NCBI RefSeq assembly: GCF_022808675.1
Contig: NZ_JAKZKV010000003.1
Span: forward strand, 62,001-126,000
Length of the DNA: 64,000 bases
Source: Parabacteroides sp. FAFU027
Lineage (GTDB): Bacteria > Bacteroidota > Bacteroidia > Bacteroidales > UBA7332
Reading direction: 5' to 3'
The translations under genes were made by a program, and so were the position numbers. The notes below the pieces were generated by a model, which saw nothing but the letters and a program-made list of their open reading frames with translations, searched no databases and was not told where the DNA came from. Below are positions 1-64,000 of the stretch, one piece after another. Each line of letters starts with the position of its first letter. Positions within the stretch are counted from its first letter, which is position 1.

Positions 1-2433
1 ATTGCCGTTTGCATAGCGGAAGTTGATTGCATATACACCTGTCTTGTCTGCTTCAACAGGTATGGTAATGCTTCTATTGGCCTGTTTACTGATTTCGACA
101 TATCCTTCTCCCCGGTAGTTTTTGTAGCCCAAGTTAGCTTTTGGAACAAATAGTTCTGCTTCATAGGTCTTATTGGATTTACTGTTTGCGATCACTACCG
201 GCTCTGAAGCAAAAGAAGCCACACTTCTTGCATCATTAGCTATAATCTGATACTCTGCATAAACCATTGGTGTTACCAGTATTGAGGTTTTCGCTGTATT
301 CAGTACCTGTTTGCCGTTTTTCAAAACAGCATACGATCTGGCACCCGGGATTTTATTCCATGTCAATCGACCATTAGCATAACGAGCCACCGGAGTTTCT
401 ACTGTCGTATAGTTTGCGACCTTATGAATACCGGATTTTGAAAACTCATTATTTGCCAAAATAATTCGAATAGAATGTCTGCCTGTCAACGTATAAGGAA
501 GAGCGGCAACCTTTAGTGCTTTTCCATCAAGTTCAAACTCTTTTACCTGATTACCAAAACCATCCATCTCTATATCAAGAATGGCATTACGGCACTTATA
601 ATTGGATAAAGATCGTTTACCCGACAAGGCTTTAGGGACAACCGGGTGAAATACCAGACTATCAGTTTTAAATTCGATGCCAAACAATATTCGATGAACA
701 AGAGCAATACTTCCGGATAAACTCCAGAGCATATTACTGGAGTTGATTTGTGTCCCGGCAAAGTCTCCGGTCGATGCGACGAAATTCTCTTTATTGGTCA
801 GAAACATTGCGGCGGGGCGATAAACCGCAGCCATCGTTTCGAGTACAGCCTCGTCGTTTCCTTCCGAAGCGGATGCCAGTCCCCAATATGTCTGGACAAA
901 TGGCCACACGGCATTATTATGATAAGGCGGAATACCCGGGATTTGTGGATATATACAAGGAATACCATAATCCATTACCGGTACACGTTCTATGATTGAC
1001 TTGCGTTGTTGAGCATTGGCAATACCAAACCACACACAAAGAGCTTCACCCAATGCTTCTGCACGCGGCGACAAGATTTTGAAATTACGACCGTATAGGT
1101 ATTGACCGTAATAACCTTTATCTTCCATCCAGAGATAAGAATTGATCCCTTTCTTAATTTTCAATGCAATCCCGGCATATCTGACTGATGCATCCACATC
1201 ATTCATCAATTTAGCCATTTGAGAAAGAATGATATTAGCCTGATAATGGACAGCATTGGTTCCTAGATTTTCCGACTCATAGATATCGACAGGCTGCATC
1301 CAGCGGGGATAGGTCTGTTCACGCCAATCGAGAAACGATGATTCACCCCGAACCAATCCAGTTACAGGATCATAGACGTTTTTCAGGTCATCCTCTATCG
1401 TATTTTTTATAATAGAATATGCATGAGACAACCACTCTTTATCTCCGGTCACCTTGTACAGTTCCCAGGCTGCAACTGCCCAAATGATACGGTCTGTCGA
1501 AGCCGGATAAGCGCCACCAGTACCGGTATCCTGAATAATCCGCCCATTTTTCACTTTACGCAAAAGGCTGTATTTCGCTACTTTCGGTTGCAGATGTGCC
1601 ATTGACAGAATGATGCTGTAACTGATATCACGCGTCCATACACCGGCCCACTCTTTTCCGGTACGGAAAGTGCTGTCAGGCTCCACGGCATTAACCATTT
1701 CATCCAAGGCCAGATTGTATAAGGCATCGGAGATAGTATAACCTGATTGATATTTGGGAAAAGCGGACAGATCCTTCTTCAGTGACCAGGTAGAAGCCAT
1801 CTGCTTTTCATCACTTTTCTTATTCAGGATCAGGGTAGTCTCATAAATACCATCCCCATCCGGATCTTTTAGTTCCAGTTCTGTACGATTTCGAAGGTTA
1901 TTGAAATCCCACATCAGTGGAGCTGCACTTCCGGCCACATATACCCCCTTAAAGTCTGACCGATCCAGTTTTTCTCCGTTGAACAGCGTGTAATATCCCT
2001 TTTCCCTGAAAGACTTCAATACGTCACGCATATCAAGACGGATAGTCCAGCGCGTGTTTACCGGAAGATTCTCCTCCTCTTTTACCGGAACGGTTTGTAT
2101 GTACTGTTTTCCAAACTGCACTGTAGTTACACAGCTACCGTTAACGGGCTGAAGGGTTACCTTGTGGTCTTTTCCCGGAGTCATTTCATTATCCCGGGAA
2201 TTAATACTGAATTTGAATGAAACAGTCGGGCTATACCTGTCAGCATCAGGACTGCGATAGTCAGAAGTCAGCTCTGTCGGAGATGTCGCAACTGATTTAA
2301 ACTTCCCCTGCTCTACCCTATTTTCATAAATAGAGAATGCTTTTGACTGAAATACCGTCTTGTTATTCTGAGCTTGAGCTATTGTTGTGAAAATAATAGC
2401 TATTGCTGCAACATATAAGTTTTGAAGTCTCAT
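1..2433 (-). CDS. MGH1-like (alpha/alpha)6 glycoside hydrolase, secreted; 3' end beyond window
   Basis: The frame stays open from an ATG at 2433 to the window edge (811 codons), so the C-terminus is missing. The start encodes a signal peptide (MRLQNLYVAAIAIIF... ending near AQAQ). The middle carries FRTGKEWAGVWTRDISYS around residue 260 and many Trp/Tyr-rich helices typical of trehalase/glucosidase-type toroids (MGH1-like, GH63-related). The last visible residues, with YAINFRYANGN, look like a C-terminal CBM-like beta-sandwich. It lies 27 bp downstream of the GH31 gene on the same strand, so it is probably the distal gene of the dextran-type operon, acting on oligosaccharides in the periplasm or outer membrane. 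Exact specificity cannot be read from the sequence. Confidence 0.8.
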   Translation of the reverse strand, partial: MRLQNLYVAAIAIIFTTIAQAQNNKTVFQSKAFSIYENRVEQGKFKSVATSPTELTSDYRSPDADRYSPTVSFKFSINSRDNEMTPGKDHKVTLQPVNGSCVTTVQFGKQYIQTVPVKEEENLPVNTRWTIRLDMRDVLKSFREKGYYTLFNGEKLDRSDFKGVYVAGSAAPLMWDFNNLRNRTELELKDPDGDGIYETTLILNKKSDEKQMASTWSLKKDLSAFPKYQSGYTISDALYNLALDEMVNAVEPDSTFRTGKEWAGVWTRDISYSIILSMAHLQPKVAKYSLLRKVKNGRIIQDTGTGGAYPASTDRIIWAVAAWELYKVTGDKEWLSHAYSIIKNTIEDDLKNVYDPVTGLVRGESSFLDWREQTYPRWMQPVDIYESENLGTNAVHYQANIILSQMAKLMNDVDASVRYAGIALKIKKGINSYLWMEDKGYYGQYLYGRNFKILSPRAEALGEALCVWFGIANAQQRKSIIERVPVMDYGIPCIYPQIPGIPPYHNNAVWPFVQTYWGLASASEGNDEAVLETMAAVYRPAAMFLTNKENFVASTGDFAGTQINSSNMLWSLSGSIALVHRILFGIEFKTDSLVFHPVVPKALSGKRSLSNYKCRNAILDIEMDGFGNQVKEFELDGKALKVAALPYTLTGRHSIRIILANNEFSKSGIHKVANYTTVETPVARYANGRLTWNKIPGARSYAVLKNGKQVLNTAKTSILVTPMVYAEYQIIANDARSVASFASEPVVIANSKSNKTYEAELFVPKANLGYKNYRGEGYVEISKQANRSITIPVEADKTGVYAINFRYANGN

Positions 2434-2460
2434 TTGTTTCTATCTTTCGTTTTTATACTT

Positions 2461-4980
2461 CTATTTACGGATACTGATTTCAACTTTTTCTCCATTATCC
2501 TGCCATTTTATCCAGAATGTATTGGTATCTTTATCCCACGACGCTGATGCTGTAGCGGACAATTCAAACCAGCTTCTGCCCATTTTTTCAGGACTTACAA
2601 ACTTCAGTTTTGTTCCATTCAATTCTACTTTTACCGGTATCTTCTCCAGACGAATCTTTACTCCGAAATTCCGGTTATGCTTTAGCTCAACGCAACGATT
2701 CTCATCCCGATTCTGTACAGTAACGACATAAGCATCCTTTTCCGTTTGACATTTCACATCGGTTCTGACACAAATATCTTTCTTATAATCGTTGGTTTCT
2801 CCATCGTCTTCATAAAGTGTAAAACCGGCTGAACGACCTTCTGCAGCCGGATAAATATCGAACCCAACCGGAGCGTTTTTCTTTTCCCCAATATATTGTT
2901 GCACCGGCATTTGTGGGATGATGGAGCCCCGTTTTACAAACATAGGAATCGTGCTCAATGTTACCGGGTAGGTAATCCACTGTTTTCCTCTATGAACCGT
3001 TTTTCCATCATTAAAGTCGATCCATTCGCCCTGTGGCAGATAAACCTGCTTTTCGGATGCTTCTTTTTCAACAACCGGTGCCACCAGAATCTCTTTTCCC
3101 AACAGGAACTGACCATCAAGTTTAAAGGTCTCCACATCGTCAGGGTATTCAAGCAACAGGGCTCGCATCAGCGGTAATCCGGTATCGTAGGCGTTGCGGG
3201 CATAGGTATAGATATAGGGATGCAGCTTGTATTTCAGGCTGATGGCTTCTCGGCAAAGACGCTCGGCATCTGCACCGAATGTCCAGGGTTCAGCAGCATA
3301 ATCTCCTTCATGATGCGCACGGCTTAGCGGATTGAATACCCCAAACTGCATCCATCGGATATACAATTCCGCGAAAGCTTCACGGTCTTTGATATCGCCA
3401 CAATAGCCTGAAATATCGGTAGTCCAGAAAGGAATCAATCCCATTCCTGCAGATTGTGCCAAAGAAACCTGAGCCGCCAGTTTATTCCAGCCATTCAGTA
3501 CGTCATTGCCATCACCCGAATCGCCTGACCATGCAAAGGTGTAACGTTGCATGCCTGCGAAGCATGAGCGGGTCATCTGAAATACCCGTTTGTTGGGATT
3601 GCGTTTTTCAAACTGCTCCGTCACGGCTTTATCCCAGTTGAATCCATAAACGTTGTGGATTTCGTCGTGCATCCCGAGATAATGTTTCATATTGAGGCGG
3701 TCAGCGTCCTCTTCATTACTCCAGGCGGGTTCACCCATATCGGTCCAGAAACCACGAACACCGTCATTCAACACCTTCTGTTGATAACTTCCCCACCAGT
3801 CGGCCACTCCCGGTCTGGTAAAATCGACCACACCGCAGTTTCCGCCCCACGGCCAGGGCATATCGTAACTTTTTCCGGTGCGGATATCTTTGGCAAAATA
3901 GCCGAGCGAATCAGCTTCGCGCCACTGTTTTTTATTGTTTTGGGAAATCACCGGATCCTGAGAGACAATCATCTTGAAACCCTGTGCTGCCAAATCGGAA
4001 ACCATTTGCTTCGGATTTTGATAATTCTCTTTTCTCCATTCGAAGTCCTGTAAGTTTTGGGTCCAGCCAATATCCTGATAAATAATATCGCAAGGGATTT
4101 GACGTTTACGAAACTCTCCCGCCACTTCTCGTGCCAGCTTCTCGTTAGTGTACATGCCCCGGCACTGGGAAAAACCAAATGCCCATTCGGGCGGCATGAT
4201 TGGTTTTCCGGTCAGTTGGGTATAGCGTTCGATGATTTGTTTGTACGACGGACCAAAGATGAAATAGTAAGCCATCTCTCCACCGGGGGATTCGAAGGAA
4301 TAATATTCGTTGGAGGAAGCTCCGAAGTTGAATACACTTTTATAGGTATTATCAAAGAAAATCCCGTATCCAAAGTTACTCATAAAGAAGGGAATGCTTT
4401 TGTACAACGGATCTTCATCGGTGGCGTAGCACGGCTTGTCACTATTCCACATTCGGAAGGTTTTACCCCGACGATCTAATCCTCCGCTTTTTTCACCCAA
4501 CCCGAAGAAGTGCTCATTGGGGCGAAGCGTTTTGTAGCTGACTTGTCTCTGTGTCTCTTTCACAAAACCTTTGCCTTGAAAATCTTCAAGCAGCAACTTT
4601 TGATATTTGTCAAAGAAACGCACTTGAAAAGGATTCTTATTGATGCGAACAATCAGCTCGCTGGTAAAAATTTCATAGCTGCCCGGTTGTTCTGAAACGG
4701 ACAAAGTTCCGGCATTATCAATGTTTTCATTGACCACGGCAAACGATTCATTGTTGCGTTGAAATTTGCCTTGTTCATACCACAGCTTTACAATTCCAGG
4801 GCTGCAAATTTTCAGCAGCACATTGACGTTATTCTCGCAGTGGAAAACGGCTTGAGAACCGGAAGCTTCATAGGAGAGGCATTTGCCAGATATGACTGGA
4901 TCCGCCGTTATTTTTTGTGCTAAAAGAGAGCTAACCGACAAGAGTAGTCCTATCAGATAGCCGGTAATGTATTTTTTCAT
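2461..4980 (-). CDS. GH31 alpha-glucosidase family enzyme
   Basis: 839-residue secreted protein with a signal peptide (MKKYITGYLIGLLLSVSSLL). It has the GH31 order: N-terminal beta-sandwich (about 30-230), (beta/alpha)8 barrel (about 250-610) and C-terminal beta domains. The nucleophile motif GFWTDMGEP places the catalytic Asp near residue 414, and the RYTFAWSGD motif holds the likely acid/base Asp near 486. GH31 members remove terminal alpha-linked glucose or xylose. The neighbouring GH66 makes exo-acting alpha-1,6-glucosidase the likely role, finishing isomalto-oligosaccharides in the periplasm. Only 11 bp separate it from GH66, which supports one operon. Alpha-xylosidase remains possible. 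Confidence 0.93.
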   Translation of the reverse strand: MKKYITGYLIGLLLSVSSLLAQKITADPVISGKCLSYEASGSQAVFHCENNVNVLLKICSPGIVKLWYEQGKFQRNNESFAVVNENIDNAGTLSVSEQPGSYEIFTSELIVRINKNPFQVRFFDKYQKLLLEDFQGKGFVKETQRQVSYKTLRPNEHFFGLGEKSGGLDRRGKTFRMWNSDKPCYATDEDPLYKSIPFFMSNFGYGIFFDNTYKSVFNFGASSNEYYSFESPGGEMAYYFIFGPSYKQIIERYTQLTGKPIMPPEWAFGFSQCRGMYTNEKLAREVAGEFRKRQIPCDIIYQDIGWTQNLQDFEWRKENYQNPKQMVSDLAAQGFKMIVSQDPVISQNNKKQWREADSLGYFAKDIRTGKSYDMPWPWGGNCGVVDFTRPGVADWWGSYQQKVLNDGVRGFWTDMGEPAWSNEEDADRLNMKHYLGMHDEIHNVYGFNWDKAVTEQFEKRNPNKRVFQMTRSCFAGMQRYTFAWSGDSGDGNDVLNGWNKLAAQVSLAQSAGMGLIPFWTTDISGYCGDIKDREAFAELYIRWMQFGVFNPLSRAHHEGDYAAEPWTFGADAERLCREAISLKYKLHPYIYTYARNAYDTGLPLMRALLLEYPDDVETFKLDGQFLLGKEILVAPVVEKEASEKQVYLPQGEWIDFNDGKTVHRGKQWITYPVTLSTIPMFVKRGSIIPQMPVQQYIGEKKNAPVGFDIYPAAEGRSAGFTLYEDDGETNDYKKDICVRTDVKCQTEKDAYVVTVQNRDENRCVELKHNRNFGVKIRLEKIPVKVELNGTKLKFVSPEKMGRSWFELSATASASWDKDTNTFWIKWQDNGEKVEISIRK

Positions 4981-4991
4981 CGTAAGAGTTT

Positions 4992-6764
4992 TTAATATTC
5001 AACAACCACCATACTCCAGTACTTCAACTCGGGCAGGATGAAGCTCACTTTATTTCCGTTTTGAGCAAAGTTGACGGTTCGGGAAGCTCCGCCAATAATA
5101 TCAGGAGAAGCTACCCATATCTTTTTCACAATGGCATCGCTGGTCAGTACCAATGTTGCATTCTTGACGAGTGTAGGAGATACCTGAACACCCGTATTAT
5201 CCCGCCAATTCTGAGTCTTGGAATTGGTGAAATTAATCAGGTGGATAACCTGTTTATTATCAACCTTCTTGCCAAACACCGCCACTTTTCTGGCAGCAGC
5301 AGGCCAGGTCCCTATTGAGAGTTTATTATCTGTTGACGAAAGAGTTATGTTATTGAATGTACCGCCATCCCGCAGTAAATTCTGATATGCAGTCATAAAA
5401 TCATAGTAGTTGATCATTGCGCTCTTCAGGTCATCTTTCATGGCCAGATTACTGTTGGGAAAATATTCTTTGCCCAACATGTGCTCACCCAGCTCAATAT
5501 GTGCACCGCCAAAAGCGAAGATCACTGCATCTGTCATCAGGACAGACGGTGTATTGAAATAACCGGTATTGTTGGCCATATCATAGTTCATATAGGCTGC
5601 CAGAACCGTATTCTTGGTATTGCTGCTCAGCGTATTATTCTGCTTAATCAAATTGGCCAGATCATTGTAGGTGTCAAACGGAGACCACACTTCTGTATAA
5701 AGAAAATCGGTTGGCGCTTCTGCGATGCCCTGCTGTCCGTATTGACCCACTGCGTTCATCACGATATCCTTTTGAGGTTCGTCTGCTTTGATTGCATTGA
5801 TAAACGGCTTAAAGGTCTGGGACAGATTCAATGATGTACCATCATATTTATATCGAGTACCGCGATCGCCCAATTGATCCATATGGTATCCGTCAAAATC
5901 AAGATACTGATACACAATCCGGTTTTGAGCCGCTATGTACTGTTGCCATCCGGTATTGGATGGATCCAACAAATAAATATTACTCAGGAACGGTGAAGAT
6001 AGCGGGTGAAAGTCCCGGTTGGTATGGGTATTGTCATTATAGACGTACCACTCCTTCTGAACTCCATCGGCTTCGGCATTGTCCCATGCACCATAGACCA
6101 GATTGTAGAACATCGCCTTCATGTTGCGGCTGTGTGCTCCTGCGATGTATTTCTGGATGGTACTGAGATAGATATCCCGGTTGATAATATCCTTCCAACT
6201 GACTGCCGGTGCGGAATTCACTATCGGCAGCGGCATGTGATGTTTGTTCTGCCAGTCGTAGAATTGCAGTCCGTTGATGTGATACCTGTTCAAATTACCG
6301 AGCACGCTGTTTACAGCATCATCACTTAAAACGGGGAACCTGGACAGGAATCCATAGCGCGGAAATTTTTTCCAACTGGAAGATACATCTACACCAATGG
6401 TAGAATAGATCGTCTCCGTACCATTGGAAGTGGAATATACCTCAGCAATATAGCCTTTATAATCGGTAGTCGGAGTTTTCCATTTCCACGTAGAAGTGCT
6501 TACAGCCATGTCCTCAACTACTGTATTCTGGTATTTGTATCTGACCTTTGCAGTAACGGGCAAAGAGGTATTTGTCGTAAAAGTTACCTCATCTCCGGGA
6601 TTATAGATGGCTTTATCCGTTGAAATCGAATAATTATAAAAGGTCGGAGTCGCCGGATTTGTGGGAACCTCAGTAGGCGTGTTGGATACCTCATCTTTTT
6701 CTCCGCAGGAAGCTAATATCATGATCATTGCAGAAATCAGAATAGGAAGTTTTACTTTCTTCAT
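4992..6764 (-). CDS. GH66 dextranase-type lipoprotein
   Basis: I start at 6764 rather than at the longer open frame (to 6812) because MKKVKLPILISAMIMILASC is a lipoprotein signal with lipobox LASC, giving 590 residues. An N-terminal Ig-like domain is followed by the GH66 barrel: NGLQFYDWQNKHH, FDGYHMDQLGDRG (nucleophile Asp near 295) and LYTEVWSPFD (acid/base Glu near 358). GH66 enzymes are endo-dextranases or cycloisomaltooligosaccharide glucanotransferases cutting alpha-1,6-glucan. As a surface lipoprotein next to SusCDE it would make the first cut. The order matches the dextran locus known in Bacteroides thetaiotaomicron (GH66 and GH31 beside SusCD). Confidence 0.93.
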   Translation of the reverse strand: MKKVKLPILISAMIMILASCGEKDEVSNTPTEVPTNPATPTFYNYSISTDKAIYNPGDEVTFTTNTSLPVTAKVRYKYQNTVVEDMAVSTSTWKWKTPTTDYKGYIAEVYSTSNGTETIYSTIGVDVSSSWKKFPRYGFLSRFPVLSDDAVNSVLGNLNRYHINGLQFYDWQNKHHMPLPIVNSAPAVSWKDIINRDIYLSTIQKYIAGAHSRNMKAMFYNLVYGAWDNAEADGVQKEWYVYNDNTHTNRDFHPLSSPFLSNIYLLDPSNTGWQQYIAAQNRIVYQYLDFDGYHMDQLGDRGTRYKYDGTSLNLSQTFKPFINAIKADEPQKDIVMNAVGQYGQQGIAEAPTDFLYTEVWSPFDTYNDLANLIKQNNTLSSNTKNTVLAAYMNYDMANNTGYFNTPSVLMTDAVIFAFGGAHIELGEHMLGKEYFPNSNLAMKDDLKSAMINYYDFMTAYQNLLRDGGTFNNITLSSTDNKLSIGTWPAAARKVAVFGKKVDNKQVIHLINFTNSKTQNWRDNTGVQVSPTLVKNATLVLTSDAIVKKIWVASPDIIGGASRTVNFAQNGNKVSFILPELKYWSMVVVEY

Positions 6765-6834
6765 GATTTGTTTTTGGGGTTTGGTGAAGGGTTGCTTCAT
6801 CACTCGAAGCAACCCTGAGAAACAAACTAATTAC

Positions 6835-8286
6835 CTATTGCTTGATAATACTTATAGAAAGCGTTTCTACATTAGCCTTAATCACATAATCACCGGCAGT
6901 TGTAATGTTCCATTTATCGTCGCCTGACGAACCGCCTTTATGTAAATACATATGAGTATCGTCAGTGCGCATATACATATCCTGCCCCCAACTGGAATCA
7001 CGATTTACAGGGAATTTGAATTCGCCCGAAACCATCGGGCCGGTGTAGGTAAAGATACAGCCATCCGTAGCATCTTCCGTCATTTCGACAGCGTTACTGA
7101 TGTCCCAACCGATCGGAGTAGCGCTACCGACCATGTAGAGTTTCAACCGATTAATGGAAATAGTATTATCCAACAGATTCAATTTGATAGTGTAATATCC
7201 TTTCTTGGCTATTGTCCACTTTTTGTCGTCAGAAGCGCCGCCTTTGTGCAGATACATGTGCGTATCATCGGTACGCATAAACATATCCTGTCCCCAATCG
7301 GCATTGCGGTTTACCGGAAACTTGAATTCTCCTGCCTGCAATACGCCGCTGTAGGTAAACTCAAACAGATTGTCCGGATTTTGCACCAATTGAGTCGCTT
7401 TTGAAATATCCCATCCGTTAGGTGCAGCACTACCCACCATATAGATTGCACTGTATGCAGGCAAATCCAATTTTACTACAGATATGGTCATGTCCAGCAA
7501 ACTTACAGTCACTTTGTAAACAGCAGCCTCGGTTATACTAAATTTATCATCAGCCTGACTATCAAGCGTACGGTAAACAATATGACCGTCATCTGCTCCC
7601 TTGTTGTAAGAAGGAAGGAATTGGCCCAATGAGGTGATGAATTTGTAATCCCCTACACTTAATGCTCCCTGATAAACAAAGACAGTCGGATCAGAAGCCG
7701 AAGGAGTCATTACAGATACTTTATCTGCACTCCAGCCGTTGGGAGCTGCGCTGCCAAGCAGATACAACGTTTTGCTAACCGGTTGGTACGGAGTTACCGT
7801 TAATTCAACGATATTGGAAGTCTCGGACGTTGTCGGAGTCGTGTAAATAGTAGATATGACGCGGGCTTCCAGCTGAATCTCACTTCCCGGAACGGCATTC
7901 CAATGTTTCAGTAATGAATCATTCAATGCAGCTACAGTAAAGGCTTTGGCATAGATTCCTTTTCCCATATCCAGCTTAATGGGAGTGGCAAAATTATTAC
8001 CCTTCTTATCCACCTGCAACTGGTAAGAGATAGAAGCTCCGGTTCCGTTATTTGTTCCGGTGGACCAATCAAACTCGACAGCAGCCTGTGCATCCTGTTT
8101 TTGATTCAATACAATGCTGCTTTTGGTGGCAGTCATGGACAGAGGCCCGGCTGATGCAATTTTAAACTCATCGGTCATATTGCATGAGGTCAATGCCCCG
8201 GCCAACAAAGCCACTGACAAGGCAGCTTTCGACATGATTCGTCCGGCATTTTGCGTGAAAATGCGCTTTATAATTTGTTTCTTCAT
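6835..8286 (-). CDS. SusE/SusF-like surface glycan-binding lipoprotein
   Basis: 483 residues with lipobox ALTSC near residue 35; a shorter start at 8235 (MSKAALSVALLAGALTSC) is equally plausible. After an N-terminal SusE-type Ig domain (about 40-165) come three starch-binding-like modules (about 170-270, 275-378, 379-483), each opening with LYLLGSA or YMVGSA and P.GW. The last two are near copies (both contain EFKFPVNR and MRTDDTHMYLHKGG), so the gene has duplicated a module internally. It sits between SusD and GH66 in the operon and should hold alpha-glucan at the cell surface. Ligand preference is inferred from the neighbours. Confidence 0.9.
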   Translation of the reverse strand: MKKQIIKRIFTQNAGRIMSKAALSVALLAGALTSCNMTDEFKIASAGPLSMTATKSSIVLNQKQDAQAAVEFDWSTGTNNGTGASISYQLQVDKKGNNFATPIKLDMGKGIYAKAFTVAALNDSLLKHWNAVPGSEIQLEARVISTIYTTPTTSETSNIVELTVTPYQPVSKTLYLLGSAAPNGWSADKVSVMTPSASDPTVFVYQGALSVGDYKFITSLGQFLPSYNKGADDGHIVYRTLDSQADDKFSITEAAVYKVTVSLLDMTISVVKLDLPAYSAIYMVGSAAPNGWDISKATQLVQNPDNLFEFTYSGVLQAGEFKFPVNRNADWGQDMFMRTDDTHMYLHKGGASDDKKWTIAKKGYYTIKLNLLDNTISINRLKLYMVGSATPIGWDISNAVEMTEDATDGCIFTYTGPMVSGEFKFPVNRDSSWGQDMYMRTDDTHMYLHKGGSSGDDKWNITTAGDYVIKANVETLSISIIKQ

Positions 8287-8318
8287 TTGATTACGATTGA
8301 AATGGCATTAAACAATGA

Positions 8319-9818
8319 TTAATAACCGGTGTTTTGAGTCAGGTTGGGGTTCGCATCACGTTCTTTCTGCGGAACAGGCATCAACAGGAATTTCGAACTC
8401 ATGTTTGATTTTCCAATAGAATGAAGGAAGTCAATGCCGTATTGTCCGTTTTGTACGCGGATAAGGTCAAACCAACGCTGCCCTTCAAATGCCAGTTCCA
8501 TACGACGTTCATGCAAAATTTTATTGCGCAGATCATTTTGGCTTAATCCCACTACATCAGCCAGACCGGCTCTCGCACGCACTTTATTCAACGTTGCATT
8601 TGCATCGGTAGAAGCCAACTGCGCATCAGTAGTTCTTCCCAGTTCATTCAATGCTTCGGCCTTCATCAGCAATACATCGGCATAACGCAATACAGGGAAG
8701 TTCAACGGGCTATTGTCATAGGCACCTCCGGTAACTGTTTTTGTTACCACAAACTTGCGCAGATTATACCCCGTCAGGGAATAGGCTTTTTTATAATCCT
8801 GACCATCGAATTTCGGACAACCTTCATAGAATACGGTAACATCTTTGCGTTTATCTCCGGTTTCGTAGGAGTCCACAAACTCTTGTGTCGGCTGATTCCA
8901 TCCCCAACCGCCATCCACCATATTCGAACCACGAGGTCCGGTAAAGGTGCTTAACCAGGAAGCCTGATTTTCGTTACTCCAGAAATCAAAAGTAGTTTTG
9001 CCTGAATGCTGTACTTCAAAAAGCGATTCCTGAGAGTTTTCAGTAGCAGGATTAAAATTATCGCCATAATTAGCATTCAAACTGTATCCCAAAGTCTTGA
9101 CCTGATCACAGAGATCGACCGTTTGCTGCCAGTTTCCCAGAGTCAGATACACTTTAGCCAGTGTGCCAACAGCGGCGCCCTTCGTTGCACGCCCCAAATC
9201 AGCCGTTGAATACTCTTCCTTCGTTGGCAACAATTCGATAGCTTTATTCAAGTCCGAAATAATCTGTGTATATACATCCGCTTTCGGCGCTCTGGAAGGA
9301 CGTAAATCATCACCCGGAGTCACCGGAGTTAGTACCAACGGTACATCTCCAAAAAAGCGAACCAGAATAAAGTAATAGTGGGCCCGCAGGAAATAGGCTT
9401 CACCCAATACTCTGTTTTTCACGTTTTCGCTGATACTCATACCCGGAACCTTCTGCAAAATAATGTTGGTACGCAGGATTCCCGGCCAGGGACCACGCCA
9501 CAAGTCCAGCACACCCTGATTATCGGTTGAAGTGATGAAGTTTGCTTCATCCTGAGTCTCGATACCATCCGTACCACCTCCTGCACCCACAATACTGTTT
9601 CCGGCCATGATGTCGGTCGTCCACATACGCATGTTGTATAGTTTAGGCCATTGCAAAGGCTGATAAGCACCATTGATCGCAGCAATCGCATCCGCCTCTG
9701 TTTGAAAGAAATTAGAGGTGTTGATCGAATCTTCGGGCACTTTAGTAAGAAAGTCACTGCTACACGCTGAAAGTAATGCAGCGAAAAGTGCAACTGAAAT
9801 ATATTTTTTGAAGTTCAT
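8319..9818 (-). CDS. SusD/RagB-family nutrient-binding outer-membrane lipoprotein
   Basis: 499-residue lipoprotein (MNFKKYISVALFAALLSAC, lipobox LSAC) of normal SusD length. Family features include the TPR-forming helices, LGEAYFLRAHYYFILVRFFG and the C-terminal ILHERRMELAFEGQRWFDL. SusD caps the SusC barrel and delivers bound oligosaccharide for import. It follows susC with an 18-bp gap, as is usual, and the pair defines this as a polysaccharide-utilisation locus. Confidence 0.97.
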   Translation of the reverse strand: MNFKKYISVALFAALLSACSSDFLTKVPEDSINTSNFFQTEADAIAAINGAYQPLQWPKLYNMRMWTTDIMAGNSIVGAGGGTDGIETQDEANFITSTDNQGVLDLWRGPWPGILRTNIILQKVPGMSISENVKNRVLGEAYFLRAHYYFILVRFFGDVPLVLTPVTPGDDLRPSRAPKADVYTQIISDLNKAIELLPTKEEYSTADLGRATKGAAVGTLAKVYLTLGNWQQTVDLCDQVKTLGYSLNANYGDNFNPATENSQESLFEVQHSGKTTFDFWSNENQASWLSTFTGPRGSNMVDGGWGWNQPTQEFVDSYETGDKRKDVTVFYEGCPKFDGQDYKKAYSLTGYNLRKFVVTKTVTGGAYDNSPLNFPVLRYADVLLMKAEALNELGRTTDAQLASTDANATLNKVRARAGLADVVGLSQNDLRNKILHERRMELAFEGQRWFDLIRVQNGQYGIDFLHSIGKSNMSSKFLLMPVPQKERDANPNLTQNTGY

Positions 9819-9836
9819 ATTGTTTTCTTTTAGAGA

Positions 9837-12800
9837 TTAAAAGCCAAGATTTACGCCCATGCTAAATGTGCGGGTAACAGGGTAAACATTGTTGTCTATT
9901 CCACTGGTTCCCACTTCGGGATCAAATCCTTTGTAGTTGGTGAATGTAACAAGGTTCTGAGCCGACAGATAGATTCTGGCCGAAGAGATAAAGGCTTTAG
10001 CCATTAAGTTCTTGGGCAAATTGTATCCCAGTGTCACATTCTTGATTCTCAGGTATGATCCGTCTTCGATAAAACGATCGGAAGGACGGGTGTTTTTGTT
10101 CGGATCATTGAATATAGCTCTCGGCATAGAATTACTGGTTCCCTCTCCGGTCCAGCGGTTCAATGTCTCTACAGTTTGATTTTGAGCAACCGCCATCGCC
10201 TCACTCCAGAAACGGTTGGCGTTACAAATCCTATTTCCGGCCACTCCCTGTAAGAAAATGCTCAGGTCAAATCCTTTGTATGAGAAACTGTTGTTCAATG
10301 CAAAGATGACAGTCGGATTAGGATTACCGAGATACGTACGGTCTTTATCATTGATCACGCCATCGTTGTTGAGATCCTTGAAGCGGATATCACCGGGAGC
10401 AGTACCACCCACCACCTGTGTAGCGTGATTATCTACCTCAGCCTGATTCTGGAAAATGCCGTCGGTCTTAAAGCCATAGAACATGTTAATCGGTTGACCG
10501 GCCTTTATCAGAGCGAGGTTTTGATTCAAACCAATACTTCCGCTCGACATCGGTACGGTATCGTTGATGCTTTTCACTTTATTCTGGTTGAATGAAATAT
10601 TGAAGTTTGTATTCCATTTCAAAGCCCCGGTCAGGTTTTTGGTATTTACCGTAATTTCAACACCGCGGTTTTCCATTTTACCGGCATTAATCGAAGGCAC
10701 ATAGACGTCTGAGTAACCTGTAGAAACAGGAACTGACATCGGCACCAACATCTTGTCGGTCTGTTTCAGGTAAGCATCTACAGTCAAATCTACCCGTTGA
10801 TTAAACATCGATGCATCGAAACCGATATTGGCTTGTTTCTGGCCTTCCCACTGAATGTTGGGATTCGGCATAACCGTAGGAACTACGGCCGAAACTGCTG
10901 TATTATTGAAGTTATATTTTACGATATTCAGTTGCGAAGCAAATGAATAGTTTCCAATGCTTTGGTTACCGGTGATACCGTAACCGGCACGGATCTTAAG
11001 GTCATTAACAAAGGTGACACTTTTGAAAAAATCCTCCTGAGAAACACGCCATGCCAATGAAGCTGAAGGGAAAGTTCCGTATCGGTTATTTTCACCAAAA
11101 CGGGATGATCCGTCCCGGCGCAGTGTTCCTGTGATCAGGTATTTGTCTGCATAAGCATATGTAGCTCTACCCATCAGTGAAAACAGGGAATTACCATTTG
11201 TACTTCCGCCTAAGGTAGGTGTCAAAAGACCATTGCTCAACTGTTGGGTATTATCACTCACGAAGCCTTGTATCGAACCGTTCATATAATCGTAACGGTT
11301 ATCCTGGGCACTGGTACCGGCCATTACTGATACGCGGTGCTTCTCAATCAATTTTTCATAGGTCATGTAGTTATCCCACACCCAGTTGATATTTTTATTG
11401 TATTGTTCTCCCAGGTAAGAATTGGCCTGAATCTTAGAACCCCAGCTGTATTTAGGAGACCAGGTACGTGAATCCCAGAAGTTGGCTTTCACCCCCAAAG
11501 TAGATTTGAATTTCAGGCCTTTCAAAATTTCCAGTTCACCAAACACCGACCCCATCAGGTTATAACCTTTGGTTACATTCTGTACCGTTTTGGCTGCTCC
11601 GATCGGGTTGAGAATATCACCATCATACATAGGTATAGATCCTGGTCCGGTATAATTACCACTTTCGTCGGTAATTGCCTGAGTAGGCAATGCCAACATC
11701 GCATCACGGATACTGTATGATCCGCTCGGTTTAATGTCATGGTTCAACGTCAGGCTATTTCCAAATTTCAACCGGGATGAGATTTTTGTATCCGTGTTGA
11801 TCTGAAGCGTATAGCGTTTAAAGCCCGTATTAATCACAATACCATCCTGATCCAGGTAGTTACCCGAAACATATACGTTCGTATTTTCACTGCCTCCTGA
11901 ATAAGACATCGAGTAATTTTGCATGGCTGCCGTACGGAACATGGCCCCCAGCCAGTCGGTACCTTTGCCCAGACTGGATGGATCGGCAAAAGCCGGATTA
12001 GTAGTGATACCCGCATTTCCCAAAATATCATTTTCCAGCGTTGCAAACTGCGATGCATTGAGCATCTTCACCATATGGGTTGCATTCTGGATGCCATAAG
12101 AGTAATTGAAATTCACTTGCCCCTTTCCGCTTTTACCGCGTTTAGTGGTAACGATGACAACTCCATTAGCCCCTTGCGAACCATAAATAGCGGTCGCCGA
12201 AGCATCTTTCAACACTTGTAACGACTCTACATCATCCATATTCAGCTCATTCAGCCCTCCTGACACAGGAAGTCCGTCAATGACGATCAGCGGGTTATTA
12301 TCATTGATAGTACCTGTACCACGAATGCGGAAAGTCGCATCACTACCCGGAGTTCCGGATGAAATGACCTGTACACCTGCCGCACGTCCCTGCATGGCAT
12401 CACTTACGCTGGGCACAGGCAATGATTTCAGGTCTTCGGTCTTCACAACAGAAACAGAACCGGTCAAATCTTTCTTGCGCTGGCTACCGTAACCAACAAC
12501 GACTACCTCATCGATCTTTTTAGATTCTTCTGCCAGGACTATTCGAAGCGGAGCTGTTCCTTTTACGTCAACCTCCTGTTTAATAAACCCGACATAAGAG
12601 ACCTGTAACACCGGATTACTTACCGCTCCTACTGACAGGGTAAACTTCCCATCTACATTAGTGATTGTTCCTGTTGTGGTCCCTTTGACCAGAATACTGA
12701 CTCCAATCAGCGCTTCGCCTTTGCCATCGATCACTTTTCCGGAAATAGTTTTTGCTGTCTGTGCAAAAGCTCCGGTCGAAATTAACAGCATACACCATAG

Positions 12801-12839
12801 CATTACTATACTGCATAGCCCTTTCTTTTGATATACCAT
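9837..12839 (-). CDS. SusC-type TonB-dependent outer-membrane transporter
   Basis: I choose the ATG at 12839 (MVYQKKGLCSIVMLWCMLL) over a GTG at 12863; it leads directly into a signal peptide ending at GAFAQ. Domains: CarboxypepD_reg-like (ISGKVIDGKGEALIGVSI, about 30-110), TonB-box/plug region beginning VVVGYGSQRKKDLTGSV, then a 22-strand barrel ending in the aromatic TFSMGVNLGF. About 1000 residues, standard for the family. It imports oligosaccharide using ExbBD/TonB energy; an ExbB/ExbD pair lies at 58.8 kb. First structural gene after the regulator. Confidence 0.97.
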   Translation of the reverse strand: MVYQKKGLCSIVMLWCMLLISTGAFAQTAKTISGKVIDGKGEALIGVSILVKGTTTGTITNVDGKFTLSVGAVSNPVLQVSYVGFIKQEVDVKGTAPLRIVLAEESKKIDEVVVVGYGSQRKKDLTGSVSVVKTEDLKSLPVPSVSDAMQGRAAGVQVISSGTPGSDATFRIRGTGTINDNNPLIVIDGLPVSGGLNELNMDDVESLQVLKDASATAIYGSQGANGVVIVTTKRGKSGKGQVNFNYSYGIQNATHMVKMLNASQFATLENDILGNAGITTNPAFADPSSLGKGTDWLGAMFRTAAMQNYSMSYSGGSENTNVYVSGNYLDQDGIVINTGFKRYTLQINTDTKISSRLKFGNSLTLNHDIKPSGSYSIRDAMLALPTQAITDESGNYTGPGSIPMYDGDILNPIGAAKTVQNVTKGYNLMGSVFGELEILKGLKFKSTLGVKANFWDSRTWSPKYSWGSKIQANSYLGEQYNKNINWVWDNYMTYEKLIEKHRVSVMAGTSAQDNRYDYMNGSIQGFVSDNTQQLSNGLLTPTLGGSTNGNSLFSLMGRATYAYADKYLITGTLRRDGSSRFGENNRYGTFPSASLAWRVSQEDFFKSVTFVNDLKIRAGYGITGNQSIGNYSFASQLNIVKYNFNNTAVSAVVPTVMPNPNIQWEGQKQANIGFDASMFNQRVDLTVDAYLKQTDKMLVPMSVPVSTGYSDVYVPSINAGKMENRGVEITVNTKNLTGALKWNTNFNISFNQNKVKSINDTVPMSSGSIGLNQNLALIKAGQPINMFYGFKTDGIFQNQAEVDNHATQVVGGTAPGDIRFKDLNNDGVINDKDRTYLGNPNPTVIFALNNSFSYKGFDLSIFLQGVAGNRICNANRFWSEAMAVAQNQTVETLNRWTGEGTSNSMPRAIFNDPNKNTRPSDRFIEDGSYLRIKNVTLGYNLPKNLMAKAFISSARIYLSAQNLVTFTNYKGFDPEVGTSGIDNNVYPVTRTFSMGVNLGF

Positions 12840-13335
12840 TGTTTTAGAATTTAAAGTTGACACGTTTATTTTGGGGATTAGTTAGATTTAGATTTACTCA
12901 TTCGTTGATGATTTGATTTGGGAAACCATTTCCCAAAGTTGATTTCCCTTGTGTGAAGTTTGTTTCACATTAAGTGATGTACTCTTTTTTCATAGTTTGT
13001 AATTTAAAGGTTTGTAATTAGTAGTAGAAGGAGAATAAGCTTCACGGTTGTTTTTAATTATCCTTGTCTGAGACAATTGATTTGACCGTTGTGTTTCTTC
13101 AACACAAAATTATAATCGGATAATGCGGATAAATTTCTTTGGAAACAAAATGTAGTAAATACAAGACCTTCAAAACACCACAAACCTTGTTATCAGACTC
13201 TTATACAACAATCAAGAAGAGGACATTGTAGTAGAATTGCAATAAAAAAAGCCCTTGAGAATGAAATCCCAGGGGCCATTTTGAGGAAAAGATAAAATAT
13301 AAAGGAAAAATATGACTGGTATTTGAATATGAGCT
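12840..13335 (-). promoter_or_regulatory. susC leader and promoter region with hairpins
   Basis: This 496-bp gap upstream of susC has no credible gene. Two hairpins would form in the leader: TTTGGGAAA-cca-TTTCCCAAA (12917-12937, perfect 9-bp arms) and TGTGAA-6 nt-TTCACA (12952-12969). A minus-strand TAATTTTG at 13105-13112 fits the Bacteroidetes -7 element TAnnTTTG, but no TTTG lies at the usual distance upstream, as might be expected for an activator-dependent promoter. The upstream neighbour encodes the likely activator. Confidence 0.5.
13244..13276 (-). terminator. Rho-independent terminator of the SusR-like gene
   Basis: Read on the minus strand: arm GCCCCTGGGA (13276-13267), a short loop, arm TCTCAAGGGC (13260-13251), then a run of T (13250-13244). 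It lies 60 bp past the regulator stop codon, separating regulator transcription from the susC promoter. Confidence 0.75.
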
Positions 13336-14985
13336 CTATGACTTCTCACCTGTTCCGATCTTCATCACCTGATTTTCGAATTCATCGCGTGGACCGGCTG
13401 CTTTATTTCTGATTTTAGTCCGGTAATTATAAATGGTAGAAAGTGAATAACGCAAAAAGTGTGAGATTTTCACACTGTCAGTAATACCTAGTCGGATCAA
13501 TGCAAAAATGCGAAGTTCAGTCGTCAGATGCTCCCCCGGTTTTGGAGTTATCTTTTCCCCTTCTGCTAATAGACTATTAAATTCTTCAATGAAATTTGGG
13601 AAAAGATGCAGGAAGGTACTGTCAAAGTTAGAATAAAACTCGGCCAACTCATCTTCGATGAATTGCTTTGACTTTATAGCCTTCATCAAATCTTCCATTC
13701 TACCAGCCGTAGCCGTTTTGTTTAACTGGCGACGGTATTCGTCCAGTTTATCAATATAGACCGAGCACTGATCCATATAGCGACCTATATATTCTTCCTT
13801 GATCAGGCTGGCCTCCGAAAGCGTGATATTGGTATTTTTGAGTTGTTCATTGGTTTCTTTCAATTCCTGATTCAATGCACTCAACCGGTCATTCGCCGCA
13901 CTTATCTCTTTTCGGGCCTTTGCCAGATTCTGCATATGCCGGTAAAGCGAGACAATAGCGATAATCAAAAACAGAGACAAGACGCTGATGCTGATCAGGA
14001 AAATAACCAACTGGCGCTGTCGGGCCTGATTCTCCCGAGCATAAGCATTATCGATAATGGGCATCATCTGCGATATTTCGTAGGTTCTCAATCTTGCTTT
14101 GCAAAAGAGAGCATCATCCAGCGAACGTTTCATGTACTTGTAGGCCCGATCTATATCACCATCTTCGTACAGAAGATATGCGAGGCTACGCAGTGAGATA
14201 TATTCTTTATTGGCTGACTGTAAATCTGAAATAGCGGAAATTGTCAACCATTTCTTCTCCTGTTCCCGCTCCTTTTTCCCATGATAAGCCTGCGAAATAC
14301 TATAGGCAATGATGGCACGGTCATGATTCTCTACAGGTATAGTGGGAAAATATTCAAGTAACAATTTCAATGCGGCATCGTAATTTCGGTTTACGATTAG
14401 CCGATCTGAGTTCACCATGATGTGCGTACTTGATCTTGGAGGGTTTGAGACAAGCAGAGAATCGCGATACCGGGCGGTTAACATATCATAGCGCACTTTT
14501 TCCTGATTGGAAACTGCATAATCTGACATAGACCCATAGATGGTCCGATAGATATGATAATAATAAGCTTTCAGGTCCGGTGAAGACTTTATATCAACCA
14601 TCCCCAAAATATCGATTGCCTCCTTATACATTCCGACAGTACCCATAATGGCTGCCAGATTCAGGCGCGCATCTGTAATATTCCGCTTGTTATTTAATTT
14701 CTCCGCTATTTGCAGCTTCTTTCGGGCATATATTAGAGCTGAGTCAGAAGTATAGGGACTGTATTCGTTATAAAGCTGACCGCAAATACTGTAACGCTGT
14801 TCATCGCTCGGTGCAATCTTCAATAACTCTTTGAGCCGACTGAGTTTATCTTCTTTTCGTTGTCCATAAATCTGATAATTGTCAATCGTTTTATCCAGTG
14901 CATATAATAAGGAGTCTATCTCGTTCCGGGCAAAAGTGAGAAGGGGTATAATAACCAATAACAGAGTTAAGGCTTTTCGTTTCAT
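13336..14985 (-). CDS. SusR-type membrane-anchored transcriptional regulator
   Basis: Start set at 14985 ([19 protein letters not shown], signal/anchor); 549 residues. An N-terminal periplasmic TPR-like helical domain (about 20-320) is followed by one membrane helix ([20 protein letters not shown], near 326-347), a coiled coil (about 350-400) and a C-terminal helix-turn-helix ([20 protein letters not shown] onward, about 490-530). This layout matches SusR, the maltose sensor that activates the sus operon in Bacteroides. Here it most likely senses isomalto-oligosaccharide and activates the adjacent susC operon. A CAAATATA at 15006-15013 gives a minus-strand TATATTTG -7 element just upstream, though it would leave a very short leader. 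Confidence 0.88.
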
Positions 14986-15240
14986 GGTTCGGTTGTTTTT
15001 CAAAACAAATATAAGAAATTCTGCTGACAAGAGCCTGTCTAAATTTTATTGCGGTACTTTGCGTATAGTCTAACTTTCATCTATTTCCAACCAAGCGAAA
15101 GGGTTTCGCCTTGTCAAACACAAGAGTGTTGCCATATAAGAGATTGGAGTATATAAAAAGAATAACACCGTAAGAACTGAGATTTCCGTACGCAACAAAA
15201 AAACATAATTTTATACACTTTCAAAGAAACACCAAATCAA

Positions 15241-15530
15241 GCCGCTTTAGGCCGCTTTACAGTGCGAGACTTTTGTGTGCGCATCCGCTCTTTTCGCTCG
15301 TAGAGAAAGGGACGGTAGCTAAATATGAAATGTTTTCACACAGCCTCTCATAGAGCCGTGGGGGAAATGGAGAGTAGAAAGATTACCTGACAGCGACAGA
15401 TGCTAACACGCTGAGATCGTGAGGGAATCATCGCAGTACGGTGGATTAAAAGGACTGGTGTTTGCACCCTGCTATCCTGTCAGCATCGGAGACCTGACAG
15501 CGATAAGGAAAAAGCTACACCCCCCTGAAT
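15241..15530. other. GC-richer non-coding stretch with REP-like palindromes
   Basis: Between the regulator and the porin there is an 800-bp gap without a gene. Its middle is richer in GC than its flanks. It begins with a direct repeat of GCCGCTTTA (15241 and 15251) and contains CCTGACAGCG at about 15388 and 15493, and a CTGTCAG ... CTGACAG inverted pair at about 15477-15500. These motifs are the core of the REP elements around the transposase at 40.5-41.5 kb. It may be a decayed REP cluster or a structured RNA; I cannot tell which. Confidence 0.45.
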
Positions 15531-15570
15531 ATTAGAAATCATGGTATATGTTATCACTCGCCGATAAACA

Positions 15571-15615
15571 TAAAAAAAGGAGAAACAACCGGATGCTATC
15601 CCACCATTTCTCCTT
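15571..15615 (-). terminator. Probable terminator downstream of the porin gene
   Basis: On the minus strand AAGGAGAAA (15615-15607) pairs with TTTCTCCTT (15585-15577) across a 21-nt loop and is followed by seven T residues. It is about 190 bp past the porin stop codon. Confidence 0.5.
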
Positions 15616-15658
15616 GATCAATTTATCTGCGCTACCGTACTAAGAAGCTGTATTAATG

Positions 15659-15711
15659 CCACTTGTCCCCAACCTCCCCAAATCCGATAACTATCAGATG
15701 GGGAGAAGTGG
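15659..15711. other. Long imperfect hairpin after the porin gene
   Basis: CCACTT/AAGTGG forms an outer stem, and CTCCCCAAATC (15674-15684) pairs with GATGGGGAG (15697-15705) as an inner stem. It lies about 100 bp downstream of the porin stop codon and could be part of a 3' UTR structure. Confidence 0.35.
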
Positions 15712-15808
15712 TGCAAACAACACTGGATCTCTTTAAAAAAGTCTCTAAAAGTGCTGAAATCCGCGTTCTTGCTGCGGCAAAGCCCCCATTTTGAGAAAAT
15801 GTTTCAGA

Positions 15809-17083
15809 TCAAAACTTATACTGCATCCTCAATGTGAGCACATCGTCTTTGACGTCTTGATTATAGCCTGTCAGATTATGGGTAGTTTCATTGATAACCC
15901 GTTCGTAGTAAGCCATCAGCTTCACGTGGTCGTTCATGCGGAAAAGATAACCCAATCCCCACGTAGCATAGGCAACATCCGCCGCTCCACTGAAAGCGGA
16001 TGTTCCAATCTCATCGCCACACAATCGGGTATTCGGGTCATACCAGTCATATTTAAGGGTAAGGGTATGTTTGGTATTCAGGATGTCCTGCACCAGATGA
16101 ATGTAACCACCTGCAAAAGGGCGCTGATAAGTATCGCCCGTCACCACGTTGCAAATGCCGGGAGAGAGGGATTTTGCAGAAGTACCGGATTGCACACCAA
16201 AAACATACTCACTTCGTAATATAAGTTTACCCAACAACCAGGTACGACTGACCTGCCCTTCCAATCCATAATAAATCCGATTAGCAAAACGGGAGGTATC
16301 AGTAGCGAGTACAAACTGCTTACCGGTCATCGAGTAATAGCCTTTATGATTAATCACTTTACCGAGGTAAAGTGAAGAGCCCAGACTATAATTCAGTTTA
16401 TGTGCAGATGCGGCATAGGTGAGGTGAGCAATTAAGTCCTTGTGATTATCGGCATCCTTGTCCAATCCATTTCCGGTCAGGAATCCTGTTTCCAGCTTCA
16501 GTCCCGATAATTTACTCTTAACCGTCGGTTGGAAAGTAATCACCACACCGAGATCTTTATCATCCGGGAAAAGAGTCTTAATGATGCGGCTTTTCTCGAT
16601 CGACTCCAGATTGAAAGTGGCAAAAGGCACTTCTATACCGAAAGGGTCGCTAAACAGACCGCCTTTCAACGAAAACATCTTCAGCCACGGCTCCCGCACA
16701 TGAATAAAACCATCCACCAGCAATACTCCCTTTTCCGTCAGGTCACATTGCAGGAATCCCATGCAACCCTTGTCTTCATAGGAAGTGATGATGCGGCCGC
16801 GACGGACACCGATCCGATTATAGGTAGATTCGTTCAATTCGCTGTTAGGCAACTCCCCTACCCGCTGAACACCCGCCTGCGGCGATGTACTCCACTGTAC
16901 GTGGATAAATCCGCCAACATAGAGCTTTTTGTTTTCCTCCAGTCTTTTTTCCAAAGCGGAAATCCGATGAAGAAGCGAATCAGAAGAAATCACAGGATTA
17001 TCCTGCGCAAATGAATTTTGAAAAGAAATAATTACAATCAGCGAAAAGAGAAATCGGAAAGAATTACGGGTAATAAATGTCAT
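15809..17083 (-). CDS. Phosphate-selective porin-like outer-membrane beta-barrel protein
   Basis: Start at the ATG at 17083 (MTFITRNSFRFLFSLIVII); the frame upstream only adds a TTG. 424 residues: signal peptide to SFAQ, a short coiled coil (SLLHRISALEKRLEENKKL), then alternating barrel strands ending in the aromatic LTLRMQYKF. The motifs VGGFIHVQW, RRGRIITSYEDKG and a late YDWYDPN are typical of OprO/OprP-like porins in Bacteroidetes. It would allow passive anion or phosphate uptake. It stands alone, with no phosphate-transport genes beside it, so the substrate is open. Confidence 0.75.
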   Translation of the reverse strand: MTFITRNSFRFLFSLIVIISFQNSFAQDNPVISSDSLLHRISALEKRLEENKKLYVGGFIHVQWSTSPQAGVQRVGELPNSELNESTYNRIGVRRGRIITSYEDKGCMGFLQCDLTEKGVLLVDGFIHVREPWLKMFSLKGGLFSDPFGIEVPFATFNLESIEKSRIIKTLFPDDKDLGVVITFQPTVKSKLSGLKLETGFLTGNGLDKDADNHKDLIAHLTYAASAHKLNYSLGSSLYLGKVINHKGYYSMTGKQFVLATDTSRFANRIYYGLEGQVSRTWLLGKLILRSEYVFGVQSGTSAKSLSPGICNVVTGDTYQRPFAGGYIHLVQDILNTKHTLTLKYDWYDPNTRLCGDEIGTSAFSGAADVAYATWGLGYLFRMNDHVKLMAYYERVINETTHNLTGYNQDVKDDVLTLRMQYKF

Positions 17084-17226
17084 AATGGGAAACAATCTTC
17101 GGTCTTACTTTAGGGATACAAAGTAAGACAATCCCATTTTCACAAAGGGTTAGAAAATATCGGAACAGCGTGGCTTATTATCAAAAACGGGAAGTAGATG
17201 GAGCTGAAAACAAGACTATACTTTTA

Positions 17227-17328
17227 TATATCACAGAGAGACACGGAGAAAAACACGGAGAGCCACAGAGATAGAATAGTCGCCCTCTATGGCTCTCTGT
17301 GAAAAAACTCTGTGCTCTCTGTGATATA
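17227..17328. repeat. Imperfect inverted repeat of about 44-bp arms
   Basis: Left arm 17227-17270 and right arm 17285-17328 are near reverse complements built from ATATCACAGAGAG and CACGGAG/CTCTGTG units around a 14-bp centre. It fills the gap between the porin gene and the DUF2007 gene, and could act as a transcript end on the minus strand or be a dispersed repeat. Similar CACAGAGAG-rich inverted repeats are, as far as I recall, scattered in other Bacteroidetes genomes. Confidence 0.7.
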
Positions 17329-17333
17329 AAAAA

Positions 17334-17588
17334 TCAGTCTTCGTTCTGCAAATTTTCCTGAAAAGCATCGGCGATTTTACAGGCTTCCACTTCATCTTCA
17401 CTGGAAACGGTAACCTTTACAGCTCCCACACCTCCGGGAGCCACGTGCCAGGGTGTTAGAGTCCCCCGTATTTCATCCACCAGATAGACTGCTATACCGG
17501 CATCTTCCAGCATACTTTTCAATAACCCGGCCTCCCAGGCTGTCCCGGCGAATACCTCAACCGGATGAATATCATCTTGTTTCATCAT
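17334..17588 (-). CDS. DUF2007-family small protein
   Basis: 84 residues (two tandem ATG codons; either may be used). The DUF2007 pattern is clear: VEVFAGTAWEAGLLKSMLEDAGI, then VTVSSEDEVEACKIADAF. Members are described as putative signal-transducing proteins, without a defined activity. The start overlaps the end of the creD gene by 4 bp, so the two are translationally coupled and probably work in the same envelope-stress context. Confidence 0.85.
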   Translation of the reverse strand: MMKQDDIHPVEVFAGTAWEAGLLKSMLEDAGIAVYLVDEIRGTLTPWHVAPGGVGAVKVTVSSEDEVEACKIADAFQENLQNED

Positions 17589-18880
17589 ATAATCTTTATA
17601 TCGTACCAGTTAATCTTTTTCGAATAATACATCACTATTGCCAAAATAACAAAGAGCCCGATGCTACCCATCAACAGGGCGTAATCTTCAAGTTGCAGCA
17701 CGGTGAAGATAAATCCGTACAGGATAATCAGTACACCCATAATCAAAAGGGAAATCTGCTTCATACCAGATATGCTACGGCTGTACAAAGTAATCAAACC
17801 AATGGTGGCAACTCCCGAAATACAGTAGGACACATTAAAACTCAAATGTTCGGATATTGACAATAATAAGGTATAGAAAATACAAAGAGCCAATCCAATC
17901 AACAGATATTGGAACGGATGAACATTCACCCCGTTGAGCAATTCGACAAAGAAGAGCAATAAAAAGGTCAGGGTGATTAACACAAACGAATACTTGACGG
18001 CACGTTCCGCCTTCTGGTAATAGTCAATCGGGATAAGCAGACTTACACCAAAGGCGGAGTCATTTATCTTATAGGAATCGTTTGTCCAGCTTTGCGGATA
18101 GTTGCGATTGAGGTGCAGGACTTTCCAGTAAGCTGAAAAACCTTTGGCATTCACCTGGCGACTGTCGGGCAGAAAAGCGCCGTCAAAACTCGGAGTCTTC
18201 CATTTCGAAGAAATCTTTACCTGAGTTATCTTCCCGACCGGTACAAACTTCAACGACTGTGAACCTTTCAATTCTATATTGAGATTAAACCGGCTACCAT
18301 TTCGCAAACTGTCGGCAGACAATCGGACATGCGTGCTGATACCCGATGCAAGAACATCATTTGTACCAACGCCTGAATTGAATCCCTGCATCTGTTTATT
18401 CCACCGCAGGGTAATCTGCTCCTCAATTCCCCGCAGGTCAGAAATCCCAAGCGCCAGAAAAGCATCATTGAGCAAAATATTTTCCATCGGAGTCTTTAGC
18501 TGTTCCAGATTGATGGAATTAAAAATCCCACTTATTCCAAGTCTGGAATTGTACACAACTACCTGATAAATTCCGCGGTAACGCATCTCGGGAGATAGCG
18601 TACCATTTACATATAATGAATCAGGGAGATAGTGGGCGAAGCGAATAATTTTGCGGGTGACTTTGGACTTATCCGTGATCACCTCATAATAAGGGATAGA
18701 GAGAATGGGGCCGGCAATCGTCTGTTCATTGCCCCACTTGGAGGAGACTTCACTGATTGCCTCCTGTTGTGTCTGTACCCGCTCTTTAATCAGGTTTTGA
18801 ATCAATGCGACGGGAATCAAAAAGATCAGAATCATAAAAATCATGACAATGATCTTCAAATAGGTTTTCTTTCCTTCCAT
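17585..18880 (-). CDS. creD: CreD-family inner-membrane protein
   Basis: 431 residues. A single N-terminal membrane helix (IIVMIFMILIFLIPVALIQ), a conserved KWGNEQTIAGPILSIPY segment and a large periplasmic domain (about 40-290) precede a cluster of C-terminal membrane helices (about 300-425) including FVELLNGVNVHPFQYLLIGL. This is the CreD architecture. CreD is associated with beta-lactam and envelope stress responses; in Bacteroidetes it usually lacks the CreBC two-component partners, as here. The last codons overlap the DUF2007 gene. Confidence 0.93.
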   Translation of the reverse strand: MEGKKTYLKIIVMIFMILIFLIPVALIQNLIKERVQTQQEAISEVSSKWGNEQTIAGPILSIPYYEVITDKSKVTRKIIRFAHYLPDSLYVNGTLSPEMRYRGIYQVVVYNSRLGISGIFNSINLEQLKTPMENILLNDAFLALGISDLRGIEEQITLRWNKQMQGFNSGVGTNDVLASGISTHVRLSADSLRNGSRFNLNIELKGSQSLKFVPVGKITQVKISSKWKTPSFDGAFLPDSRQVNAKGFSAYWKVLHLNRNYPQSWTNDSYKINDSAFGVSLLIPIDYYQKAERAVKYSFVLITLTFLLLFFVELLNGVNVHPFQYLLIGLALCIFYTLLLSISEHLSFNVSYCISGVATIGLITLYSRSISGMKQISLLIMGVLIILYGFIFTVLQLEDYALLMGSIGLFVILAIVMYYSKKINWYDIKII

Positions 18881-18938
18881 GGTATTCTTTTAAAAGTTAA
18901 TCAATGAACTAAGAACGGAACGAAACAGAGAAATGTTT

Positions 18939-19160
18939 TTATCTATAAATAAAATGGAAGGAATTTCCTGAAAAAAAAGAAGAGAAGGTATCGAAATCAG
19001 TTCGTTTACCATCTCTTCGGTTGTAAGCTTTCTTTGACTTGTGGATTCGGGTAACAGCTTTAAACCCGGTTGAATTCTGGAGTTCCATCTCCCTGTTAGC
19101 GCGTTTCATCGCTTTGACGTAGTCGGCCATTGTGACACGTCCGTTCTGTTTCTTCTTCAT
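18939..19160 (-). CDS. Small conserved basic protein of unknown function
   Basis: 73 residues, starting MKKKQNGRVTMADYVKAMK and containing the motif RIHKSKKAYNRRD. I recognise this pattern as a small family common in Bacteroidetes, but no function is known to me. The C-terminal 20 residues after GKRTDFDTF are of uncertain relevance. A minus-strand TATCTTTG (19195-19188) lies upstream as a possible -7 element, which supports expression. Confidence 0.65.
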   Translation of the reverse strand: MKKKQNGRVTMADYVKAMKRANREMELQNSTGFKAVTRIHKSKKAYNRRDGKRTDFDTFSSFFSGNSFHFIYR

Positions 19161-19280
19161 TGATTAACGGATTAAATATTTCCGCTGCAAAGATAATGCT
19201 ATTTTGACAGATAAGAATTTAAGAACCAAAGTAATCAGTCAAATGTTTCTAGTTTAAAGTTTAACCAAATCATCCGAGTC

Positions 19281-19496
19281 ATGAAAAAGAATATGGGACT
19301 GACAGACCGCGTAATCCGACTGATTGCCGCTGTCGTAATCGTTGTTTTGCAGCAAGCTGCAATCATAGAAGGAACATTAGCTATGGTATTACTGGTCATT
19401 GCAGCTGTGTTTGTTTTAACCAGTGTAATCAGTTGGTGTCCGCTGTATGTACCTTTCAAAATCTCTACCTGCAAGAAGTCTGAGAATAAGTCATAA
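19281..19496 (+). CDS. DUF2892-family small membrane protein
   Basis: 71 residues. MKKNMGLTDRVIRLIAAVVI is the family N-terminus, followed by two membrane helices (about 11-30 and 34-55) and a CPLY motif before the end. DUF2892 proteins are small inner-membrane proteins, often fused or adjacent to rhodanese domains, with unclear function. It is monocistronic and diverges from the 19160 gene. Confidence 0.85.
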   Translation: MKKNMGLTDRVIRLIAAVVIVVLQQAAIIEGTLAMVLLVIAAVFVLTSVISWCPLYVPFKISTCKKSENKS

Positions 19497-19553
19497 CCGG
19501 ACATTTTATTTTTACTGAAAGCCGGTAAACAATCAAATCATATCAAAATCCGG

Positions 19554-19586
19554 AAAGCGTTGGGGAATTTCTCCGGCGCTTTTTCT
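19554..19586 (+). terminator. Terminator after the DUF2892 gene
   Basis: AAAGCG (19554-19559) pairs with CGCTTT (19577-19582), with an inner GGGGA/TCTCC stem, followed by TTTCTTT. It lies 58 bp past the stop codon. Confidence 0.65.
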
Positions 19587-19798
19587 TTATGCTAATCCAG
19601 GTATTGAATTTCTTCATCCGGAAAAGCGAAAAGTAACTTTGAATATCGCAATACGTAAAGCCTTTTACCTTTCAGGTATTTCCATTTGCCATATTTAGAT
19701 TTCTGTCAGCAAGATGAAAAAAGAAAGCTAACAAATTGATAAGACGATTTATCGTAATACAACTCCAACTTTCAAGAATGACAATCCAATTATCATGA

Positions 19799-20008
19799 TA
19801 TATTAATCAGGTTTGGATATTGTCAAACCTATTTTAAATATACATTAATCCGGTTTCGATATTGCATAACCGATTTTTAAAATACATTAATCCGGTTTGG
19901 ATATTGATAAACCATTTATGGAGATATATTATTTAGGTTTGGAGATTGACAAACCAATTACGAAGATATATTAATCAATTATCGATATTCATTACTCAGG
20001 AATGAAAA
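19799..20008. repeat. 42-bp tandem array of near-palindromic units
   Basis: Five units start at 19799, 19841, 19883, 19925 and 19967, each exactly 42 bp with no insertions or deletions. Each begins TATATTA or TACATTA. The first four carry GGTTTG/C - 8 nt - CAAACC (or a variant), a short inverted repeat; the fifth has drifted. A degenerate continuation begins at 20009 (TACATC). No gene covers it. It lies within a 900-bp gap between the DUF2892 gene and pta; apart from the terminator and the pta promoter I see nothing else in that gap. Confidence 0.85.
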
Positions 20009-20329
20009 TACATCTACCTTCAACATGAATCGTTAAAACATTTATGAAGTTTCATCTTTTAGCTTTTCAAAATTATGCAGGATTGAAGCCCTGATACTCA
20101 TTGATAAATTGGACACGTTTGCGCCTTTGAATTGTGTAAATCTTCTTGCATCTTTTATTTTCCTGAAATGAAATAATAAGCAATAATCTATATCACGATA
20201 AAAATAGTATCTATTTGTCATCAAATCAGCCCGAGTCCTGACACAATTCGTATCATCCTGTGTGCCAATTACCGAAAATAATCAAAATGTCACCATTTTA
20301 ACAATTCATCCGAATAAAAAATAGTCGAT

Positions 20330-20365
20330 TTTGCAATCTCAATATTGCAAAATTGTGTACTTTTG
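20330..20365 (+). promoter_or_regulatory. Probable pta promoter
   Basis: TACTTTTG at 20358-20365 is a perfect -7 element (TAnnTTTG). A TTTG at 20330-20333 is the nearest -33 candidate, but the 24-nt gap is longer than the usual 19-21. The start codon is 40 bp downstream. Confidence 0.6.
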
Positions 20366-20404
20366 CAACCACATTGAATTTTCCAACATAATAAATATAC
20401 CATC

Positions 20405-21421
20405 ATGAGCTTGATGCAAGAAATTGTAGCGCGTGCTAAGGCTGACAAGCAGCGCATTGTCCTTCCGGAAGGAACTGAAATCAGAACCCTGAAAGCTGCC
20501 AACCAAATCCTGGCGGACGGAGTAGCAGAAATTATTCTTATCGGTAATCCGGAGGAAGTAAACAAATTAGCTCAGGAGAATAATCTTTCCGATATTTCAA
20601 AAGCAACCATCGTTGACCCGATCGATAACGATAAAAAAGAGGTTTACACCAACCTGCTGTTCGATTTGCGCAAAAGCAAAGGCATGACCATCGAGCAGGC
20701 TCAGAAACTGGCTCAGGATCCGCTTTACCTGGCTTGCCTGATGATCAAAAACGGTGACGCCGACGGTGAAGTAGCCGGTGCTCAAAATACGACAGGTAAC
20801 GTACTTCGTCCTGCCTTCCAGATCGTAAAAACCCTTCCGGGTATCAGCGTGGTTTCAGGTGCATTCCTGATGTTTATGCCTGAAGACAAATGGGGAAACA
20901 ACGGAATCATGGTATTTGCTGACTGTGCCGTTCACCCGAATCCTACCGCTGAGGAATTGGCGCAAATCGCTGTTTCTACCGGACATACGACCCGTGCTAT
21001 TGCAGGTTTCGAACCTAAAATCGCGATGTTGAGCTTCTCTACCAAAGGAAGTGCGAAACATGAAATGGTGGACAAAGTGGTAAAAGCAACCCAACTGGCG
21101 AAAGAACTGGATCCGACATTGAAAATCGACGGTGAACTTCAGGCTGATGCAGCTATCATCGCATCAGTAGGTCAAAGCAAAGCTCCGGGCAGTGAAATCG
21201 CCGGCCAGGCTAATGTTTTGGTTTTCCCAACTCTTGAAGTTGGTAACATCGCGTACAAACTGGTACAACGTCTTGCAAACGCTGAAGCTGTAGGTCCTAT
21301 CCTTCAGGGTATCGCCGCTCCAATCAATGACTTGTCGAGAGGTTGCTCTCCGGAAGATGTGTACAGTCTGATCGCGATTACAGCTAACCAGGCTATCGGT
21401 ATCAAAAACAGCAAGAAATAA
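20405..21421 (+). CDS. pta: Phosphate acetyltransferase
   Basis: 338 residues, the length of the short single-domain class. It opens MSLMQEIVARAKADKQRIVL and carries family motifs including ANVLVFPTLEVGNIAYKLVQ, LQADAAIIASVG and GPILQGIAAPINDLSRGCS near the end. It interconverts acetyl-CoA and acetyl phosphate in the cytoplasm, supplying acetate kinase encoded two genes downstream. First gene of the plus-strand pta operon; the next gene is 60 bp away. Confidence 0.97.
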   Translation: MSLMQEIVARAKADKQRIVLPEGTEIRTLKAANQILADGVAEIILIGNPEEVNKLAQENNLSDISKATIVDPIDNDKKEVYTNLLFDLRKSKGMTIEQAQKLAQDPLYLACLMIKNGDADGEVAGAQNTTGNVLRPAFQIVKTLPGISVVSGAFLMFMPEDKWGNNGIMVFADCAVHPNPTAEELAQIAVSTGHTTRAIAGFEPKIAMLSFSTKGSAKHEMVDKVVKATQLAKELDPTLKIDGELQADAAIIASVGQSKAPGSEIAGQANVLVFPTLEVGNIAYKLVQRLANAEAVGPILQGIAAPINDLSRGCSPEDVYSLIAITANQAIGIKNSKK

Positions 21422-21481
21422 CTGGCCTCCATTGTAGGGGATAAAGTTTAATTACCCGTTTACCAATAAACTTAATAATAT

Positions 21482-22438
21482 ATGTCTGAAACTATTTATG
21501 ATCAAATAGAAAACTATGGTTTGAGTCAGAAAGACCGCAAAAAAACCATGTTTTCCAAAATCGGTGTGGTAGGCTGCGGTAGAGAAGGGCAAAACATCGT
21601 GGGAATTACTGCATCGGCAGGTCTTGACGTTGTGTTTGTAGAACTCTCCCAGGATAAAATCGATACTGCAATCAGCAGAATCGGCCGCAACCTCGACGAT
21701 AAAATCGAAAACTGGGGTCTTACTGCCGGTGAGAAAAAAGCCATCATGACCCGCATTAAAGGTACTGTGAATTACGAAGACCTCAGCGATTGTGACTTCG
21801 TAATCGAGTGTACCCGCCACGATACCAACACCGGTGAGCGCAACACCCGCTACCGTAAAGAGGTGTTCGAAAAACTGGAATCTGTATTGGCTCCGGATGC
21901 AATCATCGCGACCAATGCCTCAACGGTAATCGTTACCGAACTGGCGCAAGACCTGCAATACAAAGAGCGTTGCATCAGCCTTCACTTCCTGGTTACACAA
22001 CCGGAAGGCCGCATCCTCGAGATTGTAAAAGGTCTTTATACCTCAGATGAAGTGTATGAGAAAGTTTTGGTATTCACCAAAATGATCAAACACGAAATCA
22101 TCAGCGTACATGAAAGCGCCGGCCTCGTGAGTCTTCGACTTTTCGTGGTAATGCTCAACGAAGGTTGCCAGATGTTGATGGAAAACGTTGCTTCAATCGA
22201 AGATATCGACAAAATCCTGACCAAAGGTTGGGGATACCGCAAAGGTGTGTTCCGTATTGCCGACGAAATCGGTATTGAGAAAGTGGTTGCCCTGATGGAA
22301 AATATGTTCCGTGAATACGGTGACAAAAAATACAAACCGAACACCCTGTTGATGCGTCTTTACCGCGCTAAACAATTCGGACAGCATACCGGAAAAGGAT
22401 TTTACACTTACGATGAGAACGGTAAACTGATTAAGTAA
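21482..22438 (+). CDS. Divergent 3-hydroxyacyl-CoA dehydrogenase family protein
   Basis: 318 residues with the two-domain HAD layout: Rossmann domain (IGVVGCGREGQNIV near 27-40) and helical C-terminal domain (about 200-310, GKGFYTYDENGK at the end). The catalytic pair is kept: His168 in LHFLVTQPEG and Glu180 in LEIVKG. Several usual residues are changed: the nucleotide loop has RE where GxM is common, HFFNP has become HFLVT, and the IVNRL asparagine region reads LVSLRL. It is cytoplasmic and lies between pta and ackA with short gaps on both sides, so it is presumably co-expressed with acetate production. Whether it oxidises 3-hydroxybutyryl-CoA or something else is not clear. Confidence 0.85.
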   Translation: MSETIYDQIENYGLSQKDRKKTMFSKIGVVGCGREGQNIVGITASAGLDVVFVELSQDKIDTAISRIGRNLDDKIENWGLTAGEKKAIMTRIKGTVNYEDLSDCDFVIECTRHDTNTGERNTRYRKEVFEKLESVLAPDAIIATNASTVIVTELAQDLQYKERCISLHFLVTQPEGRILEIVKGLYTSDEVYEKVLVFTKMIKHEIISVHESAGLVSLRLFVVMLNEGCQMLMENVASIEDIDKILTKGWGYRKGVFRIADEIGIEKVVALMENMFREYGDKKYKPNTLLMRLYRAKQFGQHTGKGFYTYDENGKLIK

Positions 22439-22474
22439 TCCCCGTTTTTCTAAATTAACTAGCACAAAAAGAAA

Positions 22475-23680
22475 ATGAAGATATTAGTCTTGAATTGCGG
22501 AAGTTCTTCGGTGAAGTACAAACTCATCAACATGGAGAACAAAGATGTATTGGCTCAGGGCGGAATCGAGAAAATCGGACTGAAAGGTTCGTTTCTCAAA
22601 CTTACGCTCCCCAATGGCGATAAAGTAGTACTCGAAGGTGAAATCCTCGAGCACCAGGCTGCCATCGAATATATCCTTGGCGTATTGCTGAGTGAAAAAT
22701 ACGGTTGTATTAAATCGTTGGACGAAATCAATGCTGTAGGCCACCGCGTGGTACACGGCGGAGAGAAATTCAACTCCTCTGTATTGATTGATGACGAAGT
22801 GATTGCTAAAATGGAAGAGTGCATCGAGATGGCTCCCCTCCACAATCCACCAAACCTCAAAGGTATCTACGCGGTAAAAAGCCTGATGCCGAATGTTCCT
22901 CAGGTAGGTGTATTCGACACTGCTTTCCACCAGACTATGCCTGACTACGCATATTTCTACGGTATTCCGTATTCTCTGTACGAAAAATATTCTATCCGTC
23001 GTTACGGATTCCACGGAACCAGCCACCGTTACGTTTCAAAACGTGCCTGTGATGTTTTGGGAGTTCCTTATGAGTCTCAGAAAATCATCACCTGCCACAT
23101 TGGTAACGGTGCTTCATTAGCGGCTATCAAAGACGGTAAATCAGTTGATACAACTATGGGATTCACTCCGGTAGAAGGTTTGATGATGGGTACTCGTTCA
23201 GGTGATGTTGACGCGGGTGTAATTACCTTCCTGATGGAAAAAGAAAGCATTGGTGCACAAGGCATCAGCAACATGCTGAACAAACAAAGTGGTATGATGG
23301 GTATCTCCGGCATTTCTTCGGATATGCGCGAAGTTGCCTCTGCGGCTGACGAAGGTAACTACCGTGCTAAACTTGCCCTGGATATGTACGAATACCGCAT
23401 CAAAAAATACATCGGCTCATTTGCTGCTGCTTTGGGTGGTGCTGATATTATCATATTTACCGGTGGTGTAGGCGAGAATAAAGTTTCTTCCCGTCTCAAC
23501 GTTTGTAGCAACATGGAATACATGGGTATTAAAATGGATGCGGAAAAGAATGCAAAAGTTTACGGTGACGAGGCTGTGATTAGTGCTGACGATTCGAAGG
23601 TAAAAGTGATGGTTATCCCTACCGACGAAGAGTACATGATTGCATCCGACACACTGGAAATCCTGACAGCTAAAAACTAA
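22475..23680 (+). CDS. ackA: Acetate kinase
   Basis: 401 residues, normal length. Hallmarks are the N-terminal KILVLNCGSSSVKYKL, RYGFHGTSHRYVS, the adenosine-loop HIGNGASLAAIKDG and GFTPVEGLMMGTRSGDVD, and FTGGVGEN near the end. It makes ATP and acetate from acetyl phosphate, completing the Pta-Ack pathway. It follows the dehydrogenase gene by 36 bp. Confidence 0.98.
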   Translation: MKILVLNCGSSSVKYKLINMENKDVLAQGGIEKIGLKGSFLKLTLPNGDKVVLEGEILEHQAAIEYILGVLLSEKYGCIKSLDEINAVGHRVVHGGEKFNSSVLIDDEVIAKMEECIEMAPLHNPPNLKGIYAVKSLMPNVPQVGVFDTAFHQTMPDYAYFYGIPYSLYEKYSIRRYGFHGTSHRYVSKRACDVLGVPYESQKIITCHIGNGASLAAIKDGKSVDTTMGFTPVEGLMMGTRSGDVDAGVITFLMEKESIGAQGISNMLNKQSGMMGISGISSDMREVASAADEGNYRAKLALDMYEYRIKKYIGSFAAALGGADIIIFTGGVGENKVSSRLNVCSNMEYMGIKMDAEKNAKVYGDEAVISADDSKVKVMVIPTDEEYMIASDTLEILTAKN

Positions 23681-23710
23681 TCCTTTTTAACCACGATAAA
23701 TCAATAAACT

Positions 23711-24157
23711 ATGGTACTTGGTTCATTAAAAAACACCGAAGCGGCTGAAAAACTTCACCCGCTGTTTAAACAGGCGTTCGACTATATCAAAGCCAACGAT
23801 ATGGCTAAAGCTGAAGCCGGCAAAATCGAACTGGACGGTAAAAATCTTTTTATCTCTGTGCAGGAAATTACCGGTAAAACTAAGGAAGTGGCTAAAATGG
23901 AAACTCACAACAAATACATCGACATCCAGATCCCTGTGGTTGGTGTGGAAACTATGGGTTGGTTAGCTGGTGATAAATGTGTAAACTCTCCGGAGGGTTA
24001 CAACGAAACCAAAGATATCACCTTCTTTACTGACGCTCCGGCAACTTATGTAGATGTTCATCCGGGCGAATTCGTAATCTTCTTCCCTGAAGACGGTCAC
24101 GCTCCTGCTATCGGTAATGGCGCTATCAAAAAACTGGTAGTGAAAGTTCTGGTATAG
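23711..24157 (+). CDS. YhcH/YjgK/YiaL-family protein
   Basis: 148 residues matching the DUF386 cupin-like family, with METHNKYIDIQIPVVGVETMG in the centre and FFPEDGHAPAIG near the end, where the His and acidic residues form the metal site of characterised relatives. E. coli YhcH has been linked to sialic-acid anomer handling and YiaL to sugar acids. It lies 30 bp after ackA and before a strong terminator, so it is probably the last gene of the pta operon; its link to acetate metabolism is not obvious. Confidence 0.9.
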   Translation: MVLGSLKNTEAAEKLHPLFKQAFDYIKANDMAKAEAGKIELDGKNLFISVQEITGKTKEVAKMETHNKYIDIQIPVVGVETMGWLAGDKCVNSPEGYNETKDITFFTDAPATYVDVHPGEFVIFFPEDGHAPAIGNGAIKKLVVKVLV

Positions 24158-24180
24158 GATTTAGCTAAACGTTATATGTA

Positions 24181-24219
24181 AAAACGGCTCAGAGACTTTT
24201 GTTCTGAGCCGTTTTTTTT
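24181..24219 (+). terminator. Strong terminator of the pta-ackA operon
   Basis: AACGGCTCAGA pairs with TCTGAGCCGTT across a short loop, followed by eight T residues. It closes the plus-strand operon, 24 bp past the last stop codon. Confidence 0.92.
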
Positions 24220-24265
24220 GGGTGACAAGGAACGCACTTACCAACATATCGTTAGCTCATTTTAA

Positions 24266-24911
24266 TTATTCTCCTCCAATCCATAAATCGCCACGTTTGA
24301 AAAAATACAACTCGGTCACATCACCAATTGGTTCAGCCAATCTTACAGTCTTATGTGGCTTGGTTAATTGCTTCTCAAACCAACGCTTATGCTTCATAAT
24401 CAGACAATGAAGCATAAGCTTCAGAAGACCCGACATAGTCATTACCGTAGCACTCCTCGTCCCAACTGTATCCACAGTTTAATTTGCTAAACCGGTCTTT
24501 TATTCTGGCAGGAAGCGTTGACTTCCATATTTTATTCTTCTCCGGTTTATCAAAGAGAGTCTCATAATGAGCTATCCTTTCTCCAACCGCACATACGACC
24601 TGTGATTTTGAGAAACGAGGTTCATACAGCCAGATTTTCAAATAATAGGGTTTTCCTGATTTATCCAACTGTTCTTTCCAAGATTGATAAATATCCAATA
24701 ATCCTTCAAGAATTAGTTGTCTTGTTTTCCCTTTTGGGGCGGGAATTATGCTATTCAAAATTGAGAGATCACACCACGGATGAACAACCATTTTTGAATA
24801 AACATAATAGAATGATTCAAGCGACTCAACATTAAGGTTCAGATTTTCCAAACGCCAAAGCTCAATCTGTCGTTGTCGTCTATTATGCCCTCTAATTTTC
24901 TGTTTTCTCAT
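24266..24911 (-). pseudogene. Conserved hypothetical gene with a frameshift near its 3' end
   Basis: The frame from ATG 24911 (MRKQKIRGHNRRQRQIELWR) runs 174 codons with protein-like composition (YYLKIWLYEPRFSKSQVVCAV) and stops at 24387 after YASLSDYEA. In another frame the DNA then continues as KRWFEKQLTKPHKTVRLAEP and ends GDLWIGGE at 24266. Both parts read as one protein: a one-base insertion or two-base loss near 24405-24415 would explain it. I recall Bacteroidetes hypothetical proteins with this overall shape, but no function. It may be a true pseudogene, a sequencing error, or a shortened yet working protein of 174 residues. Confidence 0.6.
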
Positions 24912-25175
24912 TCGTTTAGAATTAAATGCCGGTTTAAATATACAGAAAGTTTGACCCGTTACACAAAAAGACTAGCATTAAATTTCAGGCTTACAAGAGA
25001 CTGCATACAATGGGTAGTCCCTTCTAAAATAGCACTTCCATCACCATTGTCAATCTCTTATCCTATTTCGGCAAATATTATACAGCTTAGCACAAGGCGT
25101 ACGCTAATTTTGTATTCGTCAAATTTTCCCCAAACAGAAGATTCAGAGCTAAATATAAATTGGCAATACAATATC

Positions 25176-28055
25176 ATGTTTAATCACTACCAAAAGAAAC
25201 TTTCTCTATTCACGGCAGCATTCACATTGGGAATGATGTCGTTCTTTCAACTGAATGCAGCGACAAAACAGGCTGCATCCCAAACGCAAATTCAATACCT
25301 TTCCGGCAAAGGATCCGATAGCATGGTGCAATGGGACTTCATGTGTACCGATGGTCGCAACAGCGGAAAATGGAGCAAAATCGGCGTGCCTTCCTGCTGG
25401 GAACAACAAGGATTCGGAACATACAACTATGGTGTTCTTTTCTATGGAAAAGCGACAGCCCCGGGTATTCCTACCGAGCAGGGGATGTACAAATATACTT
25501 TCAAAGTGCCTGAAGAGTGGCGCGGTCGTCGTGTTCGCATTGTCTTCGAAGCCTCAATGACCGATACTGAAGTTCGCGTGAATGGTAAAAAAGCAGGTGT
25601 ACACCAAGGTGCTTTCTATACTTTCCGATATGATGTAACTGACCGTCTTTTCTATGGCGGTAAAGACAACTTGCTCGAAGTAACTGTTAGCAAAGAATCT
25701 TCAAATCCGAGCGTAAATCTGGCCGAACGTCGTGCAGATTACTGGAATTTCGGTGGAATTTTCCGTCCGGTATATCTGGAAGCGTTACCGGTTCAGTTCA
25801 TTGACAGAACAGCGTTGAAAGCTGAAATGGACGGTACTTTCAGAGCTGAGGTTTATCTGGGTGATGGCGCTCCTAAGGGTGCTAAAATAGTAGCGCAGGT
25901 AACCGACATCAACGGCAAACCGGTTGGAAAATCGTTCGAAACTGAAGTGCGTGAAGGTGGTGACAAAGCAATCCTGAGTTCTCATTTTGATAATGTAAAA
26001 CTCTGGTCAGCTGAAGCTCCAAACCTTTATAAAGTAAATTACACCTTATATTCAGGAGACAATGCCGTACATACTGTAACTGAGAAATTCGGTTTCCGCA
26101 CATTCGAAATTCGCAAAGGAGACGGTCTTTACCTGAATGGACAGCGCATCATGGTACGTGGTGTTAACCGTCACAGTTTCCGTCCGGAATCGGGTCGCAC
26201 ACTCAATCGCACTGCCAATTACGATGATGTAAAGCTTATCAAAAGCATGAATATGAATACCGTTCGTCTTTCTCACTATCCGGCTGATCCGGCTTTCCTT
26301 GAAGCTTGTGATGAACTTGGACTTTATGTGATGAATGAGCTGGGCGGATGGCACGGTAAATACGATACCGGCATCGGTAAAGTATTGGTTGGTGAAATGG
26401 TTACCCGCGATGTGAATCACACGTCTGTCGTTTTCTGGTCAAATGGAAACGAAGGTGGATGGAATACCGAACTGGATGGCGAATTTGCCAAATGGGATCC
26501 GCAGAATCGTCCGGTTATTCACCCGCAAGGCAATCTAAACGGACTCGAAACCATGCACTATCGTTCATACGGTGAAACACAGGAATACCTTCGTGGTAAA
26601 GATGTTTTCATGCCGACTGAGTTCCTTCACGGATTGTACGATGGCGGCCACGGTGCCGGATTGTACGACTATTGGGAAATGATGCGCAAACATCCCCGCA
26701 GCGGTGGTGGTATCCTTTGGGTATTGGCTGATGAAGGCGTTGCCCGTGCTGACCAAAACGGTCGCATTGATAACTACGGTAACTATGCCGCTGATGGTAT
26801 TGTTGGTCCTCACCACGAAAAAGAAGGTAGTTACAATACTATTCGTCAGGTGTGGTCACCTGTACAAATCTTCCCGGATGTATTGCCAAATGATTTCAAA
26901 GGCGTGCTTCAGGTGGAAAACCGCTACGACTTCGATAATCTGAAAGATTGTCGTTTCAAATGGTCTTTGGCGAAATTCGCTTCACCAATGGATGCTAAAA
27001 GCAACAAGCAAATTGTGGATAAAGGCGAATTTGACGGACCGAATGTGGCTGCTCATGGTAAAGGCGAAATCAAGCTTGGATTGCCGGGGAACTGGCGCGA
27101 TGCCGATGTGTTGTATGTAACCGTGGTTGACCCGCAGGGCATGGAATTATTCACCTGGTCGTGGAGCTGGAAGCCAAAAGCAGATTATCTGGCTACGTCT
27201 CAGAAAAGCAAAGTTGAAGTAAAAGAGGAAAAAGATAAAATTACTGCAACCGTTGGTGCGACCGAACTTGTGTTTGACAAGAAAACCGGAGAACTTGCAG
27301 GTGTGAAACAAGCGGGTAAAACCATCTCCTTCGGAAACGGGCCCCGTTTCGTGGCTGCCCGTCGCGGAGATCGTTCATTAGACGGTTATGTAGATATAAA
27401 TTTAGAGAATACTAAAGCTGTTGACCGTATTTACAACGAAATAAAATACCCGAGTACCCTGACCAGCTTCACCTCAAAAATGGAAGGTGAAAATCTGGTG
27501 ATGGAAGCCAAATATTTCGGAGCGATGAATACTGTAAAATGGACATTGTCTCCTGATGGGAAACTTCGCCTTGATTACCAGTACGGATACGATGGCGTTG
27601 TTGAACTGATGGGTGTGAAGTTTGATTATCCGGAAGAAAATATGCAGGCGATCCGCTGGTTGGGTAAAGGACCTTATCGTGTATGGCAAAACCGTCTGCA
27701 CGGTACTACGCTGGATGTGTATGACAATACCTACAACGACCCGATTCCAGGAGAAAGCTTTATCTATCCGGAGTTTAAAGGATACTTCAACGACTGGCGT
27801 TGGGCTAATTTTACCACTAAAGAAGGTCACATCATTATGGCGAATGAAAAACCGGGCAGTTATCTTGGTGTTTATACCCCGCGTGATGGCCGTGATGCAT
27901 TGCTTTACACTTTGCCGCAAACAGGACTGGCTGTGTTCGATGTAATTCCAGCTGTTCGTAACAAGGTAAATGCGACCGATCTTGTAGGTCCTTCTTCTCA
28001 GGCAAAACAGGTGAGTGGCCCGCAAAACGGAACGATTTTCTTTAGATTTCAATAA
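25176..28055 (+). CDS. GH2 family beta-galactosidase/beta-glycuronidase-like enzyme
   Basis: The frame is open from 24873, but the ATG at 25176 (MFNHYQKKLSLFTAAFTLGM) opens a signal peptide, so I start there: 959 residues. Order: jelly-roll sugar-binding domain (about 35-210, with VPSCWEQQGFGTYNYG), Ig-like domain, TIM barrel (about 310-600) and C-terminal beta domains. The acid/base is Glu426 in WSNGNEGG and the nucleophile Glu482 in MPTEFLHG. NMNTVRLSHYPADPAF is the GH2 barrel signature. It is the first gene of a plus-strand set with GH106, suggesting removal of beta-galactosyl or beta-uronosyl groups from pectin side chains. TAATTTTG at 25105-25112 may be its -7 element. Confidence 0.93.
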   Translation: MFNHYQKKLSLFTAAFTLGMMSFFQLNAATKQAASQTQIQYLSGKGSDSMVQWDFMCTDGRNSGKWSKIGVPSCWEQQGFGTYNYGVLFYGKATAPGIPTEQGMYKYTFKVPEEWRGRRVRIVFEASMTDTEVRVNGKKAGVHQGAFYTFRYDVTDRLFYGGKDNLLEVTVSKESSNPSVNLAERRADYWNFGGIFRPVYLEALPVQFIDRTALKAEMDGTFRAEVYLGDGAPKGAKIVAQVTDINGKPVGKSFETEVREGGDKAILSSHFDNVKLWSAEAPNLYKVNYTLYSGDNAVHTVTEKFGFRTFEIRKGDGLYLNGQRIMVRGVNRHSFRPESGRTLNRTANYDDVKLIKSMNMNTVRLSHYPADPAFLEACDELGLYVMNELGGWHGKYDTGIGKVLVGEMVTRDVNHTSVVFWSNGNEGGWNTELDGEFAKWDPQNRPVIHPQGNLNGLETMHYRSYGETQEYLRGKDVFMPTEFLHGLYDGGHGAGLYDYWEMMRKHPRSGGGILWVLADEGVARADQNGRIDNYGNYAADGIVGPHHEKEGSYNTIRQVWSPVQIFPDVLPNDFKGVLQVENRYDFDNLKDCRFKWSLAKFASPMDAKSNKQIVDKGEFDGPNVAAHGKGEIKLGLPGNWRDADVLYVTVVDPQGMELFTWSWSWKPKADYLATSQKSKVEVKEEKDKITATVGATELVFDKKTGELAGVKQAGKTISFGNGPRFVAARRGDRSLDGYVDINLENTKAVDRIYNEIKYPSTLTSFTSKMEGENLVMEAKYFGAMNTVKWTLSPDGKLRLDYQYGYDGVVELMGVKFDYPEENMQAIRWLGKGPYRVWQNRLHGTTLDVYDNTYNDPIPGESFIYPEFKGYFNDWRWANFTTKEGHIIMANEKPGSYLGVYTPRDGRDALLYTLPQTGLAVFDVIPAVRNKVNATDLVGPSSQAKQVSGPQNGTIFFRFQ

Positions 28056-28360
28056 GTATAAGACCCCACCCCGGCCCTCCCCGAAGGGAAGGGGGAAAGA
28101 CGCAAAGCGACGAAAATAGCTATCCGATTTTTCTAAAACTGTAAACTTTGGAAAAACTGGACAGTCTCCAAGATATAAAAACGAATTGTTTTTTTGTGTG
28201 TTAGTAGATAAATAATGGTGAGTTAAATGTGCAAGGGTACAATCGATGTGATATCGTTTGTGCTTTTGCCATTTATGTTTTTAGACAAATTGAATAATCA
28301 AATACGTATTTCGTAGAGACGCGGCCTGCCACGTCTCTTACAGTACGAAAAATATCTATC
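28056..28360. other. 305-bp gap between GH2 and GH106 with short palindromes
   Basis: It contains a C/G-rich palindrome-like stretch just after the GH2 stop (about 28060-28095, CCCTCCCCGAAGGGAAGGGG) and GTAGAGACG - 10 nt - CGTCTCTTAC (28313-28341) just before GH106. Both look like dispersed Bacteroidetes intergenic repeats. No gene or clear promoter was found. Confidence 0.6.
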
Positions 28361-31300
28361 ATGAAAAAAATCACATTGATCCTGTCAGTAATCCTTATCT
28401 GTTTTATGTCAATGACATTGCGTGCAGAGGATGATCTTAAAAGGAATTTCCAAACGCCACCGGAATCAGCAAAACCATGGGTATTCTGGTACTGGATGCA
28501 GGCAGCCGTGACCAAAGAGGCCATTACCGCCGATCTGGAATCGCTTAAGCAAAACGGCATCGCTGGTGTTTACCTGATGCCGATCTATGGCAAGACTGAT
28601 CCGCCGTTAATTGCGCATCCGATTGAGCAGTTGACTCCCGAATGGTGGCAGATGGTGAAGTTCTCCATGACCGAAGCTGACCGCTTGGGGCTGAAAGTGG
28701 CCATGCACGTGAGTGATGGTTTCGCATTGGCCGGTGGTCCGTGGATTACTCCGGAGCTCTCGATGCAAAAGGTTGTTTCATCGAAGACCTTCATCGTCGG
28801 TGGTAAGCCTATCCGTAAAGCCCTTGCACAGCCCGAGACTATTGAAAACTATTATAAAGACATTGCGGTCTATGCCTATCCGACTCCTACTAAAGCGACT
28901 CAGACTACCCTGAACGTCATACCGAAAGTAACGACAAGCGTGGCTGATGCTGATGCATCTTTTTTAGTAAAAGAAGGCAATAAAGAGACCTTCAAAGGTG
29001 GCACCTCATGTTGGATTCAATACGCTTTCGAGAAACCGTTCACCTGTCGTCAGGTGAAGATATTTACCGGAGGAAATAACTATCAGGCACAGCGCCCGAC
29101 CATCCAGGTGAGTGATGATGGCAAAACTTTCCGTACCATTGCCCGTTTGCAGGCACCCCGTCACGGCTGGCAGGATACCGATGCCGACAATACCTATGCA
29201 ATACCTTCGACTACGGCCAAATATTTCCGCTTTGTATATGATGTGAACGGCACTGAACCCGGTTCTGAAGACCTGGATGCTGCTAAGTGGAAACCGACTA
29301 TCAAGCTGAAAGGCATAATGCTCTCAGGTGAACCTGTCATTCACCAATATGAAGGAAAAGCCGGTGAGATCTGGCGCGTGGCTTCCCGTACTACTTCGGC
29401 TCAATTGCCCGATTCGTTGTGCGTGCCGGTGAGTAAACTGATTGATATTTCCGCTTTTGTAAAAGACGGAGTCCTTGACTGGAAAGCTCCTGCGGGCAAC
29501 TGGACTATCCTCCGCATCGGCCACACCTCTACCGGCCATACCAATGCGACCGGTGGTGGCGGTAAAGGTCTCGAATGTGATAAATTCAATCCCGATGCCA
29601 TCCGTCTGCAATTTGACAAATGGTACGGAGAAGCGGCTCGCGTTGCGGGACCGGAGCTTGCCAAACGGGTATTATCTATCTTCCATGTCGATAGTTGGGA
29701 ATGTGGTAGTCAGAACTGGTCTCCTTATTTCCGTGAAGAGTTTAAGAAACGTCGTGGTTATGATATTTACAATTATCTGCCGGTGATGGCGGGTGTTCCT
29801 GTCGGTAGTGCAGAGTTGTCGGAGAATGTGCTGAACGATGTTCGTCAAACCATAGCCGAACTCATTGTCGATATATTTTATGTGACGTTGAAACAAGAAT
29901 CCGCAAAACTGGGCGTTGCTTTCACAGCCGAAAGCGTTTGTCCGACGATGACCAGCGATGGCATGCTGCATTACGATAAAGTAGATGTGCCAATGGGTGA
30001 ATTTTGGCTCAATAGTCCGACTCATGATAAGCCCAACGATATGCTCGATGCCATTTCCGGCGCTCATATTTATGGCAAAAAAATAATTCAGGCGGAAGGT
30101 TTTACCGAATTGCGCCTCGAATGGAACGAATATCCTGCCATGCTGAAGGCTTTGCAGGACCGCAATTACGCTTTGGGCGTAAATAAACTGGTCTATCACG
30201 TGTCGATGCTCAATCCGTGGCCGGATCGTAAGCCGGGGATGACACTCGGAGGCGTTGGTCTTTGCTTTCAACGTGACCAAGTCTGGTGGAAGCCGGGCAA
30301 AGCATGGGTGGATTATGCCTCCCGTTGCCAGACGTTGCTGCAAACCGGTGATCCTGTAGTCGATATTGCTGTATTTACCGGTGAAAACACACCAAGAAGA
30401 TCATTATTGCCTGATCGTTTGGTAAGCTTGTTGCCGGGTATTTTCGGTGCTGATCGGGTAGCTGCGGAGAAAGTCCGTCTGGCTAATGTCGGTCAGCCGC
30501 AACGCATTCGTCCTGTAGGGGTTGGTCATTCCGCTAATATGGCCGATCCGGAGAACTGGACCGATCCGTTGCGTGGTTATGCTTACGACTCGTTCAACAA
30601 AGATGCGCTGCTTCGCCTGGCTACCGTGAAGGATGGCAAGATTGTTTTGCCGGGCAGTGCTTCTTACAGCGTATTGGTAGTTCCGGGCGCTCATCCGATG
30701 AATCCTGATTCCGATTATATGTCTGTCGAGGTGGCGCAAAAGCTGCTCCAGTTAAAGAAAGAGGGCGCTACGATTCTCTTTGGAGCGACTCCGAAATTTG
30801 TTCTCAATGGATTGAATCCGGCAAAAGATGATGTTGAGTTACGTGCAGCGATTGCTCAGTTAACTTCGGGTAATGTTGGCAAAGACAAACTGCTTGCTTT
30901 ACCTTATACCGATAATACATTTGACAAAATCAATCTTCCACAGGATGTAATTGCTCATGAAGGCGGTTCTTCTGTTCAGGCTCAGAAAATTGCCTGGACC
31001 CACCGCCGTGATAAAGACACAGATATTTACTTTATCTCCAACCAGCAAGAGAAAGCACGCACATTGAATCTCTCATTGCGTGTTGCAGGTAAAGTGCCGG
31101 AACTTTTTGATGCTGTGACTGGTGAAAATGCCGATGCTGCGGAGTGGAAGTTTGAATACGGTCGCACTCTGTTGCCGATTAAGCTAGATGCCAGTGGTTC
31201 TATCTTCATTGTACTGCGTCGCAAGGCTGATGCGGGACAAACGGCTGCTATTGCTCCTGCTCCAAAAGCACCTGTAGAGCAACCGATCACCGGTAACTGG

Positions 31301-31756
31301 CAAGTGACCTTCGATTCAACGTTGGGTGGCCCGAAAGCTCCGGTGACATTCACCGCATTGACCGACTGGAGCCTGCATGCTGACAGCTGTATCCGTTATT
31401 ACTCGGGAGCGGCTTGCTATGCGATCTCATTTACCCATAAAGTGAAGGTGAAAGCCGGCGAAAAACTGTTTCTCGATCTCGGTGAGGTGAATAATATTGC
31501 ATCTGTAAAAGTAAATGGCATAGATTGCGGCGTTGCCTGGACTGCTCCTTACCGGGTAGATATCACCCGTGCGGTACAAAAAGGTAAAAACGCTCTGGAA
31601 ATCGAAGTAACCAACACCTGGACCAACCGGATGATTGGAGATCAACGTCTGCCGGAAGCTCTGCGTATTGCCAAAACTAATGCTGCTTTCCGTCTTGAAG
31701 GCAAACCGCTGCTCAAAGCGGGGCTCACCGGAATAGTAAAACTGATTAAAGAGTAA
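28361..31756 (+). CDS. GH106 alpha-L-rhamnosidase
   Basis: 1131 residues, signal peptide MKKITLILSVILICFMSMTL. The family N-terminus follows: FQTPPESAKPWVFWYWMQAA and GIAGVYLMPIYG, a barrel carrying ESVCPTMTSDG and FHVDSWECGSQNWSP, and a C-terminal galactose-binding-like domain (about 985-1131, ending NTWTNRMIGDQRLPEALR). GH106 enzymes release alpha-L-rhamnose from rhamnogalacturonan I and II in Bacteroides. Periplasmic action is likely. It lies 300 bp after GH2 on the same strand. Confidence 0.93.
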   Translation: MKKITLILSVILICFMSMTLRAEDDLKRNFQTPPESAKPWVFWYWMQAAVTKEAITADLESLKQNGIAGVYLMPIYGKTDPPLIAHPIEQLTPEWWQMVKFSMTEADRLGLKVAMHVSDGFALAGGPWITPELSMQKVVSSKTFIVGGKPIRKALAQPETIENYYKDIAVYAYPTPTKATQTTLNVIPKVTTSVADADASFLVKEGNKETFKGGTSCWIQYAFEKPFTCRQVKIFTGGNNYQAQRPTIQVSDDGKTFRTIARLQAPRHGWQDTDADNTYAIPSTTAKYFRFVYDVNGTEPGSEDLDAAKWKPTIKLKGIMLSGEPVIHQYEGKAGEIWRVASRTTSAQLPDSLCVPVSKLIDISAFVKDGVLDWKAPAGNWTILRIGHTSTGHTNATGGGGKGLECDKFNPDAIRLQFDKWYGEAARVAGPELAKRVLSIFHVDSWECGSQNWSPYFREEFKKRRGYDIYNYLPVMAGVPVGSAELSENVLNDVRQTIAELIVDIFYVTLKQESAKLGVAFTAESVCPTMTSDGMLHYDKVDVPMGEFWLNSPTHDKPNDMLDAISGAHIYGKKIIQAEGFTELRLEWNEYPAMLKALQDRNYALGVNKLVYHVSMLNPWPDRKPGMTLGGVGLCFQRDQVWWKPGKAWVDYASRCQTLLQTGDPVVDIAVFTGENTPRRSLLPDRLVSLLPGIFGADRVAAEKVRLANVGQPQRIRPVGVGHSANMADPENWTDPLRGYAYDSFNKDALLRLATVKDGKIVLPGSASYSVLVVPGAHPMNPDSDYMSVEVAQKLLQLKKEGATILFGATPKFVLNGLNPAKDDVELRAAIAQLTSGNVGKDKLLALPYTDNTFDKINLPQDVIAHEGGSSVQAQKIAWTHRRDKDTDIYFISNQQEKARTLNLSLRVAGKVPELFDAVTGENADAAEWKFEYGRTLLPIKLDASGSIFIVLRRKADAGQTAAIAPAPKAPVEQPITGNWQVTFDSTLGGPKAPVTFTALTDWSLHADSCIRYYSGAACYAISFTHKVKVKAGEKLFLDLGEVNNIASVKVNGIDCGVAWTAPYRVDITRAVQKGKNALEIEVTNTWTNRMIGDQRLPEALRIAKTNAAFRLEGKPLLKAGLTGIVKLIKE

Positions 31757-31822
31757 AGATTTTAGACAAAAGACAGAAGACCTAAAGATATGATTTGCTT
31801 ATAGGAGAACAAACCTTCAGAC

Positions 31823-31918
31823 TGTCATCCCGTGCTTGACACGGGATCTCAAAATCGCAGAATTTCATTTATTGATCTTTATCAAGTTGAGAGATCCCGC
31901 ATCAAGTGCGGGTTGACA
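31823..31918. repeat. Inverted pair of 28-bp palindromic elements
   Basis: The left copy (31823-31850: TGTCATCCCGTGCTTGACAC then GGGATCTC) and right copy (31891-31918: GAGATCCCGCATCAAGTGCG then GGTTGACA) are inverted near-copies 40 bp apart; each also contains an internal CCCG...CGGG hairpin. It lies between GH106 and the URO-D-like gene. The form is that of a REP or BIME element. Confidence 0.75.
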
Positions 31919-32003
31919 ATTCGAATATTTCGATCGTAAATTTGTCTTTATGCTGTTACATCAATCTCAAACCGAATTCAAAATATACTAGCACAATAAC
32001 CCC

Positions 32004-33062
32004 ATGAACCAAACCCTGTTACCCGTTGACATTGTCCTTGCCCCGGAGTGGTGGGCAAAAAACACCGAACTTACGTTTGACCGTGACTTCTTCTTTCACC
32101 CCTTGAAACGTGTCGAATCCGAGCAGCGCATGGAGAAAGAACTCTATGCCCGTTGGGGAAAATACGGCCTCGGAGAGCATCATGCAGAGAAACGCCCTGA
32201 AGTGGGAGCCGTCCACCTGGCTGCGGGCTACCTGCTGTCTGAGATGCTCGGCTGTGAGGTAAACTATTCCGAAAATCATCCGCCACAGGTACTGGCAGCC
32301 AATCGAGAAGATTACGCAGTAGATGTCGATGCAGCGTTTCACTCTCCCGCTTACAAGGAGTTTGTCAAGCTTACCGAATCGCTCAAGCAGACTTACGGTC
32401 ACCTGACCGGTGATGTCAACTTCGGCGGTGTGCTTAACATCGCGCTCGACCTCTTTGGTCAAAACCTTTTCATGGGAATGATGCTGCAACCGGATGATGT
32501 GAAAGTTGCTTTCAATAACATTGCTTCGGTGATTGACCGTTTTACCGGCAGTGTCTTTGCCGAAACCGGTTCGACCTCCATCTCTGTCACCCGCCTGGTA
32601 CGTCATTTGGCCAAACCGGTATTCTTACACTCAGAATGTTCGCATACGATGATCTCGACCGAAGATTACGATGCGTTGCTAAAAGAGTATGATGTAAACT
32701 GGAATCAATCGAAGAGTCCTTTCGGCATCCACTATTGCGGCAACGACCCACACCGTTATGCGGAGACTTTTGCCTCTTTGCCTCACCTTGACTTCCTCGA
32801 TCTCGGCTGGGGTGGTGATGTGAAACAACTTCGTGCTCAATTGCCCAATACGTTCTTTAGCCTGCGCCTGAGTCCGGTGGAGATTGTCAACCAATCCAAC
32901 GACGAGATTCGTGAAACCATTACGCGTCTCGTTACCGAATCGGCTAATCCTTATCTGACCGGTGTCTGCTGCATCAATATGGATGACCAGGTTTCGGATG
33001 ATAAGATCGAAACCATCCTGCAAACAGTGGCTGACCTGAGAGCTGAGGTTCTTGCGAAATAA
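32004..33062 (+). CDS. Uroporphyrinogen decarboxylase (URO-D) superfamily protein
   Basis: 352 residues with a URO-D/methyltransferase-like barrel: early WGKYGLGEHHAEKRPEVGAV, central GDVNFGGVLNIALDLFGQNL, then VFLHSECSHTMIST, FGIHYCGNDPHRYAETFASL and LDFLDLGWGGDVKQLRAQLP. The His/Cys residues in HSECSH and HYCGN could bind zinc, as in corrinoid-linked methyltransferases, while true HemE motifs are absent. The position in a run of rhamnogalacturonan hydrolases suggests a sugar-linked role (for example demethylation or a decarboxylase-like step) rather than haem synthesis. No corrinoid protein gene is near. Confidence 0.75.
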   Translation: MNQTLLPVDIVLAPEWWAKNTELTFDRDFFFHPLKRVESEQRMEKELYARWGKYGLGEHHAEKRPEVGAVHLAAGYLLSEMLGCEVNYSENHPPQVLAANREDYAVDVDAAFHSPAYKEFVKLTESLKQTYGHLTGDVNFGGVLNIALDLFGQNLFMGMMLQPDDVKVAFNNIASVIDRFTGSVFAETGSTSISVTRLVRHLAKPVFLHSECSHTMISTEDYDALLKEYDVNWNQSKSPFGIHYCGNDPHRYAETFASLPHLDFLDLGWGGDVKQLRAQLPNTFFSLRLSPVEIVNQSNDEIRETITRLVTESANPYLTGVCCINMDDQVSDDKIETILQTVADLRAEVLAK

Positions 33063-33082
33063 ATTCTGTTTGAACAGATACG

Positions 33083-33128
33083 AAAAGAAAAGGAGTTGAA
33101 GATTGCGGTCTTCAACTCCTTTTCTTTT
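33083..33128. terminator. Bidirectional terminator between convergent genes
   Basis: Perfect 20-bp arms (33083-33102 and 33109-33128) around a 6-nt loop, with A-rich left and T-rich right ends, so it can end transcription from both the URO-D-like gene (plus) and the MORN-like gene (minus). Confidence 0.92.
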
Positions 33129-33138
33129 CTATAGTATG

Positions 33139-34230
33139 TCATTTTGGGGAACTCCCAAAATCTTCAATTTTAATCACTTTTCCTGCTTTATCATAAGTCT
33201 TCCAACAACCAGATTTACTATTATTAGTGTAATAACCTCTTATTCTAATCTCACCATTCGGAAAATATTCTTCATAAAGACCGTTATTAACTCTGTATCC
33301 GGGATTTCGACTACACATATAAGGAACTTCACCATTATAATATGATCTAAAATGAAGTTGACCTGTAGGAAAAAACTCATCTTCCCTTCTTAAAGTAAAT
33401 AATTTATCGTAGTATGTTTTGGTCAAGATATTACCCAGACTATCATATTGGACCCATATACCAATAGGCAAAGTAGCTTCTCCCATACACATCCTTTTAT
33501 GGAATGATTTTATATATTCTAGCTCTTTTCTACCAACTGATTTGGCATAATAATTCAACGATTTGAGTTGTCCATTTCTATAATATGACTTCCATGTACC
33601 TATCTGATAATCGTTCATATAATATCCTACTTGCTCGATCTTTCCATTTGGGTAATAATCAATACTTAGACCATTTCGAATATTATTATGGTAATTGCAT
33701 AAGTGATCAATTGCCCCGTTGCGATAGTAATTAATTACTTGTCCTTCATATTTACCACTCTTATAATATGATTTGCTTCTTATTGTATTATAATTCCACC
33801 ATGTATAATGATAACCTTCTTCTTTTCCATTAACATATGTTAGACATTCCTCTAGTTCTCCATTTTCATTCCAAAATGTTACAGGTCCATGTTCTAATCC
33901 ATGTTCGTAAATTCGTGTTTCTTTTAGCTTCCCATTTGGAGCGTAAAAATGAAATAAACCTTCCGGTTTTTTGTTTCGATATTTTCCGGTAAATGCTATG
34001 ATGCTATCCTTATATATTCCAATATAAGTTCCATCGATAATATTGGAATCAGGTGTTATATCGACGTATTGATTCGTATCAAATATTATCGGGAATATTC
34101 TATTTTCAGCAAATTTTCTAAGATCAATATTTGAACGTTTATTCTTTTCTTTAGAGATATTTCGCTTGTTAGAGTTGTTGCAGGAAATAGAGCTAATTAT
34201 GAGTATCACAATAAATATTACTTGTTTCAT
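33139..34230 (-). CDS. MORN/YwqK-type repeat lipoprotein
   Basis: 363 residues, lipoprotein signal MKQVIFIVILIISSISC. From about residue 70 to the end it is a chain of 20-25-residue units of the form G.Y..YY.NG.I (for example GQVINYYRNGAI, GLSIDYYPNGKIEQ, GTWKSYYRNGQLKS). This is the MORN-variant repeat found in proteins annotated as YwqK-like antitoxins, though in Bacteroidetes such lipoproteins are usually just envelope proteins of unknown role. AT-rich coding sequence compared with neighbours. No toxin gene is adjacent. Confidence 0.8.
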   Translation of the reverse strand: MKQVIFIVILIISSISCNNSNKRNISKEKNKRSNIDLRKFAENRIFPIIFDTNQYVDITPDSNIIDGTYIGIYKDSIIAFTGKYRNKKPEGLFHFYAPNGKLKETRIYEHGLEHGPVTFWNENGELEECLTYVNGKEEGYHYTWWNYNTIRSKSYYKSGKYEGQVINYYRNGAIDHLCNYHNNIRNGLSIDYYPNGKIEQVGYYMNDYQIGTWKSYYRNGQLKSLNYYAKSVGRKELEYIKSFHKRMCMGEATLPIGIWVQYDSLGNILTKTYYDKLFTLRREDEFFPTGQLHFRSYYNGEVPYMCSRNPGYRVNNGLYEEYFPNGEIRIRGYYTNNSKSGCWKTYDKAGKVIKIEDFGSSPK

Positions 34231-34293
34231 TTTATGCCATTTATCGAGTATAAGTGAGAGGTTATTCTTATTAGATTGTTAGTAATTGTATTT

Positions 34294-34788
34294 TCATTTC
34301 CCCTTCTCCACCATCTTCAATCCCATTACCAACCGATTAATCGTCTGCGCCATTCGTTCGATTTGCAGATCTTCCCGCTTGGCCGAACTGATCCAATCGA
34401 TATAGGCCTGTTGTTCATTGTCTGTGAGTTGGTCAAAGAATCTCCGGGCATCGGGTTCATCTTCCAGACAGAGGCGCAGGTTTTCCGGTATTTCGAGGGG
34501 AATTTCTTCGGCATAAAGTATGACATGTACGGAATCACCCGCTTCTTTCTTAATCTTCTTCCTGATTTCGGCTTTCACGGGCAGAAAGAGCATACCGTTT
34601 CCCATCGGCATCAGGTGATAATTGCTGAATTCGTAACTATCAATGCAACCTCTTACCTTTACCCAGTTGAACCACGACTTCTTATCGGGTGCGATTTCAG
34701 GAATAGCGGCATAGGTCCAGCCGCCTTTCCCGGGAAATTTCTCCAGGATATAGTTATTATCGGTCAGAAGTTTGAATTGTTCATCCAT
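34294..34788 (-). CDS. DUF1905 / YdeI-OmdA family protein
   Basis: 164 residues. The N-terminal DUF1905 domain (about 1-95, GGWTYAAIPEI, VKVRGCIDSYEFSNYHLMP) is followed by a YdeI/OmpD-associated helical region (about 105-164, DARRFFDQLTDNEQQAYIDW). Family members are cytoplasmic, linked to bacteriocin or peptide protection in a few cases, otherwise unknown. The 13-bp gap to the SRPBCC gene suggests a two-gene operon. Confidence 0.85.
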   Translation of the reverse strand: MDEQFKLLTDNNYILEKFPGKGGWTYAAIPEIAPDKKSWFNWVKVRGCIDSYEFSNYHLMPMGNGMLFLPVKAEIRKKIKKEAGDSVHVILYAEEIPLEIPENLRLCLEDEPDARRFFDQLTDNEQQAYIDWISSAKREDLQIERMAQTINRLVMGLKMVEKGK

Positions 34789-34801
34789 ATCATACGCTTG
34801 A

Positions 34802-35341
34802 TTACGATTCCAGTACCTTTTTCAGATTATCGAGACCAGTTTGCAGGTCTTTCCCTAACAACTGCTCCATATTCATCATAAGCAGCATCACATTTTGGGG
34901 ATAACCCATCCTTCCGTCAAATCCCCAGCAGACTTTCGTCTCATTTTCAGAGACAGATTCGATAAGCATATACACCCGGCTGGTAGAGCGGAACGGTTTA
35001 AGAAACCGCAATTCCCAGTCAATGCTCTTGCCCTCATTCAGGGCATGAATTTCCTGCTCACCGACACCCACTTTTTTAACTTTGCTGTTCCATTTCATGA
35101 TGGCTCCTACTGTGCCATCTGTACCCAGATACTCGCGCTGCATATTTACATCCATTTTTGACCAGACGGTGTAGAATTCCTGGTTTTTCAATAGCTTGAC
35201 ATAGTCAAACACCTCATCTTTCGGACGTTTGATGATGACGGTGCGCTCCACGACATACTCTTTGCGCGAGAAAAGAGCAATAATATACACCAATGCTACA
35301 AGGCTGAGCAATACGGCCAGGATAATTTGTAATGCAAACAT
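34802..35341 (-). CDS. SRPBCC-family protein with membrane anchor
   Basis: 179 residues. One N-terminal membrane helix (MFALQIILAVLLSLVALVYI) then a START-like SRPBCC domain starting YVVERTVIIKRPKDEVFDYV and ending with helix QLLGKDLQTGLDNLKKVLES. Such proteins bind hydrophobic ligands in a helix-grip fold, but the ligand is not predictable. Paired with the YdeI-like gene downstream. Confidence 0.88.
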   Translation of the reverse strand: MFALQIILAVLLSLVALVYIIALFSRKEYVVERTVIIKRPKDEVFDYVKLLKNQEFYTVWSKMDVNMQREYLGTDGTVGAIMKWNSKVKKVGVGEQEIHALNEGKSIDWELRFLKPFRSTSRVYMLIESVSENETKVCWGFDGRMGYPQNVMLLMMNMEQLLGKDLQTGLDNLKKVLES

Positions 35342-35462
35342 AAGATTCCGGATTTAAGGTGAATGTTTTTTGTTTTTCAGGTATCCCTTTTTGATTCAGA
35401 GGAATAGTTTAAAAACATTCAGGGAATGGGGAATGTTCGCGAATAGTCTGCTCCTATTCCAT

Positions 35463-35486
35463 CCCCCTCGATTCCAATCGAGGGGG
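35463..35486. repeat. Perfect G/C-capped palindrome
   Basis: CCCCCTCGATT-CC-AATCGAGGGGG, perfect 11-bp arms, in the gap upstream of the SRPBCC gene. It resembles the CCCCTCC...GGAGGGG palindromes at 50.5 and 54.0 kb. Confidence 0.8.
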
Positions 35487-35606
35487 AAATGTTTGATTGC
35501 TTATAGCAATCCTATTATTAAATTCAGACTCTGCATCAAAACACGATATATTGCTAACTCAATTCAATCAATAACTGATCAAAATATAAACAATCCCTTT
35601 TCATTT

Positions 35607-36617
35607 CTAAAAATGATATCCCAATCCTCCTGTAATATTAATGCCTCCTCCTTGACCATTGATAAGAAAATCACTTGTTGGATAATATTTTTCGCCAGAT
35701 TTGAAGTTGTAATTTACATTGTAATAAGTGATTCCTATTTGAAATGACCAGTCGCTAGGCATTATAGTTTCATAAAATGCTGAAATATGGAAACCTTGCT
35801 GATCTTTATATTTCCAGGTATCATCAAATCCATCTTTGATCTTACTTAATTCAAAAGTCATTTCAGGATTTAGATATAAATCCCCTCCAATCCCGATTTT
35901 CAGACGAGATGATTCTTTTTTGTTTAATGGGATCATATATAATGGAGTTATTGAAATATTTTTTCGTTCAAAATGTATCGATCCATTACTTATTGAAGGG
36001 TGTAAAAAACTACGTTTATATCCAAAGTCCAAAGCAAGTCCAAAGTTTTTTATAAACTCTAAGGTATAATTGAGACCTAAATCAAGCCCTCCTCCAAAAC
36101 TAATATATGCATCTTCTGCGGTAGTTGTGTTAACTGCAGAAGCTTTATCAAGACCAAACCCTCCACCAATATTAAATCCGATAGAATTTTGCGGTATAAA
36201 AACATCCTTCTTTGTAGGCGCTTTATTTGTAAGTTGATTTCTAATAAGCTCTTTTCGAGCCATAGCACTATCCATTAAAGTAAAAACTAATGAAGAGTCG
36301 GGCGACACCGGATTAGGACCTAACTTTATAAAGTAGGTCTTATCCTTTTGGGTTTTAAGATGGATCTCTGATAAATTGGGATTGTAGTTTTTAAAATATA
36401 AACACCCTGGCTTGACATAGAATGAATAATATGTTTTATTCTTGAGTTTTGTGATGATAGAATCCGCCATGTAAACTTTATAAGCTGGATGTTGATTCTC
36501 TAAGTTATCATTACGATAAAATACTATTCGACAGTTGTTTGTGTCGCTTGCCCATAATGCAGTAATAACTGATAATAAAATTACCGTACTAATACATTGT
36601 CGTTTCAATTGTTTCAT
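35607..36617 (-). CDS. Outer-membrane beta-barrel protein with DUF2846-like N-terminus
   Basis: 336 residues. The signal peptide (MKQLKRQCISTVILLSVITA) is followed by a small beta domain (about 25-110, NCRIVFYRNDNL ... YYSFYVKPGCLYFKNYNPN), resembling the DUF2846 fold seen on lipoproteins. A barrel region (about 135-336) with glycine-rich strands GFNIGGGFGLDKA and GGINITGGLGYHF ends in Phe. No function can be given. Low GC. Confidence 0.7.
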   Translation of the reverse strand: MKQLKRQCISTVILLSVITALWASDTNNCRIVFYRNDNLENQHPAYKVYMADSIITKLKNKTYYSFYVKPGCLYFKNYNPNLSEIHLKTQKDKTYFIKLGPNPVSPDSSLVFTLMDSAMARKELIRNQLTNKAPTKKDVFIPQNSIGFNIGGGFGLDKASAVNTTTAEDAYISFGGGLDLGLNYTLEFIKNFGLALDFGYKRSFLHPSISNGSIHFERKNISITPLYMIPLNKKESSRLKIGIGGDLYLNPEMTFELSKIKDGFDDTWKYKDQQGFHISAFYETIMPSDWSFQIGITYYNVNYNFKSGEKYYPTSDFLINGQGGGINITGGLGYHF

Positions 36618-36709
36618 AATTATATTTCTATGGTTGGTTGTTTTCTTGCTTGTATATATTTGATTTTCAATATTGAAATACTATGACTTTTGATTAACGA
36701 TCAATTCTC

Positions 36710-37210
36710 TTACCTCTTATTCAAAATACTCATATTATAAGTTGACCAATAGCTGTTCCCCACCCTTATATTCTCACGTAGCAACCCTTCAATCTCTAAT
36801 CCGCAATCCTGATAGCACTTGATGGCCGGTTGATTGAAGTCATACACGCCAAGATCGAGACGGTGCAGTCGCAAATCATCAAATCCGATATGAATCAACG
36901 CCCGGACAATGGCTTTGCCGAAGCCGCGGTTACGGTATCGCTCCTCTCCTATCAGAATGCGGCAGATGCGTGCCGATTTGTTCTTCGTGTCGATATGATT
37001 GAGTTCGGCATGACCGATCACTTCATTTGATTCGACCTCAACCACCCGATAGATTAACCGGTTTGGTGTCTTTCGGTAGATCTCCAACTGCTCATGCGTC
37101 ACCGGCCACGTGAAAACCGGACCGCTGAATTGTACCATTTCTTCTTCCGATGCAATCCAACTGATCAATCTATCGTAATCTTGTCGGTCAAAGGGTTCAA
37201 GGTGTATCAT
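36710..37210 (-). CDS. GNAT-family N-acetyltransferase (RimJ/RimL type)
   Basis: The frame is open from 37237 but MIHLEPFDRQDYDRLISW at 37210 fits the family start; 166 residues. Motifs: VEVESNEVIGHAELNHID (core strands), RICRILIGEERYRNRGFGKA (acetyl-CoA loop with RxxGxG) and NQPAIKCYQDCGLEIEGLLR near the end. It would transfer an acetyl group from acetyl-CoA to an amine, substrate unknown. Confidence 0.92.
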   Translation of the reverse strand: MIHLEPFDRQDYDRLISWIASEEEMVQFSGPVFTWPVTHEQLEIYRKTPNRLIYRVVEVESNEVIGHAELNHIDTKNKSARICRILIGEERYRNRGFGKAIVRALIHIGFDDLRLHRLDLGVYDFNQPAIKCYQDCGLEIEGLLRENIRVGNSYWSTYNMSILNKR

Positions 37211-37279
37211 TTCTAGTATATTTTTAAACACATTCAAAGAATATCCAGAATAAAATCAGTGATTTATCATTGTCAGAAA

Positions 37280-37762
37280 TTACATTCCACAAATACCAAT
37301 GAATCGTTTTACAATTTTACATTGGTCATTTTCAACAATTATTATTCCTTCCATCTGAGTCGCTTCGTCTCCAATGTATTTTTTCTTTTTCACTTTAATT
37401 GTAAGCCTAAGCTTGTTTTTGGTGTAATAGAAATTATTGTTCTGCTTGTCATGACTTATTAGATTAAACATTTCCAGTTTATTGTTTATCGATACATAAG
37501 CACTATTAGCAAGATTATTCACACAGATATAGACTTCTTTATCCATGTCTTTTTTTGAAAGACTAAAAAAGCAGCCACCTCCTTCTTCCATCTCTTTGGG
37601 CAATTTTGTAAATGTATCTACACTAAACTGTCCTAATTTATTATTGACGGAAATGTTATTTGCTTTTGGTGCTTTAGATGGACTATTTTGTTGATTACTA
37701 CTATTTAGAGATATGTTTAGGACAAATATTGCAACTAATAATATCAAAATCCGATGTTTCAT
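37280..37762 (-). CDS. Hypothetical secreted protein
   Basis: 160 residues with a signal peptide (MKHRILILLVAIFVLNISLN) and a mature part including EEGGGCFFSLSKKDMDKEVY and a final IGICGM. Several Bacteroidetes proteins share the EGGGC-FSLS pattern as far as I recall, but no function is known. AT-rich, no obvious partner. The cysteines of GGGC and GICG could pair in the periplasm. Confidence 0.65.
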   Translation of the reverse strand: MKHRILILLVAIFVLNISLNSSNQQNSPSKAPKANNISVNNKLGQFSVDTFTKLPKEMEEGGGCFFSLSKKDMDKEVYICVNNLANSAYVSINNKLEMFNLISHDKQNNNFYYTKNKLRLTIKVKKKKYIGDEATQMEGIIIVENDQCKIVKRFIGICGM

Positions 37763-37820
37763 TATTATTCTTTTGTTTGATTACTTGTTACAAGCAGAAT
37801 TCAATTAATCCTGCACTAAT

Positions 37821-38273
37821 TTATTGATGCTTCTCTTTAGCGCCCTTCTGCTGCTCCAACCTTTTCAAAATCTTTTCCGCCAGTTGTTTGCCCCAGTTTT
37901 GACCGGCCAGCATCGACTCCTGAGAAATAGCCGGAGTTTGCTGGATTACTTTCTTGCCAATCGGTGAGTTGTAAAATGTTATCAACTGGTCAATATCAGC
38001 TTCCGTATAATATTTATCGTAAATCGGCTTTATCAGGTTATTAAGATCCTTGGGGCTCATCTCTTTCTGGAAATCAGTCCAAAATTTTGCATCGACTTTG
38101 GGATAAGATGCTTTCATTGTATTCAACATATTTTGCGCCATTTGCACTCCGACCTTTGCCATTCCGGTAAGTTCCAGCAATTGGTCAATCTTTTTACTCT
38201 TCGCTGCCGATTGAGCGAAAGCTGCTGCGATTATTCCACTGCAAAGGAATAAGGTGATGATTGTTCGTTTCAT
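37821..38273 (-). CDS. DUF2059-domain secreted protein
   Basis: 150 residues: signal peptide to AFAQ, then the DUF2059 pattern KIDQLLELTGMAKVGVQMAQ, IKPIYDKYYTEADIDQLITF and YNSPIGKKVIQQTPAISQES. DUF2059 proteins are periplasmic helical proteins without a settled role. Length is normal for the family. Confidence 0.9.
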   Translation of the reverse strand: MKRTIITLFLCSGIIAAAFAQSAAKSKKIDQLLELTGMAKVGVQMAQNMLNTMKASYPKVDAKFWTDFQKEMSPKDLNNLIKPIYDKYYTEADIDQLITFYNSPIGKKVIQQTPAISQESMLAGQNWGKQLAEKILKRLEQQKGAKEKHQ

Positions 38274-38318
38274 TGTTTATGGTGTTTTTGAATGTGTTAT
38301 ATTGATTTTCGGTTTTAT

Positions 38319-38347
38319 ACCTGACAGGTTTTCAAAACCTGTCAGGT
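38319..38347. repeat. Nested perfect palindrome (ACCT-GAC-AGGT type)
   Basis: Perfect 14-bp arms (ACCTGACAGGTTTT and its reverse complement) around a single C. It shares architecture with the elements at 46483, 49308 and 52192 and the CCTGACAG core of the REP cluster at 41.2-41.5 kb. It overlaps the 3' end of the next coding region. Confidence 0.92.
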
Positions 38348-38895
38348 GTTCGATTACTGAATCTTTTAAAAGAAGGATAGTTTTTCAGACAATTCGTACT
38401 TACTTTCCCAAAACAATTATCGTCTGTTGTTTTGTACTTGTCCCAGTAAATCCAGTAAATTGAATCATTCTCTGAATCCCTACAAAATCTCAGGGAAACA
38501 GTCTGTTTTTGAGATAAAATGGTAATCAGGAAAGTGTCAGTAGGGCTTGAATGATTCCCTAGATCATCAAATATGTTTTGAATATCACGAGTAAGTTGAC
38601 AACAGACTTCTTTATTTACTGATGAACTATTTATTTCAATCTTGGAATTATTAGCAAGTTCTTTTATTTCGTCTCTTACTCTTATTTCAATTATCCATCT
38701 GAGAAGAAATATACTTGCAAAAACTATAAAAACCTGAGCAAAAAGAATTACTCCAATTTTCATTTTCTTTTTTCCATTCTCAACCTCATAATTACGGACA
38801 TACCACATTATTCCAAAACCGATAATAGCTAAAACAAATGATGGAATTATAGCCCATTTCCATAAGGAGAATATATTGTCAAATAGAGTGGTCAT
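38332..38895 (-). CDS. Hypothetical membrane protein, paralogue of the neighbour; 3' end formed by a palindrome
   Basis: 187 residues. The N-terminus has two membrane helices (WAIIPSFVLAIIGFGIMWYV, then VILFAQVFIVFASIFLLRWI), followed by a soluble part with no recognised domain. The first 45 residues are almost identical to those of the gene at 39000-39593. The C-terminus TPDRF and the stop codon lie inside the palindrome at 38319-38347, so the natural end was probably lost when that element arrived. Confidence 0.6.
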   Translation of the reverse strand: MTTLFDNIFSLWKWAIIPSFVLAIIGFGIMWYVRNYEVENGKKKMKIGVILFAQVFIVFASIFLLRWIIEIRVRDEIKELANNSKIEINSSSVNKEVCCQLTRDIQNIFDDLGNHSSPTDTFLITILSQKQTVSLRFCRDSENDSIYWIYWDKYKTTDDNCFGKVSTNCLKNYPSFKRFSNRTPDRF

Positions 38896-38999
38896 TGCAA
38901 TATCGTTATAATTGTTTCATATTAAAAGCGGATTACTTGCCCCTGAAATCCAAAGTTACAATATCATTCGCTCTTTTGGTGCTTTGTAATAATCTGGGT

Positions 39000-39593
39000 T
39001 TACTTATTGATTAAAATACTGTCTTTAACAGGTCCATGTTCAGTATTGATTAAAAGTACTCCATTTTTACCGGCAGTTTTGCCCCATAGTAAAATAGCTG
39101 TTTTTGAATTTAATCGCATAGTATCAGTGATAACGTTCCTTTTTAAGATGTTTATCACCGAATCATAGTCTTTATATCCAACTCCGTCAATCGAATAAAG
39201 AATTTTGTTTCCGGGATAGAGATACTTAGAGACTTTCTGATCAATGTAAAAACAGGATGAGCGCGGGAATGAATACTGAGTTCTCAATTGAAATATATTA
39301 TACCCGGATTTTGCGTATTCATAATATGATCTGTAAATATCATGTTCTCTTGCATATCTTTCATTCATTATGGTGTACAAATAGTTTGAGTCATTCCTTC
39401 TTTTAAGTGAGTCAAAAACATTGACTGGCATAGCTTTATTCCAACTATTTACCGGATTTACTCTCTTTCCATTCTCAACCTCATAATTACGTACATAAGA
39501 CCACATTATTCCAAAACCGATAATAGCCAAAACAAATGATGGAATTATAGCCCATTTCCATAAGGAGAATATATTGTCAAATAGAGTGGTCAT
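39000..39593 (-). CDS. Hypothetical membrane-anchored protein, paralogue of the neighbour
   Basis: 197 residues. One clear N-terminal helix (WAIIPSFVLAIIGFGIMW) followed by RNYEVENGK as in the downstream paralogue, then an unrelated soluble domain (about 50-197, ending GVLLINTEHGPVKDSILINK). The DNA of the first 130 bp and some upstream sequence is about 95% identical to the copy at 38768-38900, a recent local duplication. AT-rich; no function recognised. Confidence 0.6.
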   Translation of the reverse strand: MTTLFDNIFSLWKWAIIPSFVLAIIGFGIMWSYVRNYEVENGKRVNPVNSWNKAMPVNVFDSLKRRNDSNYLYTIMNERYAREHDIYRSYYEYAKSGYNIFQLRTQYSFPRSSCFYIDQKVSKYLYPGNKILYSIDGVGYKDYDSVINILKRNVITDTMRLNSKTAILLWGKTAGKNGVLLINTEHGPVKDSILINK

Positions 39594-39654
39594 TGCAGCA
39601 TTGTAATATTTGTTTCATATTAAAAGTAGAAATCCGGAACTACAATATCGTTCG

Positions 39655-39720
39655 CACCTACAGTGCTGTGAAATGCCGTAGGCATGGCCGATATTGTAGC
39701 ACATGGGTTTTAACCCTGTG
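39655..39720. repeat. Dispersed-type repeat with two small palindromes
   Basis: ATGCC-GTA-GGCAT (39673-39685) and GGGTTTTAACCC (39705-39716) within a GTAGCAC context. I recall this combination as a common intergenic repeat of Bacteroidetes genomes. It sits in the 220-bp gap before the 39593 gene. Confidence 0.6.
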
Positions 39721-39814
39721 AAATATGATTACCCCAATCTTTGCCGTTTCCCAATAAAGATATAAAGGCAACACCCTAAGATAATTAAAAGTATGACAAC
39801 ATTAGAATCCCCCC

Positions 39815-40300
39815 TTAGAAGTTTACCACAAAAGCCAGACCATCTGCTTTCATTTTAAATTTCATGTCTAAAGAGGTGTTTGGAATCTGTGACTTTTGCC
39901 CACCGTTGTATAAAGCAACAGCTTTTGCCGCATTTTTATTGATCGAACTGCTTATCGGGATGGTAATGCATAGAAGTGCGCCTCCAACTCCGGCTAATGA
40001 CCAGTTTGGTTTGCCCCCTCCCATAGCTGTTCCGATAGGCCATCCCACCAGAAAACCTCCTGCGTAGCTGAATACAGTTGCCAAACCTACATTGTCCGAG
40101 GCTTTCTTCATGTAATTGTAGGCTTCGGGATTACTTTGCATCTGTTCGAGCATTTTACTATAGGTCAATGTTTTCCCGTTTTGTTCAAATTTGTATCCGC
40201 CAAACATTTTGGTGACTTTGATTGAATCATTGGTTGTTTGGGAAAACGTAGATACAGACATAATAATTCCCATTAGAGCTAATAAAATAGATTTAGTCAT
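39815..40300 (-). CDS. Hypothetical secreted/membrane protein with glycine-rich helices
   Basis: 161 residues. Signal peptide to TFSQ, a small domain with GGYKFEQNGKTLTYSKMLEQ, then two hydrophobic glycine-rich segments (VFSYAGGFLVGWPIGTAMGG and WSLAGVGGALLCITIPI) and IDGL-like end GLAFVVNF. A lineage-typical protein of unknown role. Confidence 0.65.
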   Translation of the reverse strand: MTKSILLALMGIIMSVSTFSQTTNDSIKVTKMFGGYKFEQNGKTLTYSKMLEQMQSNPEAYNYMKKASDNVGLATVFSYAGGFLVGWPIGTAMGGGKPNWSLAGVGGALLCITIPISSSINKNAAKAVALYNGGQKSQIPNTSLDMKFKMKADGLAFVVNF

Positions 40301-40450
40301 GTGATGTGTTTTGTGATTTTTGTTTTGGTTGTATTTGGTTTGTCGATTCCTTTCTGTTGGTATCAGTAGTTATTTTTCTTTATACCTGACAGGTGTTTCA
40401 TATGTGATATCCAACACTATAAATTAATCGTATTGCAACGGTTTACCGAG

Positions 40451-40482
40451 AACCTGACAGCGTTTATAGACCTGTCAGTGTG
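40451..40482. repeat. REP element on the 3' side of the transposase gene
   Basis: AACCTGACAGCG - 7 nt - ACCTGTCAG with CTGACAG/CTGTCAG inverted cores, matching copies at 41263 and 41404 in the same orientation. A half element (ACCTGACAGGT) lies at about 40384-40394. The transposase stop codon is 7 bp away. Confidence 0.8.
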
Positions 40483-40488
40483 AAAATG

Positions 40489-41157
40489 TTATATTTCTAA
40501 CCACTGTTCAATTGCTTCAACCTCAAGCTTTCCATTGTGCATGTATTGGAAATTTGCCTCATCATCAAACCAACCCATAACAGCTTCGCGAAATAACTTT
40601 GTCGGTTTCACCGAAACACATGACAAGTATGAAGACCACGGATATTCCATCGGATGTTCGCAAAAGCCATGATGAACAGGATTGTTATGAATGTAAATCA
40701 CGACATTTTTTAAATACACTTCGTTGTCAATTTCTCTTCTTTTAAAAGGTCGTTCAAATATATTACCATGTCGATTAGATACGATATTATGATTTTTTGC
40801 ATAAGCATTAAACAGATGGGAGAAATGCAGGTAAGCCTCCGGACTTTTTGCATTATCTGAAACAATCTCTTTCTGTATTGGTACCGTTTCCCATTTTACC
40901 GCATTAAAATCCTCGTCATTTGGAAAATCAACTCGTGAATATTTGTACACTATATTCTCTTTTATTCGTACTAAAAGATGAAAATGATTTGGCATCAACA
41001 CCCATGAATAGGTTTCTGCAATCGGTTCAATAAATTTCGAATACAAAAACAGAAAATGCTCGTAATCTCTCTCGTTGCGAAAAAGATCTTCGCCATTAAT
41101 TCCCCGGTTATAAATATGATAATACTTACCGGATACAAGAACGTTCTGATTTGCCAT
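40489..41157 (-). CDS. REP-associated tyrosine transposase (Y1_Tnp/RAYT)
   Basis: Start at 41157 (MANQNVLVSGKYYHIYNRG); an upstream in-frame extension lies partly in repeats. 222 residues. The HUH motif is MPNHFHLLVRI (His58, His60), and the family tail YIHNNPVHHG...EYPWSSYLSC is present. RAYTs are single-copy IS200-like nucleases that act on REP hairpins. Here REP-like elements flank the gene on both sides, the expected arrangement. Ends of an IS200 element are not visible, so this is a domesticated or REP-moving transposase rather than a simple IS. Confidence 0.9.
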   Translation of the reverse strand: MANQNVLVSGKYYHIYNRGINGEDLFRNERDYEHFLFLYSKFIEPIAETYSWVLMPNHFHLLVRIKENIVYKYSRVDFPNDEDFNAVKWETVPIQKEIVSDNAKSPEAYLHFSHLFNAYAKNHNIVSNRHGNIFERPFKRREIDNEVYLKNVVIYIHNNPVHHGFCEHPMEYPWSSYLSCVSVKPTKLFREAVMGWFDDEANFQYMHNGKLEVEAIEQWLEI

Positions 41158-41179
41158 ACTATTCGTTTTGTTTGTTTTT

Positions 41180-41495
41180 AACGCTGACAGGTGCAAGCAC
41201 GCTGTCAGGTTATCAAATTGTGAAGACCTACTCTTTTAATCAACCAGACTAAATTGATCTACCGAAAACCTGACAGCGTCGATAGACCTGTCAGCGTTAA
41301 AGATGCATCATCCCAATATAAACGCTGATAGATGCAAGCACGCTGTCAGGTTATCACATTGCGAAGAACTACTCTTTTAATCAACCAGACTAAATTGATC
41401 TACCGAAAACCTGACAGCGTCGATAGACCTGTCAGCGTTAAAAAACATCATTCCAATATAAACGCTGACAGGTGCAAGCACGCTGTCAGGCTATC
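41180..41495. repeat. Cluster of five alternating REP elements (BIME) in about 141-bp units
   Basis: Copies at about 41180, 41321 and 41461 (AACGCTGACAGGTGCAAGCA, then CGCTGTCAGG) alternate with inverted copies at 41263 and 41404 (AACCTGACAGCGTCGATAGA, then CCTGTCAGCGTT). The unit of one direct plus one inverted copy and spacer is tandemly repeated at 140-141 bp, including the spacer ACTCTTTTAATCAACCAGAC. The middle direct copy has two changes in one arm. This fills the gap between the transposase and the next gene. Confidence 0.93.
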
Positions 41496-41519
41496 AAAGT
41501 GTAAAAAGAAAGCCCCCCC

Positions 41520-42452
41520 CTACACCTGTTCCATTTTAATCACCAGAGATTGCGGCTCACCGCTACAATAATGCAGAATCGTTTCACTCCTTTTGAAGCC
41601 TGTTTTGACAGCTGTGACCCGATACGAACCTTCATCAATCGTCTTAATCAACATTCCACCCTTCTCAGCCGATGTGCGGGTCATGCTCATTTCGTCAAAC
41701 TCCTCGCTTGGCGTCTCCGATGTATTGAGAAGCTCCAACGTAACCTGAACCCCTTTGAGCGGATTGCCCTGGGCATCCGTCACATTAATCTTCACCGCTA
41801 CCGAACGCGTACCTCTGACGGTCACTTTGCGTGCAGATTTGTATTTACTATAGAGAGCAGTGTTGGTCTCGCTAATCAGCTCCACGATCAGGTCAATGTT
41901 ACCCAACGATTCTTCGATGTTGTCATGACATTCATCCACTGCGTTGTTATATTCGCGGCTGTTGAGCTTATTGATCGTGGGCTTGGGAATACTGCTTTTG
42001 AACTTGTCATTCAGCGTTTTCAACCCGGTAATATCCGCTTCCGCTATGTTGTACTCCGCAGTCTTGTCTTTGTGTTCTTCAGCCCGTATGAGCAATGCAT
42101 CCACAAACTCCGTCAACTCCCCGTGCTTCATACGTTTGATGTCGGTTTTGGAGTAATCAGTCTCCGCTTTTAGCTGGGAAAGATTGTTGACGGTAGCGTA
42201 AATATTAAGATACTTACACAATGTAATCGCCTTTGTTTCCAGTTTGACACGATTTTCCGCCTTTACCGTAGTGCTGTCTGTTGTGATCAGGAACTGCTCC
42301 GGCCTCAGGCTCGTCAGCGTGTCGAAGTCCGTATTAAACTGTGATTCATAACTGATAAAATTAGGCAGTTTACCAAATTCTGTTTTGTTTTGCGAAAAGA
42401 CTTCGCGTAGTAACCGGTACATTTCTACCGATGCGTCTTGTTTATTACCCAT
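41520..42452 (-). CDS. Hypothetical protein with C-terminal carboxypeptidase-regulatory-like domain
   Basis: 310 residues, no signal peptide. The N-terminal two-thirds (about 1-205) is predicted mostly helical and unrecognised (QDASVEMYRLLREVFSQNK, HGELTEFVDALLIRAEEHKD). The C-terminal 95 residues form a CarboxypepD_reg-like beta-sandwich (VKINVTDAQGNPLKGVQVTL ... GSYRVTAVKTGFKRSETILH). Preceded by a near-ideal promoter, so clearly expressed. No function can be assigned. Confidence 0.75.
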   Translation of the reverse strand: MGNKQDASVEMYRLLREVFSQNKTEFGKLPNFISYESQFNTDFDTLTSLRPEQFLITTDSTTVKAENRVKLETKAITLCKYLNIYATVNNLSQLKAETDYSKTDIKRMKHGELTEFVDALLIRAEEHKDKTAEYNIAEADITGLKTLNDKFKSSIPKPTINKLNSREYNNAVDECHDNIEESLGNIDLIVELISETNTALYSKYKSARKVTVRGTRSVAVKINVTDAQGNPLKGVQVTLELLNTSETPSEEFDEMSMTRTSAEKGGMLIKTIDEGSYRVTAVKTGFKRSETILHYCSGEPQSLVIKMEQV

Positions 42453-42501
42453 TCTCTTTAAGTTTAAAATGTTATTGAATATATTTTAGATAACACTTTT
42501 G

Positions 42502-42533
42502 CAAATATATAGAATTATAAATATCTCCACAAA
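42502..42533 (-). promoter_or_regulatory. Consensus Bacteroidetes promoter
   Basis: Read on the minus strand: TTTG (42533-42530), 20 nt, TATATTTG (42509-42502). Perfect -33 and -7 elements, about 50 bp upstream of the start at 42452. Confidence 0.85.
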
Positions 42534-42807
42534 ATCAAATCAGAATAATTTTAATATAAGTAGAAATGTATTTAGACAATCAGGGTGTATTTCATCAAAA
42601 AGAGACTTGTTAAATTGTATATTAAATGTATATTTTCATCCAAAAAGACAGAAAGAGATTTATGCAATCAGGAGAGCGACGATGTTTTATAAATGTGAAA
42701 CGGGTATCTTTCCAAGGACTAAACACCCATGAACACCCTATACGATAGGGATTTATACAAATAGAGCAGTTTCCCTACATAAGCCATTGACACAAGAATT
42801 CAACTCA

Positions 42808-42975
42808 ATTGCTTAGCAAAATACCCTCATTGCTTGATGATCTTCGGTCATTGTTTGACGAATTTCCCCGATTGTTTGATGTAATTCTTCAATTGTTTGA
42901 CGAAACTTCTTCATTGCTTGACCGAAATTCCTGATTGTTTCGTGATTCTTCTCAATTGCTTGATGTAATTCGTGT
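42808..42975. repeat. 21-bp tandem array (ATTGYTTGA units)
   Basis: Units start at 42808, 42829, 42850, 42871, 42892, 42913, 42934 and 42955, exactly 21 bp apart, with the next ATTG at 42976. All begin ATTG and most read ATTGTTTGA or ATTGCTTGA, the remaining 12 bases being variable. No gene covers it. It lies in the 780-bp gap between 42452 and 43233; other than the promoter at 42.5 kb and the terminator at 43.2 kb I see nothing else there. Confidence 0.9.
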
Positions 42976-43171
42976 ATTGTTATTAGTTTTACCCGTATAT
43001 TTATTCACGCAAATAAAAATTACGACTGAAGCTGGAAGTTTGTAAAATGTTCGGAATTCATATATTCAACGTGCAGTTAAATCTATGGTGTATTAAAAAG
43101 AAAAGACTGTACTGACAACAACAATTGCGCTCCTTTTTATCATTATCCCCGATCTCGCGGTAAACTTTTAC

Positions 43172-43207
43172 ACAAAAAAGGGCTGAAAACTTACGCCTTC
43201 AGCCCTT
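43172..43207 (-). terminator. Terminator of the T9SS-protein gene
   Basis: On the minus strand AAGGGCTGAA (43207-43198) pairs with TTCAGCCCTT (43187-43178), followed by a T run (43179-43174). It is 26 bp past the stop codon at 43233. Confidence 0.85.
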
Positions 43208-43232
43208 CAACATCAAAAACATGTATATAAAC

Positions 43233-44675
43233 CTATTGAACGATTATTTTTCCCCGTTGGATAACGGTTTTATCTTTCGTTACGCTCCAGAGGTAAAGAC
43301 CTGACGATAAACCATCCCGGTTAAAGGATGTGATCGCGGAGGTAACGGGAATTATTTTTTGCACTTTTCCATCCATAGAGCAGAGAGTCAGCATCCATCC
43401 TGTCACGTCGGCCGGTTCCGACACGGATAACTTCGCCGATGTGATAACGGGATTCGGAGAAATGGTTACTTCCGGTGCAATTGTTGTTCCGGAGACACCC
43501 AGCAACTGCGATAGAAATGCCATGCCATCAATTTTAAGTACAGAACCGACATAACTAAGATCTCTGTGGTCCCAATGTGATGATGTAATCATAATATATG
43601 CCGAATCGGCTACAAAACTATCACCGGGTGTCATAACCGGCACCTCTACTCTTTTGTAAATGGCTGATGATTCCAATAAGACACCATTTCCACCCACCAT
43701 CATATCGCCTTTCTTGAGCATGATAGTAAATGTGGCACTGTCGGTCAATGTAGCCGGGAAATATTTATAGTAAAATACAACGGCATCTTGCTTTATGTTG
43801 ACTGGAAATCCATGACGGAATGTGGTCCTGCCATTGTTCCATTCTCCGATTTGCACCCATCCGTTTTGGGCATACGGGGTTCCGTTTTCATCTTGCCCCT
43901 GATAAGTGTTCAGCTCGAGTGCATAATTACCGGAATAGGCGTCCATTGTCCGCTCAACACCCATCTGTTCGCTGTTAGTGTTCCAGTTGTCGAGCAGTGG
44001 TTTGGTGGACATATTGACCCACCACTCAAAATCACCGTTCAGCGCCAGAGGTTGTGCCACTCCGGTCAGGCTGATGCTGTCAAACTGTGCCACACTGCCG
44101 GGAATTCCGTTATTTTTAAGCAGATTACTTGATGTTGCTACAAGAATCATCGTATCGGGCGCCTGAGTGAGCGGAGGATTAAAGGTAAATGAGAACGGCG
44201 TGTAAGCATCATGGACACCTCCCACGGGATAAAAATAGTGTGCAAAGCTTTTCCCGCCTTTCTTGAATACAACACCGACTAATGCCGAGTCTTTTGTGGC
44301 TACATTATATTTATAGCACCCTCTGATTCCGGTCGGCTTTTGGTCGTACGCCATACCGCCTTTCCAAACGGTAGGATCACCATTCCCTGTCTCTGATGCA
44401 TTTGTAAACCAGCCTCCGACGGTATCACCCGATGCGGATATAAATGTAGAAACCTTAACCGCATACTGCCCATGGTAAGCATCGCTTGTCTTTACCACGT
44501 TGGGAACTTTCATTTTCTGCAAGGATTCGATGTTTGATGATACCGGGTAAGTGGTCGGTTGATCATAGGTAAGAATACTCCAGTTTTCAAAATCGCCATT
44601 CGGGATTATGTTCTGGGCTTTGATGGTGACAGCCATACTTATCACCAGGAAAATAAGGTAAACTTCTCTTTTCAT
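43233..44675 (-). CDS. Secreted protein with T9SS type A sorting domain
   Basis: 480 residues. The signal peptide (MKREVYLIFLVISMAVTIKA) is followed by two similar beta-sandwich modules (about 22-205 and 206-390), each starting NGDFE.W (IIPNGDFENWS and ALNGDFEWWV), like carbohydrate-binding or PCMD domains. The last 75 residues form the sorting domain: ISPNPVITSAKLSV, DGLSSGLYLWSVTKDKTVI and RGKIIVQ. The type IX system would export it to the surface. It diverges from the MGH1-like gene at 44898, and the shared control region suggests glycan-related expression. Confidence 0.85.
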   Translation of the reverse strand: MKREVYLIFLVISMAVTIKAQNIIPNGDFENWSILTYDQPTTYPVSSNIESLQKMKVPNVVKTSDAYHGQYAVKVSTFISASGDTVGGWFTNASETGNGDPTVWKGGMAYDQKPTGIRGCYKYNVATKDSALVGVVFKKGGKSFAHYFYPVGGVHDAYTPFSFTFNPPLTQAPDTMILVATSSNLLKNNGIPGSVAQFDSISLTGVAQPLALNGDFEWWVNMSTKPLLDNWNTNSEQMGVERTMDAYSGNYALELNTYQGQDENGTPYAQNGWVQIGEWNNGRTTFRHGFPVNIKQDAVVFYYKYFPATLTDSATFTIMLKKGDMMVGGNGVLLESSAIYKRVEVPVMTPGDSFVADSAYIMITSSHWDHRDLSYVGSVLKIDGMAFLSQLLGVSGTTIAPEVTISPNPVITSAKLSVSEPADVTGWMLTLCSMDGKVQKIIPVTSAITSFNRDGLSSGLYLWSVTKDKTVIQRGKIIVQ

Positions 44676-44772
44676 AGTAACTGTATTTAAGGTGTTTAAC
44701 TGTTATAACAGATAACAAAACGAAAAGTTAGCTGAAGTTGAATGATCCGAATCGACAGGGTAATAAATAGTT

Positions 44773-44792
44773 GCAATAGTGTCACTATTTGC
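44773..44792. promoter_or_regulatory. Operator-like palindrome in a divergent control region
   Basis: AATAGTG-T-CACTATT (44775-44789), flanked by GC on both sides and thus nearly GC-AATAGTG-T-CACTATT-GC with one extra base. It is between the T9SS gene (minus) and the MGH1-like gene (plus). TAAATTTG at 44853-44860 is a plus-strand -7 candidate. Confidence 0.45.
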
Positions 44793-44897
44793 TTCCGATA
44801 ATTTGCAACCCTATTTCAACAAATCGTGTATTCCGGTGCTATTAAATGATTTTAAATTTGTAACTGCTAATTGCATCATACCTTTAAAATCATTTTT

Positions 44898-46472
44898 ATG
44901 AAGAAAACAGTGTTGAGTTGCATGACTTTTGTACTTACCCTGGCATCGACTGTCGCGCAACAAAAGACAACGCCCGAAACTTTCATCAAACCCCAAAAGT
45001 CATTCGTCTTGAAGGCTGATAATTTCAAACACTATGCCGATTACTTCAATCGCATGGAGGATGAAAACATCGTTCAGGCTATCCCGAACGCTCAGGCATG
45101 GGACTGGATGAATGCTAATATTCCGTTGTTTGAATGTCCGCAGGATAATTTCCAAGAGATGTTCTACTATCGCTGGTGGAGCATCCGCAAACATATTAAA
45201 GTAACTCCCGTTGGTTATGCTTTTACCGAGTTTTTGGTAAACCGGACTTACGCTGACAAATATAACCTCATCAGCAGTGCACTCGGACATCACATCAGTG
45301 AGGCCCGTTGGTTGGCTGATCCGAAGTATCTCGACCAGAATGTGCACGTGTGGTACCGCGGTAACAACGGTAAATTGATGAATAAACTGCGTGGATTCAG
45401 CAGTTGGGTGGCCGCTGCGCTATATAATCGCTATCTTGCGGATGGAAATACAAAGTTTCTGACCGACATGTTGCCCGACCTTGAGACTGAATACGCCTTG
45501 TGGGAAGGCGATCACCGCACGGCAAACGGTATGTTCTGGCAATCGGATGTCAAAGACGGCATGGAGGAAACCATATCCGGCGGTCGTCGGGTAAAAAACA
45601 ATCGCCCGACCATCAACAGTTACATGTATGGAAATGCCAAAGCGTTGGCCCAAATCGCTCTTTTGACCGGCGACAAAGCCAAAGCGGCCCGCTACGAAGC
45701 CAAAGCCGATACGCTGAAACACCTTATAGAAAGTCGCCTGTGGAATGCAAAGGATAATTTCTTTGAGACGCTTGAGGAAAAAGGTGATACGCTCGCCGAT
45801 GCGCGTGAAGCGATTGGATTTATCCCGTGGTATTTTAATCTGCCATCGGCAAATAAAGGATTTGAAACAGCCTGGGCCCAGGTAAAAGACGAGAAAGGTT
45901 TCTCTGCTCCTTACGGTCTCACTACTGCCGAACGTCGTCACCCGTCATTCCGTACCCGTGGCGTAGGCAAATGTGAGTGGGATGGCGCTGTTTGGCCCTT
46001 TGCTACTTCGCAAACATTGACGGCGATGGCCAATCTGTTGAACAATTACAAGCAAAACGTAGTCGCTGATTCCGATTACTTCCATCATTTGGAGGTGTAT
46101 GTAGAGTCTCAATACCACCGCGGTCGTCCATATATCGGTGAATATCTCGATGAAGTGACCGGATACTGGCTCAAAGGTGACCAGGAACGCAGTCGTTATT
46201 ACAACCATTCGACCTTTAATGACCTCATCATTACCGGTCTTGTGGGTCTGCGTCCCCGTTCTGATAACAAAATCGAGATTAATCCTCTGGTTCCCGAAGG
46301 CAAATGGGCATGGTTCTGCCTGGATCGTGTACCCTACCACGGTAAAATAGTGACCGTCATCTGGGATAAAGACGGTTCGAAATATCAAAAAGGCAAAGGC
46401 CTTCAGGTATTGGTGAATGGTAAGAAGGTAGCTTCTTCGGATAAGTTGGAACGTATTGAAGGAAATTTATAA
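44898..46472 (+). CDS. MGH1-like (alpha/alpha)6 glycoside hydrolase
   Basis: Start at 44898 (MKKTVLSCMTFVLTLASTVA, signal peptide); the frame extends nine codons upstream without support. 524 residues forming a helical toroid: WWSIRKHIK, WVAAALYNRYLADGNTKF, DVKDGMEETISGGR, SYMYGNAKALAQIALLTGDK, and CEWDGAVWPFATSQTLTAMA. The Asp/Glu in DGMEE and EWDG fit catalytic acids of GH63/MGH1-like enzymes. The C-terminal piece (ITGLVGLRPRSDNKIEINPL) is a small beta domain. First gene of the run leading to UxuA. Linkage specificity is unknown. Confidence 0.8.
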   Translation: MKKTVLSCMTFVLTLASTVAQQKTTPETFIKPQKSFVLKADNFKHYADYFNRMEDENIVQAIPNAQAWDWMNANIPLFECPQDNFQEMFYYRWWSIRKHIKVTPVGYAFTEFLVNRTYADKYNLISSALGHHISEARWLADPKYLDQNVHVWYRGNNGKLMNKLRGFSSWVAAALYNRYLADGNTKFLTDMLPDLETEYALWEGDHRTANGMFWQSDVKDGMEETISGGRRVKNNRPTINSYMYGNAKALAQIALLTGDKAKAARYEAKADTLKHLIESRLWNAKDNFFETLEEKGDTLADAREAIGFIPWYFNLPSANKGFETAWAQVKDEKGFSAPYGLTTAERRHPSFRTRGVGKCEWDGAVWPFATSQTLTAMANLLNNYKQNVVADSDYFHHLEVYVESQYHRGRPYIGEYLDEVTGYWLKGDQERSRYYNHSTFNDLIITGLVGLRPRSDNKIEINPLVPEGKWAWFCLDRVPYHGKIVTVIWDKDGSKYQKGKGLQVLVNGKKVASSDKLERIEGNL

Positions 46473-46482
46473 TAATCGGACC

Positions 46483-46515
46483 AAACCTAACAGGTTTTTG
46501 AAACCTGTTAGGTTT
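46483..46515. repeat. Nested perfect palindrome (ACCT-AAC-AGGT type)
   Basis: Perfect 15-bp arms (AAACCTAACAGGTTT and its complement) around TTG, 11 bp after the MGH1-like stop codon and 20 bp before the GH78 start. Confidence 0.95.
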
Positions 46516-46535
46516 ATCTGTTCAATCTATTGAAA

Positions 46536-49292
46536 ATGAAAAACACACGACTTCTTTTTTCTGTCCTGTTTTTTACTTTATTCATCAATCTGTTTGCGGC
46601 AAATGGCAGCGGCAACATCTCATTGTCATCGCTTCGATGCGAGATGATGACCAATCCACAGGGGATCGGCATTACTCATCCGCGTCTGAGCTGGGCGATT
46701 GCTTCCTCAGAGCGTGGCATCGTACAGACTGCTTACCGGATCGTGGTAGCATCATCAGCCCAGAAGCTGGCTGCCGGCGGCGACCTGTGGGATTCCGGTA
46801 AAATCGCCTCTTCACAAAGTACTTTTGTGCCTTATGCCGGTGCTGCTCTCTCCAGTAATCAGACTTGTTTCTGGAAAGTCAAAATTTATACATCCAAAGG
46901 AGAAAGTGACTGGAGTGCTCCGGCAACCTTCTCTACCGGATTGCTTTCTTCTAAAGAGTGGAAAGGTAAGTGGATCGGCCTCGATAAATCCTTTGCATGG
47001 GACAGTGCTAATGTGAAAATTTCCCGTTTGTCGGCCCGCTACTTCCGTAAAGAGTTTGCTTTGCCTAAAAAGATCAAACACGCATACGCTAATATCATTG
47101 GACTGGGGCTGTATGAGCTCTATATCAACGGGCAGCGTGTGGGTAAACAGGTGTTGGCTCCGGTTCCGACCAACTATTCGGCCGGTGTGAAGTTTAACAC
47201 TTTCGACGTAACCACGTTGCTTCGCAATGGAAGTAATGCTGTAGGAACTATACTGGGTAATGGTCGCTTTTTCACCATGCGTCAGAACTTCAAACCGTAT
47301 AAAATCCGCAACTGGGGCATGCCGCGTATGCTTTTCCAACTGGATGTGGAGTACACCGATGGCACCCGCCAGTTAATCGTGAGTGATGATAGCTGGAAAG
47401 TTACCTCTGACGGACCTATCCGTACCAATAACGAATACGACGGCGAAGAATACGACGCTACCAAAGAGATGCCGGGCTGGAACAAGACCGGTTTCAACGA
47501 TAAGAAATGGGCTTCGGCCGAATTGGTAAAGGCTCCGGAAGGAAAAATAGAACCACAGCTTACTCCCAATATGCAGATTATGCAGATGGTGAAGCCGGTG
47601 GCTGTACTGCGAAGCAAGTCGGGCAAATACATTCTCGATATGGGACAGAATATGGCCGGCTGGTTGCGCATTTCTGTAAAAGGGAAAAAAGGTGACGAGG
47701 TCACTTTGCGTTTTGCAGAGTCTCTGGATGCCAATGGCGATGTTGATGTGGTTAATCTTCGCGATGCTCGGTCGAAAGACAAATATAAACTGAGCGGTAA
47801 AGGAATCGAAGTGTGGCAACCTCACTTTACCTATCACGGATTTCGTTATGTGGAAATCACAGGTTGGCCGGGTATCCCTGTAAAAGAGAATTTCGAGGGT
47901 CTGCTTATTTATGATGAAATGGCATCGGCAAGTTCGTTTACTTCAAGTGCCACTACACTTAACCAGATCTACCGCAACGCCTGGTGGGGAATTGCCAGCA
48001 ATTACAAAGGAATGCCGGTCGATTGCCCGCAGCGCAACGAGCGTCAGCCGTGGCTGGGAGACCGTGGAACCGGATCGTATGGCGAAAGTTTCCTGTTTGA
48101 TAACTACTCCGTTTACACCAAATGGCTCGATGATATCGAACAGTCGCAACGTGAGGACGGATCAATCCCCGATGTTTCCCCGGCTTACTGGAATTACTAT
48201 TCTGACAATGTGACCTGGCCATCTACATTCCAGTTTGTGGCCGATATGATCTATCGCCAGTATGGTGATAAATCTCCGATTGTCGCTCACTATCCATCAA
48301 TGAAAAAGTGGATGCAATATATGAGCAATAAGTATATGAAAGATTACATCATGACTAAGGATTCTTATGGAGACTGGTGTATGCCACCAGAGTCTCCGGA
48401 ATTGATTCATGCTAAAGATTCGACCCGGCTTACAGACGGACAACTGATTGCTTCGGCATACTATTTCTATCTCTGCAATCTGATGGCTAAATTTGCAAGC
48501 TTATCGGGAAATGACGCCGATATTGCATACTATAATGATTTGGGCGAAAAGATAAAGACAGCTTTCAATGGTAAATTTTATAATCAGGATAAAGGTTATT
48601 ACGGTAATAATACTGTTTCGGCTAACCTTTTCCCGTTTTACTTCGGCATGGTTCCCGCTGATAACAAAGCCCGTGTGCTCGATAATCTGATCAAAAAGAT
48701 CACTATCGACAATAAAAGCCACATCAGCACCGGACTCGTGGGCGGACAGTGGATCATGCGTGGCCTCACCGAAACAGGTAATGCCAATCTGGCTTACACC
48801 ATCGCAACGCAGCGTGATTACCCGAGCTGGGGGTACATGATCGAGAAAGGTGCTACCGCCATCTGGGAGTTGTGGAACGGTGATACTGCCAACAAATGGA
48901 TGAATTCACAGAATCACGTGATGCTTTTGGGGGATTTGCTCATCTGGTATTACGAAAATCTGGCTGGTATTAAATCTGCTGAGCCGGGCTTTGCTACCGT
49001 GGAGATGAATCCTGCATTTCCGAAAGATCTCTCTTATGTAAATGCGTCATACGAATCTGTTTACGGAAAGATCGTCAGCGACTGGAAAAAGTCAGGCAAT
49101 GAATTTACCTGGAATATCACCGTTCCGGCTAACACAAAAGCCATTGTTCACATTCCGTCATCTGCATCTAATCAGATCATGGAAAGTGGCAAAGCGGCTC
49201 TTTCTGCTGATGGAGTCAAATACCTTCATACCGAGAATGAGCGTGCTGTATTTGAAATTTCTTCCGGTGAATATCATTTTTCAGTAAAATAG
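46536..49292 (+). CDS. GH78 alpha-L-rhamnosidase
   Basis: 918 residues from ATG 46536 (a TTG two codons upstream is unlikely). Signal peptide MKNTRLLFSVLFFTLFINLF, then beta domains (about 25-400: LGLYELYINGQRVGKQVLAP, DMGQNMAGWLRISVKGKKGD) and an (alpha/alpha)6 barrel. The general acid motif is DCPQRNERQPWLGD, with Glu502 in place. It hydrolyses terminal alpha-L-rhamnose. Together with GH106 upstream and GH28 downstream this points to a rhamnogalacturonan-type substrate. Confidence 0.95.
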   Translation: MKNTRLLFSVLFFTLFINLFAANGSGNISLSSLRCEMMTNPQGIGITHPRLSWAIASSERGIVQTAYRIVVASSAQKLAAGGDLWDSGKIASSQSTFVPYAGAALSSNQTCFWKVKIYTSKGESDWSAPATFSTGLLSSKEWKGKWIGLDKSFAWDSANVKISRLSARYFRKEFALPKKIKHAYANIIGLGLYELYINGQRVGKQVLAPVPTNYSAGVKFNTFDVTTLLRNGSNAVGTILGNGRFFTMRQNFKPYKIRNWGMPRMLFQLDVEYTDGTRQLIVSDDSWKVTSDGPIRTNNEYDGEEYDATKEMPGWNKTGFNDKKWASAELVKAPEGKIEPQLTPNMQIMQMVKPVAVLRSKSGKYILDMGQNMAGWLRISVKGKKGDEVTLRFAESLDANGDVDVVNLRDARSKDKYKLSGKGIEVWQPHFTYHGFRYVEITGWPGIPVKENFEGLLIYDEMASASSFTSSATTLNQIYRNAWWGIASNYKGMPVDCPQRNERQPWLGDRGTGSYGESFLFDNYSVYTKWLDDIEQSQREDGSIPDVSPAYWNYYSDNVTWPSTFQFVADMIYRQYGDKSPIVAHYPSMKKWMQYMSNKYMKDYIMTKDSYGDWCMPPESPELIHAKDSTRLTDGQLIASAYYFYLCNLMAKFASLSGNDADIAYYNDLGEKIKTAFNGKFYNQDKGYYGNNTVSANLFPFYFGMVPADNKARVLDNLIKKITIDNKSHISTGLVGGQWIMRGLTETGNANLAYTIATQRDYPSWGYMIEKGATAIWELWNGDTANKWMNSQNHVMLLGDLLIWYYENLAGIKSAEPGFATVEMNPAFPKDLSYVNASYESVYGKIVSDWKKSGNEFTWNITVPANTKAIVHIPSSASNQIMESGKAALSADGVKYLHTENERAVFEISSGEYHFSVK

Positions 49293-49307
49293 AAATCAGA
49301 ACGACAT

Positions 49308-49340
49308 AAACCTAACAGGTTTCTGAAACCTGTTAGGTTT
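49308..49340. repeat. Nested perfect palindrome (ACCT-AAC-AGGT type), second copy
   Basis: Arms AAACCTAACAGGTTT and complement around CTG; identical to the element at 46483 except for the loop. 15 bp after the GH78 stop codon. Confidence 0.95.
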
Positions 49341-49356
49341 TGCCCTAAAACGAATT

Positions 49357-50448
49357 ATGAAAAAAGCATTATCCATATCATTCCTTATAATCGTCGCTAC
49401 TGTAACTCTCTTTGCTCAGGCGCGAATGAAGAAAAATGGCGTTTATGCCAATGAGTTTATTTACGAGCAGGCTCCATTTGTTGAGGCGCATGCTGCTACC
49501 ATTGCCGAGACTCCGAAAGGCATTGTGACTGCCTGGTTCGGCGGAACCAAAGAGCGCAATCCGGATGTCTGCATCTACGTCTGTCGTCAGTTGCGCGACA
49601 TGTGGGCGACTCCGGTGGAGGTGGCCAATGGCATCCAGCCCGATGGTTCCCGCAAGGCGTGCTGGAATCCGGTCTTGTTTCAGATTCCCGGTGGCGATTT
49701 GCTTCTTTTCTACAAAGTGGGGGAAGATGTGGCAGACTGGACGGGGTATGTGATTCGTTCCAAAGATAGCGGTATCTCCTGGTCGGCTCCGGAAGCTTTA
49801 CCGGAAGGATTTCTCGGTCCAATCAAAAACAAACCGGTGATGTTGAAAAACGGAACCGTAATATGCCCGTCAAGTACTGAGGGGAAAAATGGCTGGAGAG
49901 TCCATTTTGAAATATCCACAGATAGTTGCAGGACCTGGAAGAAACTAGGCCCCATCAATGATGGCAAAGAGCTGGGGGCTATTCAGCCCAGCGTGCTGGA
50001 GTTGAAAGACGGTCGTCTGCAAATCCTTTGCCGCAGTAAGAACCGCGCCATCCTGCAATCGTTTTCTTCAGATAATGGCCTGACCTGGACCCCCATGGAG
50101 AAAACCTCTTTGCCCAACAACAATTCCGGCACCGATGCCGTAACATTGAAAGATGGCCGCACACTGCTGGTGTACAATCACGTTTTGCCTCCGGGCACTG
50201 AGACCAAAGGCGAGCGTACTCCGCTGAATGTGGCATTGTCGAAAGATGGAAAGACGTGGTATTCGGCTCTCACGCTTGAAGATGAGCCCGGACAATATTC
50301 TTACCCGTCAGTGATTCAGTCCAAAGACGGCATCGTTCATATCGTTTATACATGGAAACGCAAACGCATCAAATACGTTTCGCTCGACCCTTCTCATTTG
50401 AAGATGAAAAAGATTAAGAACGGGAAGTGGAGTGAGGTAAAATATTAG
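49357..50448 (+). CDS. BNR/sialidase-fold (exo-alpha-sialidase-like) secreted protein
   Basis: 363 residues with signal peptide MKKALSISFLIIVATVTLFA. The rest is a six-bladed propeller with Asp-box variants (SKDSGISWSAPEAL, STDSCRTWKK, SSDNGLTWTPME, SKDGKTWYSALT) and the BNR_2 start VEAHAATIAETPKGIVTAWF. Arg/Glu residues usual in GH33 sialidases are not all obvious, so cleavage of sialic acid is doubtful. In this setting it may act on a rhamnose-uronate or Kdo-like sugar, as sialidase-fold enzymes in pectin loci do. Confidence 0.8.
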   Translation: MKKALSISFLIIVATVTLFAQARMKKNGVYANEFIYEQAPFVEAHAATIAETPKGIVTAWFGGTKERNPDVCIYVCRQLRDMWATPVEVANGIQPDGSRKACWNPVLFQIPGGDLLLFYKVGEDVADWTGYVIRSKDSGISWSAPEALPEGFLGPIKNKPVMLKNGTVICPSSTEGKNGWRVHFEISTDSCRTWKKLGPINDGKELGAIQPSVLELKDGRLQILCRSKNRAILQSFSSDNGLTWTPMEKTSLPNNNSGTDAVTLKDGRTLLVYNHVLPPGTETKGERTPLNVALSKDGKTWYSALTLEDEPGQYSYPSVIQSKDGIVHIVYTWKRKRIKYVSLDPSHLKMKKIKNGKWSEVKY

Positions 50449-50527
50449 TGACCCCTCCCCATCCCTCCCCCAAGGGGTGGGAGAAAGAGAAGACTAATCA
50501 ATAGTATTCTGCAAATATGCTTACAAG

Positions 50528-50550
50528 CCTGATTCCCCTCCTTGGAGGGG
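50528..50550. repeat. Palindrome-containing repeat, copy 1 (also at 53959)
   Basis: Twenty-three bases identical to 53959-53981, starting CCTGATTCCCCTCCTTGGAG. It contains a CCCCTCC-TT-GGAGGGG palindrome. A related C/G-rich palindrome lies just upstream (about 50455-50485). Confidence 0.85.
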
Positions 50551-50597
50551 GTAGGGGTGGGTTGATAAATATCTGTGTGCTAATAATAATTCGTAAA

Positions 50598-52184
50598 ATG
50601 AAATTCAAACATATTCTTTCAGTCCTTCTTCTGTTTTGTGTAACGGCAGCGTTTGCCAACCGAATCAATATCCTTGAGGCCGGTGGTAAAAACGACGGTA
50701 AGTTCAAAAACACAGCCGCTATCAAAAAAGCCATCGAAACACTTTCACGCAAAGGCGGCGGTACGCTCTATTTCCCTGCCGGAACCTATCTGACCGGTCC
50801 GATTGTGATGAAATGCAACATCACCCTTTATGTGGAAGCTGGTGCTACTCTGCTTTTCTCCGATAATTTCGAAGATTATCTTCCATACGTGGAAATGCGT
50901 TACGAAGGTGTGGTGATGAAAAGTTTCTGTCCACTTATCTATGCCTACGGTCAGGAAAATATCGCTATCATCGGTCGTGGTAAACTCGACGGCCAGGGCA
51001 AGAAATGGTGGTACGAACTCTTCCGCACCGAAGGCGAAGTGGATAAATATGGCGCTTTGAAGAATGTAGATAAATTCAACAAACTTTGGGATAAGGAAAA
51101 TGCCGGATTGCCGGAACAAATGGCGCCCGACTACAAACGTGTAATTGCGCGTCGCTTCTTCCGCCCGCCATTTATCCAGCCTTATAAATGTAAAAACGTA
51201 TTGATCGAAGGAGTGACAGTAACCAACTCGCCATTCTGGACTATCAATCCTGAGTTTTGTGAGAATGTGACCATTCATGCGGTGAATGTGATCAACAAAC
51301 CGTCACCCAACACCGACGGGATTAATCCCGAATCGTGCAAGAATGTCCGTATCTCCGACTGCCACATCAGTGTGGGCGACGATTGCATCACGCTCAAATC
51401 GGGTCGTGACGAACAAGCCCGCAAGATCGGCGTTCCCTGCGAAAACATAACTATCACCAATTGCACCATGGAAAATGGTCACGGCGGTGTGGTGATTGGT
51501 AGCGAGATGTCGGGCGATGTGCGCAAGGTGACTATTTCCAATTGTGTGTTTGATGGAACCGACCGCGGTGTGCGTATCAAGTCGATGCGTGGTCGTGGCG
51601 GTAAGGTCGAAGATATTCGCATTGACAACATCGTGATGAATAACATCAAGAAGGAGGCGATCACCGTCAATCTGGTGTATGACGATACCAAACCGGAACC
51701 GGTTTCTGAAAAAACGCCGATCTTCCGCAACATCCACATCAGCAACCTGACCGGCACCAAAGTAAATATGGCATGTACCGTGATTGGTCTGGATGAAATG
51801 CCGATCAGCAATCTTACCTTTAATAATATAAATATTGAAGGTAAAACCGGATTCGAATTTACGATGGCGAAAGATATCGAACTCAATAATATTAATGTAG
51901 GTGTGGAAATGGGTGCTCCGTTTAAACTGAAAAATGTGGAAAACGTGATGCTGACCAATGTAAAAACCTCGACACCCAATGCGACAACACCGGTGATTAA
52001 AATCACGGATTCGAAAGATGTGCTGATGCAAAGCTGTTATCCCGTAGGCGGCAGCAAATCGTTCCTTCAATTGGAAGGCGCGAAATCGACCGGTATTATT
52101 TTGTCAAATAATTCTCTGGATCGCCTGATGAACAAGGTGGAATATGGCACAGGCGTAAAGGCCACCAGCATCATCATCCGGTAA
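50598..52184 (+). CDS. GH28 polygalacturonase-family enzyme
   Basis: I start at 50598 (MKFKHILSVLLLFCVTAAFA) because the upstream open frame runs through the repeat at 50.53 kb. 528 residues, right-handed beta-helix. All GH28 signatures are present: NTDG (Asn238, Asp240), GDDC (Asp261, Asp262), NGHGG (His295) and RIK (Arg326, Lys328). It hydrolyses galacturonic acid linkages; secreted single-domain members in rhamnosidase clusters are often rhamnogalacturonan alpha-galacturonidases. Confidence 0.95.
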   Translation: MKFKHILSVLLLFCVTAAFANRINILEAGGKNDGKFKNTAAIKKAIETLSRKGGGTLYFPAGTYLTGPIVMKCNITLYVEAGATLLFSDNFEDYLPYVEMRYEGVVMKSFCPLIYAYGQENIAIIGRGKLDGQGKKWWYELFRTEGEVDKYGALKNVDKFNKLWDKENAGLPEQMAPDYKRVIARRFFRPPFIQPYKCKNVLIEGVTVTNSPFWTINPEFCENVTIHAVNVINKPSPNTDGINPESCKNVRISDCHISVGDDCITLKSGRDEQARKIGVPCENITITNCTMENGHGGVVIGSEMSGDVRKVTISNCVFDGTDRGVRIKSMRGRGGKVEDIRIDNIVMNNIKKEAITVNLVYDDTKPEPVSEKTPIFRNIHISNLTGTKVNMACTVIGLDEMPISNLTFNNINIEGKTGFEFTMAKDIELNNINVGVEMGAPFKLKNVENVMLTNVKTSTPNATTPVIKITDSKDVLMQSCYPVGGSKSFLQLEGAKSTGIILSNNSLDRLMNKVEYGTGVKATSIIIR

Positions 52185-52191
52185 TATGGCT

Positions 52192-52224
52192 AAACCTCCA
52201 AGGTTTTGAAAACCTTGGAGGTTT
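52192..52224. repeat. Nested perfect palindrome (ACCT-CCA-AGGT type)
   Basis: Perfect 16-bp arms (AAACCTCCAAGGTTTT and complement) around a single G, 8 bp after the GH28 stop codon and directly before the 21-bp array. Confidence 0.95.
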
Positions 52225-52232
52225 GAGACCCC

Positions 52233-52463
52233 GACATCGCCGGTGTTATGCCCAACATCGCCATTGTTATGCTCTACACCGCCGTCGTCAAGCCCGACAC
52301 TGCCACTGTAGAACTCAACATTGCCATTGTTGAGCATGATTTTGCCATTGTTGAGCATTACATCGCCACTGTTGAGCACAACACTGCCACTGACGAGCAT
52401 TACATTGCCACCGTCGGGCATAACATTGGCATTGTAGAGCTTGACATCGGCATGGTCAGGCAT
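52233..52463. repeat. 21-bp tandem array, eleven strict units
   Basis: Units start at 52233 and every 21 bp to 52443, with no insertions or deletions. A rough consensus is ACATTGCCATTGTTGAGC plus three variable bases; single units differ at many positions. Because 21 is a multiple of three, frames on both strands stay open by chance across it, but none has a credible start or function. It fills the gap between GH28 and the esterase gene. Confidence 0.93.
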
Positions 52464-52523
52464 GAAACCATAAACTACTGATCTATTTTCAAAGAAAACA
52501 GCGCTATAGCGTTTAAACTGATT

Positions 52524-53900
52524 ATGAAAAAACACATTCTGATATTTGCCCTAATATTGTTTACCCTGACTGTCGTCAAAGCACAGGGTAAAGACCCATA
52601 TACGAAGCCCCTCAAAGAGGTGCTGAAAGAGGTAGAAGTCCGTTTCAACGTAACCATTAAATTCGATGAAAAGATGGTGGCTGACCGTTGGGTGACCAAG
52701 GCTCCGTGGCGTTTCCGCGCTTCGATGGAGAAAACGTTGACCAACATCCTCATGCCGCTGGAACTGTCGTGGGCAAAGTCGAATGGAAAATATAAGGTAA
52801 AAGATTACGAACCTCACCGCTGGACAGTCGAAGATGGCAAACAAAAACTCGACTCGCTGGCTGCGAAGTATCATGACGTAGCATCTTGGGAAAAGCGCAA
52901 AGCCGAACTCAAACCCTGCCTGTTTGAGGCGTTGCACCTCTCGCCGCTACCTGCAATACCAAACTCTAAACCAATACTGACCCCGTTGCGCAAGTTTGAC
53001 GGATATACTGTTCAAAACATTGGGTTGGAAGTCCTTACGGGAGTTTATGTGTGTGGCTCCATCTATCGTCCGGCTGTTGCGAAAGGCAAAATCCCCGGCA
53101 TGCTCTGTCCGAACGGTCACTGGGGTGACGGGCGTTACCGTACCGACCAGCAGTACCAATGCGCCATGCTGGCCCGCCTCGGTATCGTGGCCATCAGTTA
53201 CGACCTTTTTGCCTGGGGCGAGTCCCTGCTTCAGTTCGATGGCAAGGATCACCGCACCACGGTAGCAATGACTATGCAGACGCTCAACAGCATTCGGCTG
53301 CTCGATTATTTGTCTTCATTAAAGGAAATAGATAAAAACCGCATCGGGGTGACCGGCGGTTCCGGTGGCGGCAGCCTGACCGAGTTGATGAATGCACTTG
53401 ACGAACGCGTGAAACTGAGTGTGCCGGTCGTCTCGCTATCAAGCTACTTCTACGGCGGTTGTCCCTGTGAAAGCGGCCTGCCCATCCACTTCTGCGGTGG
53501 CGGTACCAACAACGACGAGCTGACTGCCTTTGCGGCACCCAAGCCTCAGTTGGTCATTTCCGACGGTAGCGACTGGTCGGCCGATGTGCCGACAATTGAC
53601 TTCCCTTACCTGAAGCGTACTTATGGCTTTTATGGAAAAGCCGATAATGTCGAAAATGTGCATTTGCCCAAAGATGGTCACGACTACGGCGCTACCAAAC
53701 GTTTCCCGATGTACGAATTCGTTGCGAAGCATTTTGGCCTCGATATCAATAGGATCAAAGATGCCAATGGTAAAATTGACGAATCGAAAGTGAAGCTGGA
53801 GCCTTATCCTGCTATGTATGTATTTGGTGAAAAGGGAGAAAAACTCCCGAAAAATGCTATCAAAGGAATCGATAATCTGAAGAAATTATTGGGAATGTAG
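52524..53900 (+). CDS. Acetyl-esterase-like alpha/beta hydrolase with STN-like N-terminal domain
   Basis: 458 residues with signal peptide (MKKHILIFALILFTLTVVKA). Residues about 27-92 (PLKEVLKEVEVRFNVTIKFD ... EKTLTNILMPLELSW) resemble the STN module normally found on TonB receptors and secretins. The rest is an alpha/beta hydrolase with nucleophile Ser280 in GVTGGSGGGS and a late His in PKDGHDYG. It belongs to a family present in Bacteroidetes pectin loci, thought to remove acetyl groups. The 21-bp array lies directly upstream. Confidence 0.82.
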   Translation: MKKHILIFALILFTLTVVKAQGKDPYTKPLKEVLKEVEVRFNVTIKFDEKMVADRWVTKAPWRFRASMEKTLTNILMPLELSWAKSNGKYKVKDYEPHRWTVEDGKQKLDSLAAKYHDVASWEKRKAELKPCLFEALHLSPLPAIPNSKPILTPLRKFDGYTVQNIGLEVLTGVYVCGSIYRPAVAKGKIPGMLCPNGHWGDGRYRTDQQYQCAMLARLGIVAISYDLFAWGESLLQFDGKDHRTTVAMTMQTLNSIRLLDYLSSLKEIDKNRIGVTGGSGGGSLTELMNALDERVKLSVPVVSLSSYFYGGCPCESGLPIHFCGGGTNNDELTAFAAPKPQLVISDGSDWSADVPTIDFPYLKRTYGFYGKADNVENVHLPKDGHDYGATKRFPMYEFVAKHFGLDINRIKDANGKIDESKVKLEPYPAMYVFGEKGEKLPKNAIKGIDNLKKLLGM

Positions 53901-53958
53901 ATGATATCAATACTCCAATTCTTGGCGGGTTAGCCGTTAAAAGACATTATTCGGAGTA

Positions 53959-53981
53959 CCTGATTCCCCTCCTTGGAGGGG
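53959..53981. repeat. Palindrome-containing repeat, copy 2
   Basis: Same 23 bases as 50528-50550. It lies in the 220-bp gap before GH95; after it comes an AT-rich stretch with GAGCATG at 54039 and 54063 and no further gene. Confidence 0.85.
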
Positions 53982-54120
53982 AGCTAAGAGAGTTTTGTGA
54001 CACATGTTTTTGCTTAATAAACTTCATTTCTATGAAACGAGCATGAACAAATGTTCACCAAAGAGCATGGCATTATATGCGAGTTCCATATGTGGCCAAA
54101 ACAAAAATAAATAATGACAT

Positions 54121-56559
54121 ATGAAAAAACACATCCTCATATTATCCTCACTCATCTTAACCCTCGGTCTGCAAGCCGCCGACTTGCGTCTCTGGTACAA
54201 CCGTCCGGCCGAAAACTGGAATGAAGCACTTCCGCTTGGTAATGGTCGTCTGGCTGCAATGATATACGGAGTTCCGGCCATCGAACACCTCCAACTTAAC
54301 GAAGAGTCCGTCTGGGCAGGCGGTCCCAACAATAACGCCAACCCCGATGCCCTGAAAGCCATTCCGGAAATCAGCAAACTGATTTTCGAAGGGAAATACA
54401 AAGAGGCTGAAGATATGGCCAACGATAAAGTGATGGCGAAAACCAACAGCGGTATGCCCTACCAGTCAGTGGGTGATTTGTACATCAACTTCCCTGGTCA
54501 TCTCAACTATACCGATTACATCCGCGACCTCGATATTAGCAAAGCCGTTGCTTCGGTCAGCTATACGGTCAACGGTGTCCGTTATCATCGCGAATCCTTT
54601 GTGTCGTTTACCGACCAAGTGATGATTGTGAGGTTTACAGCCGACCGTCCGGGCAGCATCAGTTGCAACATCATGCTCGACCCTGCTCAGGAAAAATACG
54701 ACTGGTCAATGAGTGATAATTCCATCATCATGACCGGCAAAACCGATGCACATGAGAAAAACTCCGGTAAGGTAAAATACCAGACCCGCATCAAGGCACT
54801 TAATGACGGAGGTTCACTTTTGGCCAAAAACAACATTATCTCGGTGGAGAAAGCCAATACACTGACCCTCTACATCTCTATTGCCACCAATTTCAAAAAC
54901 TACAAAGAGCTGACCGAAGACGAGCAGGCGAAATGCCTGGCGTATATGAATAAAGCATTTGGTCGTGATTACGATAAAGTAAAAAGCGAGCACATCGCAT
55001 TTTATCAAAAACAATTCAATCGCGTTTCCCTGAATCTCGGAGAAACCGATGCTGTCAGCAAACCCATTGACGAGCGCATTCGTGATTTTGCCAAAGTGAA
55101 TGACCCGCAATTGGCTGCGCTCTATTTTCAGTTTGGCCGCTATCTGCTTATCAGTTCTTCCCAACCCGGGTGCCAGCCAGCCAACCTTCAGGGAAAATGG
55201 TGTAATCAGCTCTTACCGGCATGGGACAGCAAATACACCACCAACATCAATGCCGAAATGAACTACTGGCCGGCTGAGGTCACCAACCTCTCTGAACTAC
55301 AGGATCCATTCTTCCAAATGGTGCGTGAAGTAGCCGAATCCGGCAAAGAGACTGCTAAAATTATGTACGGGGCACGCGGTTGGGTGCTTCATCACAATAC
55401 CGACATCTGGCGCATTACCGGAGCCGTGGATCGTGCCACATCGGGCATGTGGTCAACCGGTGGCGCTTGGCTCTCCAATCACCTGTGGGAACGTTACCGC
55501 TACACCGGTGACCGGAAGTTTTTGCAAGCTGCCTATCCAATCATGAAAGGTGCAGCGCAATTTTTCCTCGATGTAATGGTGGAAGAACCCAAACACCATT
55601 GGTTGGTGCTGACTCCGGCTACTTCACCGGAGAATGTTCCGGCAGGTCACAATTCCAATATCACCGCCGGTTGCACGATGGATAACCAGCTGATATTTGA
55701 CCTGTTTACCAATCTGAAAGAAGCGGAAGCTATTCTCAAAGTCGACAAAGCATTTGGCGATACACTACAAACTGCTTTATCTAAAATGGCTCCGATGCAG
55801 ATCGGCCGATTTGGTCAGCTTCAGGAGTGGATGAACGACTGGGATGATCCGCACGATATTCACCGTCACGTTTCCCACCTATGGGGACTTTTCCCGGGCA
55901 ATCAGATTTCACCGTATCGTTCTCCTGAGTTGTTCGATGCTGCCCGCACCTCACTGATTCATCGTGGGGATCCTTCCACCGGATGGTCTATGGCGTGGAA
56001 AATCTGTTACTGGTCGCGCCTGCTCGATGGCGATCATGCCTATAAGTTATTGCAAAACCAGCTCGATTTAGTTACCGCTGATCAGAAGAAAAAAGGCGGG
56101 ACCTACGCCAATCTGTTTGATGCCCACCCGCCTTTTCAGATTGATGGGAATTTCGGTTGCACTGCAGGTATCACCGAAATGCTGATGCAGAGCCATGACG
56201 GATTTGTATTTATCCTACCCGCGTTGCCATCTGTTTGGAAAAATGGAGAAATCAAAGGAATCATTGCCCGTGGCGGATTCGAGCTTTCCTATTTCTGGGA
56301 AAATGGTGCATTGAAAAAGCTTACTGTGCTTTCAAAAGCAGGAGGAAATCTCCGACTGAGAGTGCTCACACCGATTAAAGGAAAAGGATTGAAAGCTGCC
56401 AAAGGTGAAAATCCGAATCCAATCTTTGCGGTGCAAACCATCAAAAAGCCATTGATCTCTGAAAAAGCGAAACTCAATCCGGTGAACTTAAAGAAAACAT
56501 ATCTCTATGATGTTGCTACGCTTCCCGGACAAACTCTCGTCTTCGAAGCAATTAAATAA
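54121..56559 (+). CDS. GH95 alpha-L-fucosidase / alpha-L-galactosidase
   Basis: 812 residues with signal peptide (MKKHILILSSLILTLGLQA). Family features: N-terminal beta domain starting RLWYNRPAENWNEALPLGNG, helical barrel with TTNINAEMNYWPAE (Asn375, Asn377), TSPENVPAG (Glu504, likely acid) and FQIDGNFGCTAGI (Asp675), matching the known GH95 catalytic set. GH95 removes alpha-1,2-fucose or L-galactose; both occur in pectin side chains. 24 bp separate it from the SDR gene. Confidence 0.95.
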   Translation: MKKHILILSSLILTLGLQAADLRLWYNRPAENWNEALPLGNGRLAAMIYGVPAIEHLQLNEESVWAGGPNNNANPDALKAIPEISKLIFEGKYKEAEDMANDKVMAKTNSGMPYQSVGDLYINFPGHLNYTDYIRDLDISKAVASVSYTVNGVRYHRESFVSFTDQVMIVRFTADRPGSISCNIMLDPAQEKYDWSMSDNSIIMTGKTDAHEKNSGKVKYQTRIKALNDGGSLLAKNNIISVEKANTLTLYISIATNFKNYKELTEDEQAKCLAYMNKAFGRDYDKVKSEHIAFYQKQFNRVSLNLGETDAVSKPIDERIRDFAKVNDPQLAALYFQFGRYLLISSSQPGCQPANLQGKWCNQLLPAWDSKYTTNINAEMNYWPAEVTNLSELQDPFFQMVREVAESGKETAKIMYGARGWVLHHNTDIWRITGAVDRATSGMWSTGGAWLSNHLWERYRYTGDRKFLQAAYPIMKGAAQFFLDVMVEEPKHHWLVLTPATSPENVPAGHNSNITAGCTMDNQLIFDLFTNLKEAEAILKVDKAFGDTLQTALSKMAPMQIGRFGQLQEWMNDWDDPHDIHRHVSHLWGLFPGNQISPYRSPELFDAARTSLIHRGDPSTGWSMAWKICYWSRLLDGDHAYKLLQNQLDLVTADQKKKGGTYANLFDAHPPFQIDGNFGCTAGITEMLMQSHDGFVFILPALPSVWKNGEIKGIIARGGFELSYFWENGALKKLTVLSKAGGNLRLRVLTPIKGKGLKAAKGENPNPIFAVQTIKKPLISEKAKLNPVNLKKTYLYDVATLPGQTLVFEAIK

Positions 56560-56583
56560 GAATTCAATTAAACGTAAGATATA

Positions 56584-57396
56584 ATGAAAAATCTATTCAG
56601 CGTAAAAGATAAAGTAGTCCTCATCACCGGTGGCACCGGGGTGCTGGGCTCCTGTATGGTTCACCATTTTGCTGAACAAGGGGCAAAGGTGGTATTCTTT
56701 GGCCGTAATCCCGAAGCAGGTCATAAGCTGGAATCTGAAGTTAAAGAGAGTGGTTTTGAATCCCTTTTCCTTCAGGCAGATGTACTTGACAGAAATCGTT
56801 TGGAAGAATGTTACGATGAAATTCTGAATCGTTTCGGACGCATCGATGTGCTGATTAATGGAGCAGGTGGCAATATGCAGGGGGCAACCATCCCTCCCGA
56901 TAAAACGATTTTTGATTTGGATCTGGGGGCTTTTGAGAAAGTGGTAGACCTTAACCTTTATGGAACTATTCTTCCGACCATGGTATTTTCATTAGCGATG
57001 TCCCAACAGAAAGAAGGGGTAATTATCAATATCGCTTCCGAGTCTGCCATTCGCCCATTGACCCGTGTGTGCGGTTACGGAACAGCTAAAGCAGCAGTAG
57101 TAAATTTCACCCAATATTTAGCCGGAGAGTTAGCTTCCAAATTTGGTGCTGGTCTTCGTGTAAATGCTGTTGCACCGGGCTTCTTCCTGACCGAACAAAA
57201 CCGTACTCTGTTGACCAATCCTGACGGTTCATACACAGAACGCGCCAAAACAATTATTGTACATACCCCGTTTGGACGGTTCGGAAAACCTGAAGAGTTG
57301 TTGGGAACCATGCAATATCTGGCAAGTGATGCCTCCAAATTTGTGACCGGCACACTGCTTGTTGTGGATGGCGGATTTGATGCATTTTCAATATAA
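56584..57396 (+). CDS. uxuB: SDR-family D-mannonate oxidoreductase
   Basis: 270 residues, cytoplasmic. Rossmann motif TGGTGVLGS, NGAGG, catalytic Ser in INIASES and YxxxK in YGTAKAAV, all in the usual SDR places; the C-terminus is GGFDAFSI. SDR proteins paired with UxuA, as here, reduce D-fructuronate to D-mannonate (a non-homologous replacement of E. coli UxuB; the symbol is used in the functional sense). 11 bp before uxuA, so cotranscribed. Confidence 0.85.
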   Translation: MKNLFSVKDKVVLITGGTGVLGSCMVHHFAEQGAKVVFFGRNPEAGHKLESEVKESGFESLFLQADVLDRNRLEECYDEILNRFGRIDVLINGAGGNMQGATIPPDKTIFDLDLGAFEKVVDLNLYGTILPTMVFSLAMSQQKEGVIINIASESAIRPLTRVCGYGTAKAAVVNFTQYLAGELASKFGAGLRVNAVAPGFFLTEQNRTLLTNPDGSYTERAKTIIVHTPFGRFGKPEELLGTMQYLASDASKFVTGTLLVVDGGFDAFSI

Positions 57397-57407
57397 AATA
57401 AATCATT

Positions 57408-58586
57408 ATGATACTTTGTAAACAATCCTGGCGCTGGTACGGTCCGAATGACCCTGTAAGCCTGTGGGATATCCGTCAGGCAGGCGCAACCGATGTGGTA
57501 AACGCTTTACACCATATTCCCAATGGTGAAGTCTGGACCGTTGAGGAAATTCAGAAGCGCAAAGACCTGATTGCAGAAGCAGGTCTTATCTGGTCTGTAG
57601 TAGAAAGTGTTCCCGTTCACGAACACATCAAAACGCAGACCGGAGATTTTCAGAAATATATAGAAAATTACAAAGAGAGTCTTCGCAATCTGGCAAAATG
57701 CGGTATCTATATCGTTACTTACAACTTTATGCCAGTGCTTGACTGGACCCGCACCGACCTGGCTTACACCATGCCGGACGGTTCGAAAGCGCTTCGATTC
57801 GAACGTGCTGCTTTTGTGGCTTTTGACCTCTTCATTCTGAAACGCCCGAATGCAGAAAAAGATTACACCGAGGCTGAGATTGAAAAGGCAAAAGCCCGTT
57901 TTGCCGAAATGACGGATGCCGATAAAGAGTTGTTGACCCGCAATATGATTGCAGGTTTGCCTGGCTCGGAAGAGAGCTTTACAGTACAGCAATTCCAGCA
58001 AGCGCTCGATCGTTACGATGGAATTGATGCGGCTAAATTGAGAGATAATCTCATTTATTTCCTGCGTGAAATAGCTCCGGTTGCTGATGAAACGGGAATT
58101 AAGCTGGTCATTCACCCCGATGACCCACCTTATACTATTTTGGGGTTGCCACGTATATTGAGTACAGCTCAGGATGTGCGTGACCTGATTGCCGCAGTTC
58201 CTAACGAGTCAAACGGACTTTGCCTCTGTACCGGTTCGTTCGGTGTTCGCAGCGACAACGAACTGGCAGCGATGATGACCGAGTTTGGTGACCGCATTAA
58301 CTTCGTGCACTTCCGCAGTACCAAACGTGACGAGGAAGGAAACTTCTACGAAGACAATCACCTCGAAGGCGATGTGGATATGTTCGGTGTGATGAAGGCT
58401 TTCCTTGAGCTACAGCAACGTCGTGGCGTATCTATTCCGATGCGTCCAGACCACGGCCACCAGATGATTGACGACCTGAAAAAGAAGACCAATCCGGGCT
58501 ATTCCTGTATCGGACGTCTTCGTGGCCTGGCTGAGCTGCGAGGTCTGGAAATGGGGATTGCGAAATCTTTATTCAGCAATAAATAA
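57408..58586 (+). CDS. uxuA: Mannonate dehydratase
   Basis: 392 residues, normal length. UxuA signatures: [20 protein letters not shown] at the N-terminus, [61 protein letters not shown] and [12 protein letters not shown]. It makes 2-keto-3-deoxygluconate from D-mannonate, using a divalent metal held by the Cys/His/Asp set. It shows that the upstream hydrolases release a hexuronate that enters the glucuronate branch. Confidence 0.98.
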
Positions 58587-58604
58587 TTGCATTTTCCGTA
58601 TTAT

Positions 58605-58637
58605 AAAGGAGAAGTCACAAAGGCTTCTCCTTTTTTA
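58605..58637 (+). terminator. Terminator after uxuA
   Basis: AAAGGAGAAG (58605-58614) pairs with CTTCTCCTTT (58624-58633) and a T run follows. 19 bp past the uxuA stop codon. Confidence 0.9.
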
Positions 58638-58668
58638 ATTTAGACGGGCAGGGGTTTAGCTTAAATAA

Positions 58669-58700
58669 CTTGTATTTGTGATTAATTCGGCTTAATTTTG
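58669..58700 (+). promoter_or_regulatory. Probable exbB promoter
   Basis: TAATTTTG at 58693-58700 is a perfect -7 element; CTTG at 58669-58672, 20 nt upstream, is a one-mismatch -33. Confidence 0.65.
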
Positions 58701-58767
58701 CCCGACTTAAAAAGAGAAATCTTTTTCCCTGAAACATAATAACATTAATCAGTAAATCAATTCGTTT

Positions 58768-59418
58768 ATGGTTATTCTTGCAGATTTAACGGTAACACAA
58801 CCGACAGCCGGAGGCATTTCATTATTAGAATTATTAGTGAAAGGCGGGGTGATTATTATCCCAATTATTTTGTTGTCATTTCTCACCATATACATATTCG
58901 TTCAAAAGCTTCTTTTCATTTCCAAAAACTCAAAAGTAGAACGTGATTTTACCAACCGAATCCTTCGCGAATTGGAAAAAGGGAAGATAGATGAGGCGTT
59001 GCATGTTTGTCGCAACAACAATTCGATGGGTAAAATATTTGAAAGTGGCGTTCAGTTTGTAGGAAAGCCGGTTCGTGAGATTGAAGCTATCATGGAAACC
59101 TCAGCTAACGTCGAGATTTCTAAGATGGAAAAACATACTGCATATCTCGGAATCATTGCCGGGGTGGCTCCTATGCTTGGATTCATTGGTACAATTGCCG
59201 GGGTAATCACCATTTTCTATAATATCTCGATGAGTGATAATATTAGTATTGGTGTGATTTCTGACGGTTTGTATAAAAAGATGGTATCCAGTGGAACCGG
59301 TTTGCTAGTTGGGGTTGTAGCCTATGCCTGCTATCACTACCTGCAAATGCAGATTGACAAATTCATGCACAAACTGCAGGAAGAGGAACTACATTTCATT
59401 AAATCCATTCAGCAATGA
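58768..59418 (+). CDS. exbB: ExbB/TolQ/MotA-type proton channel
   Basis: 216 residues with three membrane helices: about 24-46, 123-150 (GIIAGVAPMLGFIGTIAGVI) and 172-195 (SGTGLLVGVVAYACYHYL). Family motif GxAPxLGxxGTxxG is present. ExbB forms the pentameric channel that energises TonB, and would power SusC-type transporters. Its stop codon overlaps the start of exbD by 4 bp. Confidence 0.92.
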   Translation: MVILADLTVTQPTAGGISLLELLVKGGVIIIPIILLSFLTIYIFVQKLLFISKNSKVERDFTNRILRELEKGKIDEALHVCRNNNSMGKIFESGVQFVGKPVREIEAIMETSANVEISKMEKHTAYLGIIAGVAPMLGFIGTIAGVITIFYNISMSDNISIGVISDGLYKKMVSSGTGLLVGVVAYACYHYLQMQIDKFMHKLQEEELHFIKSIQQ

Positions 59419-59810
59419 AACTCAGACGCAATAAACATTTCCAGCCGGAGGTAAGTACATCGTCACTCAATGACATTATGTTCTTCCTTTTGCTGTTCTT
59501 CCTGATTATTTCCACGTTGAGCAATCCTAACGTCATCAAGATATTGCTTCCTAAAGCAAAATCTGCTCAAAAGATGAACAAACAACAGGTGACACTCACC
59601 GTTTCGGAAGAAAAAAAATATTATATCGACCAGAAGGAAGTACCTTTCGACCAACTGGAGAGCGCTCTACAAACCAAACTCGCAGGCATTGAATCTCCTA
59701 CCGTTGTACTTCGCTGTTCTCCCAAACTCAATATCCAGGATTTGGTGGACGTAATGCAAATCGGAACCTCTCTCAAGGTGAAAATGGTGCTGGCAACTCA
59801 AAAGACATAA
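59415..59810 (+). CDS. exbD: ExbD/TolR biopolymer transport protein
   Basis: 131 residues. One membrane helix (about 21-40) preceded by SSLNDIMFFLLLFF, where Asp20 is the conserved proton-carrying residue. The periplasmic domain (about 45-131) has the ExbD shape ending VDVMQIGTSLKVKMVLATQ. ATGA overlap with exbB. No TonB gene follows, so TonB must be elsewhere. Confidence 0.92.
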   Translation: MKLRRNKHFQPEVSTSSLNDIMFFLLLFFLIISTLSNPNVIKILLPKAKSAQKMNKQQVTLTVSEEKKYYIDQKEVPFDQLESALQTKLAGIESPTVVLRCSPKLNIQDLVDVMQIGTSLKVKMVLATQKT

Positions 59811-59830
59811 CTGTTACATCAGTATAGTAA

Positions 59831-59864
59831 CCCGGAAATCACTATTGATTTTCGGGTTTTTTTT
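59831..59864 (+). terminator. Terminator after exbD
   Basis: CCCGGAAATCA pairs with TGATTTTCGGG around CTAT, followed by eight T residues; 20 bp past exbD. Confidence 0.93.
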
Positions 59865-59968
59865 GCCATTATATAGCCATTACACTGAAATGTCATGCAG
59901 CATCTTCTTATTAGCTACCGTCTTTTAAACATTGATTACTATTGACCTTATAAAAGAGGAATAAGAAA

Positions 59969-61489
59969 ATGCAACGTTTATACACTATTTTATCTGTCTG
60001 GATAATTTGCCTATCAGCTTTTACGCAATCGTTTATCAGCACAGAAACTCTTTGTGGTAAGAAATACATTGATGGTTCTTATTTTAGTGCCAGAGAAATT
60101 TCATTTGCCCTCAAAATAAAACGGCTGACTGTATTAGCTGATTCCAATTTACTGATTGTAGAAACTACGTCCTCCAATTCATCTATTGCCGGTAACCCTA
60201 CCGGACAATTGGTTGTATATGATCTTACCCGTAATAATATTCTCTGGAAAAAAAAGACCAATCCAACAGAGGACAGGATATTTACTACCGACAACTCTGT
60301 AATCGTATCGTCACCAGGTATTGCTATAGCCTATAATCTCTTTTCCGGAAATCAAGTATGGAAATCAAACAAGTATATCTACGATGTTTTTCCGGCACAA
60401 CATATCGCTTTAGCCCGTATCTCTGATAAAATTGGAGCAATTGGTCTCGATGATGGGAAAAAGAAATGGACTAGAAAAGTATCGGACAGAAATGGTATCA
60501 ACGACTTATTTCTTTACAATGACTCCACATTGATGCTGGCATCGGACGGATTACATTCCATAGATACACATACTGGAGGAGGATGGGATATAGATATGAA
60601 AACCAGTAAAAAAGATTATACTGCGTCAATATTACTCACAACTATCAATGTACTGCTTTCAGCAGCCACGGGAGACGGATATACGACTGTCCCCCCTACT
60701 CAATATACCGATATAGTTTCCAACGTTTGCTATGACAAGAATGTCTTTTATCTGGCCGGTAAAGAGAAATTAGTGGCGGTCGATGAAATGGGTAATAATC
60801 TTTGGCAAATGAATCTACCTAAAAGACAGACGACCAAATCAACCCTTTTTGTAAATGACAAGCAGTTATTTCTCCTTAACCGCGGATATGCATTTGAGGA
60901 AGGGAATCGAACGGATCTCGGACTGGCGTTTTTGGCTGGTTATGACAAAGAGTCGGGGAAACAGGTATATTTTAGCACGATGGAAAAAAGTGAAATGGTT
61001 ATTGATCATGTTTTTCACAACGATGAGATTACCCTACTGGACTCCCGCAAAATATTTTCCTACGATATGAAATCCGGAAAAAGATTATCCGAACACACAT
61101 TTTCCTTAAACAAGAATGAAGTTGCATTAAGATTTGTGCCTCCTACATTATGCAAACAACTTGCTGATTCAATATGGAATAACCTTATCGACACTGAAAT
61201 CTCGCATTATTTCGTAGTCACCAACCAAGGTAGAGTGATTGAACTGGACAGTACTTTTAACATTCTAAATTCATTTCCGGAAACTGAATTCTACACTCAA
61301 TATTTTGACACTAAAGACTACCGCCTTATCGCACAAAATCGCACTACTTTAGTGATAGATAATAATGGTCGGAGCATTGCAGAGCTCCCGGCTAATAACC
61401 AGGCTTTTGTGGTCGGAAATTTCCTATTTACATTTGATGAGAATATAGTCCGGATTATAAATATTGAATCACTCTTCAGAAATCGCTGA
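59969..61489 (+). CDS. PQQ-like beta-propeller repeat protein, secreted
   Basis: 506 residues with signal peptide MQRLYTILSVWIICLSAFT. Blades repeat the form V.YDL...ILWKKKT, IAYNLFSGNQVWKSNKY, IGLDDGKKKWTRKVSD, LVAVDEMGNNLWQMNL, LAGYDKESGKQVYFSTM and FSYDMKSGKRLSEHTF, typical of PQQ/WD-like outer-membrane-assembly propellers. No membrane anchor or enzymatic domain. Function unknown; monocistronic. Confidence 0.78.
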   Translation: MQRLYTILSVWIICLSAFTQSFISTETLCGKKYIDGSYFSAREISFALKIKRLTVLADSNLLIVETTSSNSSIAGNPTGQLVVYDLTRNNILWKKKTNPTEDRIFTTDNSVIVSSPGIAIAYNLFSGNQVWKSNKYIYDVFPAQHIALARISDKIGAIGLDDGKKKWTRKVSDRNGINDLFLYNDSTLMLASDGLHSIDTHTGGGWDIDMKTSKKDYTASILLTTINVLLSAATGDGYTTVPPTQYTDIVSNVCYDKNVFYLAGKEKLVAVDEMGNNLWQMNLPKRQTTKSTLFVNDKQLFLLNRGYAFEEGNRTDLGLAFLAGYDKESGKQVYFSTMEKSEMVIDHVFHNDEITLLDSRKIFSYDMKSGKRLSEHTFSLNKNEVALRFVPPTLCKQLADSIWNNLIDTEISHYFVVTNQGRVIELDSTFNILNSFPETEFYTQYFDTKDYRLIAQNRTTLVIDNNGRSIAELPANNQAFVVGNFLFTFDENIVRIINIESLFRNR

Positions 61490-61972
61490 GCGTTGATTTC
61501 TCATGTAGCTTTTAGTGCATTTCTCTATTCTTATTCATTATTACATCATTGCTCATTCAATAGTCATTAAAGGGAAAAGAAAGGATAAAACCCTGATAAC
61601 ATCCTTATATTTCCCTGAAGAAACCCAGATAAAACCTATCTATAAGGATGGGGTTTATCTCCGGTTTATTGGGGTTATGCCTGGTATTCTATTGCATGAA
61701 TAACCTTAATTCCCCATGAATAGCTGCTGAATTCCCCTCGAATTACCACCGAAGAACGGAAATAATGAGTAATCCTTAAGCTATTTTTCTACCGCCTTTT
61801 CAGAGCAAAATAAAGTTACTTTATTTTCCGATTCACCCATTAAACATTTCTCCCTAAAAAAACTGAGATTCGGCATTAAATTATTCTCAAAACAAATACT
61901 CCTATTCCTCAGACAGTTAATAAAGATCGCTATCATAATAACTTAAATCAGCTACTATTTTTTCAAATCAGA
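61490..61972. other. Non-coding gap upstream of tRNA-Asp
   Basis: 480 bp with no credible gene (a 62-codon open frame at 61515-61703 lacks gene-like features). Short motifs recur at near helical spacing: GGTTTAT at 61652 and 61663, GGTTAT at 61673, and GAAT at 61698, 61718, 61729 and 61740. Confidence 0.4.
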
Positions 61973-62004
61973 TTTGCATAGTTAAAATATTGGCTCTATC
62001 TTTG
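61973..62004 (+). promoter_or_regulatory. Consensus promoter of tRNA-Asp copy 1
   Basis: TTTG (61973-61976), 20 nt, TATCTTTG (61997-62004). Perfect consensus; the mature tRNA starts 31 bp downstream. Confidence 0.92.
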
Positions 62005-62034
62005 CAACGCGATTGAGAAAAACGATTGCTCCAC

Positions 62035-62108
62035 GGTGTGGTAGTTCAGCTGGTTAGAATACCTGCCTGTCACGCAGGGGGTCGCGGGTTCGAGTCCCGT
62101 CCATACCG
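62035..62108 (+). tRNA. tRNA-Asp (GTC), copy 1
   Basis: 74 nt folding to a standard cloverleaf: acceptor GGTGTGG/CCATACC (one G-U pair), D arm around AGCTGGTTAGAA, anticodon stem CCTGC/GCAGG with loop CTGTCAC (anticodon GTC), T arm GCGGG-TTCGAGT-CCCGT region and discriminator G. CCA is not encoded. Confidence 0.97.
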
Positions 62109-62111
62109 CTA

Positions 62112-62145
62112 AAAGCAGCTTAAATTATTAAGCTGCTTTTTTTAT
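62112..62145 (+). terminator. Terminator of tRNA-Asp copy 1
   Basis: AAAGCAGCTTAA pairs with TTAAGCTGCTTT and a T run follows. It differs in sequence from the terminators after the pseudo-tRNA and copy 2. Confidence 0.9.
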
Positions 62146-62146
62146 T

Positions 62147-62410
62147 ATGCCATATTTTGTCTATATATTACAATCAACTGTAGATCAAAGCTATTATAAA
62201 GGATTTACAGAAGATATTGCTAAGCGACTGGAACAACACAATAATGGTGAAAGTCGCTATACTAGTCGAAAAATGCCTTGGCAATTGGTATATTTAGAGG
62301 AATTACCATCCAAACGCGAAGCTTTGATTCGTGAAAAACAGATAAAACGTTACAACTCCATTTATTTGCGCGAACTCATATCTAAGTATAAACAAAATTC
62401 AGATGGTTAG
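62147..62410 (+). CDS. GIY-YIG nuclease, small single-domain
   Basis: 87 residues. GIY-YIG core: YFVYILQS at residues 3-10 and YYKGFTED at 16-23, Arg27 in AKRLEQH and Glu58 in KREAL, the expected catalytic set, with the family tail IREKQIKRYN. The closest class is the UPF0213-like short nucleases, common in Bacteroidetes. It begins two bases after the terminator of tRNA-Asp copy 1, and its last codons (S-D-G-stop) are read from a D-arm-like sequence of a damaged tRNA-Asp, so it looks like cargo of a small element in a tRNA gene. Confidence 0.88.
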   Translation: MPYFVYILQSTVDQSYYKGFTEDIAKRLEQHNNGESRYTSRKMPWQLVYLEELPSKREALIREKQIKRYNSIYLRELISKYKQNSDG

Positions 62411-62466
62411 AAGACCGGCCTGTCATCTCGCCTGTGGCGAGACGGGTTCGAGTCCCGTCCATACCG
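62398..62466 (+). pseudogene. tRNA-Asp remnant lacking the 5' acceptor arm
   Basis: TTCAGaTGGTTAGAAgACC matches the D arm of the intact genes with small changes, GCCTGTCA matches the anticodon 5' side, and GGGTTCGAGTCCCGTCCATA then CCG matches the T arm and 3' acceptor exactly. The 5' acceptor half is missing and the anticodon 3' stem plus variable loop are replaced by TCTCGCC-TGT-GGCGAGA. It cannot form a cloverleaf. Its first 13 bases overlap the end of the GIY-YIG gene. Confidence 0.88.
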
Positions 62467-62467
62467 C

Positions 62468-62500
62468 AAAAAGGAAGTCGAAAGGCTTCCTTTTTTGTTT
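62468..62500 (+). terminator. Terminator after the tRNA-Asp remnant
   Basis: AAGGAAG-TCGAAAGG-CTTCCTT followed by T residues, practically identical to the terminator of copy 2, showing that the remnant kept the original tRNA 3' flank. Confidence 0.88.
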
Positions 62501-62561
62501 TCAATAACTCTTGATTTTGAAGTTTACAATACAATTATATTTCAACTTTGATAGGACATAA

Positions 62562-62593
62562 TTTGCATAGTTAAAATATTGGTTCTATCTTTG
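62562..62593 (+). promoter_or_regulatory. Consensus promoter of tRNA-Asp copy 2
   Basis: TTTG (62562-62565), 20 nt, TATCTTTG (62586-62593). Nearly identical to the promoter of copy 1 over about 65 bp. Confidence 0.92.
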
Positions 62594-62623
62594 CAACGCA
62601 ATTGAGAAACACAATTGCTCCAC

Positions 62624-62697
62624 GGTGTGGTAGTTCAGCTGGTTAGAATACCTGCCTGTCACGCAGGGGGTCGCGGGTTCGAGTCCCGTCCATACCG
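62624..62697 (+). tRNA. tRNA-Asp (GTC), copy 2
   Basis: Identical in all 74 positions to copy 1 as far as I can compare by eye, with the same GTC anticodon, no encoded CCA. Confidence 0.97.
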
Positions 62698-62698
62698 C

Positions 62699-62730
62699 AA
62701 AAAGGAAGTCGAAAGGCTTCCTTTTTTTGT
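62699..62730 (+). terminator. Terminator of tRNA-Asp copy 2
   Basis: AAGGAAG-TCGAAAGG-CTTCCTT followed by seven T residues, starting two bases after the tRNA. Confidence 0.92.
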
Positions 62731-62841
62731 TTCCGATAATTCTATTTACAACTTACTGAAAACAGGTTTTGAAGTGCGCTAAATCCCTTTGCGTTTTATC
62801 ATCTTCGCGTTCAATACAGACCAATAACACTCTCTTTCTGC

Positions 62842-62875
62842 TTTATAGCCAAATCGTGCTTTTTTCGTACTTTTG
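62842..62875 (+). promoter_or_regulatory. Probable promoter of the agmatine deiminase gene
   Basis: TACTTTTG at 62868-62875 is a perfect -7 element; TTTA at 62842-62845 is a one-mismatch -33 with 22-nt spacing. The start codon is 35 bp downstream. Confidence 0.6.
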
Positions 62876-62909
62876 CATTCCGATAACTTATTGACATCAT
62901 ATAAAGAAC

Positions 62910-63938
62910 ATGACATCTCCCCAAATCATATTTCCAGCCGAATGGGCGCCGCAAAGCGCCGTTCAACTGACGTGGCCGCACGAGAACACAGACTGGTGCG
63001 ATATGCTCGACGAAGTGATTCCCTGCTTTGTGAATATTGCCCGCGAAGTAACTCGTCGCCAGAAACTGATTATCGTTTGTCACGACATCAATGAGGTGAA
63101 ACTGCAGTTGGGCGAAATCTCCCTGGACAATATCATCTTCCGTCAAATGGAGACCAACGATACCTGGGCGCGTGACCACGGAGCCATTTCCGTTTTGATG
63201 GATGGAAAGCCAACTATACTTGATTTTACTTTCAACGGTTGGGGAATGAAGTTTGCCGCTAATCACGACAACCAGATTACGAAGAAACTTTATGCAACGA
63301 ATGTCTTTGCACCGGAAGTAAAATATGAAAACCGGTTGCGCTTCGTATTGGAAGGGGGAAGCCTGGAGTCGGATGGAAAAGGCGTGCTGCTGACCACTTC
63401 CGAATGTTTGTTGTCGGAAAACCGCAACAACATGTCCCGCGAGGAGATGGAGCAATACCTGAAAGAGAATCTCGGTCTGCATACCATCCACTGGCTCGAC
63501 CACGGTTATCTGGCCGGAGACGATACCGACAGTCACGTGGATACCTTGGCTCGCTTGTGCAGTGAGTCGGTGATTGCTTATGTCAAATGCGACGACACCA
63601 CCGATGAGCATTATTCTGCCCTCAAAAAGATGGAAGAGGAGCTGCTACAACTTCGTCAAACCAATGGACAGCCCTACGAGTTAATCGCCTTACCCATGGC
63701 TGATGCGGTCTATTGTGAAGAGGAACGCATTCCGGCCACGTATGCGAATTTCCTGATTATAAACGGAGCGGTACTGTTGCCTACCTACGATTCCCCGAAA
63801 GATGCAATCGCCATCAGTCAACTGCAAAAAGCATTTCCAGACCGAGAGATTATCGGAATCAATTGCCTGTCGCTCATCAAACAGCACGGTTCATTGCATT
63901 GCGTGACGATGCAATACCCGGCGGGATTTGTTTTGTAA
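62910..63938 (+). CDS. aguA: Agmatine deiminase (PAD_porph family)
   Basis: 342 residues. It opens with PAEWAPQSAVQLTWPHENTD, has NDTWARDHGAIS (substrate Asp/Arg), LEGGSLESDGKGVLLTT, WLDHGYLAGDDTDSHVDTLA (His/Asp site) and the nucleophile Cys331 in GSLHCVTMQYP. This is the cytosolic agmatine deiminase class, converting agmatine to N-carbamoylputrescine. Peptidylarginine deiminase is less likely because there is no signal peptide or extra domain. Confidence 0.92.
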   Translation: MTSPQIIFPAEWAPQSAVQLTWPHENTDWCDMLDEVIPCFVNIAREVTRRQKLIIVCHDINEVKLQLGEISLDNIIFRQMETNDTWARDHGAISVLMDGKPTILDFTFNGWGMKFAANHDNQITKKLYATNVFAPEVKYENRLRFVLEGGSLESDGKGVLLTTSECLLSENRNNMSREEMEQYLKENLGLHTIHWLDHGYLAGDDTDSHVDTLARLCSESVIAYVKCDDTTDEHYSALKKMEEELLQLRQTNGQPYELIALPMADAVYCEEERIPATYANFLIINGAVLLPTYDSPKDAIAISQLQKAFPDREIIGINCLSLIKQHGSLHCVTMQYPAGFVL

Positions 63939-63986
63939 AATCGCCTTCGGAAATCACCCATTCATAAACTCATTATTTCAGATAAA

Positions 63987-64000
63987 ATGAAAGTCGGACT
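63987..64000 (+). CDS. Start of a further gene, possibly N-carbamoylputrescine amidase
   Basis: ATG at 63987 begins MKVG- and then the window ends. The order aguA followed by an amidase starting MKV.L is common in Bacteroidetes and would complete putrescine synthesis. Only four codons are visible, so the call rests on position. Confidence 0.35.

Follow-up and report, generated by a model that had tools for sequence, protein, structure and literature searches.

The window, by which we mean the whole 64,000-nucleotide stretch of DNA analyzed here, carries at positions 62035-62727 an intact tRNA-Asp gene followed by a new terminator, a GIY-YIG nuclease gene, a partial tRNA-Asp, the native terminator and a second intact tRNA-Asp gene. 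This order had been described from the letters of the sequence alone in the original prediction, and its coordinates were confirmed by ARAGORN tRNA calls, the open reading frame (ORF), a Pfam match and repeat analysis. The features are as follows.

61972-62034, + strand: upstream portion of the direct repeat (97%) that copy 2 also has, presumed tRNA promoter region
62035-62109, + strand: tRNA-Asp (gtc) copy 1, intact (ARAGORN)
62085-62442, + strand: 358-bp insertion relative to the empty site of genome G002, its ends movable within a 25-bp repeat (alignment blocks 61950-62084 and 62443-62698)
62085-62109, + strand: 25-bp direct repeat, left copy, covering the T-arm and the 3' strand of the acceptor; identical to 62443-62467
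62111-62140, + strand: new terminator-like hairpin, then a T-run (inverted repeat with 13-nt arms, 100%)
62147-62410, + strand: GIY-YIG nuclease gene, 87 aa (ORF and Pfam match; purifying selection against close relatives)
62398-62425, + strand: incomplete tRNA-Asp copy within the insertion, running from the D-arm to the anticodon loop and containing the ORF stop codon; 25/28 identical to the host tRNA
62426-62442, + strand: hairpin TCTCGCCTGTGGCGAGA replacing the anticodon 3' strand and variable loop, the insertion's final bases; one copy in the genome
62443-62467, + strand: right copy of the 25-bp direct repeat, which is the 3' end of the host tRNA-Asp (alignment)
62468-62495, + strand: native tRNA terminator, the same after copy 2 and with one change after the empty-site tRNA
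62561-62623, + strand: second copy of the upstream repeat (direct repeat)
62624-62698, + strand: tRNA-Asp (gtc) copy 2, intact and unoccupied (ARAGORN)
62699-62726, + strand: native terminator of copy 2 (direct repeat)

The insertion and its empty site

The upstream region and the tRNA together form a 144-nt direct repeat (61972-62115 and 62561-62704, 97% identical), and the T-arm and terminator of the partial copy match those of copy 2 at 97% over 60 nt. The original prediction had taken the partial tRNA-Asp (62398-62467, 70 nt) for the displaced 3' end of the host gene. That view has to be revised, because the first 45 nt lie inside the insertion and are borne by the element, and host tRNA is shared only over the final 25 nt. 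The 28-nt D-arm/anticodon part differs from the host tRNA at three positions, the 25-base end is identical (25/25), and the TAG stop codon of the ORF is part of GGTTAG in the D-arm copy.

The empty site that the prediction had called for was found in a genome of the same genus, G002, in which a search with the window protein gave no match. Contig C401 of this genome aligns to the window to the left and right of the element, with 381 of 391 flank positions identical, and the 358 bases at 62085-62442 are present in the window only, which agrees with the ~360 bp estimated beforehand. The G002 assembly comprises 830 contigs and is 89% complete and 8% contaminated, with the empty site and both its flanks on one contig. 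The site already has two tandem tRNA-Asp units, as had been proposed for the state before insertion, and the tRNA-Asp at the filled site was left intact. Since the same 25 bases, CGGGTTCGAGTCCCGTCCATACCGC, stand at both ends of the insertion, the junction could fall anywhere within them, and this repeat makes entry inside the tRNA with subsequent rebuilding indistinguishable from recombination at the 25-bp 3' end without a break. Judged from the alignment, the difference between the window and G002 would be compatible with gain in the window or loss in G002. In G001, also of this genus, the tRNA-Asp seen lies far from both of its GIY-YIG genes.

A second filled/empty pair was found at a Thr-Tyr-Gly tRNA cluster, where a nuclease unit lies behind tRNA-Gly in G283 and none is present in G199; G099 matches the cluster region in pieces only. 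In both pairs the insertion is polymorphic at a defined site with an empty relative, as expected of a homing element. An assembly artefact was rejected on the grounds that many genomes show this architecture, two of them listed as a single contig (G196 and G215, loci L171 and L151), as do the two filled/empty pairs.

The GIY-YIG gene is the single ORF of at least 50 aa wholly within 62085-62442, and no integrase gene was found among ORFs of this length in the 358-bp insertion, both as foreseen. Its 87-residue product belongs to the GIY-YIG superfamily (Pfam PF01541, E 4e-17, 62.7 bits against a cut-off of 22.6). The protein is a bare catalytic domain with no added DNA-binding module, and its sequence would seem to offer little beyond that domain to account for specificity. 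The closest solved sequences are the UPF0213 proteins BH0048 (E 1.7e-9) and EF2693 (E 1.4e-4) and, weakly, the structure-specific SLX1 (E 0.0074), and searches of PHROGs and NCBIfam with the window protein returned no family at E 0.01. The ORF is under purifying selection against close relatives, dN being much lower than dS in five of the six comparisons made: three between different Asp-class elements (dN 0.22-0.28; dS 2.0, 2.7 or saturated) and two between copies within one array (0.08 vs 0.42, and 0.15 vs 0.75). The sixth, a recent pair in L006 (dN 0.015 vs dS 0.039), was too close to tell.

Searching the genome with the partial copy revealed at least four intact tRNA-Asp copies that are identical over the tRNA, one of them occupied. 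Further unoccupied tRNA-Asp genes lie on contigs C7 and C1, where the tRNA-Asp 3' end and the same kind of terminator are found behind tRNA-Lys genes and the stretch read contains no nuclease gene. The tRNA-Lys/tRNA-Asp clusters at these two loci (L214, L215) closely resemble each other, with tRNA-Lys in two tandem copies in one and three in the other. The genome holds three GIY-YIG matches above the family cut-off, the window gene included; the second is a small protein with no called tRNA in its 3.2-kb locus, and the third lies within a 611-aa open frame.

Relatives beside tRNA genes and isotype-linked clades

The window protein matched 140 of 295 genomes of the order, and an all-phyla contig scan with it gave 61 loci in many phyla. 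Altogether 173 loci (order, all-phyla and a few others) were searched, yielding 215 GIY-YIG ORFs in 172 loci; four duplicate loci (L107, L109, L111, L117) were removed before counting. The order sample comprises 105 loci from the top of a similarity-ranked list, so that the rates below are not those of the superfamily, and tRNAs are as called by ARAGORN, some calls being altered copies (L070, L171).

Among the 130 order genes in these 105 loci, the nearest tRNA within 300 bp was on the same strand in 73 cases and on the opposite strand in none, with no tRNA for the remaining 57, and the 73 all-phyla genes divided in the same manner into 26, 0 and 47. When only order genes with at least 400 bp of sequence on both sides were counted, 63 of 105 had a tRNA on the same strand, none on the opposite strand, and 42 had none. 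A rough calculation puts a tRNA within 300 bp of a random gene in <1% of cases. Inspection by eye showed that several of the loci without a tRNA lie at a contig edge or have an uncallable tRNA copy (L097, L100, L106, L127, L150, L175 and L182), and that others are truly elsewhere. The expectation that the family would be found beside tRNA genes thus held for part of it, and placement of the nuclease away from any tRNA, which had been named as grounds for rejecting the idea, was encountered in another part; the fork nearest to the window protein, described below, is linked throughout its labelled rows to tRNA-Asp. Because many relatives lie away from called tRNAs, docking appears to be a trait of some clades only. 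Tandem units with a GIY-YIG gene also occur among the relatives.

The relation between nuclease and tRNA isotype was assessed on a FastTree tree of 169 proteins and 89 columns, 81 of whose 166 inner branches were open. Removal of short, long, interrupted and weak rows had left 192 rows, of which 169 were kept after array near-copies were dropped. Rows were labelled with the isotype of a tRNA ≤1,000 bp upstream or ≤60 bp downstream, four of them (L070, L171, L154, L158) by hand. The isotype changed 30 times among the 94 labelled rows, compared with a mean of 65 and a minimum of 58 in 200 shuffles. Clustering of Val, Asp, Arg, Asn, Met and Pro was never equalled in 500 shuffles, and Leu, Glu and Gly, with two rows each, gave no clustering signal. 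The mirror type (type A, described below) barely clustered, with 8 changes vs a shuffled mean of 9.7 and minimum of 8. Vertical descent in parts of the tree could partly explain the isotype clustering.

The window protein groups with those of tRNA-Asp units from Paludibacter, Sphingobacteriaceae and Chitinophagaceae, and in the 19-row fork closest to it (support 83) all 16 labelled rows are at tRNA-Asp, three rows being unlabelled. A Desulfobacteraceae protein at tRNA-Asp (L018) sits on a more distant branch. Four proteins neighbouring the element in the window had no match in the few kb around 15 tRNA-Asp units, so these units do not appear to be one inherited locus.

Altered tRNA copies, hairpins and nuclease-less arrays

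A 3' copy of the gene's own tRNA was found after the nuclease gene in 68 of 102 genes with a tRNA ≤1,000 bp upstream (59 loci), the copy being accepted when it scored above 20 tRNAs of other isotypes; in 34 of the 102 no such copy was detected by this rule. The part of the tRNA that is replaced comprised positions 39-50 in 10 of 15 tRNA-Asp rows. At tRNA-Val it was exactly the anticodon arm (29-45) in L105, L137 and L168 and near it in some others, and at tRNA-Asn positions 30-42 were exactly replaced by a hairpin in L092 and L145. Asn otherwise and the remaining isotypes vary, with several interruptions in the T-loop. ARAGORN labels altered tRNA-Val copies as tRNA-Leu, tRNA-Phe or unknown (L070, 7993-9734; L171), and arrays of altered copies can inflate and mislabel annotated tRNA counts.

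Segments preceding the shared end carried a hairpin stem of at least 6 in 43 of 68 cases vs 12 of 64 control segments farther on, and the hairpin was significant by shuffling (p 0.05) in 28 of 68 vs 6 of 64. Across 14 units of the tRNA-Asp class, the stem sequence changes and pairing is kept, with 25 two-sided cells vs 8.9 in shuffles (0/500) and a covariation score of 0.65 vs 0.18; these rows were selected for a stem of at least 5, which inflates pairing, three of the seven pairs are invariant, and two of five pairing measures (pairs with two-sided change, further pair types) were not above shuffles. The alignment came from 15 loci searched, of which L013, L078 and L085 gave nothing and L010 a false match, and used 14 of 20 hits after six near-copies were dropped.

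In some other genomes the hairpin is a dispersed palindrome. CCTGCCTGCCGGCAGGCAGG-type matches (≤1 mismatch) numbered 11 in G014, 11 in G222 and 7 in G199, and were present in 9 of 16 genomes, with 0 for the reversed control in all 16. The pattern TCCCGA..TCGGGA was above its control in 15 of 16 genomes; G196 showed the opposite (8 vs 19). The window hairpin itself was considered as a copy of a dispersed palindrome, which was unsupported (one genomic copy vs six for the reversed-pattern control).

These observations bear on an alternative in which the hairpin is a recognized end that mimics the anticodon arm, and a structure-selective nuclease joins the element to its site through folded single strands. 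Folded single-strand sites are used in integrons and IS200/IS605, which offer a loose parallel. The place of the hairpin as the final part of the insertion, its pairing despite sequence change in the 14 units, the exact replacements in three Val and two Asn rows and the weak match to SLX1 would all be consistent with such a mechanism. We nevertheless regard it as unlikely, given how the 14 rows were chosen, the two pairing measures that did not exceed shuffles, and the fact that a dispersed repeat, as the hairpin is in some genomes, would be palindromic anyway.

A mirror form, found mostly at tRNA-Arg, consists of a 5' tRNA copy, then the nuclease, then the intact tRNA, so that the nuclease gene separates the tRNA from the original upstream region, and in several cases the stop codon of the gene falls inside the tRNA. 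Mirror candidates were defined as genes with a downstream tRNA at ≤600 bp but no upstream tRNA within 80 bp, and 18 of the 20 have an upstream copy of the downstream tRNA that scores above controls (20 tRNAs of other isotypes). In 13 of these 18 the copy stops at position 21 or 22, and in 12 of them foreign sequence, mostly a CCTGCC-type palindrome, takes over there.

Tandem arrays of altered tRNA copies lacking a nuclease gene were found beside tRNA-Pro (L202, ~139 bp per unit), upstream of tRNA-Val in G001 (~106 bp per unit) and upstream of tRNA-Asp in L009 (110 bp per unit). G003, of the same family, has an array of ~124-bp units, each with a terminator and an altered tRNA-Asp copy, and the one sequence there that matches the window protein is broken by two stop codons. 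These nuclease-less arrays resemble satellites of the full unit, or what is left after its decay.

Such arrays of dead copies, and the tandem tRNA-Asp genes already present at the empty site, would also be expected if an ordinary tandem tRNA duplication had been followed by decay of one copy, with the GIY-YIG gene a passenger that landed in the spacer. This account appears quite improbable given that many genomes share this architecture, with nuclease clades linked to isotype, that the strand bias is 73 to 0, and that nuclease, partial tRNA and hairpin are carried by the insertion as one block. A domesticated host function, in which the nuclease and altered tRNA copies regulate tRNA supply or serve in defense, for example as decoys for tRNA-cutting systems, would accord with the purifying selection on the ORF and with the finding that SegB-driven tRNA amplification counters a tRNA-cutting defense in phage (PMC13096335). 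We judge it very improbable, as presence is patchy, nuclease-less and broken copies occur, and in the altered copies one half of the acceptor is missing or the anticodon arm or a loop has been replaced.

Other GIY-YIG genes of the wider family are found at sites of different kinds. Those of a sister clade are enclosed by perfect inverted repeats of 13-16 bp (L121, L130, L135 and L142) or of only 7 bp (L149). The RT-7 RNA family matches L142 and L130 with scores that fall short of its gathering cut-off; L142 lies in repeat-rich coding sequence, which we take to resemble a diversity-generating variable region, and L149 is set into a phage-integrase gene, whose portion ahead of it matches Pfam at 5.9e-34. 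Another clade has one tRNA label in ten rows, and several of its members are beside TTCGACTCCGCTCAG-type repeats. In seven of eight loci (L118, L134, L144, L155, L166, L183 and L185; not L157), ATGAAAGG stands just ahead of the gene start. In REP/RAYT systems, small palindromes are tied to a nuclease gene and also occur as copies without the gene, RAYTs being tyrosine transposases. The ATGAAAGG/TTCGACTCCGCTCAG clade is possibly a REP-like pairing with a GIY-YIG nuclease in place of the RAYT. The window-type elements likewise combine small palindromes with a nuclease gene and have gene-less copies, but differ in their tRNA context and in that the window protein is of the GIY-YIG type and not a tyrosine transposase. 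Given relatives at inverted repeats, at TTCGACTCCGCTCAG-type repeats and in an integrase gene, the wider family may consist of minimal elements with several kinds of docking site.

Known systems and a proposed mechanism

Genomic islands with a tyrosine recombinase integrate at tRNA 3' ends, leaving the tRNA whole and a short direct repeat at the far end. The window element shares with them the tRNA 3' end as docking site, the direct repeat (25/25) and the intact tRNA, and differs in that its sole protein is a GIY-YIG nuclease, with no integrase in 358 bp. UPF0213 single-domain proteins are like the window protein as its nearest solved sequences, and unlike it with respect to docking at a tRNA and to the gene's place inside a 358-bp insertion. 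Since the window tRNA is uninterrupted, no splicing of the group I intron kind is needed.

A close parallel is SegB, a free-standing GIY-YIG homing endonuclease of T-even phages. Its cleavage peaks fall inside tRNA genes without a preference for any isotype, a motif was detected at 23 of the 83 sites cut, and its activity is required, together with recombination functions, for tandem amplification of the tRNA plus segB (PMC13096335). Both systems place a GIY-YIG nuclease beside tRNA genes and form tandem tRNA-nuclease units (PMC13096335). Unlike the phage-borne SegB, the window element is chromosomal and encodes 87 aa, and its relatives have isotype-linked clades, a mirror form and nuclease-less arrays; window-type elements also combine the intact tRNA with an altered copy, often with a hairpin. 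The PHROGs search at E 0.01 gave no match to a phage family expected to hold SegB.

Searches for a vehicle gave no close relative: one scan of viral contigs with the window protein found five pattern stretches, none a relative, and the matches in plasmids (five) and phages (13, the best 48.5% over 65 aa) were all below 60% identity. The best phage relative is a GIY-YIG protein of a Rhizobium phage (MN988525.1, 107572-107832; L248), and none of the nine annotated features of its region is a tRNA. Among the listed matches from the open-licence literature, none describes GIY-YIG elements of this kind, chromosomal and docked at a tRNA of which they carry an altered copy. From phages, GIY-YIG nucleases next to tRNAs are already known (PMC13096335).

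Taken together, these data make it probable that the insertion is a minimal, nuclease-driven selfish DNA element docked at a tRNA gene, SegB-like but chromosomal, that leaves the tRNA whole. For this reading speak the presence and absence of the unit between relatives, docking on one strand, isotype-linked clades, altered copies, and tandem and nuclease-less units; against it stand the genes without a nearby tRNA (57 of 130 and 47 of 73), the 34 of 102 without an own-tRNA copy, and the lack of a vehicle. We propose that the GIY-YIG nuclease would cut its cognate tRNA gene, and that recombination over a short shared tRNA segment, 25 bp here, would then insert the unit or amplify it in tandem. 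As only cells with one working tRNA would survive, the functional copy would be kept intact and the spare copy altered. The hairpin at the docking junction would most likely deprive the dispensable copy of both its nuclease site and its repeat homology, such that the element would be neither recut there nor easily deleted. Its effect may lie in destruction of the site in the spare copy or in a split repeat that makes deletion rarer, or the hairpin may be a recognized end.

The element looks like a homing endonuclease element at tRNA genes. However, the four identical intact tRNA copies argue against the simple form of such an element: with at least four identical copies and one occupied, a nuclease active on that sequence should attack its own host. 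Were this tRNA-Asp sequence its target, the nuclease would have to be silent, weak or active only under certain conditions.

A bolder version of the selfish element, which we hold to be doubtful, would be an ultra-small element class that targets the folded tRNA gene. Here the bare GIY-YIG domain would recognize the hairpin beside the shared tRNA arm in both element and target and integrate there, giving a natural cleave-and-rescue system with nuclease-less satellites. Loss of such an element would be costly, since a deletion running through the altered portion of the copy would leave the tRNA dead.

If the favored reading, a selfish element docked at a tRNA gene, is true, the unit would rank as a mobile element of very small size, with 358 bp and a single protein of 87 aa. 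It would be accompanied by satellites that lack the nuclease, and an essential RNA gene would serve it as a safe harbor with no need of an integrase. Targeting of tRNAs in the manner of SegB would then occur on bacterial chromosomes as well as in phages, arrays of dead tRNA copies that the tRNA finder miscalls would be explained, and the family would provide a natural set of small nucleases, each linked to particular tRNA genes.
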